Of a stretch of 64,000 nucleotides of DNA, positions 1-64,000 are shown in pieces (the stretch's first letter is position 1; every line of letters begins with the position of its first letter). A program made the translations under genes and the position numbers. The stretch lies in assembly GCA_030550515.1 (NCBI GenBank), contig JAUQPE010000027.1, positions 1 to 64,000 of the forward strand, given 5' to 3'. A model generated the notes under the pieces. It was not told the origin of the DNA, did no database searches, and saw only the letters and a list, made by a program, of their open reading frames with translations. This stretch comes from Thermotogota bacterium (GTDB lineage: Bacteria; Thermotogota; Thermotogae; Thermotogales; Thermotogaceae).

Positions 1-7
1 GGGATGG

Positions 8-1108
8 ATGATCAAAGGTAAAGCGATGGTGCTTGAGGCGTTCAACAAACCACTTGTTTTGAAGGAGTATGAAATCAAAGAATTACCACGAGGGAGTGTT
101 CTCGTGAAGTTAGTTTCAGCGGGTGTTTGTGGATCAGACGTTCACATGTTTCGAGGGGAAGATCCACGGGTTCCCTTACCGATCATACTCGGACACGAAG
201 GTGTAGGAAGGGTATTGGAAATAGACGGCGAAAAGAACGATGTGAACGGAGAAAGGTTGAAGGCAGGAGATCTGATCGTTTGGAACAGGGGTGTTGTCTG
301 CGGTGAATGTTTCTGGTGCAAGGTGGCCAAACAACCCTTCCTTTGTCCAAACCGGAAGGTTTACGGAATAAACATGTCTTGTGACGTCTACCCCCATTTC
401 AGAGGTTGTTATGCGGAATACATAGTGCTCGATCCAAGAACTGACGTGCTGAAAGTTCCGGAAAACGCCGACCCAGACGTGCTCACCATCGCCATGTGTT
501 CCGGAGCAACTGCTTACCATGCGTTCGACGAATATCCAGAGTCGCTCGTTGGAAAGACCGTGGTGATACAGGGTGTGGGGTCCCTCGGGCTCTTCGGCGT
601 TGTTGCTGCGAGAAACCTTGGTGCCGAAAACATCGTGGTAATTGGTGGCACGCAGAGCAGGTTAGAATTGGCAAAGAGAGTGGGAGCAGACCTTGTTCTG
701 AACAGGAGAGAGACAACTGAGGAAGAAAGGAAGAAAACTGTGTTGGATTTGACGAACGGTAGAGGTGCCGACTTCGTTTTGGAGGCTATAGGAAACAGCG
801 AAGCGCTTCTGGAGGGTTTGGAATTGCTTAGAAGAGGGGGGTTCTACTCAATCGCCGGCGTAGCCGTGCCGCAAGCTCCAATTCCGATCAAAGTTTACGA
901 GCAGCTTGTCTTGAAAAACGTAACTCTGAAAGGTGTGTGAGTGAGCGACACTTCTCACGTGGTGAAGGCAACAAAATTGGCCTTGAAGAACTCTCATCTT
1001 CTTTCCACATTCATCACTCACAAGTTCAAATTAGAACAAGCGAACGAAGCTCTCGAGGTGATGGAGAGAAAGGATGCTCTCAAAATAGTCCTGCATCCGG
1101 AGGGATGA
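8..1108 (+). pseudogene. zinc-dependent alcohol dehydrogenase (TM0436-like), interrupted by in-frame TGA
   Basis: This is a medium-chain dehydrogenase/reductase of the zinc alcohol dehydrogenase family. The ATG at 8 opens 310 codons with the catalytic-zinc motifs VCGSDVHMF and GHEGVG, a structural-zinc cysteine cluster (VCGECFWCKV, then FLCPN) and an NAD-binding stretch (GVGSLGLFG). The frame meets TGA at 938-940, but the same frame then runs open to a second TGA at 1106-1108. Those last 55 codons (beginning VSDTSHVVKA, ending KIVLHPEG) look like the normal C-terminus of the family. Total length with the TGA is 366 codons, a usual length for this family. The related T. maritima protein, as I recall it, has Trp at the stop, so a single TGG-to-TGA change fits. 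It may be a true nonsense mutation or a sequencing error. It sits 3 bp ahead of pelB in a hexuronate operon. The window begins only 7 bp upstream, so the promoter is not visible. Confidence 0.8.
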
Positions 1109-1111
1109 GAG

Positions 1112-2443
1112 ATGGAGAGCTTGATCGAGGAAATCCTTCAAAACGTTTCTGAGCCTAAGATCCCAGAGAAGGAGTACAACCTCTTGGACTTCGGAGCGGT
1201 TGGGGATGGAAAGACCGACTGCACAGAAGCCTTCGCCAAGGCCATTGAAGAGATATCCAAAGTCAGTGGAGGAAGGTTGGTGGTTCCAAAGGGTGTGTAC
1301 TTGACGGGGCCGATACACCCGAAGAGTTTTGTGGAGCTTCGCCTGCAGGATGCCACGATCAAGTTCCATACAGACCCAAAAAGATACCTCCCTGTGGTGT
1401 TGACTCGTTTTGAAGGAATAGAACTCTACAATTACTCCCCTCTGATCTACGCAAATTCATGTCAGAATGTGGCCATAACGGGAAACGGGGTCCTCGATGG
1501 TCAAGCAAGCGAGGAGAATTGGTGGTTTTGGAAAGGAAAGAAATCCTTCGGATGGAGAGAGGGACTCCCAGATCAAACGCAGGATGTTTTGTTACTCAAA
1601 AAAATGGCAGCTAGCGGAGTTCCTGTTGAACAAAGGATCTTTGGAGAGGGTCACTATTTGAGACCAAGTTTCATACAGTTTTACCGCTGTAGAAACGTCC
1701 TGATAGAAGATGTGAGGATAGTTAGATCTCCCATGTGGTGTGTTCATCCCGTTCTCTGTGAAAATGTCGTGATCAGAAACGTGGAGATTTCGAGCAAGGG
1801 TCCGAACAACGATGGTATCGATCCAGAGTCTTGCAGATACGTGTTGATAGAAAACTGCAAGTTCGACACGGGTGACGATTCCGTGGTGATCAAATCCGGT
1901 AGGGACGAGGACGGCATAAGAGTTGGTATCCCTTCAGAATACATACTGATCAGGAACAACCTGGTTTTGAGCGAGAAGAGTCACGGTGGCGTGGTGATCG
2001 GGAGCGAGATGTCAGGCGGTGTGAGGAACGTGGTGGCCTACAACAACGTCTTTGTGAACCTCGAAAGAGTTCTCAGAATAAAGAGCAATTCAAGGAGGGG
2101 AGGTTACATAGAAAACGTCTTCTTTTTCGACAACATCGCTTTGAACGTCTCCGATGAGTTCATTGTCATCGACCTCAGATACGATAACGAAGAGGGTGAA
2201 TTCCCACCGATCGTGAAGAACGTACACGTGAGAAACTTGAGGGGAGTTGGGGGCAAGTATGGGGTTAGGATAGAAGGGCTTCCAAACGCATGGGTGTCTG
2301 GCGTGGTCGTCGAGGACACAACCATCGAAGGTGTGGAAGTGCCCATCCGTTCCAAGTTCGCGGAGATCACTTTTAGACATACCAGGATAAACGGAATAGA
2401 TTTTTCCCTTGCGAGTTTCCACGGGAACGTTGAGATACTCTGA
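1112..2443 (+). CDS. pelB: exopolygalacturonase, glycoside hydrolase family 28
   Basis: Exo-acting poly-alpha-D-galacturonosidase that removes galacturonate from the non-reducing end of pectin oligomers. The 443-residue protein is a right-handed beta-helix GH28 enzyme. The family's catalytic aspartates are seen in NDGID (233-237) and DTGDD (252-256), followed by SHGG (290-293) and RIK (322-324), which is the full GH28 active-site set in order. No signal peptide is visible, so it should act in the cytoplasm on imported oligogalacturonides, as reported for T. maritima PelB (TM0437). The start is the ATG at 1112, seven bases after GGAGGG. The gene lies in an operon with 6-phosphogluconate dehydrogenase and tagaturonate epimerase, which fits complete galacturonate catabolism. 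Confidence 0.95.
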   Translation: MESLIEEILQNVSEPKIPEKEYNLLDFGAVGDGKTDCTEAFAKAIEEISKVSGGRLVVPKGVYLTGPIHPKSFVELRLQDATIKFHTDPKRYLPVVLTRFEGIELYNYSPLIYANSCQNVAITGNGVLDGQASEENWWFWKGKKSFGWREGLPDQTQDVLLLKKMAASGVPVEQRIFGEGHYLRPSFIQFYRCRNVLIEDVRIVRSPMWCVHPVLCENVVIRNVEISSKGPNNDGIDPESCRYVLIENCKFDTGDDSVVIKSGRDEDGIRVGIPSEYILIRNNLVLSEKSHGGVVIGSEMSGGVRNVVAYNNVFVNLERVLRIKSNSRRGGYIENVFFFDNIALNVSDEFIVIDLRYDNEEGEFPPIVKNVHVRNLRGVGGKYGVRIEGLPNAWVSGVVVEDTTIEGVEVPIRSKFAEITFRHTRINGIDFSLASFHGNVEIL

Positions 2444-2456
2444 GGAGGTGAAGAAA

Positions 2457-3857
2457 ATGAAGGCCCAGATCGGGTTGATAGGGCTTGCGGTGATGGGACA
2501 GAACCTGGCCCTCAACATTGCGAGAAAAGGATACACCGTTTCCGTCTACAACAGAACCGCCTCGAAAACGAGGGAATTCTTCGAGAGCAGGGTAAAAGGC
2601 GAACCGATCATCCCAACCTACGATTTGAAGGATTTCGTGGAATCTCTCGAAAAGCCAAGAAAGATCGTGCTCATGGTCAAGGCAGGAAGTGCCGTGGACG
2701 ACACGATAGAGGCGCTACTTCCTCATCTCGATCCAGGAGACCTGATAGTGGACGGTGGAAACTCTCACTATTTGGACACGGAAAGACGCTTCAAGTATTT
2801 GAGCGAGAGAGGCATTCTCTTTCTTGGTATGGGTGTTTCCGGGGGTGAGTACGGTGCCCTCCACGGACCTTCTTTGATGCCCGGAGGTAGCAGAAAGGCG
2901 TACGAATTGGTCGAAGAGATCCTGATGAAGATAGCCGCAAAAACGGAAGATGGTCCATGCTGTACCTACATCGGAGAAAGATCGGCGGGGCATTTCGTGA
3001 AGATGGTGCACAACGGTATCGAATACGCTATCATGCAAGCGATAGCAGAAGTTTACGATCTGATGAGGAAAGTGATGGGTATGGGATCTTTCGAGATGGC
3101 GGACGTGTTTGAAGAATGGAACAAGGGAGAGCTGAACTCTTTCCTGGTTGAGATAACGGCCAAGATATTGAGGAAGGTGGACGAAGAAACGGGAAAACCC
3201 ATCGTCGACCTGATCCTTGACAAAGCCGAGCAGAAAGGAACGGGTAAGTGGACCGCTCAGGCCGCCTTGGACCTCGGCGTGCCGACATCCAGCTTGAATC
3301 TGGCCGTTGTGGAGAGGGTGATATCCCATTTCAAAGGAGAAAGAGAAAAACTCTCACAACTTTTGAAAAAAGAGAGGAAGGTTGTGCGCGACGATCATCT
3401 TTTGGAGAAATTGAAAGGGGCGTTGATCTTTTCCACGTTTCTCTCCTTCTCACAGGGCGTCTGGTTGATGAACGTCGCTTCCAGAGAGTTTGGATACGGG
3501 TTGAACGTTTCGGAAGTTCTTCGTGTATGGAAGGGTGGATGTATCATCAGATCAAAAATGATAGACTTTTTGAGGGAGATCGTCACCGACAGTGGCGATC
3601 ACCTTCTGTGTGATAGGTCAACACGTTTCTTAAAGGAGTATCTGGACGACGTGAAAGAGGTCTTGAAAGTGGCTCAGGAAAACTTGGTACCGGTGCCAGT
3701 TTTGAGTGCGTCCTTCAACTACTTCTTGAGCATGACGGAAGAAAAGCTACCGGCGAACCTCATACAAGCGCAGAGGGATTTCTTCGGAGCTCACACTTTT
3801 GAGAGGATCGACAAGGAGGGGGCATTCCACTTGGACTGGTGGGAAGGGGTGGTGTGA
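2457..3857 (+). CDS. gnd: 6-phosphogluconate dehydrogenase, decarboxylating
   Basis: Oxidises and decarboxylates 6-phosphogluconate to ribulose 5-phosphate, making NADPH. The 466-residue length is normal for the long form. Near the N-terminus is the Rossmann motif GLAVMGQNLALNIA followed by NRT, the NADP-preferring turn. Further along come the substrate-binding segment GVSGGEYGALHGPSLMPGG and the catalytic segment KMVHNGIEY. I chose the ATG at 2457 because GAGGAGGTG (2441-2449) is a strong ribosome-binding site; an upstream extension into pelB is unlikely. The GAGG of that site overlaps the pelB stop. Placement beside a gluconate-type kinase suggests that gluconate-derived 6-phosphogluconate enters the pentose phosphate route here. 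Confidence 0.95.
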   Translation: MKAQIGLIGLAVMGQNLALNIARKGYTVSVYNRTASKTREFFESRVKGEPIIPTYDLKDFVESLEKPRKIVLMVKAGSAVDDTIEALLPHLDPGDLIVDGGNSHYLDTERRFKYLSERGILFLGMGVSGGEYGALHGPSLMPGGSRKAYELVEEILMKIAAKTEDGPCCTYIGERSAGHFVKMVHNGIEYAIMQAIAEVYDLMRKVMGMGSFEMADVFEEWNKGELNSFLVEITAKILRKVDEETGKPIVDLILDKAEQKGTGKWTAQAALDLGVPTSSLNLAVVERVISHFKGEREKLSQLLKKERKVVRDDHLLEKLKGALIFSTFLSFSQGVWLMNVASREFGYGLNVSEVLRVWKGGCIIRSKMIDFLREIVTDSGDHLLCDRSTRFLKEYLDDVKEVLKVAQENLVPVPVLSASFNYFLSMTEEKLPANLIQAQRDFFGAHTFERIDKEGAFHLDWWEGVV

Positions 3858-4507
3858 TGCGGAAGATAGAGGTCGCTCTCGTTCGCACGAAGGTCTACGA
3901 GTTGTTGAAGGAGATGATACTGAACCATGAGTTGAAGTTGGGCGAAAAGCTCAACGTGAGAGAGCTCTCGGAGAAACTTGGAATAAGTTTCACACCCGTT
4001 AGGGATGCGCTCCTTCAGTTGTCCAGCGAGGGTCTCGTGAAAGTAGTCCCACGCGTGGGTTTCTTCGTCGTAGAGGTTAACGAGAGGTTCATAAGCGAGA
4101 TAATAGAAACACGGATCATGATCGAGACTTTCTGCCTCGACAGGTACTTCGACGAAATATCGTCTTCGACCGAGGTGTTGAAGATCAGAGACGAGATAGA
4201 AGAAGTCAAGAGGACGCACGACAGAAAACTCTTCGACGATTCGGATGAAAGACTCCACAAGTTGATAGTGAAAGCTTCCAGTAACGAGACTATAACGTCG
4301 ATCTACGAAAAACTTTGGGACAAGATCGACCTCGTGAGGCATTTGAACGAAAGGTACGTGGTGTCAAACGAGGAGCACAAGGAGATAGTGGAAAGCATAT
4401 TGGCGAGGGACAAAGAACGCGCCATCGAGAGCTTGGTGAGACACCTCAAGAACGTGGAAAATGAAACCATCAAAAATCTTCCACTTTTCGAGAAAACAGA
4501 GAGGTGA
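3857..4507 (+). CDS. GntR-family regulator with metal-binding FCD domain (TM0439-like)
   Basis: 216-residue DNA-binding repressor of the FadR/FCD branch. Residues 1-70 form the winged helix, with the recognisable segments LREL-like VRELSEKLGISFTPVRDAL and GLVKVVPRVGFFV. The C-terminal helical FCD domain carries the spaced acid and histidines (DERLHKL, EEHKEI, VRHLKN) that hold a metal ion in the T. maritima homologue TM0439, whose structure is known. Its ATG overlaps the gnd stop in TGATG, and its stop overlaps the next gene's ribosome-binding site, so it is translated with the operon. It probably controls this same operon in response to a uronate or aldonate, but no operator can be identified because the operon promoter lies outside the window. 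Confidence 0.9.
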   Translation: MRKIEVALVRTKVYELLKEMILNHELKLGEKLNVRELSEKLGISFTPVRDALLQLSSEGLVKVVPRVGFFVVEVNERFISEIIETRIMIETFCLDRYFDEISSSTEVLKIRDEIEEVKRTHDRKLFDDSDERLHKLIVKASSNETITSIYEKLWDKIDLVRHLNERYVVSNEEHKEIVESILARDKERAIESLVRHLKNVENETIKNLPLFEKTER

Positions 4508-4512
4508 GAGAA

Positions 4513-5955
4513 ATGGTGTTAAAACTCTTCGACCAACACTTCGGGAGAGGATACCGAGTGTACGAAAAGTCACTCAGAACCACTGAGGGCGCGTCCGCTT
4601 TCCTTGTGAAAGGTGAAGAAGGAAAGAGACTCGTAGTCGTTTCCGAAAAGACGCTGGATTTCTCCTTCGAGAAGAGATACGAGATAGAAGGAAAGATATT
4701 CCTGTTCTGCAAGATGGACCACGAAAACCTGGAGAAACTGGTAAAGCTCTTCCCCGAGTTGAAACCGTCCACTTGTGGGTTGAAACCTTCGTTTGGAACG
4801 GGCGACAGGCTCGGCATCACCACACCGGCTCACGTGAGGGCTTTGGAGGGGACCGGCGTCTTCCCGGTCTTCGCCCAGCAGTCCGTGAGGGAGAACGAGA
4901 GAACCGGTAGAACGTGGCGAGACGTTCTGGCCGACGCGGTCTGGGGGGTCTTCCAAGAAGGGTATCGTGGGGAGTTCGGTGCGGATGCTGACCACGTCAA
5001 GCGCGAGGAAGACCTCCTGAAGGCGGCGGAGGAAGGATTCACCATGTTCACGATCGATCCATCCGAGCACGTCAGAAACCTCTCGAAACTCTCCGAGAGA
5101 GAGAAAAACGAGATCTTGGAGAAAACCTTGAAGAAAGATAGAGTCGACAGGAGATACTTGGGGAAGAAGTACGCGATACTGGGAGAGAAATTCGAGTTCG
5201 ACGAAAAAACGTTGAGAGACGCTGTTGTGCTCTACTACGACGCGATCGCACACGTTGAGATGATGTACCAGCTGTTGAGGGAGAGGACCCGCGAGTTCGA
5301 TTTCGAGGTGTCCGTCGACGAAACCGAGACACCAACTGCCCCGTTGCACCACATATTCATCGTGGAGGAACTCAGAAGGAGAGGCGTGGAGTTCACCAAC
5401 CTCGCGCTCAGATTTGTGGGAGATTGGGAGAAAGGCGTGGATTACAAAGGTGACGTGAAAGCCTTTGAGAGAGAGATCAGGATACACGCTGAGATCGCAA
5501 GGATGCTTCAAGGGTACAAGCTTTCGCTTCACTCTGGTAGCGATAAATTTTCGATCTACAGGCCTTTCGCCTTGGCAACGCAAGGTCTCTTTCACGTGAA
5601 AACGGCAGGAACAAGTTATCTCGAAGCCGTCAAAGTTGTCTCCATGGTTTCCCCCTCTCTCTACAGAGAGATACACCGCGTGGCGTTGGAGAACTTCGAG
5701 AAAGACAGGAAGTCCTACTTCATCTCGGCTGATCTCTCGAAGATACCTGATGTAGAAGAGATCAGAGACGAGGAACTTCCAAAGCTTTTCGAAGATCCAA
5801 ACGTGAGACAGCTCGTTCACGTGACCTACGGTTCCGTGCTGAAGGACACGGAACTGAAGAAGAAAATCTTCGAAGTACTCGAGAAGAACGAAGAACTGTT
5901 CCACGAGGTCGTGAAGAATCACATCGAAAAGCACGTCAAGTTGCTGAAGGGGTGA
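4513..5955 (+). CDS. uxaE: tagaturonate/fructuronate epimerase
   Basis: 480-residue homologue of T. maritima TM0440, which has been described as UxaE, the enzyme interconverting D-tagaturonate and D-fructuronate. This links galacturonate breakdown to the fructuronate-mannonate branch. I recognise it mainly by whole-protein resemblance and by its place between the GntR regulator and SDR gene; there is no short textbook signature. Histidine-rich segments such as LHHIFIVEEL and LSLHSGSDKFS may form the metal and active site (inference). A GTG at 4504 is possible, but the ATG at 4513 is better placed after GAGGTGAG. It is cytoplasmic, with no signal or membrane segments. Confidence 0.88.
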   Translation: MVLKLFDQHFGRGYRVYEKSLRTTEGASAFLVKGEEGKRLVVVSEKTLDFSFEKRYEIEGKIFLFCKMDHENLEKLVKLFPELKPSTCGLKPSFGTGDRLGITTPAHVRALEGTGVFPVFAQQSVRENERTGRTWRDVLADAVWGVFQEGYRGEFGADADHVKREEDLLKAAEEGFTMFTIDPSEHVRNLSKLSEREKNEILEKTLKKDRVDRRYLGKKYAILGEKFEFDEKTLRDAVVLYYDAIAHVEMMYQLLRERTREFDFEVSVDETETPTAPLHHIFIVEELRRRGVEFTNLALRFVGDWEKGVDYKGDVKAFEREIRIHAEIARMLQGYKLSLHSGSDKFSIYRPFALATQGLFHVKTAGTSYLEAVKVVSMVSPSLYREIHRVALENFEKDRKSYFISADLSKIPDVEEIRDEELPKLFEDPNVRQLVHVTYGSVLKDTELKKKIFEVLEKNEELFHEVVKNHIEKHVKLLKG

Positions 5956-5960
5956 AAGGG

Positions 5961-6719
5961 ATGTTCGATCTTAGGGGAGAGATCGCTTTGGTGACGGGTG
6001 GGGCCAGAGGGCTTGGTTTTGGTATCGCGGAAGGGTTGGCCGAGGCAGGAAGCGACGTCATAATCGTGAGCAGAAATTCCGAAGAAGCAAACGAAGCGGC
6101 CAAGCGGATCGAAGAGAAATACGAGGTGAGAGCCTTCAGCTTCGCTTGTGATGTATCAAATTATGAAGCGGTGAGGGAGCTCCTGGAAAGGGTCGAGAGA
6201 GAGTTTGGAAGACTCGACACGGTCGTGAACGCAGCGGGGATAAACAAGAGATATCCAGCAGAGGAATTCCCCATCGAGGAGTTCAAATCGGTGATAGAGG
6301 TGAACCTTTTGGGTACGTACTACGTCTGCAGGGAAGCGTTCAGACTTTTGAGGAAATCGGAAAACCCAACGATAATAAACGTGGCCTCTCTGACCGTCAC
6401 GGAAGTCACCACCTTCAACATATCGGCCTACGCGGCGTCCAAAGGTGGCGTCGCCTCCCTAACGAAGGCTCTCGCGAAGGAATGGGGAAAGTACGGTATC
6501 CGAGTGAACGCGATCGCACCAGGTTGGTACAAAACGAAGATGACGGAGCCCGTCTTCAGCGACAAGGAGAGAGTGGAGTTCATGTTGAAGAGGATTCCAC
6601 TGGGAAGGACCGGCGTGCCGGAAGACTTGAAAGGAGTCGCAGTCTTTCTCGCTTCCAGAGAGTCTGCCTACATGACAGGGCAGATCGTCTTCGTCGACGG
6701 TGGTTGGACCGCCAACTGA
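5961..6719 (+). CDS. short-chain dehydrogenase/reductase (TM0441-like)
   Basis: 252-residue classical SDR. The N-terminal cofactor motif is TGGARGLGFGIA (GxxxGxG), the structural NAAG motif is present, and the catalytic set is Ser in NVASLTV with Tyr and Lys in YAASKGG. The C-terminus PxxLKGVAVFLAS...DGGW is typical of 3-oxoacyl-reductase or gluconate/sugar-dehydrogenase-like members. The ATG at 5961 follows GGGGTG; a GTG at 5952 overlapping the uxaE stop is less likely. Context between the uronate epimerase and the LarA-like epimerase suggests oxidation or reduction of an aldonate or ketoaldonate such as 5-ketogluconate or 2-ketogluconate. That substrate is inference. Confidence 0.85.
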   Translation: MFDLRGEIALVTGGARGLGFGIAEGLAEAGSDVIIVSRNSEEANEAAKRIEEKYEVRAFSFACDVSNYEAVRELLERVEREFGRLDTVVNAAGINKRYPAEEFPIEEFKSVIEVNLLGTYYVCREAFRLLRKSENPTIINVASLTVTEVTTFNISAYAASKGGVASLTKALAKEWGKYGIRVNAIAPGWYKTKMTEPVFSDKERVEFMLKRIPLGRTGVPEDLKGVAVFLASRESAYMTGQIVFVDGGWTAN

Positions 6720-6732
6720 AGGAGTGATGGGA

Positions 6733-8016
6733 ATGAGGTTGTACCTTGAGGGTAATCCCCTCACAGAAGAAGAGATAAGGGAAGGCTTAGAAAAACTCGT
6801 GGAGGACTTAGGAAAGGTAAGGAAAGTTCTGGTCGTTCACACCGACTACACCAGGGTTGATTTCACGCACCTGGTCGCCAGAAACCTTTACAAGCTTCTT
6901 CTGGGAAAAGGCTTGGAAGAGTTCCACACGTTGAACGCGAGTGGCACCCACAGGGCGATGAAGACGGAAGAGTTCGAAAAGAAACTTGGACTGTCCAGAG
7001 AGGACAAAGGCGTCTTCTTCCACAACCATGAGTTCTTCAATCCCGATGCCCTGGAAACGGTAGGTGTGCTCTCCAAAGAATTCGTCTCCGAGATGACGGA
7101 AGGCGACCTGGAGGAAGAGATCCCCATCCGGATCAACAAGATGATCTTTGAGCCTTTCGACGCCATCTTCTTCATCAACGGAACCATACCGCACGAATCG
7201 ACAGGTTTCTCTGGTGGGCTCAAGATAGTGATCCCAGGGATCGCCAGCACCGAAGTGGTCGATACGTTCCATTGGGCAGCGGTCCTCATGGGTATCCCAA
7301 AGCTCATAGGAACGGTGGACAACCCCGCCAGGAGGATAATAAACAGGGCCTCGGAGATCATTTTCGAAAGAGTGAGGGCGCGTTCCTTCACGTTGAACAT
7401 GGTCTACGAGGAGGAAGAAGAAGTGATTCCCAGAGCGCTTTACATAGACGAGGGTTACGAGGGGTTCTTGAGAGCTTACGAGAAAGCGTGTGAACTCAGT
7501 TCAAGAATTCACATCAAGTACATCGACAAGCCCCTCAAGAGGGCTGTGCAAGTGATCGGTCCAGAATTCGATGAAGTGTGGACCGCAGGTAAAGGATCAT
7601 ACAAGCTTCAAAGACCCGGTGTCATGGCCAAAGGAGGCCAGATCATCATATACGCCCCGCACATAAAGCATTTCCACTCCAACCCGCAGATGGACAAGTG
7701 GATCCGGGAGATCGGTTACCACTGCAAAGACTACGTGAAGTGGTACCTCAAGAAACACCCCGACTTCAACAAAAACGTCGCCGCGCACGTTATAAACGTG
7801 AGAGGTGCCGGCACTTTTGATCCAGAAACTGGAAGGGAAGAGTACGATTTCGAGGTGATCCTCGCAACTTCCATACCGGAGGAAGTCTGCAAGTCCGTCA
7901 ACCTCGGTTACATGGATCCCAGCAAGATAAGGAAGGAAGACTTCCTGGATGAAGACAGTCTCTGGATAGAACCTGGTGGAAAATACCTCTACGATCTGAG
8001 GAGGAGTGGGACATGA
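6733..8016 (+). CDS. LarA-family nickel-dependent racemase/epimerase, probable gluconate 2-epimerase type
   Basis: 427-residue member of the lactate racemase (LarA/DUF2088) family. The active-site pattern of LarA is conserved with exact spacing: THR (His73), His154, the lysine that would carry the nickel pincer cofactor in GFSGGLK (Lys164) and His180. His-Lys-His intervals of 10 and 16 match those of Lactobacillus LarA (174, 184, 200). The DYTR motif near residue 38 is also present. Work on the LarA superfamily has described members acting on aldonates, including a gluconate 2-epimerase. The gluconate kinase downstream supports a sugar-acid substrate here, but this is inference. The ATG at 6733 is preferred over those at 6724-6727 because AAGGAG ends eight bases before it. 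The cofactor-making genes larB, larC and larE are not in the window. Confidence 0.85.
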   Translation: MRLYLEGNPLTEEEIREGLEKLVEDLGKVRKVLVVHTDYTRVDFTHLVARNLYKLLLGKGLEEFHTLNASGTHRAMKTEEFEKKLGLSREDKGVFFHNHEFFNPDALETVGVLSKEFVSEMTEGDLEEEIPIRINKMIFEPFDAIFFINGTIPHESTGFSGGLKIVIPGIASTEVVDTFHWAAVLMGIPKLIGTVDNPARRIINRASEIIFERVRARSFTLNMVYEEEEEVIPRALYIDEGYEGFLRAYEKACELSSRIHIKYIDKPLKRAVQVIGPEFDEVWTAGKGSYKLQRPGVMAKGGQIIIYAPHIKHFHSNPQMDKWIREIGYHCKDYVKWYLKKHPDFNKNVAAHVINVRGAGTFDPETGREEYDFEVILATSIPEEVCKSVNLGYMDPSKIRKEDFLDEDSLWIEPGGKYLYDLRRSGT

Positions 8017-9443
8017 TCGTGGGGCTCGACATAGGAACAGAGAGCGCTAGGATCCTGTTCAAATACGGAGAAGAGTGGCAACTTTTCAAAGAAAATTACA
8101 CCATATCTTTCCCAACATCTGATGCGGCGGAGCAAGATCCGAACGAGATACTCTCCGCCGTGATGCGCCTCCTGAAGAAAATTCCCCGAGAAGACGACGT
8201 TCTCTACATCGGTTTGAGTTCCGTCTTTCACAGCATAATGGGTCTCGACGAAGGGATGAACCCCGTCACGAAACTGCTCAACTGGGTGGATAGGAGATCC
8301 TACAGGGAGAAGGAAGAATTGGAGAAGAAGTATGGGATGCGTTTCTTCTACGAGAGGACAGCGTGTCCATTACACCCCATGTACTGGCCGTCGAAGATCC
8401 TGTGGTTGAAAAAGAACTCTGCAGCGAGGAAGTTCTGTTCGATAAAAGCTTACGTTGTGTACAAGCTCACCGGGGAGTTCGTTGAAGAACTGTCACTTGC
8501 CTCCGGAACAGGTTTGATGAACATAAGGACTCTCGACTGGGATGAGGAAATCTTGAGGGTGATCGGGATAGGAAGGGATGCGCTTCCTGTGATCGTGTCA
8601 CCGTACGAAATCGTCGAAGTAAAACGGGAAATCGCCGAAGAACTTGGGTTCAAGCGAGTGTTCTTCGTTCTCGGTGGAGGAGACGGCGTGATGACGAACG
8701 TGGGAGCGAACGCCATGGACAAAGACTCGGCGACCGTCACGATAGGAACGAGCGGTGCGTTCAGAGTGGTCATGGAAAGGCCCGTGATAGACGAGGATGG
8801 AACATCGACGTGGTGTTACCTCATAGACGAGAGGAACTACGTGCTCGGTGGGGCGATAAACAACGGTGGCATCGTGCTGATGTGGCTCAAAGACGTCATG
8901 AGGTTCGACAGTTACGATGAGATTGTGGAAGAGGCGATGAATTCACCGATAGGAGCGAACAACCTCGTCTTCTTGCCGTACCTCAACGGCGAAAGGGCAC
9001 CGAACTGGAGGGAGAGGTACAGGGGAGTGATCGTTGGTCTCACGTCCTCCCACAAACGGAGCGATATCGCCCGGAGCGCGCTGGAAGGGATATGTTTCAG
9101 AATAAAAGACATATATGAGGCCGTGAAAAGAGTCGGAAAAGTTGACCCAAAGAGGATCATCGCCACCGGAGGGTTCACGTCTTCCCCAGAATGGGTTCAA
9201 CTCTTGGCAGACGTGCTGGGAAAGGAGATATGCGTTACCAACGAGGAGAATCTGTCCGCTTTCGGTGCTTACGTGATGGCGCTCAAGGCGTTGGGGGAGG
9301 ACGTGGAGGGATTTCTGAACGAACACTTGAAGGTTGTGAGGGTGTACCATCCAAGGCTTGAAAACACAAAGATTTACGAAAACATCTACTTCAAGTACAA
9401 GTACCTCTACGAGAGGCTCGTGGACTATTTCTACATGACCTGA
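8013..9443 (+). CDS. gntK: FGGY-family carbohydrate kinase, probable gluconate kinase
   Basis: 476-residue FGGY kinase with the two-domain actin-like ATPase fold. Visible motifs are the phosphate-1 loop GLDIGTESARILF at the N-terminus, GTSGAF in the second domain, NGERAPNW near the active site and ATGGFTSSPEW in the adenosine-binding region. Its T. maritima counterpart TM0443 has been assigned as gluconate kinase, giving 6-phosphogluconate, the substrate of the gnd product in the same operon. The ATG at 8013 overlaps the previous stop (ATGA), with AGGAGGAG upstream. It is the last gene of the operon and converges on the aspartase-like gene with only 10 bp between stops. No clear terminator hairpin is visible there. 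Confidence 0.87.
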   Translation: MIVGLDIGTESARILFKYGEEWQLFKENYTISFPTSDAAEQDPNEILSAVMRLLKKIPREDDVLYIGLSSVFHSIMGLDEGMNPVTKLLNWVDRRSYREKEELEKKYGMRFFYERTACPLHPMYWPSKILWLKKNSAARKFCSIKAYVVYKLTGEFVEELSLASGTGLMNIRTLDWDEEILRVIGIGRDALPVIVSPYEIVEVKREIAEELGFKRVFFVLGGGDGVMTNVGANAMDKDSATVTIGTSGAFRVVMERPVIDEDGTSTWCYLIDERNYVLGGAINNGGIVLMWLKDVMRFDSYDEIVEEAMNSPIGANNLVFLPYLNGERAPNWRERYRGVIVGLTSSHKRSDIARSALEGICFRIKDIYEAVKRVGKVDPKRIIATGGFTSSPEWVQLLADVLGKEICVTNEENLSAFGAYVMALKALGEDVEGFLNEHLKVVRVYHPRLENTKIYENIYFKYKYLYERLVDYFYMT

Positions 9444-9453
9444 GATCTTTCTT

Positions 9454-10764
9454 TCATTCTGATCGTCTCATCTTCTCGCCTATTTCCTCTTCGGGAATCC
9501 CGTGAACCCCGGAGAGGAATTTTATGACTTTCGCTAGGTCCCATCCCACTTCGTTCAAAGCTCTAGAAACCGAGTCGTGACCGAACACTTTTATCAGGGG
9601 AACGAGGTTCAACCCAGATTTTTGAAGGAGTTCTTCGCAGCGCTGACGGTTCACCGTGACGAGCGATATGTACGACGACAACGCTTTGCAGGAATTCAAA
9701 AGAAGCGTCAAGGATTTGAGTGTTAGGTGAACCACGATGGGAGCAAGATGGTTCGATTCCAGATTCCCCAGAGCACAGGCATGGCTTATCACCGCATCGT
9801 GTCCTAGGACCAAATGAGACAGCTGTTGAACGTAATCCAAAACCGCTGGGTTGGTTCTCTCAGGATCGATGTCCTCGATGACGGCCGGTAAGACGAGTTC
9901 CCCGATGGCCGTGTTTGGCCCACTCCCAAGGAGTCTCAGGTCGTTTGAGATTTTGTGGAGGTTTACGGCGAGGGATTTCAGCAACCCGTGGACTTCCACG
10001 AAGACGTCCCAGTTCTGCGTGGCGTCTACGAGGTTCTCCGCCTTGGAGATCTTCACCCCTGTGACGTCTCGGACTCTCTCAGCTATCCTGAGCACGTACT
10101 CCTTTGGAGCGCCTAGTCCTGTCCCAACGAGAGTACCCCCTATGTTCACGCCTCTGATCTTTTCCTCCACTTTGTGGAGTCTCCACCTGTCCCTCGTCAG
10201 CGCTTCCGCGTACGCCCCAAACTCTTGCCCCAACATGATGGGTGGGCCATCCATCAGATCAAGCCTCGCAGGTTTCCTCACACCGTAGAACTCTTTCTCT
10301 TTCTCCTGAATTTTCTCTTGTAGATTTATCACCGCTTCAACCAGTCGCCTCAACTTTGAGATGATAGCCACCTTCGCGGCCGTTGGAAACACATCGTTAG
10401 CTGTTTGGTGCAGGTTCACGTGTCTGAAAGGATCCACGAGGAGTTCTTCCCTCTTTCCACCCAGGAATTCGGACGCCCTACTTGCGATCACTTCGTTGAC
10501 GTTCACGTTCAAGAACACGTCAGCCCTACCACAGAGTGGATCCACAACCACGTGGCGCTTTAGCTCCTCCCACTCATCGCAAGCCTTCACGATCGCGTTT
10601 CCCACGCGCTCATCCAAATAACCGAGTTCCACGTTGAGGAGGGCACAGGCCTTCTTCACCATGAAGTAAGCCCAGACGAAAGTTTCATCGAATCTTTCAC
10701 CTGTCGATGGGAATTTTTCCAAGATCTTCCTCGTGTATTTACCGTAGTAGACCGCACCGTTCAC
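9454..10764 (-). CDS. aspartase/fumarase-superfamily protein paired with HydF; catalytic serine loop missing
   Basis: 436-residue protein of the aspartase/fumarase superfamily. Conserved segments are [15 protein letters not shown] (115-129), [18 protein letters not shown] (168-185) and [12 protein letters not shown] (209-220). The next conserved region, [19 protein letters not shown], is also intact. The usual signature loop with the catalytic serine (GSSxMPxKxNP) is replaced by [10 protein letters not shown] at about 297-306. The start is GTG at 10764, overlapping the hydF stop as GTGA; longer forms would run 150 bp into hydF. As I recall, aspartate ammonia-lyase genes often sit beside hydF, so a role in providing ammonia for the azadithiolate bridge of the [FeFe] cluster is possible. 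The lost serine loop makes ordinary aspartase chemistry doubtful. A regulatory, scaffolding or different lyase role is an alternative. Confidence 0.85.
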
Positions 10765-11975
10765 ACTCTTATCTCCTCCATGAAAGGTTTGATCACACGT
10801 TCCAAGACCCCGTGAAGGTAGGATATAACGACACCGTAATTGGTCATAGGTATGTTGAGCCTTCTCGCCATCCTCACCCTTCTCATCATGGAAGCCCTGT
10901 TCAGCACGCATCCTCCACAGTGGATTATCAGTTTGACGCCTTCCAACTCTTCCAAGTCGGGAAACTCTTTCCCAGCCACTACTCTAAATTCCAAATCAGC
11001 CCCCGTGTGGTTCACAAGCCACCTCGGGATCTTGACCCTCCCTATGTCCTCGGTGAGGGGTCTGTGGGAACAACCTTCCATGATCATCACCACGTCACCA
11101 TCTCTGAGCTCTTCGACCTTTCTCACACTCTCCACAAAGTAGCGAAGATCTCCCCTGTACCTGGATTCGACGATGGAAAAGGTGGTGAGCTCGACATCCT
11201 CTGGAACGTCGGAGACGACCTTCATTATGGCCTGAGAGTCGGTGATGACAAGCTTTGGCTTCATGCCTATTCTTTCCATCACGTACCTGAGCTCTCTCTC
11301 CTTGACAACCAAAGCGATCGCTTCTCGATCCAACACCTCCCTTATGGCGTGCACCTGCGGCATGATCAACCTCCCTTTGGGAGCTTCCAGGTCTATGGGA
11401 ACGACCAACACGACGAGATCTCCACTGTCCACGATGTCTCCAAGGTAGGGTATTTCTTCGTCGGTGGGGAGGATCTCGTGGATCGCCTTCCCTACGGTGT
11501 CGAATCCCGCTCTCTTCAGAGCGGAGACACTCAAAACTTTCGTACCAAAGTTTTCTTCGTAGATCTTTCTCAACTGGTCAACCTTTTCCTTCAAGATGTC
11601 CTGCTTGTTTATGACCACCAGGAAGGGTATTTCCATTTCTTTGAGGAGGTTCGCAACTTCTTGTTCGTACGGTGTGGGAACGTCGTCCACGACTAAGATC
11701 GCACAGTCGACCCTGTAGAGCACCCTTCGCGCCCTCTCGACCCTGAGCCGTCCAAGCTCACCGACGTCGTCGAGGCCAGGTGTGTCCACCAGCGTCACCG
11801 GACCGATCGGATAGAGTTCCATGCTCTTGAACACCGGGTCGGTGGTCGTGCCGGCGATGTCGCTCACTATGGAAACGTCTTGTCCCACGAGTGCGTTCAT
11901 GAAGGACGACTTCCCAACGTTCCGCCTTCCCACTATGGCGATGTACTTCCTGAAACCTGCGTCGGGGAGCTTCAT
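10761..11975 (-). CDS. hydF: [FeFe]-hydrogenase maturation GTPase HydF
   Basis: 404-residue scaffold protein on which the 2Fe subcluster of the [FeFe]-hydrogenase is assembled before transfer to HydA. The N-terminal GTPase domain has G1 GRRNVGKSS (17-24), G3 DTPG (64-67) and G4 NKQD (123-126). The middle dimerisation domain is present. The C-terminal domain has the iron-sulfur motif CSH (Cys302, His304) and HCGGC (Cys353, Cys356), matching the CxH...HCxxC pattern and, as I recall, the T. maritima numbering. The ATG at 11975 follows GGAAGGTGG; an upstream GTG would lie inside that site. It is the first gene of a two-gene unit with the aspartase-like gene. HydE, HydG and hydrogenase genes are elsewhere. 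Confidence 0.96.
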
Positions 11976-12003
11976 AACTACCACCTTCCAAAAAAGAAAA
12001 ATT

Positions 12004-12062
12004 CCCCTCCAGAAACGCCGAGGGGACTGACCCCCCTCGGTGTCAGGTGTTCCCCTCCACCT
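12004..12062 (-). promoter_or_regulatory. structured hydF leader with competing hairpins
   Basis: Read on the minus strand, the hydF leader has a hairpin AGGTG/CACCT with loop GAGGGGAA (12045-12062). It is followed by a perfect 8-bp stem CCGAGGGG/CCCCTCGG (12018-12040, loop 12026-12032) and then another GGAGGGGAA at 12002-12010. Three GAGGGG copies can compete for the single CCCCTC arm, and CTGAC at 12042-12046 can pair with GTCAG in the second loop. This is what an alternative-fold regulatory leader would look like. It matches no riboswitch class I can recognise. A simple stable leader or old terminator is the alternative. Confidence 0.45.
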
Positions 12063-12081
12063 CAGACAGGGCTCATATGAA

Positions 12082-12110
12082 ATTGTACTTCAAGCTGCGA
12101 ATCAGTTCAG
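12082..12110 (-). promoter_or_regulatory. possible hydF promoter
   Basis: On the minus strand, TACAAT (12082-12087) is one base off the -10 consensus and lies 17 bp from CTGAAC (12105-12110), a weak -35. It would start transcription just ahead of the structured leader. The rest of the 270-bp gap between hydF and the cupin gene (12111-12247) shows no gene and no clear terminator for the upstream operon. Confidence 0.35.
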
Positions 12111-12247
12111 CCTACTGTTTTTTTCAAACGTTTTGAGATTTTCTGTACTCTCCTTTGCGATCTCGTTCTAGATACCCTCGCACCTCACAAAAGGGATGAA
12201 CGAGAGGGAATAAGGAGAACGCACAAAAGTCAGAGCCTTCCAGCCCC

Positions 12248-12778
12248 TTACCTCAACACGTACCCTGTTTCCGTTTTGAAAACCCTCTTCTTGAACCCTT
12301 CCCTTTCGATCGTTTCGTAGTCGTGACCTGCGTGTGCAGGGTACACGGCGAAGAAGACCAAAGGTTCATCCGAGACGTTCACCGTCCTGTGGGCCCAGTA
12401 CGGGGGAATGTACACGACGCTGCTGGGAGTCATCTCGACCGCTTCGAAATCTCCTTCTTTTGTCTGACAGAGTATGAGGCCCTTACCTTGAAGACCCAGG
12501 TAGACCTCCGCTGTCCCTTCGACTACGTGGTAGTGACCTTTCGTCATGAAGTACTCTCCCTTCACATCCCCAGGATACAGGATAGTCACAAGAAACATCA
12601 GCTCTCCCTCTGCTTCGGGGATGGGTGCTTCGAAAACTTCGTACACGACAGGATTTTCCGATTCCAATGTTGGATCGACTGCCTGAAAGATCCCCATGAT
12701 GTCCCGATACCGTCTCACAATTCGCCTCCCTTTGAAATCTATTTCCCGTCCTTTGAACGACACCACAAAAGGTTTCAT
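12248..12778 (-). CDS. cupin-type phosphoglucose isomerase
   Basis: 176-residue cupin protein of the archaeal-type phosphoglucose isomerase family, which interconverts glucose 6-phosphate and fructose 6-phosphate using a bound metal. Metal ligands are His82 and His84 in KGHYH, Glu91 and His130 in YWAHRTV; the 82/84/91/130 spacing equals that of the Pyrococcus furiosus enzyme (88/90/97/136). The segment YPGDVKGEYFMTKGHYH is characteristic. The ATG at 12778 follows GAGGTGA. It is the last gene of the ten-gene sugar operon, so it may isomerise the phosphosugar made by that pathway rather than serve general glycolysis. Cupin isomerases are unusual in bacteria, and transfer from archaea is plausible. 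Another aldose-ketose phosphate substrate cannot be excluded. Confidence 0.85.
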   Translation of the reverse strand: MKPFVVSFKGREIDFKGRRIVRRYRDIMGIFQAVDPTLESENPVVYEVFEAPIPEAEGELMFLVTILYPGDVKGEYFMTKGHYHVVEGTAEVYLGLQGKGLILCQTKEGDFEAVEMTPSSVVYIPPYWAHRTVNVSDEPLVFFAVYPAHAGHDYETIEREGFKKRVFKTETGYVLR

Positions 12779-12806
12779 CGTCTTTCACCTCACGTTCCAT
12801 GGTCTG

Positions 12807-14246
12807 TCAAAAATCGATCCGCACGTGTTTAAGTCTCAAGTACTCATCGTAGACATGGTGGGAGTTCTCCACGCCAAAACCACTCTGTTTCCATCCCCCG
12901 TAAGGGTAGGCGAACTCTCCACCCGCCACGTTGTTCACACCCACGGTGCCCGCTTCTATCATGAGAGCTGCTTTCATGGCCTTCTTCAGGTCTTTCGTGT
13001 ACACGTAAGCCACCAAACCGTACTCGGTGTCGTTGGCTTTCTCTATTGCTTCTTCGAACGTTTTGAACTTCATGATCGGAGCTGTGGGGCCGAACACCTC
13101 ATTCTTCACCACTTTCATCGTGTGATCCGTGTTCACAAGCACGGTGGGTTCGAAGAAGTAGCCTTTTTCGTACTCCGCTCCTTCCGGCTTCTTTCCACCG
13201 TACAACACCTCTGCACCTTTGCTGACGGCCTCCTCGACGTACTCTTTGACCCTCTCCCATCCTTCCTTAGTCGTGAGGGGACCCATTTCCACGTCCTCAC
13301 GGAGGCCGTTGCCGACCTTGATCTTCTTCGTCTCTTCCACGAACAAATCCACGAAGTCTCTATAAACGGACTCGTGGACGTATATCCTGTTCACGGCGTT
13401 ACACACCTGTCCCGCGTTTCTGAAGGCCCTTCTCACAGCCCCTTTGACGGCCTCTTCGATATCGGCGTCTTCGAAGACTATCAACGGGCAGTTTCCACCG
13501 AGTTCCAAAGTTAGTTTCTTCACGGTATCTGCTGCGGACTTCATGATCTTCTTTCCCGCGCCCGTGCTACCGGTGAAAGCAATTTTTGCGATCAAGGGAT
13601 GTTCTACCAAGACTTTTCCGACTTCCTCAACACCACCTGTGACGACGTTCAACACGCCGTTGGGTACACCGGCTTCAAGAAAGCACTCAACCAACTTGAT
13701 CGTGGACAGGGGAGTGTAGTGAGAGGGTTTTGCAACCACCGTGCAACCCGTGGCAAGTGCAGGTCCCAGCTTCCACGCGAGCAAGAGCAAAGGATAATTC
13801 CAAGGAACGATGGCAGAGACCACACCTACCGGTTGTTTCACAACGAGACTGAGTCTGTCGACCTTGTCCGTAGGATACGTTTCTCCAAGTATCCTGAGTA
13901 CCCCTTCCGCGAAGTACTCCATGGAATCGAGGGAGGCCTTCACCTCTTCCTTCGCTTCGCGAAGGGTCTTCCCGTTTTCCAGGGTGAGGATCCTGGCGAT
14001 TTCATCAGCCCTGTCTCGTGCAATCTTCACCGCTTTTTTCATCATCTCTGCTCTCTTAGACGGAGGGGTGGTGCTCCACACCTTGAAAGCTCTGTGGGCA
14101 GCCTTCACAGCCTCTTCTGCTTCCTCTGAACTCAAACTCGGAACGACCCCGACGATTTCCTCGACGTTTGCTGGGTTCCTCACCTCGATAACTCTCCCCG
14201 TCTTCGATTCCACAAATCCTCCATCGATGATGCATTTCAGAAACAC
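12807..14246 (-). CDS. NAD(P)-dependent aldehyde dehydrogenase
   Basis: 479-residue aldehyde dehydrogenase superfamily enzyme. It has the cofactor region PWNYPLLL with AKPSHYTPLS, the GSTGAG turn, the catalytic Glu in ELGGNCP and the nucleophilic Cys in NAGQVCNA. The C-terminal motif NEVFGPTAPI is also present. It most resembles glycolaldehyde/lactaldehyde or semialdehyde dehydrogenases, but substrate cannot be read from sequence. The GTG at 14246 is supported by GGAGGGA six bases upstream. It lies between the GntR/UTRA regulator and the cupin isomerase in the sugar operon, so it may oxidise an aldehyde fragment released during breakdown of the transported sugar or polyol (inference). Confidence 0.9.
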   Translation of the reverse strand: MFLKCIIDGGFVESKTGRVIEVRNPANVEEIVGVVPSLSSEEAEEAVKAAHRAFKVWSTTPPSKRAEMMKKAVKIARDRADEIARILTLENGKTLREAKEEVKASLDSMEYFAEGVLRILGETYPTDKVDRLSLVVKQPVGVVSAIVPWNYPLLLLAWKLGPALATGCTVVAKPSHYTPLSTIKLVECFLEAGVPNGVLNVVTGGVEEVGKVLVEHPLIAKIAFTGSTGAGKKIMKSAADTVKKLTLELGGNCPLIVFEDADIEEAVKGAVRRAFRNAGQVCNAVNRIYVHESVYRDFVDLFVEETKKIKVGNGLREDVEMGPLTTKEGWERVKEYVEEAVSKGAEVLYGGKKPEGAEYEKGYFFEPTVLVNTDHTMKVVKNEVFGPTAPIMKFKTFEEAIEKANDTEYGLVAYVYTKDLKKAMKAALMIEAGTVGVNNVAGGEFAYPYGGWKQSGFGVENSHHVYDEYLRLKHVRIDF

Positions 14247-14261
14247 GAGCGATCCCTCCTT

Positions 14262-15101
14262 TCACGTGTAAGATTCGTACTGCTTTGTGAAGAACTTTGT
14301 GAGTTTCGAAAGACCGTAGAGGGTAGAATTTATCTCCTTGCTGTCCATCAACGTTCTGAAGAGCCTCGTGATGAACCTCGTTCGGTCTGCTCTGTGTTTC
14401 GCCTCGTAATATTCCACGGGTACGTTCCCTTCGGTGTAGGTGATACTTCTCAGGAACAACAGGGGATCTCCCTTCTTGACCTTGAGCAGACGCGCGTCTT
14501 GGGCATCCGCTGGTATCGCCTCTATCGTCCTCTCACCCCAGATGAGTCTTATCCCGTACTTCTTCTCCAAAACCTCGTAAAGGGACTGGTTTTCCAGGTC
14601 CTCTTCCATCAACCCCGGACAGAGAGCTTTCGGAATGAAAGTGACCACGGTCAGTATTGGTTCCTCGTTTATGAACCTCAACCTGTGGATTTTCATCACC
14701 TCGTCGCCTGTCTTGAGGTTCAAGTAATAGGCAAGGAGTTCATCGGCAGGCACCACTTCCCTGGAAAGGAGCTTTGTCTTTGGCTGCAATCCTTGCGCCT
14801 TCATGTCGGCATAGAATCCTGTGAGCCTGGACATGAGGTACTCGTCTATCTTCGGTCTGACGACGATGGTACCCTTTCCTCTCTGACGCTCGATCAATCC
14901 CCTGTTCACCAAGTTACCCAGGGCCTGTCTGATGACGCTTCTACTCACCTTAAACATCTCGCAGAGTTCCTTCTCGCTCGGCAACACATCGCCGGGTTTC
15001 ATCTGCTCCGTGATCCACCTGTAGAGGATCTCCTCCACCTGATGGTAAAGGGGAACTGGCGAATCCTTTCGCAGAGAGAAACCTTCTAGTGAGTCTCTCA
15101 C
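14262..15101 (-). CDS. GntR/HutC-family regulator with UTRA ligand-binding domain
   Basis: 279-residue repressor. The N-terminal winged helix (about residues 12-80) has VPLYHQVEEILYRWI, the LPSEKELCEMFKVSRSVIRQ recognition helix region and RGKGTIVV at the wing. The rest is a UTRA domain of the kind that senses phosphosugars or related small molecules. The GTG at 15101 overlaps the kinase stop (GTGA) and is preceded by AAGGAGG, so it is co-translated with the kinase. It most likely controls its own ten-gene operon, with an operator near the promoter at 23279-23308. Confidence 0.9.
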   Translation of the reverse strand: MRDSLEGFSLRKDSPVPLYHQVEEILYRWITEQMKPGDVLPSEKELCEMFKVSRSVIRQALGNLVNRGLIERQRGKGTIVVRPKIDEYLMSRLTGFYADMKAQGLQPKTKLLSREVVPADELLAYYLNLKTGDEVMKIHRLRFINEEPILTVVTFIPKALCPGLMEEDLENQSLYEVLEKKYGIRLIWGERTIEAIPADAQDARLLKVKKGDPLLFLRSITYTEGNVPVEYYEAKHRADRTRFITRLFRTLMDSKEINSTLYGLSKLTKFFTKQYESYT

Positions 15102-16639
15102 TCTATCGCCTCCTTAAAGAACCTTTGAAACATCTCGTTGACTTTCTCCAAGAGTTCTCTGTAGAAGCCCTTGTATTTGCTGTAAATTCTCATCCACTCT
15201 TCACAAGGTTCTGTCAAGCTCGTGAAACTCACGCTCTTTCTGATGGTTTCTCTCAAATCTTTGAAGAGCCCCACTCCGAATCCCGCCAACACAGCCGAAC
15301 CGAAGACCGCCCCTTCCGTCCTGTTCACCCTGTAATACGGTAGCTCCAAGACGCTGGCCTTTATCCCGTTCCAAAGCTCGCTCCTTGATCCACCACCGAC
15401 GACAACTGCGTGCTTGAAACTCACCTCTGGAAACATCTCCCTTATGACGTCCAAGTAAAAACCGTACTCGTACGCGATGCCTTCGAGGATGGACCTGTAA
15501 AAGTGTGCCCTACTGTGCCCCCAGTTGAATCCAAACCAAACTCCTCTCAAGTGAGGTTGGCTCGGGCAAACCCTTCCACCTAAGTGTGGGATGAACACCA
15601 CACCATCCGCACCCGCTGGTACTCTTTTCGCTTCTTCGTTCAAGACCTCGTAGGGATCCACCCCCATGAGTCTCGCCACATCCCTCTCAGGAGAAGCGAA
15701 CTCGTCTCTGAACCACCTCAAATTCTGTCCCCCACCGTTGATGAAGGCGATTGCGTACCAGATGTCGGGAAAAACGGTGTGAGCCATGAAGAGGGTCCTG
15801 TACCTGGTGTCCGGTTTGTACTCGTCTACCGTTATGGCGAGTACGGAAGCTGTGCCGGCGGAGTCGAACAGAACGAACGGATCGACTACCCCTGCTCCAA
15901 GCATCGCAGCTGCTTGATCTCCACAACCTGCCACGATTGGCGTTCCTTCCAACAATCCCGTACTCTCCGAGGCCTCCTTTGAAATCCTCCCCACCACATC
16001 CCACGGCCTCACAATCCTGGGGAGTTTCTCCGTGGGTATCCCGAACAACCGACAGAGGTCTTCGTCCCATGTGTTCTTCTCTATATCACACAAATTCGAG
16101 AAGTGGATGTAAGTGTAATCGATGAAGACATCTTTCACCTGCAAGTTTCCGAGCTTTGAAGCCACGTACACAGCGGGGACCACAAACTTTTCCATCTTCT
16201 CGAAAAGAGATGGCATTTCTTCTTTCCACCGAAGGATCTTCGGTCCGTGCGAGTAAGTTGGAGGCCCTCCCGCCTTCCTGATCACAAGGTCCACGTACTT
16301 GTACATCTTCTCGATGTAAGGCGAACACCGGGTGTCAAGCCACGAATCAAAAGGCATAACGGGCTCCAGATGCCTGTCCACCGCCCCTAGTCCAGACATT
16401 TGACCATCGAAGGCCACAGCCACGATTCTTTTGGGATCCACCGATGCCTTCTCCAAACATTTTTTCATGCAATCGGTGGCTATGTTCAAAATCTCGTTCA
16501 AGTCTTGCTCGGCCCAACCCGGCCTTGGCTGATAGAGTGGGACTTCTGAAAAAGCGTCGGCCACCAGCTTGCCCTCTTCATCGAACAAGGCTGCTTTTAT
16601 GTTCGTCGTACCGAGGTCGACCCCCATCACGTAGTACAT
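15098..16639 (-). CDS. FGGY-family sugar kinase, xylulokinase-like
   Basis: 513-residue FGGY kinase. It has the N-terminal ATP-binding loop GVDLGTTNIKAALFDEEGK, the FGGY catalytic-aspartate region AGCGDQAAAMLGAG and FDSAGTASV, and the C-terminal adenosine motif VVVGGGSRSELWNGIKA. Overall it resembles xylulokinase and related ketose or polyol kinases. The ATG at 16639 lies one base after the preceding stop. It follows a zinc dehydrogenase in the same operon, which would suit oxidation of a polyol to a ketose and then phosphorylation. The exact sugar is unknown. Confidence 0.87.
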   Translation of the reverse strand: MYYVMGVDLGTTNIKAALFDEEGKLVADAFSEVPLYQPRPGWAEQDLNEILNIATDCMKKCLEKASVDPKRIVAVAFDGQMSGLGAVDRHLEPVMPFDSWLDTRCSPYIEKMYKYVDLVIRKAGGPPTYSHGPKILRWKEEMPSLFEKMEKFVVPAVYVASKLGNLQVKDVFIDYTYIHFSNLCDIEKNTWDEDLCRLFGIPTEKLPRIVRPWDVVGRISKEASESTGLLEGTPIVAGCGDQAAAMLGAGVVDPFVLFDSAGTASVLAITVDEYKPDTRYRTLFMAHTVFPDIWYAIAFINGGGQNLRWFRDEFASPERDVARLMGVDPYEVLNEEAKRVPAGADGVVFIPHLGGRVCPSQPHLRGVWFGFNWGHSRAHFYRSILEGIAYEYGFYLDVIREMFPEVSFKHAVVVGGGSRSELWNGIKASVLELPYYRVNRTEGAVFGSAVLAGFGVGLFKDLRETIRKSVSFTSLTEPCEEWMRIYSKYKGFYRELLEKVNEMFQRFFKEAIE

Positions 16640-16640
16640 C

Positions 16641-17708
16641 CTATCCCCCCTGTTGGTTGAGCACCACAACCTTCAATTCCTTCCCTGCAGCGAGTCTCTC
16701 GAAGGCATTTGGAAGCTCCTCAAGCGTTACAAAGGAGGAGACAAGCCTTATCAATTTTTCTCTCAAGTCTTCCCTGTGTACGACCATGTTGAGGGCTCTT
16801 CGGTAGTACTCGACGTCTGCACCTGTCGTACCCGTCAGCGTGATTTGGTTGTAATGGATCACGTTCGTGTTCAATGTGGGGAAGGGTGTCCCCTTCGGTA
16901 ATCCCGCAAAGAAACTCACTCTCCCGAGTTTTGAGACAAGTTCAAGAGCTTGAGCTTGCGCTTCGGGAACAGGAACGCTCACTATTACCACGTCGAACCC
17001 CTTCCCATCCGTTAGATCCTTTTTCAAGATGTTGAGATCCTGCTTTTGAGGATTGATCCCAAGGTTGACACCGAGTTCCATCGCCACTTCAAGTCTCTGT
17101 TCGTTTGGATCGATCACGACTACCAGCGATGCCCCCATCATCCTTGCAGAGAGTGCGTTCAAGATACCCATGAAGCCAGCCCCAAACACGAGTACCCTGT
17201 CTCCAGGTTCCAAACCGAGGTTGCTCAAATTGTACAGGCAAGTCGAGAGAGGTTCCACCAGTGGAACCACTCCCTCCGGTACCGCCGCCGTCAACTTCAA
17301 CACGTTTCCCTGTTCGAAGGCTTTTCGCGGGACAAACATGTATTCGGCAAAGGCACCATCGATGGTGATGCCAAAAGCATCGTAGTCCGCGCACAAGTTG
17401 TATTTCCCCATCAGGCAATACTCGCACTTCCCACACCCCAGGTTAGGGGCCACGAAGACCCGGGTACCAACGGGGAAATCCTCTTCGTAGGACCTCGATA
17501 CCTCCACGATCTCACCGAAGATTTCGTGCCCCAAAACCCTTCTATCTCCCTCCCTTATCTTGAAGTGTCCACTCTTGAATATCTTCACGTCGGTGGCACA
17601 AACGGCACTGGAGATAACCTTGATGATCGCTCCTTCACCTTTGAGTGTGGGTAAAGGAACGTCTTCAAGACCCACTCGACCCACCCCGTTGAAGACAAAG
17701 GCCTTCAT
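16641..17708 (-). CDS. zinc-dependent medium-chain dehydrogenase, polyol/threonine dehydrogenase-like
   Basis: 355-residue MDR-family enzyme. Catalytic-zinc ligands are in VCATDVKIF and GHEIFGE, and structural-zinc cysteines in GCGKCEYCLMGKYNLC. The Rossmann glycines are in VFGAGFMGIL, followed by VVIDPNEQR; an acidic residue there favours NAD. This type oxidises secondary alcohols such as sorbitol, xylitol or threonine. Its ATG at 17708 directly abuts the Gfo/Idh stop at 17709. In this operon it may make the ketose that the FGGY kinase then phosphorylates (inference). Confidence 0.9.
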   Translation of the reverse strand: MKAFVFNGVGRVGLEDVPLPTLKGEGAIIKVISSAVCATDVKIFKSGHFKIREGDRRVLGHEIFGEIVEVSRSYEEDFPVGTRVFVAPNLGCGKCEYCLMGKYNLCADYDAFGITIDGAFAEYMFVPRKAFEQGNVLKLTAAVPEGVVPLVEPLSTCLYNLSNLGLEPGDRVLVFGAGFMGILNALSARMMGASLVVVIDPNEQRLEVAMELGVNLGINPQKQDLNILKKDLTDGKGFDVVIVSVPVPEAQAQALELVSKLGRVSFFAGLPKGTPFPTLNTNVIHYNQITLTGTTGADVEYYRRALNMVVHREDLREKLIRLVSSFVTLEELPNAFERLAAGKELKVVVLNQQGG

Positions 17709-18728
17709 TCATCCCACCTCTTCTATCCTCACGGGCCTTCCTTCTTGGATCGATTTGTTCGCAGCGAGAACCGCTTTCATCGCTTCGATTCCATCCGAGA
17801 TACCCGGAGAGGGTTCTCCGTCGTTCAAAATGCTGTCGATGAAACTCTCTATTTCTAGGACATACGCTTCTTTGAAACGCTCCGGCCAAGAGCTGACGGT
17901 TTTTCGAATGGCCCTCTTCGTCGTTTCACAGAAGAGAACGGATTGAAAGTTCTGTACGTCACCGATGGTGAGAAGACCTTTTGTACCGAGTATCTCTACC
18001 CTTGCATCGTAACCGTATTCGACCGGACAACTACCTTCTATTACCCCGATCACATCGTTCTTCAACACGAAGTTGACAATCGCGGTGTCGTAGAAGTCTG
18101 GGTATTTTTCTGCAATCTCTATAGCTTTTCTCACCTTACCGTATGCGAACACTTCCTCAAACTCGGATCCGCACAACCACCTCACGCTGTCGAAGTCGTG
18201 ACTGTTCACCTCTGCAAGAAATCCGTTGCTCTTTTTCACATCCCAAGCCCATTCGGGAGGAAGTCCAGGACCTCGGGTGATACTCCTTATGGACATTATA
18301 TCCCCCAACAGCCCGTTCTCTATGATTTCCTTAGCCTCTCTGAAGGCAGGATCGAACCTCCTCATGAAACCTATTTGAAATTTCACCTTATTTTTCTCAC
18401 AAATTTTCTTTATATTGAATGCCTCTTCGAGGGTTATTGCGAGAGGTTTTTCACAGAAAACGTGTTTTTTCCTCTCCATGAAATAAACAGCTATATCGTG
18501 GTGGGTGAAAGTGGGAGTGGTTATGACCACCGCGTGGACATTTGGATCTTCACCCACTTCCTCCACGCTGGAGAAACACCTTATCCCGTACTCGTCAGCA
18601 ACTTTTTTTGCGAGATCCGCATTCTTATCGACGATCCCAACAACTCTTGCTTTCGGTACCCTCTTCATGATGTTGGTGGTGTGGAGGACTCCCACTCTTC
18701 CTGCTCCTATCACGCAGACATTCACCAT
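17709..18728 (-). CDS. Gfo/Idh/MocA-family oxidoreductase, inositol dehydrogenase-like
   Basis: 339-residue protein with an N-terminal Rossmann fold (VIGAGRVGVLHT) and the family's EKPLAI motif, where the lysine is catalytic. A C-terminal substrate domain contains NSHDFDSVRWL, with the His/Asp expected near the substrate. It resembles myo-inositol 2-dehydrogenases and other sugar dehydrogenases. The ATG at 18728 is preceded by GAGGAGG. It comes just after the permease gene (13 bp) and before the zinc dehydrogenase, so the operon encodes three or four separate dehydrogenases. This suggests a multi-step oxidation and reduction route for an unusual sugar or cyclitol. Confidence 0.9.
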   Translation of the reverse strand: MVNVCVIGAGRVGVLHTTNIMKRVPKARVVGIVDKNADLAKKVADEYGIRCFSSVEEVGEDPNVHAVVITTPTFTHHDIAVYFMERKKHVFCEKPLAITLEEAFNIKKICEKNKVKFQIGFMRRFDPAFREAKEIIENGLLGDIMSIRSITRGPGLPPEWAWDVKKSNGFLAEVNSHDFDSVRWLCGSEFEEVFAYGKVRKAIEIAEKYPDFYDTAIVNFVLKNDVIGVIEGSCPVEYGYDARVEILGTKGLLTIGDVQNFQSVLFCETTKRAIRKTVSSWPERFKEAYVLEIESFIDSILNDGEPSPGISDGIEAMKAVLAANKSIQEGRPVRIEEVG

Positions 18729-18741
18729 CACTGTTCCCTCC

Positions 18742-19752
18742 TCAAGTAGAGATTTTCCTCCTTCTCCATTGGTCGAACACCACAACCGCTATGATGATGA
18801 AGCCGTTCACAACCCTCTGCCAGAAAGGCTCCACATCCAGCAGATTCAACCCATTCCCCAAGACCCCTATCAGTAGACCACCTATCAACGTACCTAGGAT
18901 GCCCCCTTCTCCTCCAAAGAGGTTCGTACCTCCTATCACAACAGCCGCTATGGTCTGCAGTTCCAAACCTTCCGCCATCAAAGCGTTTGCTGAGTTCATC
19001 CTTCCCACCAACACCAAACCCGCTATACCAGCGTACAACCCAGAGAGTGTGTAGACAAGTATCTTCACCCCGTCGACGTTTATCCCGGATTCTCTCGCGG
19101 CTTCTCTGTTACCCCCGACAGCGTAGATAGACCTGCCGAAAGCAGTTCTTGAGAGTATGAACCACGTGATAATCACCATGACACCCGCTATCACAGCTGG
19201 TACAGGAACACCTCCTATGTCCCCGCTTCCAAGCCATATCAAGACTCTCGGAAGGTACCCCCTCAAGGTGGTTGCAGTGAAGTGCGATGGTACGGGAAGC
19301 CCTCCAGTTATTAAGAGCGCAATTCCGCGCACTGCACCGAGCATACCTAAAGTGGAGATGAAGTCTGGAATCCTGCCCTTCGCTATGATCACGCCGTTGG
19401 CAAATCCCACGAGCGCGGAAACCGTCACACCGAGCAAAGCACCGAGCAAAAACGGCCAACCCCAGTAGCTCATCGCGACTGCAGCCAAGCATCCTCCCAA
19501 AGCGAGTGTGGAACCCACTGAGAGATCTATGCCTGCCGATACGATCACCATCGTTTGGGCGCAAGCAACTATCAATAGAACAGCCACCTGACGCAGAATG
19601 TTCAACCAGTTGTTGAGCGTCAAGAAAAAGGGTGAAAGTATGGAAAAGGCCACAACAAGACTGATCAGTCCAAAGAAAGAACCACCTTTTAAAACGAGGG
19701 TACCTATGTTCTTCGGGGTAATTTTGACTTTTTCCTCCACTCTATCGATCAT
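18742..19752 (-). CDS. ribose-type ABC transporter permease
   Basis: 336-residue polytopic membrane protein of the RbsC/carbohydrate-uptake CUT2 family, with about nine or ten hydrophobic segments. Recognisable features are the cytoplasmic loop GGNREAARESGINV, which meets the ATPase, and the late segments IAAVVIGGTNLFGGEGG and LLIGVLGNGLNLL. The ATG at 19752 encodes MIDRVEEK, a short cytoplasmic lead before the first membrane helix. It forms a complete importer with the ATPase at 19793 and binding protein at 22100. One permease gene is enough because CUT2 systems use a homodimer. Confidence 0.94.
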   Translation of the reverse strand: MIDRVEEKVKITPKNIGTLVLKGGSFFGLISLVVAFSILSPFFLTLNNWLNILRQVAVLLIVACAQTMVIVSAGIDLSVGSTLALGGCLAAVAMSYWGWPFLLGALLGVTVSALVGFANGVIIAKGRIPDFISTLGMLGAVRGIALLITGGLPVPSHFTATTLRGYLPRVLIWLGSGDIGGVPVPAVIAGVMVIITWFILSRTAFGRSIYAVGGNREAARESGINVDGVKILVYTLSGLYAGIAGLVLVGRMNSANALMAEGLELQTIAAVVIGGTNLFGGEGGILGTLIGGLLIGVLGNGLNLLDVEPFWQRVVNGFIIIAVVVFDQWRRRKIST

Positions 19753-19792
19753 CTTCTTATCCTCCTCCCGCTTATTTTCTTTATTTCGCCCC

Positions 19793-21292
19793 TCATACCT
19801 TCACCACACCGCCTACTTCGGCTAAAAGATCCGACTTCGACAGTTGTCGATCGTTGGGGAGGATTTTCGTTATCTTACCTCCCCTCATGATCGCTATCCT
19901 GTCACCGACTTCCAGTGCTTCTAGGGCTTCCGAGGTGATGTAGAGAACAGCTTTTCCTTCTTTCGTTATGTTCTTGACAATCTCCCTAATTTCGAACTTC
20001 GCACCAACGTCTATTCCTCGGGTCGGTTCGTCCAAAATCAAAATCTTTGGAGATTTAGCAAGCCATCTCGCAAAGAGCACTTTCTGCTGGTTACCACCGC
20101 TCAAGTGTGTGACTCTCTTACGCGAGTTCGAGGTTCTTATTCTGAGTTCATCGATGAATCTCTCTGCGAGCTCTTTCTCTTTGTCGAACATCAACAACCC
20201 TTTTCTGGATATCTCCCTCAGCGAAGCCAACGTGATGTTCGCTCCCACCGAAAGTTGGAAGACCAGCGCCTTTCTTCTATCTTCAGGAAGGTAACCGATC
20301 CCACACCTTATCGCATCAAGGGGTGACCTTATTTCCACCCGTTCCCCTTCAACAAAGACTTCCCCACGGTACTCTTGGAGACCGAACAGAACCCTGGCGA
20401 GTGTGGAACGTCCAGATCCGAGTATTCCAAAGATCACTAGGATTTCTCCTGCGTACACGTCCAAATCAACGCCCTTTAAGATACCAGCCGAAAGCCCACG
20501 AACCGAGAGTACAGCTTTCCTGCCGGGATCAGCGTTGTGAGAGGAAACGTTACTTTCGAACATCTTGCCTGTCATGTAATAGATCACGTCTTTTTCGGTG
20601 AGATTGCCCTTTTCCTCAGTTATCACTTTTTCACCATCTTTTATGATCGTTACCCTATCAGATATCTTCAGAGCTTCGTCTATCTTGTGTGATATGAAGA
20701 CGATGGCTTTTCCTTCTGCCTTTATGTCGCTCAACAGCTTGAAGAGCCTTTCCACTTCGTGTTCGGTGAGGGCAGACGTCGGCTCGTCCAAGAGCAGGAT
20801 TTTCACGTGGGGTTGGCTCACCGCTTTCAGGATTTCCACGATTTGTTGCTCTGCTACTCCTAGATTCCTGACGGGAACACGTGGATCAACGTCTATGTCG
20901 AATTTCCTCATCAATTCCCTCGCTTCCCGATACACGTAAGACCAATTCACTCCCCACCTCCCTTGCGGCCACCTCCCCAAGAAGATGTTTTCACCCACAC
21001 TGAGCGATGGAACTAGCGAAAGTTCTTGATGAACAAGCGCTACACCCGCTTCCATGGCCTCCTTTGGACTTTTGAATTGAACCTTTCTACCATCCAAGTA
21101 CATCTCTCCGGAATCTGGTTCTATGATCCCACTGATTATCTTCATCAACGTACTCTTCCCCGCCCCGTTCTCACCCAACAGGGCGTGTACTTCCCCAGGA
21201 TACAGTTCTAAGCTCACATTGTTCAAAGCCTTCACACCCGGGAATTCTTTGCAGATGTCCTTCAAGACCAGTACAGGATTTCTTGTCACCAT
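19793..21292 (-). CDS. ribose-type ABC transporter ATP-binding protein, duplicated
   Basis: 499-residue protein with two fused ATPase domains, as in RbsA. Domain 1 has a normal Walker A (GENGAGKST) and signature region. Domain 2 has a degenerate Walker A (GSGRST) but an intact LSGGNQQKV signature and ILDEPTRGIDVG Walker B, as is usual for this family. The ATG at 21292 lies inside the end of the SDR gene, giving a 7-bp overlap; longer forms would run deep into the SDR gene. It energises the sugar importer of this operon. Confidence 0.95.
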   Translation of the reverse strand: MVTRNPVLVLKDICKEFPGVKALNNVSLELYPGEVHALLGENGAGKSTLMKIISGIIEPDSGEMYLDGRKVQFKSPKEAMEAGVALVHQELSLVPSLSVGENIFLGRWPQGRWGVNWSYVYREARELMRKFDIDVDPRVPVRNLGVAEQQIVEILKAVSQPHVKILLLDEPTSALTEHEVERLFKLLSDIKAEGKAIVFISHKIDEALKISDRVTIIKDGEKVITEEKGNLTEKDVIYYMTGKMFESNVSSHNADPGRKAVLSVRGLSAGILKGVDLDVYAGEILVIFGILGSGRSTLARVLFGLQEYRGEVFVEGERVEIRSPLDAIRCGIGYLPEDRRKALVFQLSVGANITLASLREISRKGLLMFDKEKELAERFIDELRIRTSNSRKRVTHLSGGNQQKVLFARWLAKSPKILILDEPTRGIDVGAKFEIREIVKNITKEGKAVLYITSEALEALEVGDRIAIMRGGKITKILPNDRQLSKSDLLAEVGGVVKV

Positions 21293-22053
21293 GCGGTGTA
21301 CCCCCCGTCTATCGAGAACACCGCTCCAGTCGCATAACCGGGGAGGTCGGATGCTAGGAAAACGATAGCAGCAGCTATTTCCTCGGGTCTCCCCAAACGA
21401 TTCATGGGTCTTGAAGACTCCAATTTTCTCCTCACAGCCTCTGGATCCTTCTCTCGGCTCAGGGCTTTCTCCACCAGAGGCGTGTAAGTTGTGCCGGGAC
21501 AAACAGCGTTTACCCTGATCCCATAAGGTGCGAGGTCGACGGCACAACTCTTGGTGATAGATATGACCGCAGCTTTCGAGAGGTTGTACACTACCTGCCC
21601 CTGTATACCGACGAGACCCGCTTCCGAAGCAACGTTGACGATCACACCTTTTCCTCTCTCTTTCATAACCGCTGCAACGTGTTTGGTACAGAATAACACC
21701 CCTTTCACGTTCACGTCGATGATTCTTTTGAAATCTTCTTCTGTTACCTCCAGAACGGTTCCTTTGGCGTAGATACCCGCGTTGTTCACCAACACATCCA
21801 CTGTCCCGTACTTCCTGACCACGTGTTTGACCATCCCTTCAATCTCTCTTTCAACCGATACGTCTAAGTTGTAAAACTCTGCCTTTCCCCCTTTGGACCT
21901 TATTTCCTCCTCCACTCTGCGGCCGTTCTTTTCATCGAGATCAGCCACGATCACGATAGAACCTTCTTCAGCAAAGAGTTTAGCGGTGGCTTCCCCTATA
22001 CCCGCTCCCGCACCCGTGACGATCACAACCTTGTCTCTCAAACCAAGATCCAT
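21286..22053 (-). CDS. short-chain dehydrogenase/reductase of the sugar operon
   Basis: 255-residue classical SDR with the GAGAGIGEATA cofactor motif, VIVADLDE (acidic residue after beta-2, so NAD is likely preferred), NNAG, and the catalytic Ser in NVASEAG with Tyr and Lys in YNLSKAA. The C-terminus SIDGGYTAW is typical of glucose- or polyol-dehydrogenase-like members. The ATG at 22053 follows AAAGGAGTG. It is the second gene of the operon, right after the binding protein, and is separated from it by an attenuator-like hairpin. It could perform the first oxidation of the imported compound (inference). Confidence 0.9.
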   Translation of the reverse strand: MDLGLRDKVVIVTGAGAGIGEATAKLFAEEGSIVIVADLDEKNGRRVEEEIRSKGGKAEFYNLDVSVEREIEGMVKHVVRKYGTVDVLVNNAGIYAKGTVLEVTEEDFKRIIDVNVKGVLFCTKHVAAVMKERGKGVIVNVASEAGLVGIQGQVVYNLSKAAVISITKSCAVDLAPYGIRVNAVCPGTTYTPLVEKALSREKDPEAVRRKLESSRPMNRLGRPEEIAAAIVFLASDLPGYATGAVFSIDGGYTAW

Positions 22054-22075
22054 ATCCGCTCACTCCTTTCACGTG

Positions 22076-22100
22076 AAAAGAGGGGAGGGGGGCCTCCCCT
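22076..22100 (-). terminator. attenuator hairpin after the binding-protein gene
   Basis: On the minus strand, AGGGGAGG and CCTCCCCT (22081-22088 and 22093-22100) form a perfect 8-bp stem with a 4-base loop, followed by CTTTTC. It starts within the stop codon of the binding-protein gene. Such hairpins commonly reduce read-through into the ATPase and permease and stabilise the upstream message, so the binding protein is made in excess. Confidence 0.7.
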
Positions 22101-23239
22101 CACTTCTTTTGCTGTCTCTTGAAGTACTCTTGCTTTATCGCTTCCCAATCTATAGGCTCCAATTGCGTGTTCGGGTAGAACATGTCGGCGTTTCCTTTCC
22201 AGATAGTCCTAGGTCTGATGTCAACGAATTTGGGTACAAGGTCCTTGAGTCCGAGAGCGAGCATCACCGCGTATTTTGTACCGTACCAACCCCATTCTGG
22301 GAACCCGTGCCACGTTTCGGCAATGATCCTTCCTTCCCTTATTCTCTGCACGGATTCGGGAGTCCCGTCGTTCGTGAAGATTTTGACCTCTGTCCTTCCT
22401 AACCTTTCACATGTGAGCATCGCACCAAGCCCCATCTCGTTGGATGCCGCCCAAATGAAGTCAAGGGTACCCTTTGGATTGGCAGCCAAGATATCCTCCG
22501 TCACCTTTATAGCTTTTTCCCTGTTCCAATCTGCGGGAAGAGTGGTTACTATCTTGATCCCAGGGAATTGACTGATGACCGAGTTGAAACCGTTTAGTCT
22601 TGCCGTCGAGAAGAATCCACCCTTCACACCCTCTATGATCGCACCGGTTATCTTGATCTTGTCTTTGAGCTCTGCTATCACTTCTGGTGTGTAGAGTGAT
22701 TCCCAGAATGCAAGATCGAGATACTTCTCAGGTGGTACGTTCACGACTTCTCCCTCTCCGAGAACACCAGGTCCACCGAAGTAATCCAGAACGGCGTAAG
22801 CTGACACTTTAGCGGCTACTGCGTTGTCGAAACCTATGTAGCAGTCCACATCAACACCCTCAATGGGCTCCAAAAGGTTCACCACGATTACGGGTATCCC
22901 CGCCGCCTTAGCTTTCTGAAGGGCAGGTTTAACGACTTCAACTTCAATGGGAGAGATGGCTATCACGTTGACTTTTCTTTGGATGAAGTCTTCGATGATC
23001 TTCACCTGTTCCTCGAACGCTACGTGCGATACAGGAGCTTTGGTGATGACCCTCACGTTGATCCCGTGTTTTCTAGCCTCTTCAGCAGCTTTGTTGAAAA
23101 AGTCCGTGGCTGTTTTGAATACCCCCGTGATGTCTGGCGGTGTCCAACCTATGACGATGTCCGGGATCTTTTGTGCCACAAGGAAAGAACCAAAAACAGC
23201 TACCACGAGGATCCCTAAAAACAGTCTCTTCGCGTTCAC
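22100..23239 (-). CDS. ribose-type periplasmic sugar-binding protein
   Basis: 379-residue substrate-binding protein of the RbsB/LacI-like periplasmic family. Residues 1-22 are a signal peptide (positively charged start, then LFLGILVVAVFGSFLVAQ), with cleavage after AQ or slightly earlier. There is no lipobox cysteine, so it is a soluble periplasmic protein. The family pattern of alternating strands is visible, with VNVIAISP and AAGIPVIVVN in lobe 1. Aromatic and acidic segments such as WAASNEMG and FTNDG may contact the ligand. The start is GTG at 23239 after AAAGGGGGT. It is the first gene of the operon. The ligand cannot be assigned. Confidence 0.93.
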   Translation of the reverse strand: MNAKRLFLGILVVAVFGSFLVAQKIPDIVIGWTPPDITGVFKTATDFFNKAAEEARKHGINVRVITKAPVSHVAFEEQVKIIEDFIQRKVNVIAISPIEVEVVKPALQKAKAAGIPVIVVNLLEPIEGVDVDCYIGFDNAVAAKVSAYAVLDYFGGPGVLGEGEVVNVPPEKYLDLAFWESLYTPEVIAELKDKIKITGAIIEGVKGGFFSTARLNGFNSVISQFPGIKIVTTLPADWNREKAIKVTEDILAANPKGTLDFIWAASNEMGLGAMLTCERLGRTEVKIFTNDGTPESVQRIREGRIIAETWHGFPEWGWYGTKYAVMLALGLKDLVPKFVDIRPRTIWKGNADMFYPNTQLEPIDWEAIKQEYFKRQQKK

Positions 23240-23278
23240 GCTGAGATACCCCCTTTGTAATGAAATATGGTCATTATA

Positions 23279-23308
23279 ATGTTATGACTTTTTGTTTTGT
23301 TAAGTCAA
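23279..23308 (-). promoter_or_regulatory. probable promoter and operator of the sugar operon
   Basis: On the minus strand, TTGACT (23303-23308) and TAACAT (23279-23284) are spaced by 18 bp. An inverted repeat TGACTT...AAGTCA (23285-23290 and 23302-23307, 11-bp gap) occupies the spacer, and a perfect palindrome CATTATAATG (23272-23281) overlaps the -10. Both are reasonable places for repressor binding by the operon's GntR/UTRA protein. The remaining gap up to purE (23309-23390) shows no gene. Confidence 0.5.
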
Positions 23309-23390
23309 GCATGATGAGCGAAATTTACGGGTGTTTATTCCCAATTAAAGACAAAAATACACGAATATCATGGAAAATCTCAAATCATCT

Positions 23391-23915
23391 CTACTTTCCA
23401 ACGTTTTTCCTCCTGAGGTATTCGTCTGCCCCCACTTCCTCTAACTCCTTCGCCTTCTCAATTACCTCACTTTTCATCTTTTCCTTGTATTCCCTAACCT
23501 TCTCCGCAATTTCCGGATACTTCACCCCAAGAATACTGGCGGCGAGGATACCGGCGTTTTTGGCGTTGTTTATGGCTACCGTCGCCACGGGTACACCTGC
23601 TGGCATTTGAACGATAGAAAGTAGCGAATCAAGGCCGTTCAAAGCGGACGTTTTCACGGGTACACCTATGACGGGAAGGTGCGTGATGCTCGCGACCATC
23701 CCAGGAAGGTGTGCCGCACCACCTGCGCCGGCGATTATCACTTCTATACCTCTTGCAGCAGCAGTTCGTGCGTACTCGAACATGCGCTCCGGTGTTCTGT
23801 GGGCCGAAACGATGGTGATCTCGCAATCTATTCCGAACTCTTCTAACACCTTCGCCGCTTCCATCATGACCGGTAAGTCTGAGTCACTACCCATGATTAT
23901 GCCAACCTTTGGCAT
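23391..23915 (-). CDS. purE: N5-carboxyaminoimidazole ribonucleotide mutase
   Basis: 174-residue class I PurE that moves the carboxylate of N5-CAIR to give CAIR in purine synthesis. The N-terminal GSDSDLPVM motif and SAHRTPERM (with the catalytic His) are intact, as is the [11 protein letters not shown] loop. Length is standard. The ATG is at 23915, 4 bp after the purK stop, so purK and purE are read together, purK first. Cytoplasmic octamer in the family. Confidence 0.97.
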
Positions 23916-23918
23916 CGC

Positions 23919-25043
23919 TCATCCCTCCGAGATCACTTTCAAGATCTTTTTCGCAGCCAACGCCTTCGCGAGCGCCCTGTTGACGTCTTCGTCTACCACC
24001 GTGAAGTGCCCCATCTTCCTGTAAGGTCTGGTCTCTCTCTTTCCGTATACGTGGACCGATAACCCCTCTATCTTCAAAACTTCCTCGAATCCAACCACCT
24101 TCGCCGGTCCCGAATAACCCTTCTCACCAAGCAGGTTCACCATGACGGCAGGCGTCAAAAGCTTTGTGGAACCAAGTGGGAGGTTCAGGATGGCCCTTAG
24201 GTGCTGTTCAAACTGGCTTGTCACGCAAGCTTCAATGGTGTAATGACCTGAATTGTGGGGTCTTGGCGCGATCTCGTTCACGAATATCTCCCCGTCCTTC
24301 GAAAGGAACATTTCCACACCGAATATTCCAACTCCCTCCAACGCTTTGACGACTTCAACGGCTATCTCTTGCGCTCTTTTTTTCTGCCCTTCTTCCACCC
24401 TCGCTGGGGCTATGACAACATCGCAGATGTTCGCCTCCTCGTTGAAGTACATCTCCACAACGGGATAGCACGCGATTTCTCCTTTCTTGTTCCTCGCCAC
24501 CATCACCGCCAGCTCTTTCTCGATCTCAACATATTCTTCCAGATAGGTCTCTCCAGTTAAAGCTTTCGCCAGTTCTTCTTCGCTTTTTATGACGAATACT
24601 CCTCTCCCGTCGTATCCTCCTTTCCTCGCCTTTTGAACGACGGGAAAACCGAAGCTTTTCACGTCTTCCACCAAATCCACCACAGGAGCGAACCTTGGAA
24701 CCGGCAGCCCTTTCTCCTTCAGGAACGTCTTCTGCTGGAGTTTATCCTGAACGATCTCGAGTATGTAAGGTGAGGGCGCTATCTCGTACCCTTGATCGTA
24801 CAGCCTCTTGAGAGTTGGTGTGTCCACGTGCTCCAAGTCACACGTTGTAACGTCCACAGATCTTACAAGGCGTTCTATCTTCTCCGAATCGTGGAACCCC
24901 CCTACAATCTCCTCATCCGCAACTTGCCCCGCTGGACTTCTAGGGGTGGGGTCGAGGACCACCACGTGAAACCCCATCCTTTTGGCCTCCAGGGTCATCA
25001 TCTTACCCAGTTGACCGCCCCCAATGATGCCTATCCTCTTCAC
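23919..25043 (-). CDS. purK: N5-carboxyaminoimidazole ribonucleotide synthase
   Basis: 374-residue ATP-grasp enzyme that makes N5-CAIR from AIR, bicarbonate and ATP, handing its product to PurE. The N-terminus has IGIIGGGQLGKMM. The ATP-grasp core includes VVQKARKGGYDGRGV and the metal-binding stretch FVNEIAPRPHNSGHYTIEA. The GTG at 25043 is chosen because GGGAGG lies about nine bases upstream; an extension to 25103 would enter the Omp85 gene. Confidence 0.96.
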   Translation of the reverse strand: MKRIGIIGGGQLGKMMTLEAKRMGFHVVVLDPTPRSPAGQVADEEIVGGFHDSEKIERLVRSVDVTTCDLEHVDTPTLKRLYDQGYEIAPSPYILEIVQDKLQQKTFLKEKGLPVPRFAPVVDLVEDVKSFGFPVVQKARKGGYDGRGVFVIKSEEELAKALTGETYLEEYVEIEKELAVMVARNKKGEIACYPVVEMYFNEEANICDVVIAPARVEEGQKKRAQEIAVEVVKALEGVGIFGVEMFLSKDGEIFVNEIAPRPHNSGHYTIEACVTSQFEQHLRAILNLPLGSTKLLTPAVMVNLLGEKGYSGPAKVVGFEEVLKIEGLSVHVYGKRETRPYRKMGHFTVVDEDVNRALAKALAAKKILKVISEG

Positions 25044-25063
25044 GTTTCCTGGCCCTCCCGCCT

Positions 25064-27205
25064 TCAGAAACCCACGTTCGTGATGTTGAAGTAAAAGTTC
25101 CATTTTCCATCTCTGAAGAGGTAAGCGTACCCAACTTCGACGTTCCCAAGGAAGGGGATCACCAGGTTCAGCTTGGGGCCAATAGAACTGAGGTATTCGA
25201 ATCCGCTTTCTTTTTTCGCACCACCAAAGTCAGCAAAAACACCGAACACGACGGGAATGTTTTCGCTTTGAAGTATCCAGTTCAAGTCGGCAGAAAACTT
25301 GAATATCCTCTCCGTCTCCAGATAACCGTATCCTCTTATACCCTGCGTTCCCGAAACTTCCAACTTCTCCTCTCCCAATTCGTTCAAAACGACCCCACCC
25401 AACCCGCCGAACTTCGCGTAGAGGCTCTCGAAGATCGGGTAATAGAGTTCTCCCACAACGATTGTTTTCCAATAACTCTGCTCCTTGAAATAGAGCAATC
25501 CTGCTTTCTGAACGTCGAGTCTCAGATATCGACCCTCTGTTGGCAGAATTGCGGAATTTCTGTCGTTGAACGTGTACCTACCAAGGAAGGACAAGGTCCC
25601 AGTGTTTGTTTCCCCAAGGATTTTCTCGTAGGCCAAACCTATTCCGAAGGAATTCCCTTTGTAAGGGAGTGTGGTGATCATGCTCTTCAAGCTCACCGAG
25701 TCGGTGTCAGTGGAGACTATTTTTCTGTATCCCGCCTCCGTTTCGAGTTTCACTGGTATATCCGTCGGTAGCGGTACCGATACGCCCACACTCGCTTTTC
25801 TCTCGGAAAAACCAAGATTCACGTTCAAGTACAGGTTTTCTCCATAACCGAAATTGTTGACCATCGAGAGTTGCAAGAATCCCACGAAACCTTTCCACCA
25901 CTCTTCACCGGTTTTTGGCATGCTCCAACCCAAAGTACCCATGAAGTTTCTGGTTTTCTCCGCTTCTTTCAACTCGATCGTCAAATCCACATCCGTCTCT
26001 TCCAGGTTCAATCTGGGCTGGATGTTAACCTTGTCGAAGTACATGCTGTTCATAAGGTAAGAGTACGTGAGCGCAATTTTTTCTTTGTTCAATGGCTCTC
26101 CTTCCTCAACCGCGATCAAGTTTTTGACAACGTAAGGTCGGGTCTTCTCCAACCCTTTCACTTCCACGCTTTTAACGTATTTCTCAAAGACCTCGAAGTT
26201 CAACACATCACCTTCCAATTTCGCCTTCACCCAAACGTAAGGATAGTTGTTCTTCTCGTAGAACTCGACCACCCTGTTCATCGCCAGGAGCACATCCACG
26301 TTCCTCACGCTCTCTCCCGTTCGCAACCCACATGCTTTGAGTAGTTGTTCTTGAGAGAATATGGTGTTCCCACTAAAAGTGATGACGTTGATCTTTCTTT
26401 CTCCTTCGAAGATTCTCCGTTGAACAACCCTCACGACCAAGATCATCACGTTCCTTTCTTCTATGTCCCTAACCGTGGTCTTCACGAAGTCAATTGAGGT
26501 TTCCTCGCTAAAGTAAGGAAGCGATCGCAAAGTGTCCAAAAATCTCTGCACGTCGGAGAGAGTTGGGTAAAAGTCCTTCTTGTTCATCGTGAAAAAACGC
26601 ACGATGGGAGAAGAAGAATAGTAATCCCTCAAGAGCTTCAACTTGGACTTCGAAACGAGCGACGCTATATCCAAACCTTCTATTTCCCCATTGAAAACGA
26701 CGTCCCAAAGCGCGTACTCTTTGACGGTTATCTTGTACACGTCGTTCTCGAGTTCCCCACTTATCTCGACGAGGAAGTAACCATTTTTTTGGTACTCGTT
26801 CCTTATAGCCTCCACGCTTTCCCTCAGCTTGATCAAGTTCAACGGCTTCTTTCTTTCAAGCTTCACCGCTTTTTCGAGATCCTCGAGTTTCACGAGTTTG
26901 ATCCCCTCTACTTCCACTTTCCAGTCGGAAACCAAAGGGTTTTCTTCGACCTCGATCTCTAGAATGTATCCCATCTCACCCGACACGAGGGTGGGTTTCA
27001 ACGAGGAAAAGTAACCGAGCGCAAACACCCTTCTGAGGTAATCCTCGATCTCGCTGCTCGTGAGCTCTCCAAAAAGTTTTCCCACGTTTTCAAAGATTTC
27101 TTGTTCACTCAGGTGTTTGAGCCCCGTGAACCGCACGTCTGCAATGTAAATTCCGAATCCGGTGAGACAAACTATGAGAAACAAGGAAAGGAGAGCTCTC
27201 CTCAT
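25064..27205 (-). CDS. BamA/Omp85-family outer membrane assembly protein
   Basis: 713-residue protein that inserts beta-barrel proteins into the outer membrane, here the toga. Residues 1-20 are a signal peptide. About residues 20-400 contain repeated POTRA-like units (for example [21 protein letters not shown] and [18 protein letters not shown]). The C-terminal half is a 16-strand-type barrel with the family's conserved IRGYGYLE loop and a terminal Phe (ITNVGF). Its ATG overlaps the thyX stop (ATGA), so it is co-translated with thyX. A TamA-like role is an alternative, but BamA is more likely for the only such protein seen here. Confidence 0.9.
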
Positions 27206-27864
27206 ATTTGAACCCCCTTCAGTAAGTCTCCCTTGTAAGCGTACTTCAAAAAAGCTTCAAAAGTCCAAGGGCATTTTTCTTTGAAGATTTTCGCGATTGC
27301 CAAGGCGTACTGTTGGATCTCCCATTGTGCGTGAGAATCAGCCCTGAGGTTCAGAAAGTTCATCAGACTGCGCGCGTTGACTGTCCAATAGAATCTCGTG
27401 TAGAGGTTGAGTGGAAGAACGATTCTTGCCACTTCCCTTGGTATCCCCATCTTCAAGAGCTCCAAGTAGACCCGATAAGCAGTTTGAGTTACCTCTTCTA
27501 TCTTCTCCAAGACCGTTTTCTCATCGAAATTCCTGTTACTCCTTTTCAACCTTGCAGGATCAGGGAAGTAAAACTCGTAACTTAGTTTGGAATACCTTCC
27601 ACTCAACTCGTTGTAGGAAGCTATCCGGTGTCTGAACCACTGACGGGCAACAAAGATCGGGCACTTTACGTGGAAGGAAAAAACTATGTGTTCAAAAGGA
27701 GTTTCGTGGCCGTTTTTCAACAAGAACTCTATGAGTTTCTTGTCTCTTTCTTCGTCCAAAACATCCATGTCGTACGAAACCCTCGCAGCCCTCACAGCGG
27801 ACAGGTCGTTTCCCATCACGTCGACAAGTTCGACAAAACCTTTATCCAAGACCGTGATCTTCAC
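27202..27864 (-). CDS. thyX: flavin-dependent thymidylate synthase
   Basis: 220-residue ThyX that methylates dUMP using FAD, NADPH and methylenetetrahydrofolate. The family signature [11 protein letters not shown] (RHRx7S) is present, along with the dUMP-binding region SGRYSKL and [13 protein letters not shown] near the C-terminus. It closely resembles the structurally known T. maritima enzyme TM0449, which also has about 220 residues. The GTG at 27864 is chosen because AAAAGGAGG lies just upstream and the resulting N-terminus [17 protein letters not shown] matches the family. Confidence 0.97.
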
Positions 27865-27935
27865 CTGTTTTCCTCCTTTTGCGTGAAGAACCGAATCCTC
27901 TCTAGAATAATATATCACAAAGGACTGAGACCAAC

Positions 27936-28091
27936 TCAGCCCTTTTTCTGTATTATCTTGATGATTGCCTTCTCTATCCGTTCGCGATCTATCTTCTTTC
28001 CACCCTTCAGGATTTCGAGAGCGGCCTTTATAACTAAAATCCTCGGATACTTGCTCATCATCTCCTTCACGGGATCGACATGCACGATCAT
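27936..28091 (-). CDS. small uncharacterised protein, 51 residues
   Basis: A short gene with a clean AAAGGAG ribosome-binding site before the ATG at 28091 and a TGA stop at 27936-27938. It encodes a basic helical protein starting [19 protein letters not shown], with [13 protein letters not shown] in the middle and ending [10 protein letters not shown]. The pattern suggests one or two amphipathic helices, perhaps nucleic-acid or membrane contacting. I do not recognise a family. It is the first gene of the thyX-Omp85-purK-purE unit. The 71 bp between it and thyX hold an imperfect hairpin around CTGAG/CTCAG (27923-27939). Confidence 0.65.
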
Positions 28092-28106
28092 CACACTCCT
28101 TTGTCC

Positions 28107-28135
28107 TTGACAGGGAAAACAGTTTGGAATATAAT
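28107..28135 (+). promoter_or_regulatory. consensus sigma-A promoter before the tRNA(CAU) gene
   Basis: TTGACA (28107-28112) and TATAAT (28130-28135) are both exact consensus with a 17-bp spacer, and the tRNA begins 13 bp after the -10. This is as strong a vegetative promoter as can be written. It lies in the 57-bp gap divergent from the small gene at 27936-28091. Confidence 0.9.
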
Positions 28136-28148
28136 CTTAAAACGGTTC

Positions 28149-28224
28149 GGGCTCGTAGCTCAGCTGGTAGAGCGCCCGGCTCATAACCGGGTGGTCGGGG
28201 GTTCGAAGCCTCCCGAGCCCACCA
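28149..28224 (+). tRNA. tRNA with CAT anticodon (Met or lysidine-modified Ile)
   Basis: Full cloverleaf: acceptor GGGCTCG/CGAGCCC, D-stem GCTC/GAGC, anticodon stem CCCGG/CCGGG around loop CTCATAA, T-arm with GGTTCGAAGCC, and an encoded ACCA end. It is not the initiator: position 1 is paired, and the stem lacks the three G-C pairs in initiator orientation. A second CAT tRNA follows, so one may be elongator Met and the other Ile. The extra TGGTCG variable region of this one is somewhat Ile2-like. Confidence 0.93.
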
Positions 28225-28241
28225 GTACTTTAATCAAACGG

Positions 28242-28270
28242 GGAGAGCGTTCGCTCTCCTTAATTATTTT
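28242..28270 (+). terminator. intrinsic terminator after the first tRNA
   Basis: Perfect 7-bp stem GGAGAGC/GCTCTCC with loop GTTC (28242-28259) and an A/T-rich tail TTAATTATTTT. It ends the single-tRNA transcript before the next promoter. Confidence 0.85.
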
Positions 28271-28308
28271 AACACATTCTTTAGGATTTTCCTAGTGCGG
28301 TAGGTTGG

Positions 28309-28337
28309 TTGACATTCGGAACTAGTGATAGTAAAAT
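28309..28337 (+). promoter_or_regulatory. strong promoter of the tRNA-rpmG-secE-nusG operon
   Basis: TTGACA (28309-28314), exact consensus, and TAAAAT (28332-28337), one base off consensus, with a 17-bp spacer. It lies 15 bp before the next tRNA and would drive three tRNAs, rpmG, tRNA-Trp, secE, nusG and the ribosomal protein genes. Confidence 0.88.
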
Positions 28338-28352
28338 AATTCTTTGGCTAAG

Positions 28353-28425
28353 GGCGGCGTAGCTCAGAGGCCAGAGCGGGTGATTCATAATCACCGTGTC
28401 GTGGGTTCGAGTCCCACCGCCGCCA
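28353..28425 (+). tRNA. tRNA-Met, CAT anticodon (elongator-like)
   Basis: Cloverleaf with acceptor GGCGGCG/CGCCGCC, anticodon stem GGTGA/TCACC around TTCATAA, T-arm GTGGGTTCGAGTCCCAC and discriminator A. CCA is not encoded (ACA follows). The GGCGGCGTAGCTCAG start resembles the elongator tRNA-Met of Thermus, so Met is preferred over Ile2. Confidence 0.92.
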
Positions 28426-28458
28426 CAGAAAGGTTGAAAGGAAAAGGAACTCAAGAAA

Positions 28459-28531
28459 GCCAGCGTAGCTCAATGGGTAGAGCGACTGATTTGTAATCAG
28501 TAGGTTGTGGGTTCGAGTCCCACCGCTGGCT
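28459..28531 (+). tRNA. tRNA-Thr (TGT)
   Basis: Acceptor GCCAGCG/CGCTGGC, anticodon stem ACTGA/TCAGT around TTTGTAA, T-arm GTGGGTTCGAGTCCCAC and discriminator T. CCA is not encoded. Confidence 0.96.
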
Positions 28532-28549
28532 CAAAGGTTTGGCACAAGT

Positions 28550-28636
28550 GGTGGGGTGCCCGAGCGGCCAAAGGGGGCGGACTGTAAATCCGCTGGCAGA
28601 ATGCCTTCGGAGGTTCAAATCCTCCCCCCACCACCA
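28550..28636 (+). tRNA. tRNA-Tyr (GTA)
   Basis: Acceptor GGTGGGG/CCCCACC, anticodon stem GCGGA/TCCGC around CTGTAAA, a long variable arm (class II, about 13 bases) and an encoded ACCA end. Length is 87 nt including CCA. Confidence 0.96.
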
Positions 28637-28661
28637 GATTTTTCAGGAGAGGTGAAGCAAG

Positions 28662-28811
28662 TTGAGAGAAGTGATCGCTCTCAAGTGTTCGAAGTGTGGA
28701 AACAAAAACTACTACACGACGAAGAACAAGGACAAGAAAGCAAAGCTCGTGCTCAAGAAATACTGTCCAAAGTGTAACACCCACACCGAACACCAGGAAA
28801 CGAAGGCTTAA
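28662..28811 (+). CDS. rpmG: 50S ribosomal protein L33
   Basis: 49-residue ribosomal protein of the zinc-binding L33 type, with two CxxC pairs (KCSKCGN and YCPKCNT). The start is TTG at 28662; GGAGAGGTGA precedes it and no ATG in frame gives a full N-terminus. It lies between tRNA-Tyr and tRNA-Trp, the conserved arrangement before secE in Thermotoga. The gene ends 3 bp before tRNA-Trp, so the mRNA must be processed at the tRNA boundaries. Confidence 0.95.
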   Translation: MREVIALKCSKCGNKNYYTTKNKDKKAKLVLKKYCPKCNTHTEHQETKA

Positions 28812-28814
28812 CGC

Positions 28815-28890
28815 AGGGCCGTAGCTCAAGTGGTAGAGCGCCGGTCTCCAAAACCGGTGGTTGCGGGTTCGAGTCCTGCCGGCCCTGCCA
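28815..28890 (+). tRNA. tRNA-Trp (CCA)
   Basis: Acceptor AGGGCCG/CGGCCCT, anticodon stem CCGGT/ACCGG around CTCCAAA, T-arm GCGGGTTCGAGTCCTGC, discriminator G and encoded CCA. A run of seven T follows without a terminator hairpin of its own, so transcription probably continues into secE. Confidence 0.96.
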
Positions 28891-28918
28891 TTTTTTTGAA
28901 TATGGGGAGGCAAAGGCG

Positions 28919-29116
28919 ATGGAGAAGATAAGGAAGTTCTTCCGGGAAGTGATCGCCGAAGGTAAGAAGATCACGTGGCCTTCCAGGAAAGAACTCCTAG
29001 TTTCTTTTGGTGTGGTCCTCGTGATACTGGCTGTTTCCGGTGTTTATTTTTTTGTGGTTGACTTCGTTTTCTCAGGATTGGTGAGTCTCATATTCAGAGC
29101 TCTTGGAATAGGTTAA
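28919..29116 (+). CDS. secE: preprotein translocase subunit SecE
   Basis: 65-residue single-span SecE, the clamp of the SecYEG channel. A cytoplasmic amphipathic helix (KIRKFFREVIAEGKKITWPS, with the conserved WPSRKEL) precedes one membrane helix (about residues 28-50). Length is normal for the minimal form. The ATG at 28919 follows GGGGAGG. It is followed by nusG, the near-universal bacterial order. Confidence 0.97.
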   Translation: MEKIRKFFREVIAEGKKITWPSRKELLVSFGVVLVILAVSGVYFFVVDFVFSGLVSLIFRALGIG

Positions 29117-29127
29117 GGTGATCGTCC

Positions 29128-30186
29128 ATGAAGAAGAGATGGTACATAGTTCAAACCATATCCGGTTACGAGGAGAAGGTCAAGGAAAACCTCGAGAAGA
29201 AGATCGAAGCAACTGGATTGAAGAACCTCGTGGGTCGTATCGTGATACCCGAAGAGATCGTGCTCGATGCTACTTCCCCTTCCGAAAAGATCATCCTCTC
29301 CCCCAGGGCCAAGCTCTTCGTCAGCAACGGCAAAGAAGTGAACAAAGGGGATCTCATCGCGGAAGAGCCTCCCGTACACGCAAGAAAAAGCGGGATCGTG
29401 GTCGACGTGAAGAACGTGAGAAAAGTCGTCATAGAAACGGTGGACAGGAAATTTTCCAAGACGTACTATATACCCGAGTCCGCTGGGGTGGAATCGGGTT
29501 TGAAAGAGGGAGCCAAAGTGAGGCAAGGAATGCCTCTCAGCAGGAATGAAGAGTACATCTGCGAATTGGATGGTAGGGTCGTGGAGACGGAGAGGATGAA
29601 AAAAGTGGTCATACAATCACCAGACGGTGAACAAGACGTTTACTTCATTCCCATCGAGGTCTTCGACAAAAACTTGAGAAAGGGGAAAGAAGTGAAACAA
29701 GGGGACTTGCTGGCTGAGAGCAGAAAGTGCTACTCGAGGATTTCCGGAAAGGTTGAAGTGTTGGACTTCATGACCAGGAAAGAGGTCAGGATATACAAGA
29801 CAAAACGAAGAAAGCTTTTTCCTGGTTACGTCTTTGTGGAGATGCTCATGAACGATGAGGCGTTCTCTTTCGTGAGAACGGTGCCATACGTGTTGGGGTT
29901 TGTGAGCTCTGGGGGACAACCCATCCCCGTCAAAGACAGGGAGATAAGACCCATCCTGAGGCTTGCGGGAATCGAGACGTACGAGGAAAAGAAGAAACCA
30001 ATCAAAGTGGAAATCGGTTTCAAAATCGGAGACACGGTGAGGATAATAAGCGGTCCGTTCGAAGATTTCGCCGGAGTTGTGAAAGAGATAGATCCAGAAA
30101 AGCAAGAACTCAAGGTCAATGTCACTATATTTGGAAGGGAAACCCCTGTGATCTTGCACGTTTCCGAAGTCGAAAAGATCGAGTGA
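29128..30186 (+). CDS. nusG: transcription antitermination factor NusG with large inserted domain
   Basis: 352-residue NusG, twice the usual 180. Residues 1-43 start the NGN domain (KRWYIVQTISGYEEKV), which resumes near 223 (KRRKLFPGYVFVEML). Between them, about residues 44-222 are the inserted domain II known from T. maritima NusG. The C-terminal KOW domain (FKIGDTVRIISGPFEDFAG) covers about 300-352. The insert contains three similar units, GKEVNKGDLIAE (68-79), GAKVRQGMPL (128-137) and GKEVKQGDLLAE (186-197), which look like barrel-sandwich modules. It binds RNA polymerase and the ribosome or Rho; in T. maritima the domains have been reported to autoinhibit each other. Confidence 0.97.
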   Translation: MKKRWYIVQTISGYEEKVKENLEKKIEATGLKNLVGRIVIPEEIVLDATSPSEKIILSPRAKLFVSNGKEVNKGDLIAEEPPVHARKSGIVVDVKNVRKVVIETVDRKFSKTYYIPESAGVESGLKEGAKVRQGMPLSRNEEYICELDGRVVETERMKKVVIQSPDGEQDVYFIPIEVFDKNLRKGKEVKQGDLLAESRKCYSRISGKVEVLDFMTRKEVRIYKTKRRKLFPGYVFVEMLMNDEAFSFVRTVPYVLGFVSSGGQPIPVKDREIRPILRLAGIETYEEKKKPIKVEIGFKIGDTVRIISGPFEDFAGVVKEIDPEKQELKVNVTIFGRETPVILHVSEVEKIE

Positions 30187-30232
30187 GGATGTGGGAGGAA
30201 CTTTTCCGAACCACATGAGGGAGGGTTGAAAG

Positions 30233-30658
30233 ATGGCAAAAAAAGTGGTCGCACAGGTTAGGCTTCAGTTACCAGCGGGAAAGGCCACCCCAGCCCCACC
30301 CGTTGGACCTGCGTTGGGACAAAGAGGCGTGAACATCATGGAGTTCTGTAAGCGATTCAACGCAGAAACCGCCGACAAGGCTGGTATGATTTTGCCCGTT
30401 GTCATCACGATATACGAGGACAAGTCGTTCACTTTCGTCGTAAAAACTCCACCCGCTTCTTTTCTTCTGAAACGCGCCGCCGGTGTGGAAAAAGGGTCCT
30501 CCGAGCCGAAGAGAAAGGTGGTAGGTAAGGTCACCAGAAAACAGATAGAAGAGATCGCGAGGATCAAACTGCCCGACCTGAACGTCAACTCTTTGGAGGC
30601 CGCTATCAGAATCATAGAGGGAACCGCTAAAAGTATGGGCATAGAGATCGTCGACTGA
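30233..30658 (+). CDS. rplK: 50S ribosomal protein L11
   Basis: 141-residue L11 of the GTPase-associated centre. The proline-rich N-terminal domain ([20 protein letters not shown]) and the C-terminal rRNA-binding domain ending [18 protein letters not shown] are complete. The ATG at 30233 is preceded by GGGAGGG. The 46-bp gap after nusG holds no obvious hairpin. Confidence 0.98.
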
Positions 30659-30684
30659 TGTGGTGAAGGAGAGGAGGAGGCGTT

Positions 30685-31380
30685 ATGCCGAAACACTCCA
30701 AGAGGTATCTGGAAGTCAGGAAGTTAGTGGATAGGACCAAGTTTTACGATCTCGATGAAGCCGTCGAACTTGTAAAAAAGACAGCCACGGCGAAGTTCGA
30801 TGAGACGATAGAGCTTCACCTTGTGACCAACATAGATTACAGGAAGCCCGAACAGCATGTTCGCGGTAGCATCACGTTACCTCACGGTACCGGTAAAGAA
30901 GTGAAAGTGTTGGTCTTTGCGAAAGGCGACAAAGCCAAAGAAGCGCTGGAAGCGGGAGCCGATTACGTTGGTGCGGAGGAACTTGTCGAGAAGATCGAGA
31001 AAGAAGGTTTTGTGGATTTCGATGTCGCCATCGCCACACCCGACATGATGAAAGTCGTTGGAAGATTGGGTAAGATACTTGGCCCAAGGGGATTGATGCC
31101 TTCTCCGAAGAGTGGAACGGTCACCCAGGAGATAGCTGAGACTGTGAGAGAGTTCAAGAAAGGAAGGATAGAAGTCAAAACGGACAAAACCGGGAACATC
31201 CACATACCCGTTGGTAAGAGATCGTTTGACAACGAGAAACTGAAGGAGAACATAAAAGCGGCTATCGAACAAATCATGGCGATGAGACCGGCTGGAGTGA
31301 AGGGACAGTTCATAAGGAAGGCTGTGCTTGCGTCGACTATGGGACCTGGGATAAAGTTGAACCTTCAGAGTATAATATAA
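30685..31380 (+). CDS. rplA: 50S ribosomal protein L1
   Basis: 231-residue L1 of the ribosomal stalk, with the family motif [17 protein letters not shown] in domain II and the C-terminal [12 protein letters not shown]. Length is standard. A strong GGAGAGGAGGAGG site precedes the ATG at 30685. As in other bacteria it may repress its own operon, but no L1 site can be pinned down. Confidence 0.98.
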
Positions 31381-31498
31381 CGTCAGGATGCCGTAGATGG
31401 CAGGGCCCAGTTGGGTTAAAGATCCTGCCGGAGGCGTCCAAAAAAGGGAATTCTATAGTCCCTTTTTGTGGACCCTCCGTGGGTCCACAAATTTTTTT
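31381..31498 (+). promoter_or_regulatory. L10-type mRNA leader with attenuator, upstream of rplJ
   Basis: The 133 bp between rplA and rplJ begin with a folded segment (31381-31440) containing GCCGTAGATGGCAG and GATCCTGCCGGAGGC, which resembles the ribosomal protein L10 leader bound by L10(L12)4. Two hairpins follow: AAAAAGGGA/TCCCTTTTT (31441-31449 with 31459-31467), then a 9-bp stem TGTGGACCC/GGGTCCACA (31467-31475 with 31481-31489) with a TTTTTTT tail to 31498. The hairpins share 31467, so they may be mutually exclusive, and the second would act as a regulated terminator. Confidence 0.85.
31467..31498 (+). terminator. intrinsic terminator/attenuator before rplJ
   Basis: Perfect 9-bp stem with a 5-base loop (TCCGT) and seven T residues, ending 15 bp before rplJ starts. 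It must be partly bypassed, because rplJ, rplL and rpoBC lie downstream with no other strong promoter visible. Confidence 0.88.
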
Positions 31499-31513
31499 GG
31501 GAGGTGAACCGGT

Positions 31514-32053
31514 TTGCTCACAAGGCAAAGAAAGGAAGAGTTAGTCAAAGAGCTCTCGGAAGCGTTCGAAAAATCTTCGTTGGTGATGTTCGCAGATTTT
31601 TTGGGCTTCACAGTCGCAGACCTCACCGAATTGAGGGCGAGGATAAAAGAAAGATACGGGCAGAATGCCAAGTTCAAGGTGGTGAAGAACACTTTACTGA
31701 GCTTGTCACTCAAGAACGCTGGCTACTCGGGTTACGAGGAGTTTTTGAAGGGACCCACAGCCGTCCTCTACTTGTTCGAAGGAGATCCAATAGAAGCCGT
31801 TAAGATCCTGTACAACTTTTACAAAGACAAAAAAGTCGATCCATCCAGGCTGAAAGGAGGATTCCTGGAAAGAAGGAAATTCTCATCGCAGGATGTGGAA
31901 AACATTGTCAAACTTCCAACCAAAGAACAGCTTTACGCAATGGTTGTTGGCCGCATGAAGGCACCGATATCTGGTCTCGTGTTCGTGCTGAGTGGGGTGC
32001 TCAGAAACCTTGTGGTGGTTTTGAATGCCATAAGAGAGAAAAAGTCGAGTTGA
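31514..32053 (+). CDS. rplJ: 50S ribosomal protein L10
   Basis: 179-residue stalk base protein that anchors L7/L12 dimers. The N-terminal rRNA-binding part (TRQRKEELVKELSEAFEKSS, VKNTLLSLSLK) and the helical C-terminus (SGVLRNLVVVLNAIREKK) are present. The start is TTG at 31514, six bases after GGGAGGTGA; no ATG gives a complete N-terminus. L10 is expected to bind the leader just upstream and control its own synthesis. Confidence 0.97.
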   Translation: MLTRQRKEELVKELSEAFEKSSLVMFADFLGFTVADLTELRARIKERYGQNAKFKVVKNTLLSLSLKNAGYSGYEEFLKGPTAVLYLFEGDPIEAVKILYNFYKDKKVDPSRLKGGFLERRKFSSQDVENIVKLPTKEQLYAMVVGRMKAPISGLVFVLSGVLRNLVVVLNAIREKKSS

Positions 32054-32068
32054 TGGAGGTGTTGAGAG

Positions 32069-32458
32069 ATGACGGTTGATGAAATCATTGCGGCGATCGA
32101 AAAGTTAACCGTGGTGGAGCTCGCAGAACTTGTGAAAAAGTTAGAGGACCGGTTCGGGGTGACAGCAGCCGCTCCTGTTGCCGTCGCTGCTGCTCCTGTC
32201 GCTGCAGCCGCCGCACCTGCAGCGCAACAAGAAGAGAAGACGGAATTCGATGTCATCCTCAAGAGCTTTGGACAGAACAAAGTACAAGTTATCAAAGTCG
32301 TTCGCGAGATCACGGGTCTTGGTTTGAAAGAAGCGAAGGATCTCGTGGAAAAAGCTGGAGCTCCAGACGCGATAGTGAAAAGCGGCGTGCCGAAGGCCGA
32401 AGCGGAAGAGATCAAGAAGAAACTCGAAGAAGCTGGCGCAGAAGTGATATTGAAATAA
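32069..32458 (+). CDS. rplL: 50S ribosomal protein L7/L12
   Basis: 129-residue stalk protein that recruits translation GTPases. It has an N-terminal dimerisation domain (about 1-35), an alanine/proline hinge ([19 protein letters not shown]) and the C-terminal factor-binding domain with [20 protein letters not shown] good GGAGGTG site precedes the ATG at 32069. Confidence 0.98.
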
Positions 32459-32486
32459 TTTTCGAAAAAGAAAAAATACTGTTTCA

Positions 32487-32520
32487 ACCCTGTGCCGACG
32501 CTTGTCGGTGCAGGGTTTTT
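32487..32520 (+). terminator. partial terminator between rplL and rpoB
   Basis: A 13-bp stem ACCCTGTGCCGAC/GTCGGTGCAGGGT with two G-T pairs and a GCTT loop (32487-32516), then TTTTT. As in other bacteria it would set a lower level of rpoBC than of ribosomal protein mRNA. A TATAAT-like element follows at 32530-32535 without a good -35. The rest of the 201-bp gap is an untranslated leader with a small AGGAG/CTCCT hairpin near 32610. Confidence 0.85.
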
Positions 32521-32659
32521 GTGTTTTAATATAATGAGTGGGACTCCTTCTTCCAAATCGAACCCCTCGTTGTTTCAGAAGGCCTTCTTTCAAAAAACCT
32601 AAGTCAAGGAGGGAAATCTCCTCAACTTTTCTTGTCCACATTACTTGAGAGGTGAGAAG

Positions 32660-35600
32660 ATGAAGGAAATCCCCTGTGGTAGGAGAGTGCGCTATTCCTT
32701 CGGCAAACTCCAGGAACCTCTTCCGGTGCCCGATCTCGTTGAGATTCAGAAGGATTCCTACCAGAGATTCCTCAACAAAGGGCTCCTCGAAGTACTCAGA
32801 AAGTTCTCCCCCATCTACTCCCAACCTTCCAGAGCCGAAGCTAGAAGGACGGAGAGAGGTTTTGCCTTGGAGTTCGTCGCCACACGGGTAGGTGAACCCA
32901 GCCTCGATCCCATCGAGTGCAAGGCCAAAGGTTTGACCTACAGTGTGCCCGTGCACGCCACCGCTAGGTTGACGGATCTGAAGACTGGAGAAATGAAGGA
33001 AGAGGAAGTCTTCCTGGGGTACATACCGTACATGACCGATCGCGGGACTTTCATAATAAACGGAGCCGAAAGGGTAGTCGTCAATCAAATCGTTGTGTCG
33101 CCTGGGCTTTACTTCTCTGCCGACTACATAGACAAGGAAGAGTACGGTGGCTACTTCCTTCCGTCGAGAGGAGCGTGGCTTGAAGTCATACTTGACCCAT
33201 TCGATGGCGCTCTTTATGCGGCCCTCGACGGAAAGAAAGTTAACCTCTTCCTCTTCTTGAAGACGATAGGATACGAGAACGATGAAGACATACTTTCGCT
33301 CTTTCCTACTTACCTAGATGCTGACGATGAAGACAGCTTGTTGCTCCATGTCGGCTCGATTTTGCTTGAGGACGTATACGACGGTGAAAGGAAGATCGCA
33401 GGGAAATGGGATATCCTTACCAGGGAGATTGCGGAGAGGATTTTGAACTCCGAGAAGATCGAGAAGATAAAGGTTGTGCACCCTATCGCTCAGAACACTT
33501 TCGAAAAGATGCTCGAGATTTCTTCCGTCTCCAGAGAGGAGATCGAGGACGAAGAGAGAACAAAAGTGTACGGCTTGAACGAAGTCACAACGGTGGACGC
33601 TTACCTGGAGATCTTCAGAAAACTTCGTCCTGAGGAACTTCCCAGGATAAACGCCGCAAAGAGATACTTGCACGATTTGTTCTTTAACCCGGAAAGATAC
33701 GATCTTTCCGAAGTTGGTCGTTACAAAGTAAACGAGAGGTTGAAGAGCGCGTACACAAAGTATTTGATAGAGGTCGAAGGAATGGATCCCGAAGAGGCGA
33801 AGAAGAGATACTACAACGAAAATTCGCTCGTTCTCACCCCAATGGACGTTGTCCTTGCGTCGAGGATCCTTTTCGATTACTTTGAGAGAAGGTACATAAA
33901 CGATTTCGAAGTGGACTCTTACGAGCTCAGACATCTGATGAAGGTCTTCAAGGAAGAATATCTGGAAAGCCGAAAGGTAGCGCCTTGCGACCTCAGAAAG
34001 CTGAGCAACATCCTCAGGAGAAGTTTCGGCATCAACGCGGACATGACCACCCTCGCAGCTATGAGGTATATCTCGAACATAAACAGGGAATTGCCCACAA
34101 TTCCTTTCGACACGAAAGACCACCTAGGCAACAAACGCGTGAGAACGGTTGGTGAACTCGTTCAACGAGAGTTTGAAAGGCTCTTCGCGAGGGCGCAGAA
34201 GGCTATTCAAGAGCGGTTGACTTTGATAAACTCCCTGGGTAAAGTTTCCATACAGAGTCTAATAAACATAAAGTCCATCATCTCCACCGTGAACCAGTTC
34301 TTCGCCATGAACCAGCTCTCCCAATTCATGGATCAGGTCAATCCCCTCTCCGAACTCACGCACAAGAGGAGAGTATCGGCCGTAGGACCCGGAGGGTTGA
34401 GAAGGGAATCGAAGGTCTTTGAGGCGAGGAACGTCCACTACTCGCAGTACGGTAGGTTGTGCCCCATAGAGACTCCGGAAGGCGCAAACATCGGTTTCAT
34501 CACTTCGCTTGCGATATACGTCAAGATTGACGAATATGGCTTCCTCATGACACCTTACCGTCGAGTGGTGAACGGAAGGGTCACGGATGAAATCGTCTAC
34601 CTGAGGGCGAACGAGGAAGAGGAGTACAAGATTGTTCCGGCTACGACACCGGTGGATGAGCTGGGAAGGATCATACCTGAAAGGGTTGTCGCAAGGGTGG
34701 GTGAGGAGATCAGGCTGGTTCCAAGAGAAGACGTTGATCTCATGGACGTTTCCACAAAACAGCCTTTCAGTGTCTCCGCTTCCCTGATACCGTTCCTCGA
34801 GCACGACGACGCGAGCCGAGCTTTGATGGGTTCGAACATGCAAAGACAGGCCGTTCCACTTCTGAAGGCGGAGGCTCCCCTCGTTGGCACCGGGCTGGAA
34901 TGGGAAGCGGCCAAGAACTCTGGTTACGTCGTCTTGGCGAAACACAGCGGTGTGGTCAAAGAAGTTGATGCCTCGAAAATTGTGATACAGAGAACCGATG
35001 AAAACGGTAAACCCATCTACGATGAAAAAGGGAAACCGATCTACGACGAATACAGGTTGTTGAAGTTCATCAGATCCAACCAAGACACGACGATAAATCA
35101 AAAGCCAATCGTCAACGAAGGGGACTTCGTGAGGGCTGGTGAACCTATAGCAGATGGTCCAGCAACGGACATGGGAGAGTTGGCCCTGGGCAAGAACGTA
35201 CTCGTGACCTTCATGCCTTGGGAAGGTTACAACTACGAGGACGCAATTTTGGTGAGTCAGGAACTGCTCGAAGAGGATACCTTCACCTCCATTCACATAG
35301 AAGTCTACGAAACCCAGGCTAGAGAGACGAGACTTGGTCCCGAGGAGATCACGGCAGACATTCCCAACGTGAGCAAGGAACTGTTGAGAAATCTAGATGA
35401 GAACGGCATAATAAGGATAGGAGCCTACGTGGTCAGCGACTACGGTGTGGGATCGCAGGCGATACTTGTTGGAAAAGTGACACCGAAGGGTGAGGGCGAC
35501 ACCACACCAGAAGAGAAGATCATCAGGTCTGTGTTTGGAGAGAGAGGAAGGGATGTGAAAGACACCTCCCTCAGACTCCCCCACGGTGTCGAAGGTAGAG

Positions 35601-36448
35601 TTATAAGGGTGGACGTCTTCGACCAGAACGACATAGCGGAACTGGGTCCCGGCGTTCTGAAGCTCGTGAGAGTTTACGTCGCAAGTAGAAAGACGTTGGA
35701 CATAGGAGACAAACTCGCCGGGAGACACGGTAACAAAGGTGTCATTTCCAAGATCCTTCCGAAGGAAGACATGCCGTTCTTGCCGGATGGCACACCCGTG
35801 CAGATGGTCCTCAACCCACTCGGTATACCTTCGAGGATGAACGTCGGTCAGATCTTGGAAACTCATCTGGGCTGGCTCGCAAAACTCACCGGAAAATGGT
35901 TCGCCACGCCTATCTTCGATGGCGCAAAAGAAGAAGAGATCCTGAGAATGCTCTACGAAGAAAGAAAGAAGAGAGGGCTGCATCTCGGTGACGACGAGGA
36001 GAACCCCACAGGCAAGGTCATACTCAGGGACGGTAGGACGGGAGAACCGTTCGACAATCCCGTCGTCGTCGGGTACATGTACATGCTAAAACTCGTACAC
36101 ATCGCTAAAGAGAAGATCCATGCCCGTTCCACAGGTCCGTACTCTTTGATCCACCAACAACCTCTCGGAGGGAAATCACACTTCGGTGGACAAAGGCTCG
36201 GAGAAATGGAGGTTTGGGCACTCGAGGCTTACGGAGCGGCCCACACGTTGGCGGAGATGCTCACGATCAAGTCCGACGACATCAAGGGCAGAAACGAGAC
36301 CTACAAAGCGATTTTGAAGAATTTGAATATACCAGAACCTGGTATCCCCGAGAGCTTCAGAGTTCTCATAAAAGAGCTCAGAGGTCTCGCACTCGATGTC
36401 AGACTCTACGACGAGAACGGTAACGAAATAGACATCGATAGGTATTGA
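32660..36448 (+). CDS. rpoB: DNA-directed RNA polymerase subunit beta
   Basis: 1262-residue beta subunit. Recognisable elements are the rifampicin-pocket region ([20 protein letters not shown], then [13 protein letters not shown]), the fork region [18 protein letters not shown], the [13 protein letters not shown] motif that contacts the nascent RNA, and the C-terminal [20 protein letters not shown]. The ATG at 32660 follows GAGAGGTGAGA; a start at 32645 would lie before that site. Rifampicin-contact residues look standard by eye ([12 protein letters not shown]). Confidence 0.98.
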
Positions 36449-36466
36449 TGGGGAGGGTGATACAAG

Positions 36467-39400
36467 ATGTCCATGTCTACCTTCAAGAGGAAAATCAGGG
36501 CGATACAGATAAAGTTAGCCTCCCCAGAGGTGATAAGAAGTTGGTCTGGTGGGGAGGTCAAAAGACCGGAGACCATCAACTACAGGACGTTCAAACCTGA
36601 AAGGGACGGGCTCTTCTGCGAGAAGATCTTTGGGCCGGTTAAAGATTACGAGTGTTCCTGCGGAAAGTACAAGGGTAAGAAGTACGAGGGAACGGTCTGC
36701 GAGAGGTGTGGCGTGAGAGTTGAATCGAGAGAAGTGAGAAGGAAGAGGATGGGACACATAGAGCTCGCCGCACCCGTCGTACACATCTGGTACCTCGAGA
36801 GCATCCCCAGCGTCCTGGGAACCCTGTTGGACATGAGTACGAACGATTTGGAGAACATCATCTACTACGGTAGCAGGAGGATCATCGAGAGAAGTTTCAT
36901 CGTAACGGATCCAAAGGATTCTCCTTTTTCGCAAGGCGACGTACTCTTCGAAACGGAATACAGGATCTTCAGAAAGAGGTGGAGTTTCGAAGTTGATCAG
37001 GCATTCACCGCCAAAAACCCGAAGTCTCCCGTGCTTTCCGAAATAGACGGTGAGATCACCATCAAGACGGAGAAGACGTCCACGGGAAGGGAGATCAGTT
37101 GGATCATCGTCAAGAACGTGAACAGAGCCGAGCACACCGTATACCCCGGAATGAGGCTCGCGGTGAAGGATGGTCAAACGGTTGAAAGGGGACAGGAGAT
37201 CGCTAAAGAGACAGTATTGGACGCCATCTACGCACCTTACGATGGTCATGTTGAGATAGATGACGTCTCCAACGCCATCACGTTGAAACCTTTGACGACG
37301 AGCAAGGAACAGCCCCTCGTGTTCACCATACCCTACGGTGCGAGGGTGACCGTTTCGAACGGTCAAAAAGTGAAGAAGGGCGACCAGCTCACAACCCCCA
37401 CCAAACTCCCACCTGTTAAGGCCAGCATATCCGGAAAAGTGAAGTTCTCCAACAACTTGAACGTGAGAGCCCTTGAAGACGGAACCTTCGAGGTACTCTC
37501 CACAGGCGTGGTCTACGTCGAACAAGTGATCGAGGAGAAGAAGTACCCTGTCTTTGAAGGCGCACTGATATACGTGAACAACGGCGACGTGGTAAAGAAA
37601 GGAGATCACTTGGCGGACAGGTTCCTTTACGAAGACGAATACCTGTCGCTCTCCGAGTACAAGATCTTCGAGGAACATTACCCTGCCCTGTTCGACGTGG
37701 AAGAGAAGGTGGAAAACGACAGGCCCATCGTCGTCATAACGAAGATAGATCCAGAGGTTTCGGAGGAGACGGGGCTTCGCGTGGGCGACATAATAACGGA
37801 GACCGAGTACGAAGCCTACCAGCAAGTCTACCCAGGTAAGATAGAGGCGGACAGCGGGGCATCCGCGATAAAGAAACTCCTCCAGAACTTGGACCTCGAG
37901 AAGCTGAGGGCGGAACTTGAAGCGGAACTCAAAGGGTTGCCAGCTTCCGGTTCGAAAGCGATGAAATTGAGAAGGAGGCTGAAGCTCGTCAAAGACTTTC
38001 TGAGGTCCGGCAACAGACCAGAGTGGATGGTGCTGGAGGTCGTTCCCGTCATTCCTCCCGACATCCGTCCGATGATACAGATCGAAGGAGGGAGATTTGC
38101 CACAACCGACTTGAACGAGCTCTACAGAAGACTCATCAACAGAAACAACAGGCTGAAGAAGCTTATGGAACTCGGAGCGCCTGAGATCATACTTCGAAAC
38201 GAAAAGAGGATGCTTCAAGAAGCCGTGGACGCGCTCATCCACAACGGCACGGATTCGGAGGGAAGGAAGCACCGGAGGGTGCTCGTGAGGGACAGGAACG
38301 GAAGGCCACTCAAATCACTCACCGACCTGCTCAGGGGAAAGAAGGGAAGGTTCAGGAGGAATCTGTTGGGTAAGCGCGTCGACTATTCCGGAAGGGCCGT
38401 CATAGTGGTCGGGCCAAGCCTTAGGATCCACCAGTGCGGTATCCCAAAGAAGATGGCGATGGAGCTCTTCAAACCCTTCGTTCTCGCTAAGTTGCTCGGC
38501 GAAGGCAGCGGGAGCAAGACCCTCAGGAAGGTGAAGAAGGCCATCATAGAAAAGGAAATGCCCGAAGCTTGGGAAGTTTTGGAAGAAGTGATCAGGGGTA
38601 AAGTGGTCCTTTTGAACAGAGCCCCCACGCTCCACAGGATGTCGATACAAGCATTCGAACCAAAGCTCGTCGAAGGTAACGCCATACAGCTCCACCCCGT
38701 TGTCTGTCCGCCTTTCAACGCCGACTTCGACGGTGACCAGATGGCAGTTCACGTACCGCTATCTGCTGCCGCTCAAGCCGAAGCCAGGTTTTTGATGCTC
38801 TCCAGGTACAACATCATCTCACCCGCACATGGAAAACCGATATCACTCCCAACGCAGGACATCATCATAGGTTCTTACTACCTCACGACCGTTTCCAAAG
38901 ACTTTGAATCGCTCAGGGAAAAGGACGTGAGGTGGAAATTCTCGTCTCCAGAGGAAGCCCTGCTGGCTTACCACTTCGGCTACATAAAGCTTCATACCCC
39001 CATCGTGATCAGGGTGAGGGTGAAAGGTAAAGAAGTCAGGATCAAGACGACGCTGGGAAGGGTGATATTCAACGAGATCGTCCCTGAAGACCTGCGCGAT
39101 TACACGAAGACTTTCGACAAAAAACAGATAAACAACCTGGTGTACGAAACCTTCAAGAGACACGGGATAGACAGGGCAGCCGATCTCCTCGATGACGTAA
39201 AAGACTTAGGATTCCATTACGCAACGGTTTCTGGTCTCACACTCTCGTTGAAAGACTTGATAGTCCCAGAGCAGAGAGACGAAATCCTCAAGCAAACTTG
39301 GGAAAAGGTGAGGATAATAGAAGAAAACTACGAGAAAGGTTTCCTCACAGACGAACAGAGAAAGAGTGAAATCATAAGGCTCTGGTCTCGCGTGACGGAG

Positions 39401-41539
39401 GAGATCACGAGGCTCACCTCGGAGACCTTGGCGAGGGATCCCTTCAACCCGATCTACATGATGGTGAACTCCGGTGCGAGAGGAAACATCGATCAGGTCA
39501 AGCAACTCGCTGGCATCAGGGGATTGATGATAAAGGCCTACGACCCGAGATCGAGAGAAATAAAATCCAAGATCTTCAGAGGGCAGGCGGTTTACGAGGC
39601 ATTGACTTTCGATTACCCGGTCGACAGGAACCTCAGAGAAGGTGTGGACATTCTCCAGTTCTTTATCTCCACGTACGGTGCTAGGAAAGGACAAGTTGAC
39701 ACAGCGATGAACACGTCCTTCGCTGGGTATCTCACCAGGAGGCTCGTGGACGTCGCCCAAAGCGTCACCGTCGTCGAACCGGACTGTGGAACCCACGAAG
39801 GGATCAGGGCGATGGATTTGATAAAGGACGGAAGCGTCGTGGAGAAGATGAACGAATTCCTCTTCGGAAGAGTGCTGGCAAAAGATGTGTTGGATCCAGA
39901 AACTAAAGAAGTCGTCAAGAACCCGGAGACCGGGAAAGAGTACACCAGGAACACCATGCTCACCGACGACGACGCCAACTTCCTGGCTGCTTACAAAAAG
40001 ACGGTCGATGTCGTTCGTTACGAGGAAATAGACATCACAGAGCTGAGTTTGCCGAACGCGTACGCGGAAATCGCGGAACCGGTGGGAGAGTTCGAAGCTG
40101 GAACCGAGCTCACTTGGGAAGTCGTGAAAGCTGCCAGAAATGAAGGCAAATACAGGATAAAAGTGAAGGTGTACCCGATAGTTGGCACAGTCTACGCGGA
40201 AGAACAACCCGTGATGGACAAAAAAGGTGAGAAGGAACTTCTCGTACACCAGGAACTGATAAGCGAGATCACCGCAAAGTTACTCGAAGAGAACGGAATC
40301 ACCAAGGTGACGGTGAGACCTGACATCGTTGTGAGGTCTCCTCTCACCTGCGAATCCGAGCACGGGATCTGTGCGGCTTGTTACGGAATGGACCTCTCCA
40401 ACCACAAGATAGTGAGCGTGGGCGAGGCCGTTGGAATAGTCGCCGCGCAATCCATAGGAGAACCCGGTACGCAGCTCACCATGAGGACTTTCCACGTTGG
40501 AGGAGTCATGGGTGCCAGCGACATAGTGAGCGGACTCACGACGGTGGAGAAGACCTTCGAGCCTTACGCCTTCCTGCGTGAGGAAAAGAGCGGTGGAAAG
40601 AAAGAGATCAAGAAGTACTACGGTTCGGAGGCCATGTTGTGCGAAGAGGACGGTTTCGTGAGGGACATAGTGATAGACGAAAGCGGTGATCAGATCATTC
40701 AGATTGAAGATTACGCCGGTGGTATACATACCTACAGGGTGCCGAAGAAGGCGAAGATCAAGGTGAAGAAGGGACAGAAAGTCTTCAAGGGTGACACCCT
40801 CACGACGGGTGCCATCGTGTGGTGGAAGCTGTTGGAACTCGAATCCGAAAAAGGCGTCCTCACAGCCTTGAACCTCCTCAAGATCATCAAGAACGCTTAC
40901 GTACAGCAGGGTGTGAGCATACACGACAAGCACTTCGAGATCATCTTCCGTCAGATGCTCAGCATGGCTGTCGTGATCGATCCAGGAGACAGCGATTATC
41001 TCCCCGACCAACTCGTTCCCCTCGTGGAGATAAAGAAGGTGAACAGGGAAATACTGGAAGGGAACGCGAGGGTGGAAGAGAACAGAAAACTGGTGATAGG
41101 CAAACTTCTAGCGAGAAAGGTGATCGCGGAAACACCTGAGGGTCAACTCGTCGAGATCGCCCAAAAGGACACGGAAGTTACGGAAGAACTCCTCCAGAAA
41201 CTCATAGAACTTGGAGTGAAAGAGATAGACGTCTTGGAGAAAGGCAAGGTCGTCACCTACCAGATCCTCCCGAAAGAACCCATAAAGTACAAGAGAAGGC
41301 TCCTGTCACTGAAAAAGGCCGCCCTGAATTACCCAGGCTGGCTCAGCGCAGCGGCGTTCGAAGAGACGTCCTGGGTGCTCACCGCGGCAGCCATAGAGGG
41401 CAAGATAGATCCACTGCTTGGGCTCAAGGAGAACGTCATCGTTGGCCAGCTCATACCGGCTGGTACAGGCTTGGACGTGTTCGCGGGGCTTCAAGTCGAG
41501 GAGACACCGAGGGCAGCCGTCGAAGAAAAGCTCGCCTGA
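36467..41539 (+). CDS. rpoC: DNA-directed RNA polymerase subunit beta-prime with large insertion
   Basis: 1690-residue beta-prime, the same length as in T. maritima. The N-terminal zinc site uses Cys63, Cys65, Cys78 and Cys81. The catalytic magnesium loop NADFDGDQ is at residues 751-758. The second zinc site is in the [13 protein letters not shown] region, and the trigger-loop region carries the [10 protein letters not shown] motif. Between about residues 145 and 465 lies the Thermotoga/Aquifex-type insertion, with repeated barrel-sandwich units [11 protein letters not shown] (236-246), [10 protein letters not shown] (299-308) and [11 protein letters not shown] (373-383). It follows rpoB by 18 bp and is closed by a strong terminator. 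Confidence 0.98.
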
Positions 41540-41549
41540 TAGAAAGGAA

Positions 41550-41583
41550 GAAGGGGTCCCTTTTGGGACCCCTTCGTTTTTTC
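41550..41583 (+). terminator. intrinsic terminator of the rpoBC operon
   Basis: Perfect 11-bp stem GAAGGGGTCCC/GGGACCCCTTC with a TTTT loop (41550-41575), followed by GTTTTTT. It lies 10 bp after rpoC and touches the end of the oligopeptide-binding remnant on the other strand. Confidence 0.95.
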
Positions 41584-41585
41584 CA

Positions 41586-41903
41586 TCACTCTTTCCAGAG
41601 TGCGTAGTAGTCGTCACCTGGCCTCATTGGGTTGTGGTACCAACCCTTGACCCAACTCCTCTGGACCCTGACGCCTTGAGGTTGGTAGAGCGGCATACCG
41701 AGGGCGTGTTTCATCGCAAACTTTTGGATGGTGACGTAGAGTTCTTCCCTCTTCTTCGGATCGGTTTCAGCAATGGCCTGTTCTATGAGTTGGTCGAGGC
41801 TCTTGCCACCGAGATCGGGGTGGGGTGTGGAGACGAACTTCCTGAAGTTGGCACCCTGTCTTCCGGAGTAGACACCCGCGCTGTGGTAAGAGGAAAACTC
41901 ACT
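41586..41903 (-). pseudogene. C-terminal remnant of an oligopeptide ABC transporter binding protein
   Basis: The minus-strand frame is open from 41903 to a TGA at 41586-41588 (105 codons) but has no plausible start or ribosome-binding site, and a TAA lies immediately upstream. The encoded text includes GKSLDQLIEQAIAETDPKKR, FAMKHALGMPLYQPQGVRVQ, KGWYHNPMRPGDDYYALWKE and ends there. This is the usual C-terminus of family-5 extracellular solute-binding proteins, which bind oligopeptides or oligosaccharides. A full protein would be about 550-650 residues, so roughly five sixths is gone. As I recall, T. maritima has such a gene at this spot (TM0460), so this is probably a deletion remnant. This is the content of the 377-bp gap between rpoC and dnaE. 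Confidence 0.82.
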
Positions 41904-41916
41904 TTATAACCCTATT

Positions 41917-44445
41917 TTATAGCATTTTGTAAAAGTATTCATCACACAGTGGTCTGAAACCTTCGAATCGCTGGGGCCTTCCGCTCTCCAACACCACGGT
42001 AACCTCATTTTTACCACCTTTTTCGAGCCTCGCGGGAGCCTTCACCGTGTAGACGAACATCTTTTTCTCGTCAAATGGCCAGATCTTTACGATCTTTTTG
42101 TCCGGTGAGAGTAGGACCACCCAAACACCCTCTGGGATCTCTCCCTCCAACTTGCACACGGATCGACCATCGGAAATAAACGTTCCGGTGACCTTCTTCA
42201 CGGCCACTGGTAACACCATACCCAACGTGAACACGTCGGATAAACTTGCGTAAAAAATGTGGAGTTCCTCACCGGATGGACTCAACGGGAATCCCAAGCC
42301 TCTCTCTTCCAAAAGGTTTTTCTCCCATTCTTTAGTCTTTCCCCTTTTTCTTTCCAGTTTCTCTCCGAACAAGCTTCTTATCTCCAAGAGATCCTCGTCT
42401 ATCTCCGCGCCCCTGCTCAACTCTTCCAACGCTTGCGATCTGTCCTCGTAGAGTGCATCGAAGGCCCCCACAGCGATGAGATTCTCGACGACGTTTCTTG
42501 GAATTCCCTTCACCTTTTTGAGGAGGTCACCCACACTCTTTATGGGGCGGGCCCTCGTGATCTCTTCCACGAGGTTTTCCCCAACGCCCTTCACGAGTGT
42601 CAGAGGTAGCAAGATGTCTTTTCCGTTGAAGACCAACGTTTTGCCCGAGAAGTTGACGTCCGGAGGGAGTACCCTGTAGCCTTTCCTCCTGAGCTCTTGA
42701 ACGGCGAGAAAGACGTCCTCGCTGCTTGAAGAGTTGTACTCGAAAAACTTTTTGAAGAATTCTTCGAAAGCGTGCTCCTTGAGGTAAGCTGTCTGGTAGG
42801 TGAGTCTTGCGTACGCCACGCTGTGGGACTTGTTGAAAGCGTAGGCGGAGAAGTTCAAGAAGACTTTCAAAAGGCCTTCGACATCTTCCACACCCTTCTC
42901 TTCCAATCCCTTTTTGAGCTTTTCCAGCAATTCTTCCACTTTCTCCCTCTCTTTCTTGGCGATGGCCCTTCTGAGGGTGTCCGCCTCCGAACCTGTGAGC
43001 CCCGCAAACATCGAGAGTACCATGAGCTGTTCTTGGTACACTGGGACACCTTTCGTCTCTGGAAACATCTCCCTCAAGATCTTCGGAATGCCCTTCGGCG
43101 CCCTGTAGAGCTCGTCGAGCTTGGACATCAGAGGTCCCGGCCTGTTCAAGGCAAGCAGCACGGAAAGGTCCTCCATGCCCTTTGGGGAGATCTTCCTGCA
43201 GAGTCTCCTGGCGTTCAGACTTTCCAGTTGGAAAACACCCAGCGTTTCCCCACGCGCGATCATTTCGTACGTGGCCTCGTCATCGAAGTTGGTCACGTTC
43301 ACACCGGTGTCCTTCACGAAGGAAATCGTCCTCAAGCCAAGCACGTCCGTTTTCACAACTCCAAGGATTTCGAGAGAATACATATCGTAGTCGAGGACAG
43401 GAATACCCTCTTCCACCCTGAACGGAACCGAGAGTGGCTCCTCGGATACGACGATCCCTGCCGCGTGCACGCTCCTGTGGATGGGCAAACCAAGAACGGC
43501 TTCTGCGATCCTCTTTTTCCTGACTCCCGGATACCCTTCGAGGTACACCTCGAAATTCCTCAGAGACTTCTCACCCAAGGTTCCGAAGGTCGAGATCTGG
43601 TACGCGTGGAACTGCTTCGACAACTCCCTGATCAGCTCTTTTCTCCTCCTGTCCTCCACGTCCACGTCTATGTCGGGGGGCTCGTTCCTCTCCTCGTTCA
43701 CGAACCTCTCAAAGAGTAAACCGTGTTTGAGAGGATCAACGTCCGTGATCCCGCACAGGTAGACGAAAAGGGACCCAACGGCGCTCCCCCTACCTGGACC
43801 GACACCTATTCCCAACTTCCTCGCAGTCTCGACGATCCTTTCCACCGTGTGTATGTAACTTCCCAAGCCTTTCCTCTCGATGACTTCACGCTCTCTTTCG
43901 AACCTTTCCACGTACTCTGGGCCCATCTCGAAGGCTCTGATCCTGAGGCGCTCGTACCAGTCTGGAGGGGGCGATGGGAGTTTCTGCTTGACTCTCAAGT
44001 CGTAACTCCCAGTTCCAAGTAACGAGGAGATGTCCTCGAGTTCCCCTTCGAAGCCTTGACCTTCCTCCGCTTCCAGACCGAAAACGTTCCTCATGAACAC
44101 GTAGGCGTCGCGCTCTTGAGGTTCCAGATACCTGATCGGTTTCAGGTCCTTCACGTCGAAGGCGGCCACGTCCTCCAAACGTTCGTCCTCACCGTTGTAG
44201 AGGCGAACCAAGGAATCAAAACCCTTCCTGGAAAGGGCGACGAGTACCCTCTCTCCCCTCCAAAGACCGTGAACGGGAATCAAACCTTCCCTTCTCATCA
44301 ACTCGTTGAATTGGACGGCAGCATGGAAATTTTTGTCCGCCAGAAGGACGGACTTCAAACCTTTTTCTTTCAGTTTTCTGACGAGCTTTTCGAATCTGAC
44401 GACGGAACCGTCAAAAGAATAGGGCGAGATGACCCAGGGAATCAT
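41917..44445 (-). CDS. dnaE: DNA polymerase III alpha subunit, short DnaE type with degenerate PHP domain
   Basis: 842-residue C-family DNA polymerase, far shorter than E. coli DnaE (1160). The catalytic core is present: GPGRGSAVGSLF, the palm aspartates in PPDIDVDVEDRRR, the VDVLGLRT-like TDVLGLRTISF, and FNKSHSVAYA. The N-terminal PHP domain is recognisable but has lost the usual histidine and aspartate metal ligands (for example LLADKNF where TDHGN is usual), so a PHP exonuclease activity is unlikely. The C-terminus is short, and the full set of tau- and clamp-binding regions is doubtful. The ATG at 44445 overlaps the rluD stop as ATGA. As I recall, Thermotoga also carries PolC, so this DnaE may be a lagging-strand or repair polymerase (inference). 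Confidence 0.92.
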   Translation of the reverse strand: MIPWVISPYSFDGSVVRFEKLVRKLKEKGLKSVLLADKNFHAAVQFNELMRREGLIPVHGLWRGERVLVALSRKGFDSLVRLYNGEDERLEDVAAFDVKDLKPIRYLEPQERDAYVFMRNVFGLEAEEGQGFEGELEDISSLLGTGSYDLRVKQKLPSPPPDWYERLRIRAFEMGPEYVERFEREREVIERKGLGSYIHTVERIVETARKLGIGVGPGRGSAVGSLFVYLCGITDVDPLKHGLLFERFVNEERNEPPDIDVDVEDRRRKELIRELSKQFHAYQISTFGTLGEKSLRNFEVYLEGYPGVRKKRIAEAVLGLPIHRSVHAAGIVVSEEPLSVPFRVEEGIPVLDYDMYSLEILGVVKTDVLGLRTISFVKDTGVNVTNFDDEATYEMIARGETLGVFQLESLNARRLCRKISPKGMEDLSVLLALNRPGPLMSKLDELYRAPKGIPKILREMFPETKGVPVYQEQLMVLSMFAGLTGSEADTLRRAIAKKEREKVEELLEKLKKGLEEKGVEDVEGLLKVFLNFSAYAFNKSHSVAYARLTYQTAYLKEHAFEEFFKKFFEYNSSSSEDVFLAVQELRRKGYRVLPPDVNFSGKTLVFNGKDILLPLTLVKGVGENLVEEITRARPIKSVGDLLKKVKGIPRNVVENLIAVGAFDALYEDRSQALEELSRGAEIDEDLLEIRSLFGEKLERKRGKTKEWEKNLLEERGLGFPLSPSGEELHIFYASLSDVFTLGMVLPVAVKKVTGTFISDGRSVCKLEGEIPEGVWVVLLSPDKKIVKIWPFDEKKMFVYTVKAPARLEKGGKNEVTVVLESGRPQRFEGFRPLCDEYFYKML

Positions 44446-45383
44446 CCTCTTTCCCTCGTGTGCTCGTAGACTTTCCTTATGGCTTCTTTGAAATCTTCTG
44501 GAAGGGGTGAAACGAATTCCAACCACTCACCCGTTCTCGGATGGAAAAATCCGAGCTTCAACGCGTGAAGCATCTGTCTCTTCACGCCGAACAAAGCCTC
44601 GTCCTCCTTGTAACGGCCATAAATCTTGTCACCCATGATGGGACACCCCAAACTTTTCATGTGCACTCTGATCTGATGAGTTCGGCCCGTCTTCGGGAAC
44701 GCCGACAGGAGCGTAGCCACATCTTTGAACCTCTTCAAGACCTTGTACTCGGTGATCGCCTCTTTTCCCTGCTCGCTCACCGTCATCTTCACCCTCAGGA
44801 TCGGGTGTCTGACGATCGGAAGATCGATCACCCCAGCGTCGCCCTTCACGCTTCCTCTCACCAAGAGTATGTAGGTCTTCTTCACCAACCTGTCCTTGAA
44901 CTGCTTTGAAAGGGATTGGTGTGCCAAATCGTTCTTTGCCACCACCATGACACCGGAAGTTTCTTTGTCGAGCCTGTGCACGATACCTGGCCTCAGCTTG
45001 CCACCGACACCTTGAAGATCTGAACAGTGGTAGAGGAGGGCGTTCACCAGTGTCCCGCTCGTTTTGGAAGGTAAGGGATGAACGAGCATGTCACCGGACT
45101 TGTCCACCACCACGATGTCTCTGTCCTCGTAGAGTATCTTCAGCTCCACCTCTTCCGGTTGCACCGAGATCTCAGGAGGCTTCTCCGGGAGTTCGACTTC
45201 TACCACATCCCCTCCCTTCAACCTGTAACTCGGCTTCTTCGGTTGTCCGTTGACCAGCACTTTCCCTTCCCTTATCGCCTTCTGTATGATCGTCCTCGAG
45301 ATCCAGGGAGGAGTCTTCTCTTTGAGGAACTGATCCAATCTCCAACCTTCCTCTCTCTTTTCTACTTTCCAGCTCTTTCTCAC
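44442..45383 (-). CDS. rluD: RluA-family pseudouridine synthase (RluD-like)
   Basis: 313-residue rRNA pseudouridine synthase. The N-terminal S4 RNA-binding domain (LDQFLKEKTPPWISRTIIQK, GKVLVNGQPKKPSYRLKGGD) is followed by the catalytic motif HRLDKETSGVMVVAK, with the conserved Asp, and the KTGRTHQIRVHM motif. It probably modifies 23S rRNA in the helix 69 region, as RluD does. I chose the GTG at 45383 because GAGG lies five bases upstream; TTG/GTG codons a few positions earlier are possible. The lspA frame overlaps its first 212 bp. Confidence 0.92.
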   Translation of the reverse strand: MRKSWKVEKREEGWRLDQFLKEKTPPWISRTIIQKAIREGKVLVNGQPKKPSYRLKGGDVVEVELPEKPPEISVQPEEVELKILYEDRDIVVVDKSGDMLVHPLPSKTSGTLVNALLYHCSDLQGVGGKLRPGIVHRLDKETSGVMVVAKNDLAHQSLSKQFKDRLVKKTYILLVRGSVKGDAGVIDLPIVRHPILRVKMTVSEQGKEAITEYKVLKRFKDVATLLSAFPKTGRTHQIRVHMKSLGCPIMGDKIYGRYKEDEALFGVKRQMLHALKLGFFHPRTGEWLEFVSPLPEDFKEAIRKVYEHTRERG

Positions 45384-45798
45384 ACTCGCCTCGAGCGGCA
45401 CCAATCACCATCAACCCTCCTCCGATGAGGATGAAGACGTCCGCGAGGTTAAAAACCGCCGGCAGAAACGTGATGTTCAGGAAATCCAGTACGTAACCGA
45501 ACCTCAACCTGTCGACCAAGTTTCCGAGCGCCCCTCCGAGTATGAAACCCATCGCGATCTTTTCCAAATTGTTGAGGCGAACGATCCTGGGAAGCAGCGT
45601 AAGGAACAGCACAACCGACGCGATCACCCAAACCATCAGCTCCGAGAGATCCCCGAAAAGACCCATCGCTATACCTCTGTTGTGGGCTTTAACGAACCGG
45701 AGCACGCCTGGTATGATGTAAAAAGTTCCTCTCACTTCCGAAGCGATCGCCTTGGATAGCTGATCCAAGAGGAGGGTCAAGACTAGAACGAACGCCAT
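45172..45798 (-). CDS. lspA: lipoprotein signal peptidase, with read-through C-terminal extension
   Basis: Integral membrane aspartic protease that removes signal peptides from prolipoproteins. It has four hydrophobic segments, the NRGIAMG motif, the first catalytic Asp in GNLVDRLRFGYVLDFL and the second in FNLADVFILIG. The typical protein of about 150 residues should end near VIGAARGECEKELESRK. Here the frame has no stop and continues to 45172, giving 208 residues. The last 60 or so residues are charged and low-complexity (for example LDLEDDHTEGDKGRE) and are encoded in a second frame over the rluD S4 domain. The stop codon may have been lost, or there is a frameshift error. The ATG at 45798 follows GGGAGA. 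Confidence 0.85.
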   Translation of the reverse strand: MAFVLVLTLLLDQLSKAIASEVRGTFYIIPGVLRFVKAHNRGIAMGLFGDLSELMVWVIASVVLFLTLLPRIVRLNNLEKIAMGFILGGALGNLVDRLRFGYVLDFLNITFLPAVFNLADVFILIGGGLMVIGAARGECEKELESRKERGRLEIGSVPQREDSSLDLEDDHTEGDKGRESAGQRTTEEAELQVEGRGCGRSRTPGEAS

Positions 45799-45802
45799 CG
45801 GT

Positions 45803-46651
45803 TCATTTCTCCCTTCTGTAGATGAAAGGCTTGTACACTTCGAGACCCAACTCTTTGTAGTTGAAGATGCGCTCGGTGCTCCCCACGAACAAGAAACCAC
45901 CTATCTTCAAAGACTTGACGAATCTTTCATACAACTTGTTCTTCGCCTCCATCTCGAAGTATATGACGACGTTTCGGCACACGATGAGATCGAAGTCTCT
46001 TTCGAAGGGATCCCTGAGGAGGTCGTGCCTTTTGAATTCCACAACGGGCTTCACAAAATCCTTCAACTTGTAACGGCTACTCGTCACCCTCTCGAAGTAC
46101 TTCTCCACGTACTCCTTTGGGGTCGAGACAAGTGACTTTTCCTCGTAAACCCCTTCCTTCGCGCGGTTCAAAACGGTAACGTCGATGTCCGTGGCCAGGA
46201 TCTTCGTTCTATGTGAGAGGCCGAGCTCGTGCACTAGAATCGCGAGGGAATAGGGTTCCTCTCCTGAGGAACAGCCAGCGCTCCAGAACTTGAGTTTTGT
46301 CGAATTCTTTGCGATGAGAGGTATCACCTCATCCCTGAGTTCCCACCACTTCTCCGGGTTTCTGAAGAACTCTGTGACGTTTATGGTCATCTTGTCGAGG
46401 AACTCGTCCAGGTACCTCTTGTCCCTCAACAACAGTTCGAGGTACCCTTTGTAGTCGACGTTGTACTTCCTCAAGAGCAACTCGGTCCGCCTCTTCACCC
46501 TGTGAGGCTTGTAGGAGGAAAGGTCTATGTCAAAACGTTTGGCGAGCTCTCTCACGAACCACTCGAACTCTTCCTGTGGGTACTCTTTCCACTCAAAACT
46601 CGAAGGTAAGCTGAACTGCCACTCTCTCTTTGGAAACTTTTCCTCCTGCAT
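45803..46651 (-). CDS. cheR: chemotaxis protein methyltransferase CheR
   Basis: 282-residue SAM-dependent methyltransferase that methylates glutamates on chemoreceptors. The N-terminal helical domain (about 25-90) contains the [15 protein letters not shown] motif. The catalytic domain has [14 protein letters not shown] for [12 protein letters not shown], and CRNVVIYF. Length and domain order are normal. The ATG at 46651 gives a 59-bp overlap with the preceding envelope-protein gene; there is no in-frame ATG, GTG or TTG in between that keeps the conserved EEFEWF start, so the overlap seems real. Confidence 0.95.
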
Positions 46652-47333
46652 TGATCTTTCCCACCTTCCACGAGAACTCCAGTCCGTCTTGGTTGAAGAG
46701 AACCCAACCCTCCCTGAGCATCAACCCAAATTCCAACAGGAACCCTTCGGCGTATCCGACCCTGAGTACGGCGTTTTCTCCCTTGAAATCCACCATCACA
46801 CCTTTTCCCAACATCACGGAAAGGCCACCTTTCGATATCCAAACACCAAAGTTTTCCTTTTCCAAAAAGGGCTGGACTGTGAAACCTGGGAATTTCAGAT
46901 CCACACCCACGTGGTACTCTCCACGATCGGACACCACCAGAACGATCGGTCTTTCCAGGTACACGCATCGCCTCCTGTCGTCGAGAGCCAGACCTCCAAG
47001 GCCTTTGATCTTCAGGTCCAGGAACTTCTGAGTGGGGATCAGAAAGCTGTTCAACGGTACCTCGTTCAGAAAAGAGTACTCCGCCTTGAAATTCTCAACG
47101 TCGAACTTGAAGTAAACTGGGTTGTCGAAAACAAACGGTAAAAGCCTCAGTTCGCCTTCTTCCAAGGTGAAGAAGAAATCGAACCTGAAAAGTCCCTCCA
47201 TCCTGTGGAAAGCGATTTCTGGCGACAGAACGAAACCTACGGCGATCCGCTGGTCCTGGTAAGCCGCCCCCACTTCGAAAAAACCACCGAAGGCGAGACA
47301 CGACAGCGCTACCAAGACGGTGAAGAACGTCAA
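46593..47333 (-). CDS. putative outer membrane beta-barrel protein, function unknown
   Basis: 246-residue protein with an N-terminal signal peptide ([19 protein letters not shown], cleavage near residue 18-23). Alternating hydrophobic strands run throughout, and the C-terminus ends in Phe (VAVQLTFEF), as expected of an outer membrane barrel. It is glycine- and aromatic-rich. I recall an uncharacterised homologue at the same place in T. maritima but no function. The start is TTG at 47333, overlapping the yebC stop as TTGA. Its neighbours give no functional hint. Confidence 0.8.
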
Positions 47334-48091
47334 CCTTCCAGCTTCGAAAGTATCTCCTCCATTTCTTTGTCGTCCATTTCGAAGTTCGAGAAGACTTCCT
47401 GCACGTCGTCCATGTCTTCAATCGCGTTCAGAAGTTCGAGTACCCTCTCGGCATCTTTTCCGGTGATCCTGACGGTGTTCTTCGGCACGAATGTCACCTT
47501 AGCTTGAACCTCGTAACCCGCAGCTTCGAGCTTCTCCTTCACAACCGAGAGGTTCTCTGGAGAGGTGACGATCTGGATCGGATCCTCCGAGTCTTTCACG
47601 TCCTCGGCTCCGGCGTCGATGGCCAGCATGAGGAGTTCCTCCAGATCCGAGACCTTCTCGCGTGGTATCTCCACGATGCCTTTTCTCTCGAATATCCAGC
47701 TCACGGAACCGCTCTCGGCAAGACTTCCCCCGTACCTGTTGAGGAGATGGCGAAGCTCTTGGGCTGTTCTGTTCTTGTTGTCCGTGAGGGCCCTGATGTA
47801 GACTGCCACACCACCTGGAGCGTAGGCTTCGTAGATGACTTCCTGGTAGTCCGCCCCTTCGAGTTCACCAGTCCCTCTCTTTATAGCCCTCTCTATGTTC
47901 TCCTTGGGCATGTTCTCGGCTCTGGCCCTCTCGACGGCAGCCCTGAGCCTGGGGTTCGTCTCTATGTTTCCGCCACCTTCCCTCGCCGCAACGATGATTT
48001 CCCTGATCAACTTCGTGAAGATCTTGGACTTCCTCGCGTCCTGGGCCATCTTCCTGTGCTTTATGTTCGCCCACTTGTTGTGGCCAGACAC
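47330..48091 (-). CDS. yebC: YebC/PmpR-family protein
   Basis: 253-residue member of the YebC/TACO1 family, recognised by its N-terminus [20 protein letters not shown] and by [19 protein letters not shown]. Members have been described as DNA-binding regulators and, more recently, as helpers of ribosomes at polyproline stretches. The acidic C-terminal region ([19 protein letters not shown]) is typical. The start is GTG at 48091 after GGGAGGTGAGG. Length is normal. Confidence 0.95.
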
Positions 48092-48115
48092 ACCACCTCA
48101 CCTCCCGTGAAGAAT

Positions 48116-49435
48116 TCATCCACTATATTTTATCACCAAGACCGTCACATCGTCATGGAGTGGTTGACCCGCGGTGAACTCCTGCACGTCTTTCAAGATG
48201 TCACCCACCAGGTTCTCGGCGGATCCGTGTGCCCTTCTCAGCAGCCTTTCCAACCTCTGATAGCCGTATTCTTCCTTCTCCACGTTCCTGGCCTCCGTCA
48301 CGCCGTCCGTGTACAAGACCAAGAAAGAGTTGGGTTTCACGGTAGTAACCACTCTCCTGTACCGCCACTCGCTTATGCCGAGGGGTATCCCGGTGGATTC
48401 CAGCCTCACCAGTTCCCCGTTTCGCACGACGTACACCGGGTTGTGTCCCGCGTTGACGATGGACACTCGTCCGTCTTCTTCTATCTCCAAAAAGACCATC
48501 GTCACAAACCTATCGTCCGTCAAGTCTTCGCAGAGTATTTTGTTCAACTCACAAACGAGCTCGCTCAAATCCTTGAAAAATTTCACCATCAGTCTAAGAT
48601 AGCTCCTCAGAGAGCTCATGAGGAGAGCAGCTGGGATCCCCTTGCCCGCCACATCCCCCACAACCACCAAAAGACCTTTCTCTCTCTCGAACACGTCGTA
48701 GTAGTCGCCACCCACTTGGATCGCTGGTTTGGAGAAGGCGAACAGTTCTATACGCTTCGTCCTCGGGATTCTCTTGGGGAAGAGTGATCGCTGGATCTTT
48801 CTCGCTATCTCCATCTGCTCCTCCATCCTCTGTCTCTCGCGTTCTCTCTCCACGAAGAGTACCCTGTCCAAAGCGGCGGCGATCTGCTTTGCAACGGATT
48901 CCGTCAGCCTGCGGTCCCCAGCCGTGAAGATACCTCCTTTTTCTTTTCCCACGAGACAGACGTACCCGTAGTCTTCGGAACCTCTTATCGGCACGAAAAG
49001 CATGTTCTCCACCAACTCGTTCATGCCAGGTTCTATGAGGACCGTCTTGCTCGTATCTTTGACGATCCTCTCCACCTCATCTTTTGGAACATCGCCCAGT
49101 ACCAACCCCTCTCTCTTCACGAACACCAGATATTTCTGGAACCCCACCGCGTTCCTCAAAAGTTCGATCACCTTTTCCAACTTCTCCCCCAGTTTCAAGG
49201 GATATTCGAAAGCCCCCAGTATTTCAGAGATTTGAAAGAGCGTCGCTATTTCCTCGTAAGACTTGGAAAGCTCCTCGAGTTGCGCCTCCATGAAGATAGC
49301 CTGTTCCTCCAGACTCTTCCTGTACTCCTTGAATTCCGCCTCCAACAGGTCGAGGAGCTCTTCGACGGTGACATTTTCCCCGCAACTCATCCCCAAGAGT
49401 CTGCAGACCCTCTCACGGATTTCCCTCTCGTTCAT
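48116..49435 (-). CDS. PP2C-type (SpoIIE/RsbU-like) serine phosphatase with GAF-like sensor
   Basis: 439-residue signalling phosphatase. The N-terminal 65 residues are helical with coiled-coil character ([14 protein letters not shown]). About residues 65-205 look like a GAF-type sensor domain. The C-terminal 220 residues are the PPM/SpoIIE phosphatase with a metal-binding Asp in [37 protein letters not shown] and the final [10 protein letters not shown]. Such proteins dephosphorylate anti-sigma-factor antagonists. The ATG at 49435 lies within the end of the response-regulator gene (23-bp overlap), so the two are translationally linked and the regulator may control the phosphatase. Confidence 0.93.
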
Positions 49436-49793
49436 GGAGTAACCTCTCCACCTCCGCCAAAAACTGTGAAGGGCTGAATGGTTTTCTGATGACCCTCTTT
49501 GCCCCCAAAGACAAGGCGATCGTTTCGTCTTCTTCTCCACCCTTCGCCGTCAGAACGATCACAGGAATTTTCTTCCACTCTTCCCTTTCCTGCATCTTCC
49601 TCAACACGCTGAAACCATCCATAACCGGCATCATGATGTCCAAAACCACGAGGTCTGGGACGAATTCTTGCAGCCTTTCGAGCGCCACTTTTCCGTTCTC
49701 CGCTTCCACCACTTCGTACCCGGCCTTCTTCAGGTTGAAAGAAACGATCTTCCTGAGCACCTCAGAATCGTCAACGAGCAGTATCTTTTTCAC
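49413..49793 (-). CDS. single-domain response regulator
   Basis: 126-residue CheY-like receiver domain with the full phosphorylation site: Asp8 and Asp9, phosphoacceptor Asp52 ([13 protein letters not shown]), the Thr of VIVLTA and the Lys of IRKPFSP. There is no output domain. The GTG at 49793 follows GGAGGCGGAGAG. It overlaps the DUF2344 gene by 23 bp upstream and the PP2C gene by 23 bp downstream. A role as input to the PP2C protein is inferred from this coupling. No histidine kinase is nearby. Confidence 0.93.
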
Positions 49794-50391
49794 GTCTCTC
49801 CGCCTCCTCCAAGTACGCAGACAATGGTACAAAGTCGTAAGTCAAGGCTTCCTCGCAGATAGGCAAGACAAGTCCTTCTCCGTCGAACAACAGAAGAGGG
49901 TTCACCAAGAGGTCTCTCCTCTGCACGTAACTCACCAAATGGTAATCTTTCATCTTCTTCACCGACAGTTCCTCCACAACTTCTCTGAAAAGAAAGCGTC
50001 TTCCCTTCTTCTCCAAAACCTTCTCTTCCAACGTTTCGATGGGATCGAAAGGCACGAAGATCTTGAACCTGTAATAGCCGACGATTTTGTTCATCTCCTC
50101 CTCGGTTATCCAGAATCTATCTGGAAAGAAGTCGTAAGGGGCAACCTCTCTCAACCTCGAGAAGACGTCTTCCCCGAATTCCCTCACGTGTAATTGTACG
50201 TAAAAAGCCAGGTTGATAACTCCCACAGGCATTGCGTCCAGAAAGCTCATCTTGGGTTTGGGATGGTAACCTTCCGTGAAGACCAGGGGAACGGACGCCC
50301 TCCTCAGGCAACGTTCCAGCAGCTTTATGGCGTCCAACGCGGAAAGGAACCTCCTCATCCCTCTCTTCTTGAACCTGACGATCACCTTCAT
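49771..50391 (-). CDS. DUF2344 (radical-SAM-linked) protein
   Basis: 206-residue protein that matches the DUF2344/TIGR03936 family by its N-terminus: [26 protein letters not shown] followed by [13 protein letters not shown]. In most bacteria this domain is fused to or next to a B12-binding radical SAM protein, and function is unknown. Here no radical SAM gene adjoins it. The ATG at 50391 overlaps the previous gene's stop (ATGA), so a long 5' extension can be ruled out. Cytoplasmic. Confidence 0.85.
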
Positions 50392-51410
50392 CTTCTCGCC
50401 TCTTTCGGGTACCTGTAGAAGGCGAGGAAAAGGACCCCGAAGATCATGGGAAGGTAAAACGTGGCTATCCTCCAGGTCACAACGGCGGCGAGCACCATAC
50501 CGGCCTTGCCGAACACCTTGGTGAGCGTGATCTGGTGGATCGCTTCCACCCCCCCGCTGGCACCTGGGGTGGGGACGTAGAAGACTATGAGGTTCAAAAA
50601 ATACAATATTCCCACCGCTTCGAGAAACCCCACCTTCGACACGCCAGAGAGCGAAAGTTGGAACACCAGTCCTTGGACCAGCAGGGACGCCAAAGTCAGG
50701 GGAATGTCCAACAACATCACACCGTTGCTCCACAGGGTTTTCACGCTCTTCTTCATTTCATCCGTCCACGCCAAAAACCTCTCGTCCCAGTTCTCACTTT
50801 TTGTGGCCTTTCTGAGCAACTTATCGAACGCCCGGATCCTCTTGAAAAACGTAAGCAGAATGGCTATCCATCGGGGGTAGATGAGGGAAATCACCACGAT
50901 GCCCACAAACAACAGACTCAAAAAGTAAGCCGATATCATGAGTTTTGGTGTCACAAGCCTGGTGGTGAACACCACGTCCTTGTACTTCATGAAACCGTGC
51001 AGGGAAAGCAGAAAGGACAGGATCAGGTATTCCACAAACCTGGACGTGATCACGTTCACGTTGTGTTCACTCTCCAGGCCGAGTTTGGAAAGGTGGTAGA
51101 CTTGGTACACCTGTCCTCCGAAAGCAAAAGGTGTCACCATGCTGAAGAAAAAACCCATGTAGTTGTTGAAGAAAGCGTCAAAGAGAGAAAGCCTCTTTCG
51201 CCACGTGAAGTGGTACACCATCTTCATCCTGAGGGCGTCGATGAGGATGGAGAAGGAAAAGAGCAGAAAGAGGAAGAACATCCGCGGTAGAGATGACCTC
51301 TCAAAGTACTCGAAAAATTCCTTGGGATCTATGTTCTTGAAGATGAGGAACACGGAGAGAGACCCTATCAAGACCGCTAAAGAGGCGTTTAAGGCTTCTC
51401 GCTTCTTCAG
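50388..51410 (-). CDS. flippase-like integral membrane protein (LPG synthase TM / UPF0104 family)
   Basis: About 340 residues with seven to eight hydrophobic segments and the family hallmark YVPTPGASGGVEA in the second half. Relatives include the membrane domain of lysylphosphatidylglycerol synthase and AglD-type proteins, thought to flip or assist lipid-linked molecules. The first in-frame ATG/GTG/TTG is a TTG at 51371 without a ribosome-binding site. A CTG at 51410 sits seven bases after GGAGG and would add LKKREALNASLAV before the first membrane helix, giving the expected positively charged start. I use the CTG, with caution. The substrate is unknown. Confidence 0.82.
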   Translation of the reverse strand: MKKREALNASLAVLIGSLSVFLIFKNIDPKEFFEYFERSSLPRMFFLFLLFSFSILIDALRMKMVYHFTWRKRLSLFDAFFNNYMGFFFSMVTPFAFGGQVYQVYHLSKLGLESEHNVNVITSRFVEYLILSFLLSLHGFMKYKDVVFTTRLVTPKLMISAYFLSLLFVGIVVISLIYPRWIAILLTFFKRIRAFDKLLRKATKSENWDERFLAWTDEMKKSVKTLWSNGVMLLDIPLTLASLLVQGLVFQLSLSGVSKVGFLEAVGILYFLNLIVFYVPTPGASGGVEAIHQITLTKVFGKAGMVLAAVVTWRIATFYLPMIFGVLFLAFYRYPKEARR

Positions 51411-51422
51411 TGAAATCCCTCC

Positions 51423-52040
51423 TCACCGCGACCGCAGGAAGAGAAGAAGGTCCTCTGTGCTCTCCATCCACGGCTCCACCTGGACTATTGCGTGATCGTA
51501 GAGAAGTTGCCTGGTCCAATCCAGCCTCAAGAGCTTTCTCCTCAACCTTTTGAAGAACCTCTCCGCCCCTTCTTTCGAAGTTCCCGGGAGGACTATGAGA
51601 ATCTCGGTGTCGTTCAACAGGTCGAACTTGTCTGTGGACCTCAACATCCTGGAAAGTTCCGCCGCGACGATCCTGGCGTACCGGGAATCCTCCAAGTGCA
51701 GGTGTACAACGGAGAGTGGTATACCGTACCTCTTCGACTTCTCGAACTCCTCTTCCAGAAAACTCAGTATCCCAGCTGGAAAGAGAACGTAAAGTTTCAG
51801 CATCTCGATCCTTCTCTCCAGCAGCTGGTCCGGTAAATCCGGATCGATCACGTCCACAACGTTGTCTGGAAGTGGTTCTGGTACACGCTTTGAGACGAGC
51901 ACCAACCTTTCAGCGACAACCTTGGGATCATCGGAGAAGACGAGATCCGCCGAATTGTTCAGCAAAAACCCCTTCCTCAGAACGATCCTTTCGAGCCTTC
52001 TCTTCAACTCCTCATCGGAGATCTCCAACTTCGCGAACAT
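51423..52040 (-). CDS. protein with degenerate GGDEF-like domain
   Basis: 205-residue cytoplasmic protein. The second half follows the diguanylate cyclase fold: EEEFEKSKRYGIPLSVVHLH, then LSRMLRSTDKFDLLNDTEILIVLPG. In active enzymes the equivalent of LLNDTE would be GGDEF, so catalytic activity must be lost. The N-terminal 90 residues are unlike any domain I recognise. It could bind a nucleotide or act as a protein-protein module. It lies 3 bp before pdxT... on the minus strand it is read right after pdxT, and then leads into the flippase-like gene. Confidence 0.72.
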   Translation of the reverse strand: MFAKLEISDEELKRRLERIVLRKGFLLNNSADLVFSDDPKVVAERLVLVSKRVPEPLPDNVVDVIDPDLPDQLLERRIEMLKLYVLFPAGILSFLEEEFEKSKRYGIPLSVVHLHLEDSRYARIVAAELSRMLRSTDKFDLLNDTEILIVLPGTSKEGAERFFKRLRRKLLRLDWTRQLLYDHAIVQVEPWMESTEDLLLFLRSR

Positions 52041-52043
52041 GGC

Positions 52044-52613
52044 TCACGCCTTCACCATCTCCAAGAAGTATCGGTGGATCCTCAGATCGTCCGTGAGTTC
52101 GGGGTGGAAGGTGCAGGCCAGTATCTTTCGCTCCTTCACCAGAACTGGGTCGCCGTCGTGGTAGGCGATCACCTCCACACCTTTTCCAACCTCCACTATC
52201 CGCGGTGCCCTTATGAATATGGCCCTGTACGGATCCTTCCCGATGGCTGGGATCTCCACGTAGGTCTCAAAGCTCTCCACCTGCCTCCCGTAGGCGTTAC
52301 GTTCCACGGTGACGTCCAGCACCCCCAGTTTTTCCTGCTCGTAATTCGTTATCCTCTTCGCGAGGAGCACCACACCCGCACAGGTGGCGAAGACCGGAAG
52401 GCCATCCCTTATCCTCTCCACGAAGACCTCCTCCATACCCATGTTCTTCATGATGTAGCCCATCGTTGTGGACTCGCCACCTGGGACGATCAAGGCGTCC
52501 ACCAGATCGAGGTGTTCTGGGAGCTTCACGATGAGCGTCTCCACACCGAGCTTGTGCAAGGCTTCCACGTGTTCCCTGAAATCACCCTGAAGTCCCAACA
52601 CGCCTATCCTCAT
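52044..52613 (-). CDS. pdxT: pyridoxal 5'-phosphate synthase glutaminase subunit
   Basis: 189-residue class I glutaminase that supplies ammonia to PdxS. The nucleophile is the Cys in VFATCAGVVLLAK. PGGESTTMG and the His/Glu of FHPELTDD complete the catalytic site. Start ATG at 52613, 4 bp after the pdxS stop, so the two subunits are made together. Length is standard. Confidence 0.97.
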   Translation of the reverse strand: MRIGVLGLQGDFREHVEALHKLGVETLIVKLPEHLDLVDALIVPGGESTTMGYIMKNMGMEEVFVERIRDGLPVFATCAGVVLLAKRITNYEQEKLGVLDVTVERNAYGRQVESFETYVEIPAIGKDPYRAIFIRAPRIVEVGKGVEVIAYHDGDPVLVKERKILACTFHPELTDDLRIHRYFLEMVKA

Positions 52614-52617
52614 ACCT

Positions 52618-53499
52618 TCACCATCCTCTCTCCTGCATCCTCACTTCGAGTTCTTCCACGTCCAGTCCCCTCATGGGTTCTCCTATGTCTTCGGAGATCT
52701 TGAGCAGTATCCTCGGGTTGTCCCAGTAGGTCACCGCCAGCACCATCGCGCGCGCCATCTTCCTGGGGTCCTTCGACTTGAAGATACCGGACCCCACGAA
52801 GACGCCGTCGGCCCCAAGCATCATCATGAGCGCCGCGTCGGCCGGCGTGGCTATCCCACCGGCGGCGAAGTTCACCACGGGAAGCCTTCCTAGCCTCTTC
52901 ACCTCTCTCAAAAGTTCCACGGGTGCGCCTATCTCTTTGCCGTAAGCGACGAGCTCTTCTTCCTCCATCTTGGTCACCTGCTTTATCTGCTCCATCATCC
53001 TGCGCATGTGCTTGACAGCCTCGACCACGTTTCCTGTACCAGCCTCTCCCTTGGTCCTGATCATGGCTGCGCCTTCCGCGATCCTCCTGAGGGCCTCTCC
53101 GAGGTCCCTGGCCCCGCAGACGAACGGTACCTTGAACTCGTGCTTGTTGATGTGGAACCTGTCGTCCGCAGGCGTGAGCACCTCGGACTCGTCTATGAAA
53201 TCCACCCCAAGCTCTTCCAGGATCTTCGCTTCGGCGATGTGCCCGATCCTCACCTTCGCCATCACAGGGATGGAGACCGCTTCCATGATCTCCTTGATCT
53301 TCGCGATGCTGGCCATTCTTGCGACTCCGCCTTCCTTCCTGATGTCGGCTGGGACCCTCTCCAGGGCCATCACGGCGACGGCGCCAGCTTCTTCGGCTAT
53401 CTTGGCCTGCTCGGCGCTGGTCACGTCCATGATCACCCCGCCTTTGAACATCTCGGCAAAACCCTTCTTCACTATCCAAGTCCCTTTCTTCACTTCCAT
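52618..53499 (-). CDS. pdxS: pyridoxal 5'-phosphate synthase subunit PdxS
   Basis: 293-residue TIM-barrel subunit that builds PLP from ribose 5-phosphate, glyceraldehyde 3-phosphate and ammonia. Conserved segments are [34 protein letters not shown] (as [13 protein letters not shown]), [13 protein letters not shown], the swinging-arm region [17 protein letters not shown] and [12 protein letters not shown]. Length and motifs are complete. It abuts the nicotinate phosphoribosyltransferase-like gene with no gap. Confidence 0.98.
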
Positions 53500-54816
53500 C
53501 TATTTCACCTCCTCATCGTCTTCCTCCCAGTACCTCTTTCCCACCTTCTTCAGCCTGGGATTCTCTATCTTGTACCTCCCCACCTTGGCGCAGGGTCTCC
53601 CGTTGACCTCCACGATGTCCGCGGTGATGTCTACCTTCTCCCTCAAAAGGCGCGACCCCACACCGTAAGCGTCGGCAGGAACGCCAAGCCTTTCGAAGAG
53701 CTCTATTTTTTGGGCGTCGAAACCCCCGGAGACCACGATCTTGAGGTCCTGAAGCCCCACTTTGTCGAACTCCTGACGCGCCCTCCAGACCAGCTCTGGG
53801 CACACACCGAACGAAGACTCGTCCTTCGGCACGACGGACTTGTCCCTCAAGTTCCCCGCCGTGTCGAAGCGCACACCCCAGATCTTGTTCTTGCCGGGTC
53901 CGATGATCGGTGACGGGTCCGTAACACCGAGTTTGAAAGGCTTCTTCATCACGTACTCGTAGAAGGCCTTTATCACCCTGAAGGTGGTCCCTATCACGTC
54001 GTTGTCCCAATCGACGAGCACTATCCTGTTCACGTCTTCCTCCATGTGCTTGTCGAAGGCGATCGCGGCGTCTTCGGTTTTTCCATCGTAGCAGGCGATC
54101 AACGCGTGCGGCATCGTGCCCATCGACTTCACGCCCCAGTAATCCGCGTTGGCATCGGTCGAAACCCCGAAAGCCCCGGCCTTGAGCGCGGCGTAACCGT
54201 CGGTTGCCTGGACCCAGTAGTGGTCGAACCGTGCGCTGAAGAAGAGAACGGGTTTGCCTCTCGCCGCCTTCACGACCTTCTTCACGGCCGTCGCGGTACT
54301 CGTCGCCCTCGCGATCACCCCGAGCAAGACAGTCTCCAGGTACCCAAAGTACGTGGGATCGCCCTCTATGGTCATTATCGGCTCTCCCTCTTTGACCTCC
54401 TCGCCATCGTAGAGCGCCCTCACCTCTATCTCTTCCCACTTGTCCACCCAAAGGTCGTTCAGCTTCAACCTGATGTCCCACTTCTTCCTCGTGAGCTCCA
54501 GTATACTCTTGACGTCCATCTCAACGGACGCCGCTTGCATCTCCCTGTCTATCCTCAAGATCTCCTCGAACAACTCCCGCGCCTTCTCTTCGTCCCGGTA
54601 ATAACCCGTGCAGAACTTCAGGATCGCCAGCGCCTCGTCGATGCCGCAGACGGTGGCGTCTCTTCTTGGGAAGAACTGGTAGTAGACCCTGGGGTGTCTG
54701 TTGTCCCTCTTCAAGACCTTCACGTAATTTATGAAGTATATATCGGAATAATAACCGTTCCTTATCCTATCGATCGGTACCTTGAAGACCTCCGGGCTCA
54801 ACCTCTTCACCCACAT
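53500..54816 (-). CDS. nicotinate phosphoribosyltransferase family protein
   Basis: About 438 residues of the nicotinate/quinolinate phosphoribosyltransferase fold. Supporting segments are SDIYFINY near the N-terminus, FFSARFDHYWVQATDGYAAL, the phosphate-binding region VDWDNDVIGTT and IVVSGGFDAQKIELFERLGVPADAYGVGS. It would convert nicotinate and PRPP to nicotinate mononucleotide. The adjoining nicotinamidase supplies nicotinate, so the pair makes an NAD salvage module. The start is ATG at 54816 overlapping the nicotinamidase stop (TGATG); GTG at 54819 is equally possible. Confidence 0.9.
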   Translation of the reverse strand: MWVKRLSPEVFKVPIDRIRNGYYSDIYFINYVKVLKRDNRHPRVYYQFFPRRDATVCGIDEALAILKFCTGYYRDEEKARELFEEILRIDREMQAASVEMDVKSILELTRKKWDIRLKLNDLWVDKWEEIEVRALYDGEEVKEGEPIMTIEGDPTYFGYLETVLLGVIARATSTATAVKKVVKAARGKPVLFFSARFDHYWVQATDGYAALKAGAFGVSTDANADYWGVKSMGTMPHALIACYDGKTEDAAIAFDKHMEEDVNRIVLVDWDNDVIGTTFRVIKAFYEYVMKKPFKLGVTDPSPIIGPGKNKIWGVRFDTAGNLRDKSVVPKDESSFGVCPELVWRARQEFDKVGLQDLKIVVSGGFDAQKIELFERLGVPADAYGVGSRLLREKVDITADIVEVNGRPCAKVGRYKIENPRLKKVGKRYWEEDDEEVK

Positions 54817-55346
54817 CACCTCGTGATCGGCTTCGCTCCCAGCACCTCTTCCATCAACCTCAGGGCGACCCTGTGAAACTCTTCATCGTAAGAAGCCACG
54901 CCATCAGTGATTATTTTAACAGCTACATCCCTGTTCCTCAACTCTTCGACGGTGAAGAGGACGCAGATGTGCGTCACCACGCCGCACACGTAGACCTCGT
55001 CCACGGAGAGTTCCCTCAACAGTTCGTCCATGTTCGTGTTGTAGAAAGCGCTGTAGCGACTTTTTTTCACGACGAAGTGCTTTTCGTAGCCCGCGAGGGC
55101 CTTTTCGAGCTCTTCGGTGAGTCTTGCGCCGCTTGTGCCCTCCACGCAGTGCGGTGGCCAGATTTTGAACTCCGGATCGTCCACGCTGTGCCAATCCTGG
55201 GTCGTGATGATGGGAAGGTTCTCCCTTTTGAACCTTTCCACCCAATCCACAACGACCGGTACCACCTTTTCCGCCCCTTCGAAGTAGAGCCTTCCTCCCC
55301 TATCGACGAAGTCCCTCTGAACGTCCACCACCAGGAGCGCCCTCAT
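54816..55346 (-). CDS. pncA: nicotinamidase
   Basis: 176-residue cysteine hydrolase of the isochorismatase-like fold that deaminates nicotinamide to nicotinate. The catalytic Asp (VVDVQRDF), Lys (VVKKSRYSAF) and Cys (VCGVVTHICV) are all present, as are the metal-binding residues in TTQDWHSVDDPEF. The ATG at 55346 follows GGGGAGGGG. It is the first gene of the long minus-strand series that ends with dnaE. Confidence 0.94.
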   Translation of the reverse strand: MRALLVVDVQRDFVDRGGRLYFEGAEKVVPVVVDWVERFKRENLPIITTQDWHSVDDPEFKIWPPHCVEGTSGARLTEELEKALAGYEKHFVVKKSRYSAFYNTNMDELLRELSVDEVYVCGVVTHICVLFTVEELRNRDVAVKIITDGVASYDEEFHRVALRLMEEVLGAKPITR

Positions 55347-55367
55347 CTCATCCCCTCCCCAAAAGCG

Positions 55368-55387
55368 AAAAAGCCCCGACGCGGGGC
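55368..55387 (-). terminator. terminator/attenuator between tRNA-Ser and pncA
   Basis: On the minus strand, GCCCC/GGGGC (55373-55387) with a 5-base loop is followed by TTTTT. It begins right after the CCA of tRNA-Ser. It would end most tRNA transcripts while allowing some read-through into pncA; no separate pncA promoter is visible. Confidence 0.8.
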
Positions 55388-55477
55388 TGGCGGAGGCGGT
55401 GGGACTCGAACCCACACGGGGGACTCTCCCCCACCGGTTTTCAAGACCGGCTCCTTAGCCAGTTCGGACACGCCTCC
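55388..55477 (-). tRNA. tRNA-Ser (TGA)
   Basis: Class II tRNA with acceptor GGAGGCG/CGCCTCC, anticodon stem CCGGT/ACCGG around CTTGAAA, a long GC-rich variable arm (GGGGGAGAGTCCCCC), discriminator G and encoded CCA. 90 nt including CCA. Confidence 0.96.
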
Positions 55478-55485
55478 AAGTCCCT

Positions 55486-55514
55486 ATTATACAACAAAAG
55501 AAAACCCCCGGCAA
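55486..55514 (-). promoter_or_regulatory. tRNA-Ser promoter overlapping the ompB terminator
   Basis: On the minus strand, TATAAT (55486-55491) is exact consensus and lies 17 bp from TTGCCG (55509-55514). That -35 falls inside the loop and descending arm of the ompB terminator hairpin. Confidence 0.75.
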
Positions 55515-55524
55515 CCGCCGGGGG
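55496..55524 (-). terminator. intrinsic terminator of the ompA-ompB operon
   Basis: Perfect 8-bp stem CCCCCGGC/GCCGGGGG with loop GGTT on the minus strand (55505-55524), followed by TTTTCTTTT. It lies 18 bp after the ompB stop. Confidence 0.92.
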
Positions 55525-55542
55525 CCTTTGTCTCGCCTTCGA

Positions 55543-56820
55543 TCAGAACGCCAGCGTGGCCTTCAGGTAGACGAACCACGTGGCGTCGTCGAGAATGTCC
55601 GCGTTGCCGCTGCTCGGGAAGGCGATGGATACCACATCGTTATCACTCAAATTGTAAGGTGTCTCGAGCGTTCCGTAGAAGACGCCGAGCGTGAGCGGAC
55701 CGTAGGTGTAGGCGGCCTCGACGTTGTAACCAAACTTTGCGTTAGCGTTCACGTACCTTGCCCTGGCCATGAGCGCGAGCCCTTCGACTGCCGTCACTTT
55801 CACGTCACCCGTCACGACGAAGTCTGTAGCGGAAGCGAGGGCGTCAGGCCAGCTGATCTTGGCGTTGGCCGTTGCGAAAACGGAGCTGTAGCTGAGGCCA
55901 GACTCAGCCGCAAGGGAGAACTCGGTACCTTCAAGATCGTACTTCGGCGTGACCTTTCCAAAGATCTTGAGCCCTTCCACGATCTTGGCCTCGGCGCTCA
56001 CACCGATCTGGAAGAACTTCCTGTCCCAATTCACCCCATCACTGCTCTTGTAGAACTTCGGTTTTCCTTCGGAGTACACGAAGTACGGTGAGAGCGTGAC
56101 GGTCACAGGATCGAACGTGAAGCTCTTGTTGTAGCTTGCCTCGACCAAGTATTTCAACGTGGCATCCTCAGACGCGAACGCAAAGTTCAGCGCAAGACCA
56201 GACAGAACGTCCTTTCCCGTAAGGTTCAGGTGGGCAGCGTAGCCGTAAGAACTCGTGGCAGGATTTGTATCGGTGTCGTAGAAAGCGCCAAAGAGCGTGA
56301 TGTCGAAGAAGTCAAGGTTTGTCACGGAGACCTTCAAACCGACCGCGTCGTCGAAGTACGGGTTGTTGTCAGGTGTGGCTTCGTCGAGGTCCACTTCATT
56401 TTTCACGATGTCCGCAAAGTACACGGTGAGCCCGATCCCCGGAAGACCCAGCTTTGGCGTGAGGGCGATGTGCTCGCTTCCAACACCGTAGAACACGTAA
56501 TTGTCAGCGTTGCAAGCGCTTTTGTAATATCCAAGGTCAAGCAGAGGCGTCGTCACTTCGATGCTGGAAAGTTGTCCAGTCGTGTTTAGCACATCGATGC
56601 TGAAACTTACCTTGATCCCCACACCTTCTTTCGAGCCAGAGGATGGAAGAAGTGTTACGGACAAATCCTTGATATCACCTGCAAGATCGATGCCTTCCTC
56701 GTCGAGTACCGCGACGAAGTAAGCCGTTCCGGACACTTCGACTTCCACTGGGTACTTCACCGCGGAAATGCCGGTGAAGACGAGACCTAAGACCATCAAC
56801 AACACCAAAAGCCGCTTCAT
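55543..56820 (-). CDS. ompB: toga outer membrane beta-barrel protein OmpB
   Basis: 425-residue barrel protein of the Thermotoga toga. Residues 1-20 form a signal peptide (KRLLVLLMVLGLVFTGISA). The rest alternates polar and hydrophobic residues in strand-length blocks and ends in Phe (VYLKATLAF), the classical barrel-insertion signal. In Thermotoga, OmpB and OmpA are major toga proteins encoded side by side. OmpB is thought to be the porin-like barrel and OmpA the periplasmic spacer. A strong GAGGGGAGGTAAG site lies ahead of the ATG. Confidence 0.88.
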   Translation of the reverse strand: MKRLLVLLMVLGLVFTGISAVKYPVEVEVSGTAYFVAVLDEEGIDLAGDIKDLSVTLLPSSGSKEGVGIKVSFSIDVLNTTGQLSSIEVTTPLLDLGYYKSACNADNYVFYGVGSEHIALTPKLGLPGIGLTVYFADIVKNEVDLDEATPDNNPYFDDAVGLKVSVTNLDFFDITLFGAFYDTDTNPATSSYGYAAHLNLTGKDVLSGLALNFAFASEDATLKYLVEASYNKSFTFDPVTVTLSPYFVYSEGKPKFYKSSDGVNWDRKFFQIGVSAEAKIVEGLKIFGKVTPKYDLEGTEFSLAAESGLSYSSVFATANAKISWPDALASATDFVVTGDVKVTAVEGLALMARARYVNANAKFGYNVEAAYTYGPLTLGVFYGTLETPYNLSDNDVVSIAFPSSGNADILDDATWFVYLKATLAF

Positions 56821-56855
56821 AGCATCTTACCTCCCCTCAGAATGAAGTTTTGAGA

Positions 56856-58109
56856 TCACTTACCAGAGATTGCGATCAGGATCAAGCTGAGCACCCCGAA
56901 GAACGCGCCAGCTGCGATCGCCGCGCTCCTCGCGTAGGCCTTGACGTCCGCGAGCTCTTTCTCAAGCTTTGCCTTCGTCTCGTCCACGTAATCTTTCACG
57001 GCGCTGATCTTCTCGTTGAGCTCTTCCTTCGTCTTGCCAAGCTCGTTGTAGAGGTTGTTGATGTCCTTTTCGTGGATGTCCACCATCCTCTCGAGTTCAG
57101 AGACGCGAGTCTCTTGATTTGTGAGTTTTTCCTCAACGTTCGAGAACCTCTCGTTCACGCCTTCCTCGATCTTTCCAAGCTTGACGTAAATTCCGCTTAT
57201 ATCTCTTTCGTGGATTGCGAGTATACTTTCGACATCCGCTATCCTCTTGTTGAATTCCTCGTTCTTCTTCGTGAGCTCGTCGATCTTGGCGGTCAGGTTG
57301 CTTTCAACGTCCAAGAGCTTGGTGTAGACCATGTTTATCGTCCTTTCCTGGTTCTCTATTCTAGCAGAGAGTTCGTCTCTGAGTGAAGAGATCTTCGTGT
57401 TCAAATCTTCCTCCAAAGCCGCGATCTTGTTGTAGATGTTGAGGACGTCTCTTTCGTGGAGCTCGGAGGAAGCTTTGAGTTCTTCTATCGCTTTTTCGAG
57501 GCTTGCGAACTTGTCTTGGATCTCGGAGACTTTGGTCTCGAACTGGGCTTTGAAACCTTCGTAGTCCCTGGAGAGGTTTCCAAAGCTGAGGGCCACGTTG
57601 TTGACGGTTTCTTTCACGAGTTCAACTTCCGCGGCGAAGCTGTCGAGCTTGGCCACCACCTCGTCGATCTTCGCCTGGACCTCGTCCAACGGGATCTCGC
57701 CCTTCACCTGGGTGATCTCGTACTTCAGGCCGACGATCATGTTGGCGAGCTCGTCGACAGCCGAGGTGATCCCATTCACCCTCTCCTCGAGGGAAATGTA
57801 CTTGTCGGAGAGTTCACCAACGACTTGAACCAAGTTATCGACTTTGGCGCTGATCGCTCCAAGCATCTTCTCCTCGATGAAGTCGAGGAGTCTGCTTATC
57901 GCTGTGGCCGCCTCGTACCTCGTGATGTTCCTGTCACCCTTGAAAGTCCCATCGGGATAACCGATGAAGACACCCCTCTGCCACAGTTTGTAGACGTACT
58001 CGTAAGCCCAGTGGGTCTTCGGAACGTCGGGGAAGAACCTTCCGGTGGTTGTTCCGAAGGCGAGCGCGATCAGAAGTGACGATAAAAGGATGATGAACGC
58101 CTTCCGCAT
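56856..58109 (-). CDS. ompA1: toga anchor protein OmpA (Omp-alpha): SLH domain plus long coiled coil
   Basis: 417-residue protein. Residues 1-20 are a signal peptide. About 25-75 are an S-layer-homology domain (FFPDVPKTHWAYEYVYKLW, GYPDGTFKGDRNITRYEAAT) that binds the peptidoglycan. About 80-395 form a continuous coiled coil with heptad repeats and recurring phrases such as HERDISGIY, HERDVLNIY and HEKDINNLY. A hydrophobic C-terminal segment (AAGAFFGVLSLILIAI) anchors it in the toga. It spans the wide periplasm as a rod. The recurring HExDxxxxY units suggest duplication of an about 85-residue block. Confidence 0.95.
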   Translation of the reverse strand: MRKAFIILLSSLLIALAFGTTTGRFFPDVPKTHWAYEYVYKLWQRGVFIGYPDGTFKGDRNITRYEAATAISRLLDFIEEKMLGAISAKVDNLVQVVGELSDKYISLEERVNGITSAVDELANMIVGLKYEITQVKGEIPLDEVQAKIDEVVAKLDSFAAEVELVKETVNNVALSFGNLSRDYEGFKAQFETKVSEIQDKFASLEKAIEELKASSELHERDVLNIYNKIAALEEDLNTKISSLRDELSARIENQERTINMVYTKLLDVESNLTAKIDELTKKNEEFNKRIADVESILAIHERDISGIYVKLGKIEEGVNERFSNVEEKLTNQETRVSELERMVDIHEKDINNLYNELGKTKEELNEKISAVKDYVDETKAKLEKELADVKAYARSAAIAAGAFFGVLSLILIAISGK

Positions 58110-58150
58110 GGATCAGACCTCCCTTCGTTTTGTCGTGAATTTCACCGTTG

Positions 58151-58180
58151 ATTATACCACCAATCCGTCAAGCGTTTCAA
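58151..58180 (-). promoter_or_regulatory. ompA promoter
   Basis: On the minus strand, TATAAT (58151-58156) is exact consensus, with TTGAAA (58175-58180) 18 bp upstream; a second TTGACG lies within the spacer. It is the only strong promoter in the 88-bp gap after tyrS and fits very high expression of the toga proteins. Confidence 0.82.
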
Positions 58181-58197
58181 GTTTTCTTTGAACTTTT

Positions 58198-59394
58198 TTA
58201 GCCGTTCCGGGGTCTTATCTTGTAAAACCTCCTCTTACCCACTTTCAAAACGCATTCTTTAACCGGTTCCAAAACGAACTTTATGTCTTCCACCCTCGCG
58301 TCGTCGAGGTAAACGCCGCCCTGCTCTATCAACCTCTTCGCCTCGCTCCTGCTCGAGACGGCCCCGATCCTCACCAACAGCTCCACGATACTCGTTTCCC
58401 CTTCCAAACACACCTCGGGCATCTCGTCTGGGAGTTCCCTCTTCTGGAACACCTTCACGAACCTTTCCTGAGCCTCCGTTGCCTTTTCCTCTCCGTGGAA
58501 GAACTTGGTGATCTCGAAGGCGAGGACCATCTTCACGTCCCGTGGGTTGATCTTTCTTTCTTCCATGGCCTTCTCGTACTCGTTCACCTGGTCTTCAGGC
58601 AAATCCGTCAAAAGTCTCATGTACTTGACGATGAGATGGTCTGGGATGGACATGAGCTTTCCGTACATCTCGTCTGGAGGGTCGTTGAAGGCGATGTAGT
58701 TTCCGTAACTTTTGCTCATCTTCATCTTCCCGTCGGTTCCTTCGATGATGGGCATGGTCATGACGATCTGGGGCTTCTGACCGTACTCCTCTTGGATCTT
58801 CCTTCCGACGAGCAGGTTGAACAGCTGGTCCGTCCCCCCAAGTTCCACGTCCGCTTGCACGGCCACCGAATCGTAGGCCTGTGCGAGGGGATAGAGGAAC
58901 TCGGAGATGCTGATGGGACTTCCTTCCTTGAACCTCTTGGCGAAATCGTCGCGTTCGAGCATCCTTGCCACCGTGTACTTCGACGCCAGAACGATCACGT
59001 CGGAAAAAGTCATGGCGTCCAACCATTCCCCGTTGAACCTGAGTTCGGTCCTCTTCGGATCCAAGATCTTGAACGCCTGCTCCTGATAGGTCTTGGCGTT
59101 CTCGAGTACCTCTTCCTTCGAGAGCATGGGCCTGGTCTCCGACCTGCCCGATGGATCTCCTATCCTCGCCGTGAAGTCCCCTATGATGAGCACCACCGTG
59201 TGTCCCAGATCTTGGAACTCCCTCAGTTTCCTGAGGACCACCGCGTGTCCCAAGTGGAGATCCGGCCTGGAGGGATCCACCCCCAACTTCACCCTGAGCC
59301 TTCCCTTCTCCCTGATCCTCTCCAAGAGCTCACCTTCGCTGACCAGATCGACGACGTTTCTCTTCAACAGCTTCACCTGTTCCTCTGGTGCCAT
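58198..59394 (-). CDS. tyrS: tyrosyl-tRNA synthetase
   Basis: 398-residue class I synthetase charging tRNA-Tyr. The ATP-binding HIGH-like motif is HLGH (PDLHLGHAV), and the KMSKS loop is in GKMKMSKSYGNY. GGTDQLFNLLVGR binds tyrosine and ATP. The C-terminal S4 domain (SSRSEAKRLIEQGGVYLDDARV) binds the tRNA. The ATG at 59394 follows GAGGTGATGCG. It is 4 bp from secG. Confidence 0.97.
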   Translation of the reverse strand: MAPEEQVKLLKRNVVDLVSEGELLERIREKGRLRVKLGVDPSRPDLHLGHAVVLRKLREFQDLGHTVVLIIGDFTARIGDPSGRSETRPMLSKEEVLENAKTYQEQAFKILDPKRTELRFNGEWLDAMTFSDVIVLASKYTVARMLERDDFAKRFKEGSPISISEFLYPLAQAYDSVAVQADVELGGTDQLFNLLVGRKIQEEYGQKPQIVMTMPIIEGTDGKMKMSKSYGNYIAFNDPPDEMYGKLMSIPDHLIVKYMRLLTDLPEDQVNEYEKAMEERKINPRDVKMVLAFEITKFFHGEEKATEAQERFVKVFQKRELPDEMPEVCLEGETSIVELLVRIGAVSSRSEAKRLIEQGGVYLDDARVEDIKFVLEPVKECVLKVGKRRFYKIRPRNG

Positions 59395-59398
59395 CGCA

Positions 59399-59629
59399 TC
59401 ACCTCGTCAGCACGAAGGCCGTGAGGATACAGGAAGCGAAGAAGGCGATCGAGAGGAACAAGGTGATCTTGTCTCCCGTGTCCAAACCTTTCTTCCTCCC
59501 GAACACCGTGTAGAGGCCCCCTCCACCGAAGCCTCCTCCGAACTCGGAGAACTTGGACATCTGCATTTGGACCACGTAGATGAGTGCGACGCTGATCAAC
59601 GCGTGGATCACCAGAAAGACCGTCTTCAT
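59399..59629 (-). CDS. secG: preprotein translocase subunit SecG
   Basis: 76-residue two-span membrane protein. Helix 1 (VFLVIHALISVALIYVVQMQ) is followed by the SecG loop with GGGFGGGG, then TVFGRKKGLD and helix 2 (ITLFLSIAFFASCILTAFVL). Length and the glycine-rich loop are typical. The ATG at 59629 follows GGAGGTG. Confidence 0.95.
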   Translation of the reverse strand: MKTVFLVIHALISVALIYVVQMQMSKFSEFGGGFGGGGLYTVFGRKKGLDTGDKITLFLSIAFFASCILTAFVLTR

Positions 59630-59652
59630 CGGAACACCTCCCTGAGTCTCGA

Positions 59653-62403
59653 TTATAGCACATTTCTCAGAAATCTACCCGTGTGGGAGTTGGGGTTCTG
59701 GGCGACCTCTTCCGGCGTGCCCGTGGCGACCACGTATCCACCGTTCTTTCCCCCTTCGGGCCCAAGGTCTATGACGTAGTCGGCGTTCTTGATGACGTCG
59801 AGGTTGTGCTCTATCACGAGCACGGTGTTGCCCCTGTCCACCAGCCTGTGGAGCACTTCGATCAGCTTTCTCACGTCCTCGAAGTGGAGGCCGACGGTGG
59901 GCTCGTCCAGGATGTAGAAGGTTCTCCCCGTGTCTTTCTTTCTGAGCTCGGACGCGAGTTTCACCCTTTGGGCCTCCCCGCCCGAAAGCGTCGTTGCTGG
60001 CTGTCCAAGCTTTACGTAGCCAAGTCCGACGTCGTGCAGCACCTGAAGGGTCCTCCTTATGGATGGGATGTTCTTGAAGAACTCCAACGCCTCGTCCACG
60101 GTCATGTCGAGCACGTCGGAGATGTTCTTCCCCCTGTAGGTCACCTCGAGCGTTTCCCTGTTGTACCTCTTTCCCTTACACACGTCGCACTCCACGTAGA
60201 CGTCCGGCAGGAACAGCATCTCTATCTTCACGTAACCTTGACCCTGGCACGCCTCGCACCTGCCCCCCTTCAGGTTGAAGCTGAAGCGACTCTTGTCGTA
60301 TCCCCTCGCCTTCGCCATGGGTGTCATGGCGAACAGCTCCCTTATCTCGTCGAACACCTTGGTGTACGTGGCGGGGTTACTCCTTGGAGTCCTGCCGATG
60401 GGGGACTGATCTATGGCGATCACCCTGTCTACCTTCTCGTGGCCCTCCAGCGAATCGAACTCTCCCGTGGGGAGGTTCGTTCCGTGGACCGCGTTCATGA
60501 GGGCCGGGTACAACGTCTCCACGACGAGCGACGATTTCCCTGACCCAGAGACACCCGTCACGCAGACGAACGCGCCGAGGGGTATCTCGACGTCTACGTT
60601 TTTCAAGTTGTTGCGCCTCACGCCCCTGAGCTTGATGAAGCCCGTTGGTTTTCTCCTCTCTTCCCTCTTCGGTATCTTCCTGATGCCCGCGAGGTACTCT
60701 CCCGTGAGCGAACCGTTGGGGTTTTTCAGGAGTTCTTCGAGGGCTCCCTGGAAGACGATCCTTCCCCCCTCCCTCCCACCTCCAGGTCCGATGTCTATCA
60801 CGTAGTCGGCGCTCCTGATCACCTCTTCGTCGTGTTCCACCACGATCACGGTGTTTCCCAGGTCGCGAAGTTTCTTGAGCGTTCTGATGAGCTTTTCCGT
60901 GTCCCTGGGATGGAGACCGACGGTGGGCTCGTCCAACACGTAGATCACGCCGGTGAGGCCCGACCCGATTTGGGTGGCGAGCCTGATGCGCTGGGATTCC
61001 CCACCGGAGAGCGTCGTCGCGGACCGCGAGAGCGTCAAGTATCCAAGCCCGACATCGATCAGGAACTCGAGCCTCTTCTTTATCTCCTTCAGAAGCTCCC
61101 CGACGATCGCCCTTTCCCTTTCGGTCAGATCCAACTTCTCCAGAAACTCCAACTCGTCTTCGACCGACAACTCCGTGAACTCGTGGATGTTCAACCCACC
61201 AACCCTCACCGAAAGGGCCTCCCTGTTGAGCCTCTTTCCACCACACACGGGACAAGTCTTCTGAACGATGAAGTTCTTACCGAGCCACTCTTGCATGTCC
61301 TCGGATTCCGTCTCGCTGTACCACCTTTGGATCTTCGGGATCACGCCTTCGAAGTACTCGTCGCCGTAAAGCACGAACCTCTTCACTTCTTCAGGGAGTT
61401 CCTTGAACGGAACGCGAGGAGAACCTCCTCTCTTTTCGACCTCGCGGGCCACCCAGAGCGTGAGCCTCCTGTCCCACCTGTACGGTATGATCGCGCCCTC
61501 CAGTATGGATCTTTCTTCGTCCACCACGAGCGAGACGTCTGCCTCGAACACGAAACCAAGTCCGTGACAGTTTGGACAGGCCCCGTAAGGGCTGTTGAAC
61601 GAGAACAATTTTGGCGTGATCTCCGGAAAACCTATCCCGCAGACGGGGCACATCAGGTTCTCGCTGAAGATCCTTGATTCGTTCGTGTCCAGGTTCTTCA
61701 CCTCTACGAACCCTTTCCCTTCTCTCATCGCAAGTTCCAAGCTGTCGAAGATCCTGTGCTCGTTCTTCCTGTCCAGGATCAGCCTGTCGACCACGAGCTT
61801 CACCGTGTGCCGCCTATTCTTGTCCAGCTCCGGTACCTCCTCTATCCTGAAGACTTCACCGTCCACTTCCACCCTGACGAATCCCCTGGAGGCGAACTCC
61901 TCCAACTCCTTCTTGAAGGTCCCCTTCTTCTCCACGGCGATGGGGGAGAGGATGTACACGCGGCTCCCTTCAGGGAAAGAGTTGAACAGGTCCTGGAGTA
62001 TCTCTTCAACACTCTTCCTCTCGAGGGGTCTTCCACACTCCGGGCAGTGCGCTTTTCCTATGCGGGCGTACAAGACCCTCAGGTAATCGTATATCTCCGT
62101 GACGGTGCCCACGGTGGACCTTGGGTTGTGGGAGACGGTTTTCTGCTCGATGGCGATGGATGGTGAAAGCCCTTCGATGCTGTCGACGTCGGGTTTTTTC
62201 AGGTTTCCCAAGAACTGTCTCGCGTAAGCGGAGAGTGATTCCAAGTACCTCCTTTGCCCCTCCGCGTATATGGTGTCCATGGCGAGGGAAGACTTTCCCG
62301 ATCCGGAAAGGCCCGTGATCACCACCAGCTTGTTTTTTGGGATGCGAACGTCCACGTTCTTGAGGTTGTGAACCCTGGCCCCTTTGACGACGATCTCGTC
62401 CAA
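59653..62403 (-). CDS. uvrA: excinuclease ABC subunit A
   Basis: 916-residue damage-recognition ATPase of nucleotide excision repair. It has two ABC ATPase halves: Walker [11 protein letters not shown] near residue 33 and [10 protein letters not shown] in the second half, each with an LSGGE signature ([26 protein letters not shown]) and an LDEPTVGLH Walker B. Zinc sites are seen as CPECG, CPVCG and the CEACQG/CDVCKG set. Start TTG at 62403 after GAGGTGAG; no ATG gives the conserved N-terminus. Length is slightly under E. coli UvrA (940). Confidence 0.97.
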
Positions 62404-62416
62404 GGTCTCACCTCAT

Positions 62417-62442
62417 AAAAGAAAAGGGGGATCGACTCCCCC
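62417..62442 (-). terminator. terminator after the tRNA Lys-Leu-Gly cluster
   Basis: On the minus strand, GGGGGA/TCCCCC (62426-62442) with a 5-base loop is followed by TTTTCTTTT. It separates the tRNA transcript from uvrA, whose ribosome-binding site begins about 10 bp later. Confidence 0.88.
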
Positions 62443-62448
62443 GGTCTC

Positions 62449-62523
62449 TGGAGCGGGCGACGGGATTCGAACCCGCGACCCCCAGCTTGGCAAGCTGGTG
62501 CTCTACCACTGAGCTACACCCGC
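62449..62523 (-). tRNA. tRNA-Gly (GCC)
   Basis: Acceptor GCGGGTG/CGCCCGC (one G-T pair), anticodon stem CCAGC/GCTGG around TTGCCAA, T-arm GCGGGTTCGAATCCCGT, discriminator T and encoded CCA. Third of three tRNAs on this strand. Confidence 0.96.
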
Positions 62524-62535
62524 GTCTTTATCTCT

Positions 62536-62622
62536 TGGTGCGAGAGGTGGGACTTGAACCCACACGGGCGTTCACCCACTGGATTCTAAGTCCAGCGCGT
62601 CTGCCAGTTCCGCCACTCTCGC
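62536..62622 (-). tRNA. tRNA-Leu (TAG)
   Basis: Class II tRNA with acceptor GCGAGAG/CTCTCGC, anticodon stem CTGGA/TCCAG around CTTAGAA, a long variable arm, discriminator A and encoded CCA. 87 nt including CCA. Confidence 0.95.
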
Positions 62623-62627
62623 ACCCC

Positions 62628-62703
62628 TGGTGACCCGGGCGGGATTCGAACCCGCGACCCCCTGATTAAAAGTCAGGTGCTCTGCCTGCTGAGCTACCGG
62701 GTC
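62628..62703 (-). tRNA. tRNA-Lys (TTT)
   Basis: Acceptor GACCCGG/CCGGGTC, anticodon stem CCTGA/TCAGG around CTTTTAA, T-arm GCGGGTTCGAATCCCGC, discriminator A and encoded CCA. It is the first tRNA after the promoter at 62714-62742. Confidence 0.96.
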
Positions 62704-62713
62704 GCCGTTGGAA

Positions 62714-62742
62714 ATGATACCACATGGCGATGGGCCTTTCAA
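62714..62742 (-). promoter_or_regulatory. promoter of the tRNA Lys-Leu-Gly cluster
   Basis: On the minus strand, TTGAAA (62737-62742) and TATCAT (62714-62719) are spaced by 17 bp, 10 bp before tRNA-Lys. A plus-strand TATCAT at 62752-62757 could be the -10 for the divergent ATPase gene, but no good -35 accompanies it. Confidence 0.75.
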
Positions 62743-62780
62743 GAGGTGTGCTATCATAGAAAAGTAGAGGTGATCCCGCA

Positions 62781-64000
62781 TGACCGGAGTGTGTGTCGGT
62801 TCCACCAGCGTGTCCTTCTACAACCCGAAAGAGAAGGGGAATCTGCCTCACAACGGAGATCCTTTGTCTCTCCTCTCTTCCATGATTCCCATACTCCTGG
62901 AGAAGGGGCCAGTGGTGTTGACCGGTAGAAGTGTGAGGAAGATGGTGGACCTTCCGCAGATCTCGGAGGCAGAAGCCACCGAGATAGCTTACAGGAATCT
63001 GATGTACAAGTACGGCAAAGTGGAAGCGATCGTCAGCGCCGGCGGTGAAAACACGGTCCTGTACAGGGTGAACGAGAAGGGAATCATAACTGGTATATAC
63101 ACGGGCAGCAAGTGTGCGTCCGGAACGGGTGAGTTCTTCGTCCAACAACTTCAGAGGATGGGTGTGTCCCTGGAAGAGGCCAACAAGGTCGACGTGGAAC
63201 AGTACTACGAGCTCTCCTCGAGGTGTTCCGTTTTCTGCAAGAGTGACTGCACGCACGCCTTAAACAAGGGTGTGCCCAAGGAGCTCGTGCTCAACGGCCT
63301 GGGAAAGGTGATGGCCGACAAGATCGTTGAACTCGCCCACAAAGCCAACGTGAAGCGCATCATGGTGGTCGGGGGAACCACGCGCAACAGACTCATGTTG
63401 AAGCACCTTTCCCGTCACTTGGAAGTCGTCGTTCCAGACGAGGCACTCTACTTCGAGGCCTACGGTGCCTACCTTTGGGGGACGATCAACAAGGTGAAGG
63501 CCCCAAAGACGTTTTCGATCAAAAAAGATGGGAAATCCAGCTTCCCAAAGCATGAGCCTTTGAGGAAGTTCGTGCACATGGTGGAGTTCAAAGACATGCC
63601 CTTCCAGCAAGCCAGAGACGGCGACGAATGCGTACTCGGTGTAGACGTTGGCTCCACCACCACGAAGGCTGTCCTCTTGAGGGTCGAGGACAACGCGATC
63701 CTCGCAGGGGTGTACCTGAGAACGCTCGGCGATCCAATAAGGGCCACCAAGCAGTGCCTTTCCTCCATCATCGAGCAGTTGAATGGAACCAAGGTGAACG
63801 TGGTGGGGCTTGGTGTGACGGGTTCCGGTAGAAAGATAGTGGGGCTCTTCTGCCAGACAGAGGCCGTCTTCAACGAGATCATGGCGCATGCCAAGGCGGC
63901 GGCGCATTTCGATCCGGAAGTGGACACGATCTTCGAAATAGGGGGCCAGGACGCGAAGTACACGTACCTCGTCAACGGTGTCCCCTCGGACTACGCGATG
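62781..64000 (+). CDS. 2-hydroxyacyl-CoA dehydratase activator-type ATPase (BadF/HgdC family), cut by window end
   Basis: The reading frame is open from the ATG at 62781 (after GAGGTGA) to the window end, 406 codons so far. It contains two activator modules. In the first, the SKCASGTGEFFVQQLQRMG motif and a cysteine cluster (SSRCSVFCKSDC) match the region where HgdC-type activators hold a shared [4Fe-4S] cluster. VVGGTTRNRLM follows. In the second, GVDVGSTTTKAVLLR restarts the actin-like ATPase fold, followed by VTGSGRK and EIGGQDAKYT. Large proteins of this type (about 1000-1400 residues, with a DUF2229 end) are common in anaerobes. They probably use ATP to push electrons onto a partner enzyme. 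The substrate is unknown. Confidence 0.88.

Follow-up and report, generated by a model that had tools for sequence, protein, structure and literature searches.

The hydF locus and its neighbourhood

The window, i.e. the whole stretch of 64,000 nucleotides that was analysed (contig JAUQPE010000027.1 of the Thermotogota bacterium assembly GCA_030550515.1), carries on its reverse strand an intact hydF and, directly downstream, a gene for a protein of the aspartase/fumarase superfamily, hereafter the window lyase. The gene pair comprises the following features:

9454-10764, reverse strand: open reading frame of the window lyase (436 codons, GTG start), an aspartase/fumarase-superfamily protein and putative pseudo-aspartase
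10761-11984, reverse strand: hydF, intact, encoding the [FeFe]-hydrogenase H-cluster maturation GTPase (TIGR03918)
10761-10764, reverse strand: GTGA, the 4-bp overlap of the lyase start codon with the hydF stop codon, read from the sequence
10773-10779, reverse strand: GGAGGAG, a Shine-Dalgarno-like run inside the end of hydF, 8 nt upstream of the lyase GTG

HydF was identified with 537.6 bits against TIGR03918 (cut-off 325.55). The 4-bp overlap with hydF noticed in the preliminary description was confirmed; the lyase is co-encoded with HydF, and an overlap of identical geometry occurs in Thermotoga relatives. A longer, overlooked N-terminus of the lyase was considered and rejected, as the in-frame upstream stretch within hydF has no DYLG motif. 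The two genes are convergent to a sugar-acid gene cluster. The sugar-acid utilisation region surrounds the pair (window positions 4504-9443 and 12248-16669) and encodes an SDR dehydrogenase, a nickel-dependent hexonate epimerase-like protein, two FGGY kinases, an aldehyde dehydrogenase and a GntR regulator.

Fold and active site of the window lyase

The window lyase reached 187 bits against the Pfam profile Lyase_1 (cut-off 27) and thus belongs to the aspartase/fumarase superfamily, whose members are homotetramers with composite active sites. Its best solved relative is the aspartase AspB of Bacillus YM55-1 (E 6e-82). Against PRK12273, aspartate ammonia-lyase, it scored 416.7 bits and remained under the curated NCBIfam cut-off of 510, while three of four intact hydF-linked relatives scored 590-640 bits and the fourth, from Treponema, 502 bits. 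An AlphaFold2 model of the monomer (pLDDT 85, pTM 0.83) predicted a well-formed superfamily fold. The best 50 Foldseek matches of this model were nearly all aspartases or fumarases, with TM scores of 0.84-0.92 and a value of about 0.9 for AspB. Within this predicted fold, four active-site regions differ from those of the relatives:

10516-10530, reverse strand: lost first active-site motif, residues 79-83, GRADV (GGAGT in relatives)
10399-10404, reverse strand: changed second active-site motif, residues 121-122, TA (ST of QSTND in relatives)
10258-10263, reverse strand: lost third active-site motif, residues 168-169, LD (TQ or TE in relatives, TH in AspB)
9847-9876, reverse strand: replaced catalytic loop, residues 297-306, located by alignments (GSSIMPGKxNP in relatives)

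The alignments bore out the earlier observation that the serine loop GSSxMPxKxNP is replaced. EDIDPERT stands in place of the GSSIMPGK of relatives (QAGSSIMPGK to I--EDIDPER), which in the codon view results from a net in-frame deletion of two codons and many substitutions, and the superfamily signature GSSxxPxKxN with the catalytic serine is absent. The accompanying statement that the remaining landmarks of an aspartase have been preserved proved wrong, since only Asn142 and Asn326 survive among the AspB residues named below; nearly all substrate-binding residues are changed and both termini are shortened. In the fuller alignment GGAGTS has become GRADVF, QSTND has become QTAND and GRTQ has become ARLD. 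The substrate-binding residues T101, S140, T141, N142, T187, K324 and N326 of AspB correspond to V, T, A, N, L, R and N, so that N142 and N326 alone are retained from the core set. T101, T141, T187, M321 and K324 are replaced by V83, A122, L168, D300 and R303 of the window lyase, and changes also affect the two serines of the loop, S140 (now T) and the glycines G98, G100, G317 and G323 (AspB numbering). The exchange of His188 for Asp is less telling, because intact hydF-linked relatives have Gln or Glu at this position. About 12 residues are missing from the N-terminus, including the DYLG motif, together with the KMTGLGY tail at the C-terminus of relatives. Altogether, the window lyase departs from 51 relatives at 18 columns that are invariant among them, and also at the glycine of the C-terminal tail. 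In a leave-one-out control, a single relative, the divergent L054, had lost at least four invariant positions (11, none of them catalytic).

Catalysis by AspB has been assigned to Ser318 in the loop, and its alpha-carboxylate pocket consists of Thr187, Met321, Lys324 and Asn326, close to which lie His188 and Asn142 (PMC11744663). From this known AspB chemistry, the window lyase is very likely catalytically dead and would release no ammonia from aspartate. That it is still an aspartase, performing the same chemistry with shifted residues, seems highly improbable: N142, N326 and the overall predicted fold are kept, but the catalytic serine and the carboxylate-binding T187, M321 and K324 are all changed (PMC11744663), and two residues are deleted from a loop that must close for catalysis. 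Even less credit can be given to an assembly or sequencing artefact. The assembly consists of 29 contigs and the sequence is known from one copy; against this, the four motifs contain many separate in-frame substitutions within an open frame of 436 codons, and the adjacent hydF shows nothing unusual and falls among the same relatives.

Distribution of the loss

A survey of 103 Thermotogota genomes yielded 55 with a strong homologue, and 51 Thermotogota relatives were included in the comparison. In every other readable hydF-linked relative of the phylum (51), the loop and the substrate-binding set are intact. All but three of the Thermotogota copies with a readable neighbourhood in a HydF-bearing genome adjoin hydF; the exceptions to adjacency lie at contig ends and in two genomes without HydF. 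An intact loop was also present in hydF-adjacent copies of Archaeoglobaceae, Paenibacillus and Treponema and in those of further Spirochaetota and Bacillota. A second species with the same loss was found neither among the 103 Thermotogota genomes nor in a scan of the wider genome contigs with the window protein.

The alignment of hydF-adjacent aspA-like genes proposed as a check thus showed that the loop change is shared by no other readable copy. A subfamily-wide change was rejected on these grounds, and the suggestion of a subfamily with a different chemistry was not borne out, the loss being seen in one genome and the other copies, from four phyla, being intact. Thermotoga copies with 66-69% identity to the window lyase have the intact serine loop. 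Such close homologues had been named in the preliminary description as counting against its proposal and as the sign of a local mutation. They do exist, yet the term local mutation does not describe a loss which is active-site-wide and at the same time selective. Judged by these comparisons, the loss is lineage-specific. The gene shares its position and its overlap with the intact orthologues of the order, to which it is 57-69% identical, and is evidently the direct descendant, at the original locus, of an ordinary hydF-linked aspartate ammonia-lyase.

A second candidate for a loop-less copy, L058 in genome G041, was rejected because of a frameshift; the next frame reads QAGSSIMPGKVNP and the loop is intact. 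This hydF-linked aspartase is split by the frameshift into two otherwise normal halves, either by a sequencing error or as a fresh pseudogene.

The hydF-clade signature helix

Outside the active site, the window lyase has preserved an element of its clade:

10153-10194, reverse strand: retained hydF-clade signature helix, residues 191-204, common to hydF-linked aspartases across phyla

The signature RDRWRxxKxEERxR or a close form of it occurs in hydF-adjacent lyases of Thermotogota, Archaeoglobi, Spirochaetota and Bacillota and is absent from the free aspartases and fumarases that were compared. It was noted in the window lyase and the loci L067-L071, L083-L087, L112-L125 and L141-L143; the most divergent hydF-linked form is RFRWRVNKAIDWIR in L155. 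Two Bacillota copies, L144 with the full signature and L145 with the partial signature RDRRRFGAVEERLGQ, have no hydF within the stretch examined and are possibly copies that outlived hydF or moved away from it. Of the non-motif positions specific to the hydF clade, i.e. those conserved among hydF-linked lyases and differing in free aspartases, the window lyase has kept 18 of 20, and 32 of 35 in the closer group. Since shared ancestry alone could give a clade signature, the helix may be taken as a lead to a HydF contact, not as proof. As a sequence tag, it separates hydF-linked from catabolic aspartases, which Pfam-based neighbourhood counts cannot do.

Maturation machinery and ammonia sources

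The association of hydF with aspA was published by Pagnier et al. 2024 (PMC11736057). According to this study, either AspA or SdaA was able to provide the bridge nitrogen of the H-cluster in vitro, and genomes with aspA in a hyd operon always carry a second ammonia-lyase (PMC11736057). The idea that the gene represents an undescribed component of [FeFe]-hydrogenase maturation had therefore been anticipated, both for the hydF-aspA link and for AspA as the nitrogen source. HydF binding by any AspA was not found to be demonstrated in the papers on AspA and HydF.

The genome that contains the window lyase also encodes a HydG/HydE-like pair (contig C7), three [FeFe]-hydrogenase-like proteins, a glycine-cleavage H-protein (GcvH) and a threonine ammonia-lyase. 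Neither a second aspartase that would cover the lost activity nor an SDH_alpha-type serine ammonia-lyase as a substitute was found in this genome. Its two other Lyase_1 genes were rejected as aspartases; their best matches were adenylosuccinate lyase (purB-like) and argininosuccinate lyase (argH-like).

Among 71 HydF-bearing Thermotogota genomes, 19 are without a hydF-type lyase, from which it follows that the lyase is dispensable to HydF and that AspA can be replaced. These genomes point to several losses of the partner. HydF without a hydF-type aspartase was recorded in G035, G038, G046-G052, G056-G059, G061, G062, G064, G066, G068 and G077. Two further observations concern hydF itself. Genome G060 has, besides an intact hydF at 605946-607115, a second hydF in two overlapping fragments (G060:C1:913069-914027), apparently a broken duplicate. 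The Archaeoglobaceae loci L067 and L068, which have the hydF-aspA arrangement, contain near their right ends (about 10780-11197) a further, partial HydF match on the opposite strand, which corresponds to the C-terminal third of the protein.

Selection on the window lyase

The alignment has 82 columns invariant in the 51 relatives. With the motif set chosen by the analyst from known active-site regions, the window lyase has lost 12 of the 21 invariant columns in active-site motifs vs 7 of the 61 outside them (Fisher p 7e-5). The changes at these seven are mostly conservative. The HydF of the window is changed at 4 of the 190 positions invariant among relatives; for the same 11 relatives the lyase has lost 44 of 225, and no other taxon is so unbalanced. 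On a fixed tree, the window branch measured 0.578 substitutions/site for the lyase vs 0.201 for HydF. On this branch the lyase changed at about 2.9 times the rate of hydF; elsewhere the ratio is near 1, and the remaining trees are nearly equal in length. The faster evolution and the lost terminal pieces fit a relaxed constraint.

Both observations would also be expected of a relic in decay. In such a case, AspA would no longer be needed for maturation and the gene would be drifting under weak or recently lost constraint, its frame having escaped interruption by chance or because the gene, as a neighbour of hydF, has to be translated through. The 19 of 71 HydF genomes that lack the lyase and the alternative ammonia source in the genome are in line with decay, as is the short neutral phase implied by the scaffold taken alone (about 0.2 substitutions/codon), after which the reading frame stays open with a probability of about 0.1. 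The concentration of the loss in the active site and the 18 of 20 clade-specific positions kept argue against it, and so do the codon analyses. In a codon model with branch lengths common to hydF and lyase, the omega of the scaffold was 0.067 on the window branch (background 0.035) and that of the motifs 0.18 (background 0.012), values that are rough because the branch is long and its synonymous sites are saturated; the branch represents a single genome and is undivided by a congener. A single shared neutral phase, as simple decay would imply, was rejected against separate neutral fractions of 16% for the motifs and 2.3% for the scaffold (2dlnL 28.9). A neutral phase of the length needed for the motifs (about 1.4 substitutions/codon) would leave many stop codons, and simulated drift of this length never left the frame open; the reading frame of the window lyase contains none. 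We therefore consider decay unlikely, though an explanation of some weight.

The codon model supports the view that the scaffold and the hydF-clade residues are probably still under purifying selection, as far as substitution patterns in one genome can reveal it. The same codon pattern would follow equally from an adaptive replacement of the site and therefore argues against simple decay, not for one particular function. One form of adaptive replacement would be a new enzyme, the former active site having been remodelled for a different reaction or ligand. The replacements are strongly charged (R80, D82, D169, E297, D298, D300, E302 and R303) and might together bind a metal or another cation on the tetramer. 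Such a site could conceivably serve HydF, a cation-gated GTPase whose activity is raised by ammonium and other monovalent cations (PMC11736057). The non-random character of the replacements and the conserved scaffold agree with this possibility. However, the new residues are known from a single sequence, with conservation not seen in a second, and bulky side chains in place of glycines would tend to fill the pocket. As no family of such proteins was found in the 103 Thermotogota genomes and the wider contig scan, we regard a new enzymatic activity as improbable.

Interpretation and comparison with known systems

On balance, we favour the reading that the window lyase is a lineage-specific pseudo-aspartase with a dead site, retained for some non-catalytic function in which HydF is the most likely partner, the ammonia being obtained from elsewhere. 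An ordinary hydF-linked aspartate ammonia-lyase has had its active site destroyed in place and its scaffold kept. The most likely function of the protein would be that of a structural element or docking partner of HydF while the dithiomethylamine bridge is installed, and ammonium would come from other sources, e.g. threonine ammonia-lyase. A non-catalytic job is probable since scaffold and hydF-clade residues appear to be under purifying selection; HydF as the partner we infer from the co-translation with HydF and the retained hydF-clade helix. Of the two alternatives offered in the preliminary description, the non-catalytic maturation partner is thus the better one, its partnership with HydF being the conjectural part. 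Retention for a non-catalytic purpose appears better supported than decay or a new activity, both of which keep some probability because the reading rests on one genome.

More tentatively, HydF-linked aspartases in general may have a second, non-catalytic docking or scaffold role, exerted via the RDRWRxxKxEERxR helix and neighbouring clade-specific residues. Only this role would be left in the window lyase, which would make it a natural separation-of-function mutant.

So far, the presence of AspA beside hydF has been explained by the supply of ammonium for the bridge ligand of the H-cluster. A dead copy raises the question whether AspA acts on HydF as a protein, e.g. in a local delivery of ammonium, or by steadying a complex with the glycine-cleavage H-protein. 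A copy that is dead and keeps its fold would constitute a natural test of the non-chemical help given by an enzyme. If the gene were merely decaying, it would be a dated case in which maturation came to manage without AspA, which agrees with the absence of the lyase from the 19 HydF genomes mentioned above.

Within the superfamily, delta-1 crystallin is a pseudoenzyme. It and other inactive members resemble the window lyase in that the scaffold was retained without the original activity. Delta-1 crystallin arose from argininosuccinate lyase and serves eukaryotes as a structural protein, whereas the window lyase is bacterial and derived from an aspartase; unlike in the case of delta-1 crystallin, no paralogue covers its lost activity. 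The window lyase lacks the catalytic motifs of its family, the feature by which pseudoenzymes are defined in PMC10211241. No aspartase pseudoenzyme was described in the open papers searched, nor was a description of the dead variant and the helix signature found there; the hydF-aspA association itself is known. AspB of Bacillus sp. YM55-1 (PDB 1j3u, 3r6v) shares the predicted fold and, in the structural comparison, 35-36% identity with the window lyase and differs in possessing the set T101, S140, T141, T187, H188, S318 and K324, which the window lyase is without. The closest known system is the HydF-linked aspA of hyd operons (PMC11736057). Like these genes, the window lyase lies directly downstream of hydF with a 4-bp overlap, shares 57-69% identity with its counterparts in the order and contains the signature helix; it differs from them by the absence of the serine loop, of nearly all substrate-binding residues and of full termini.
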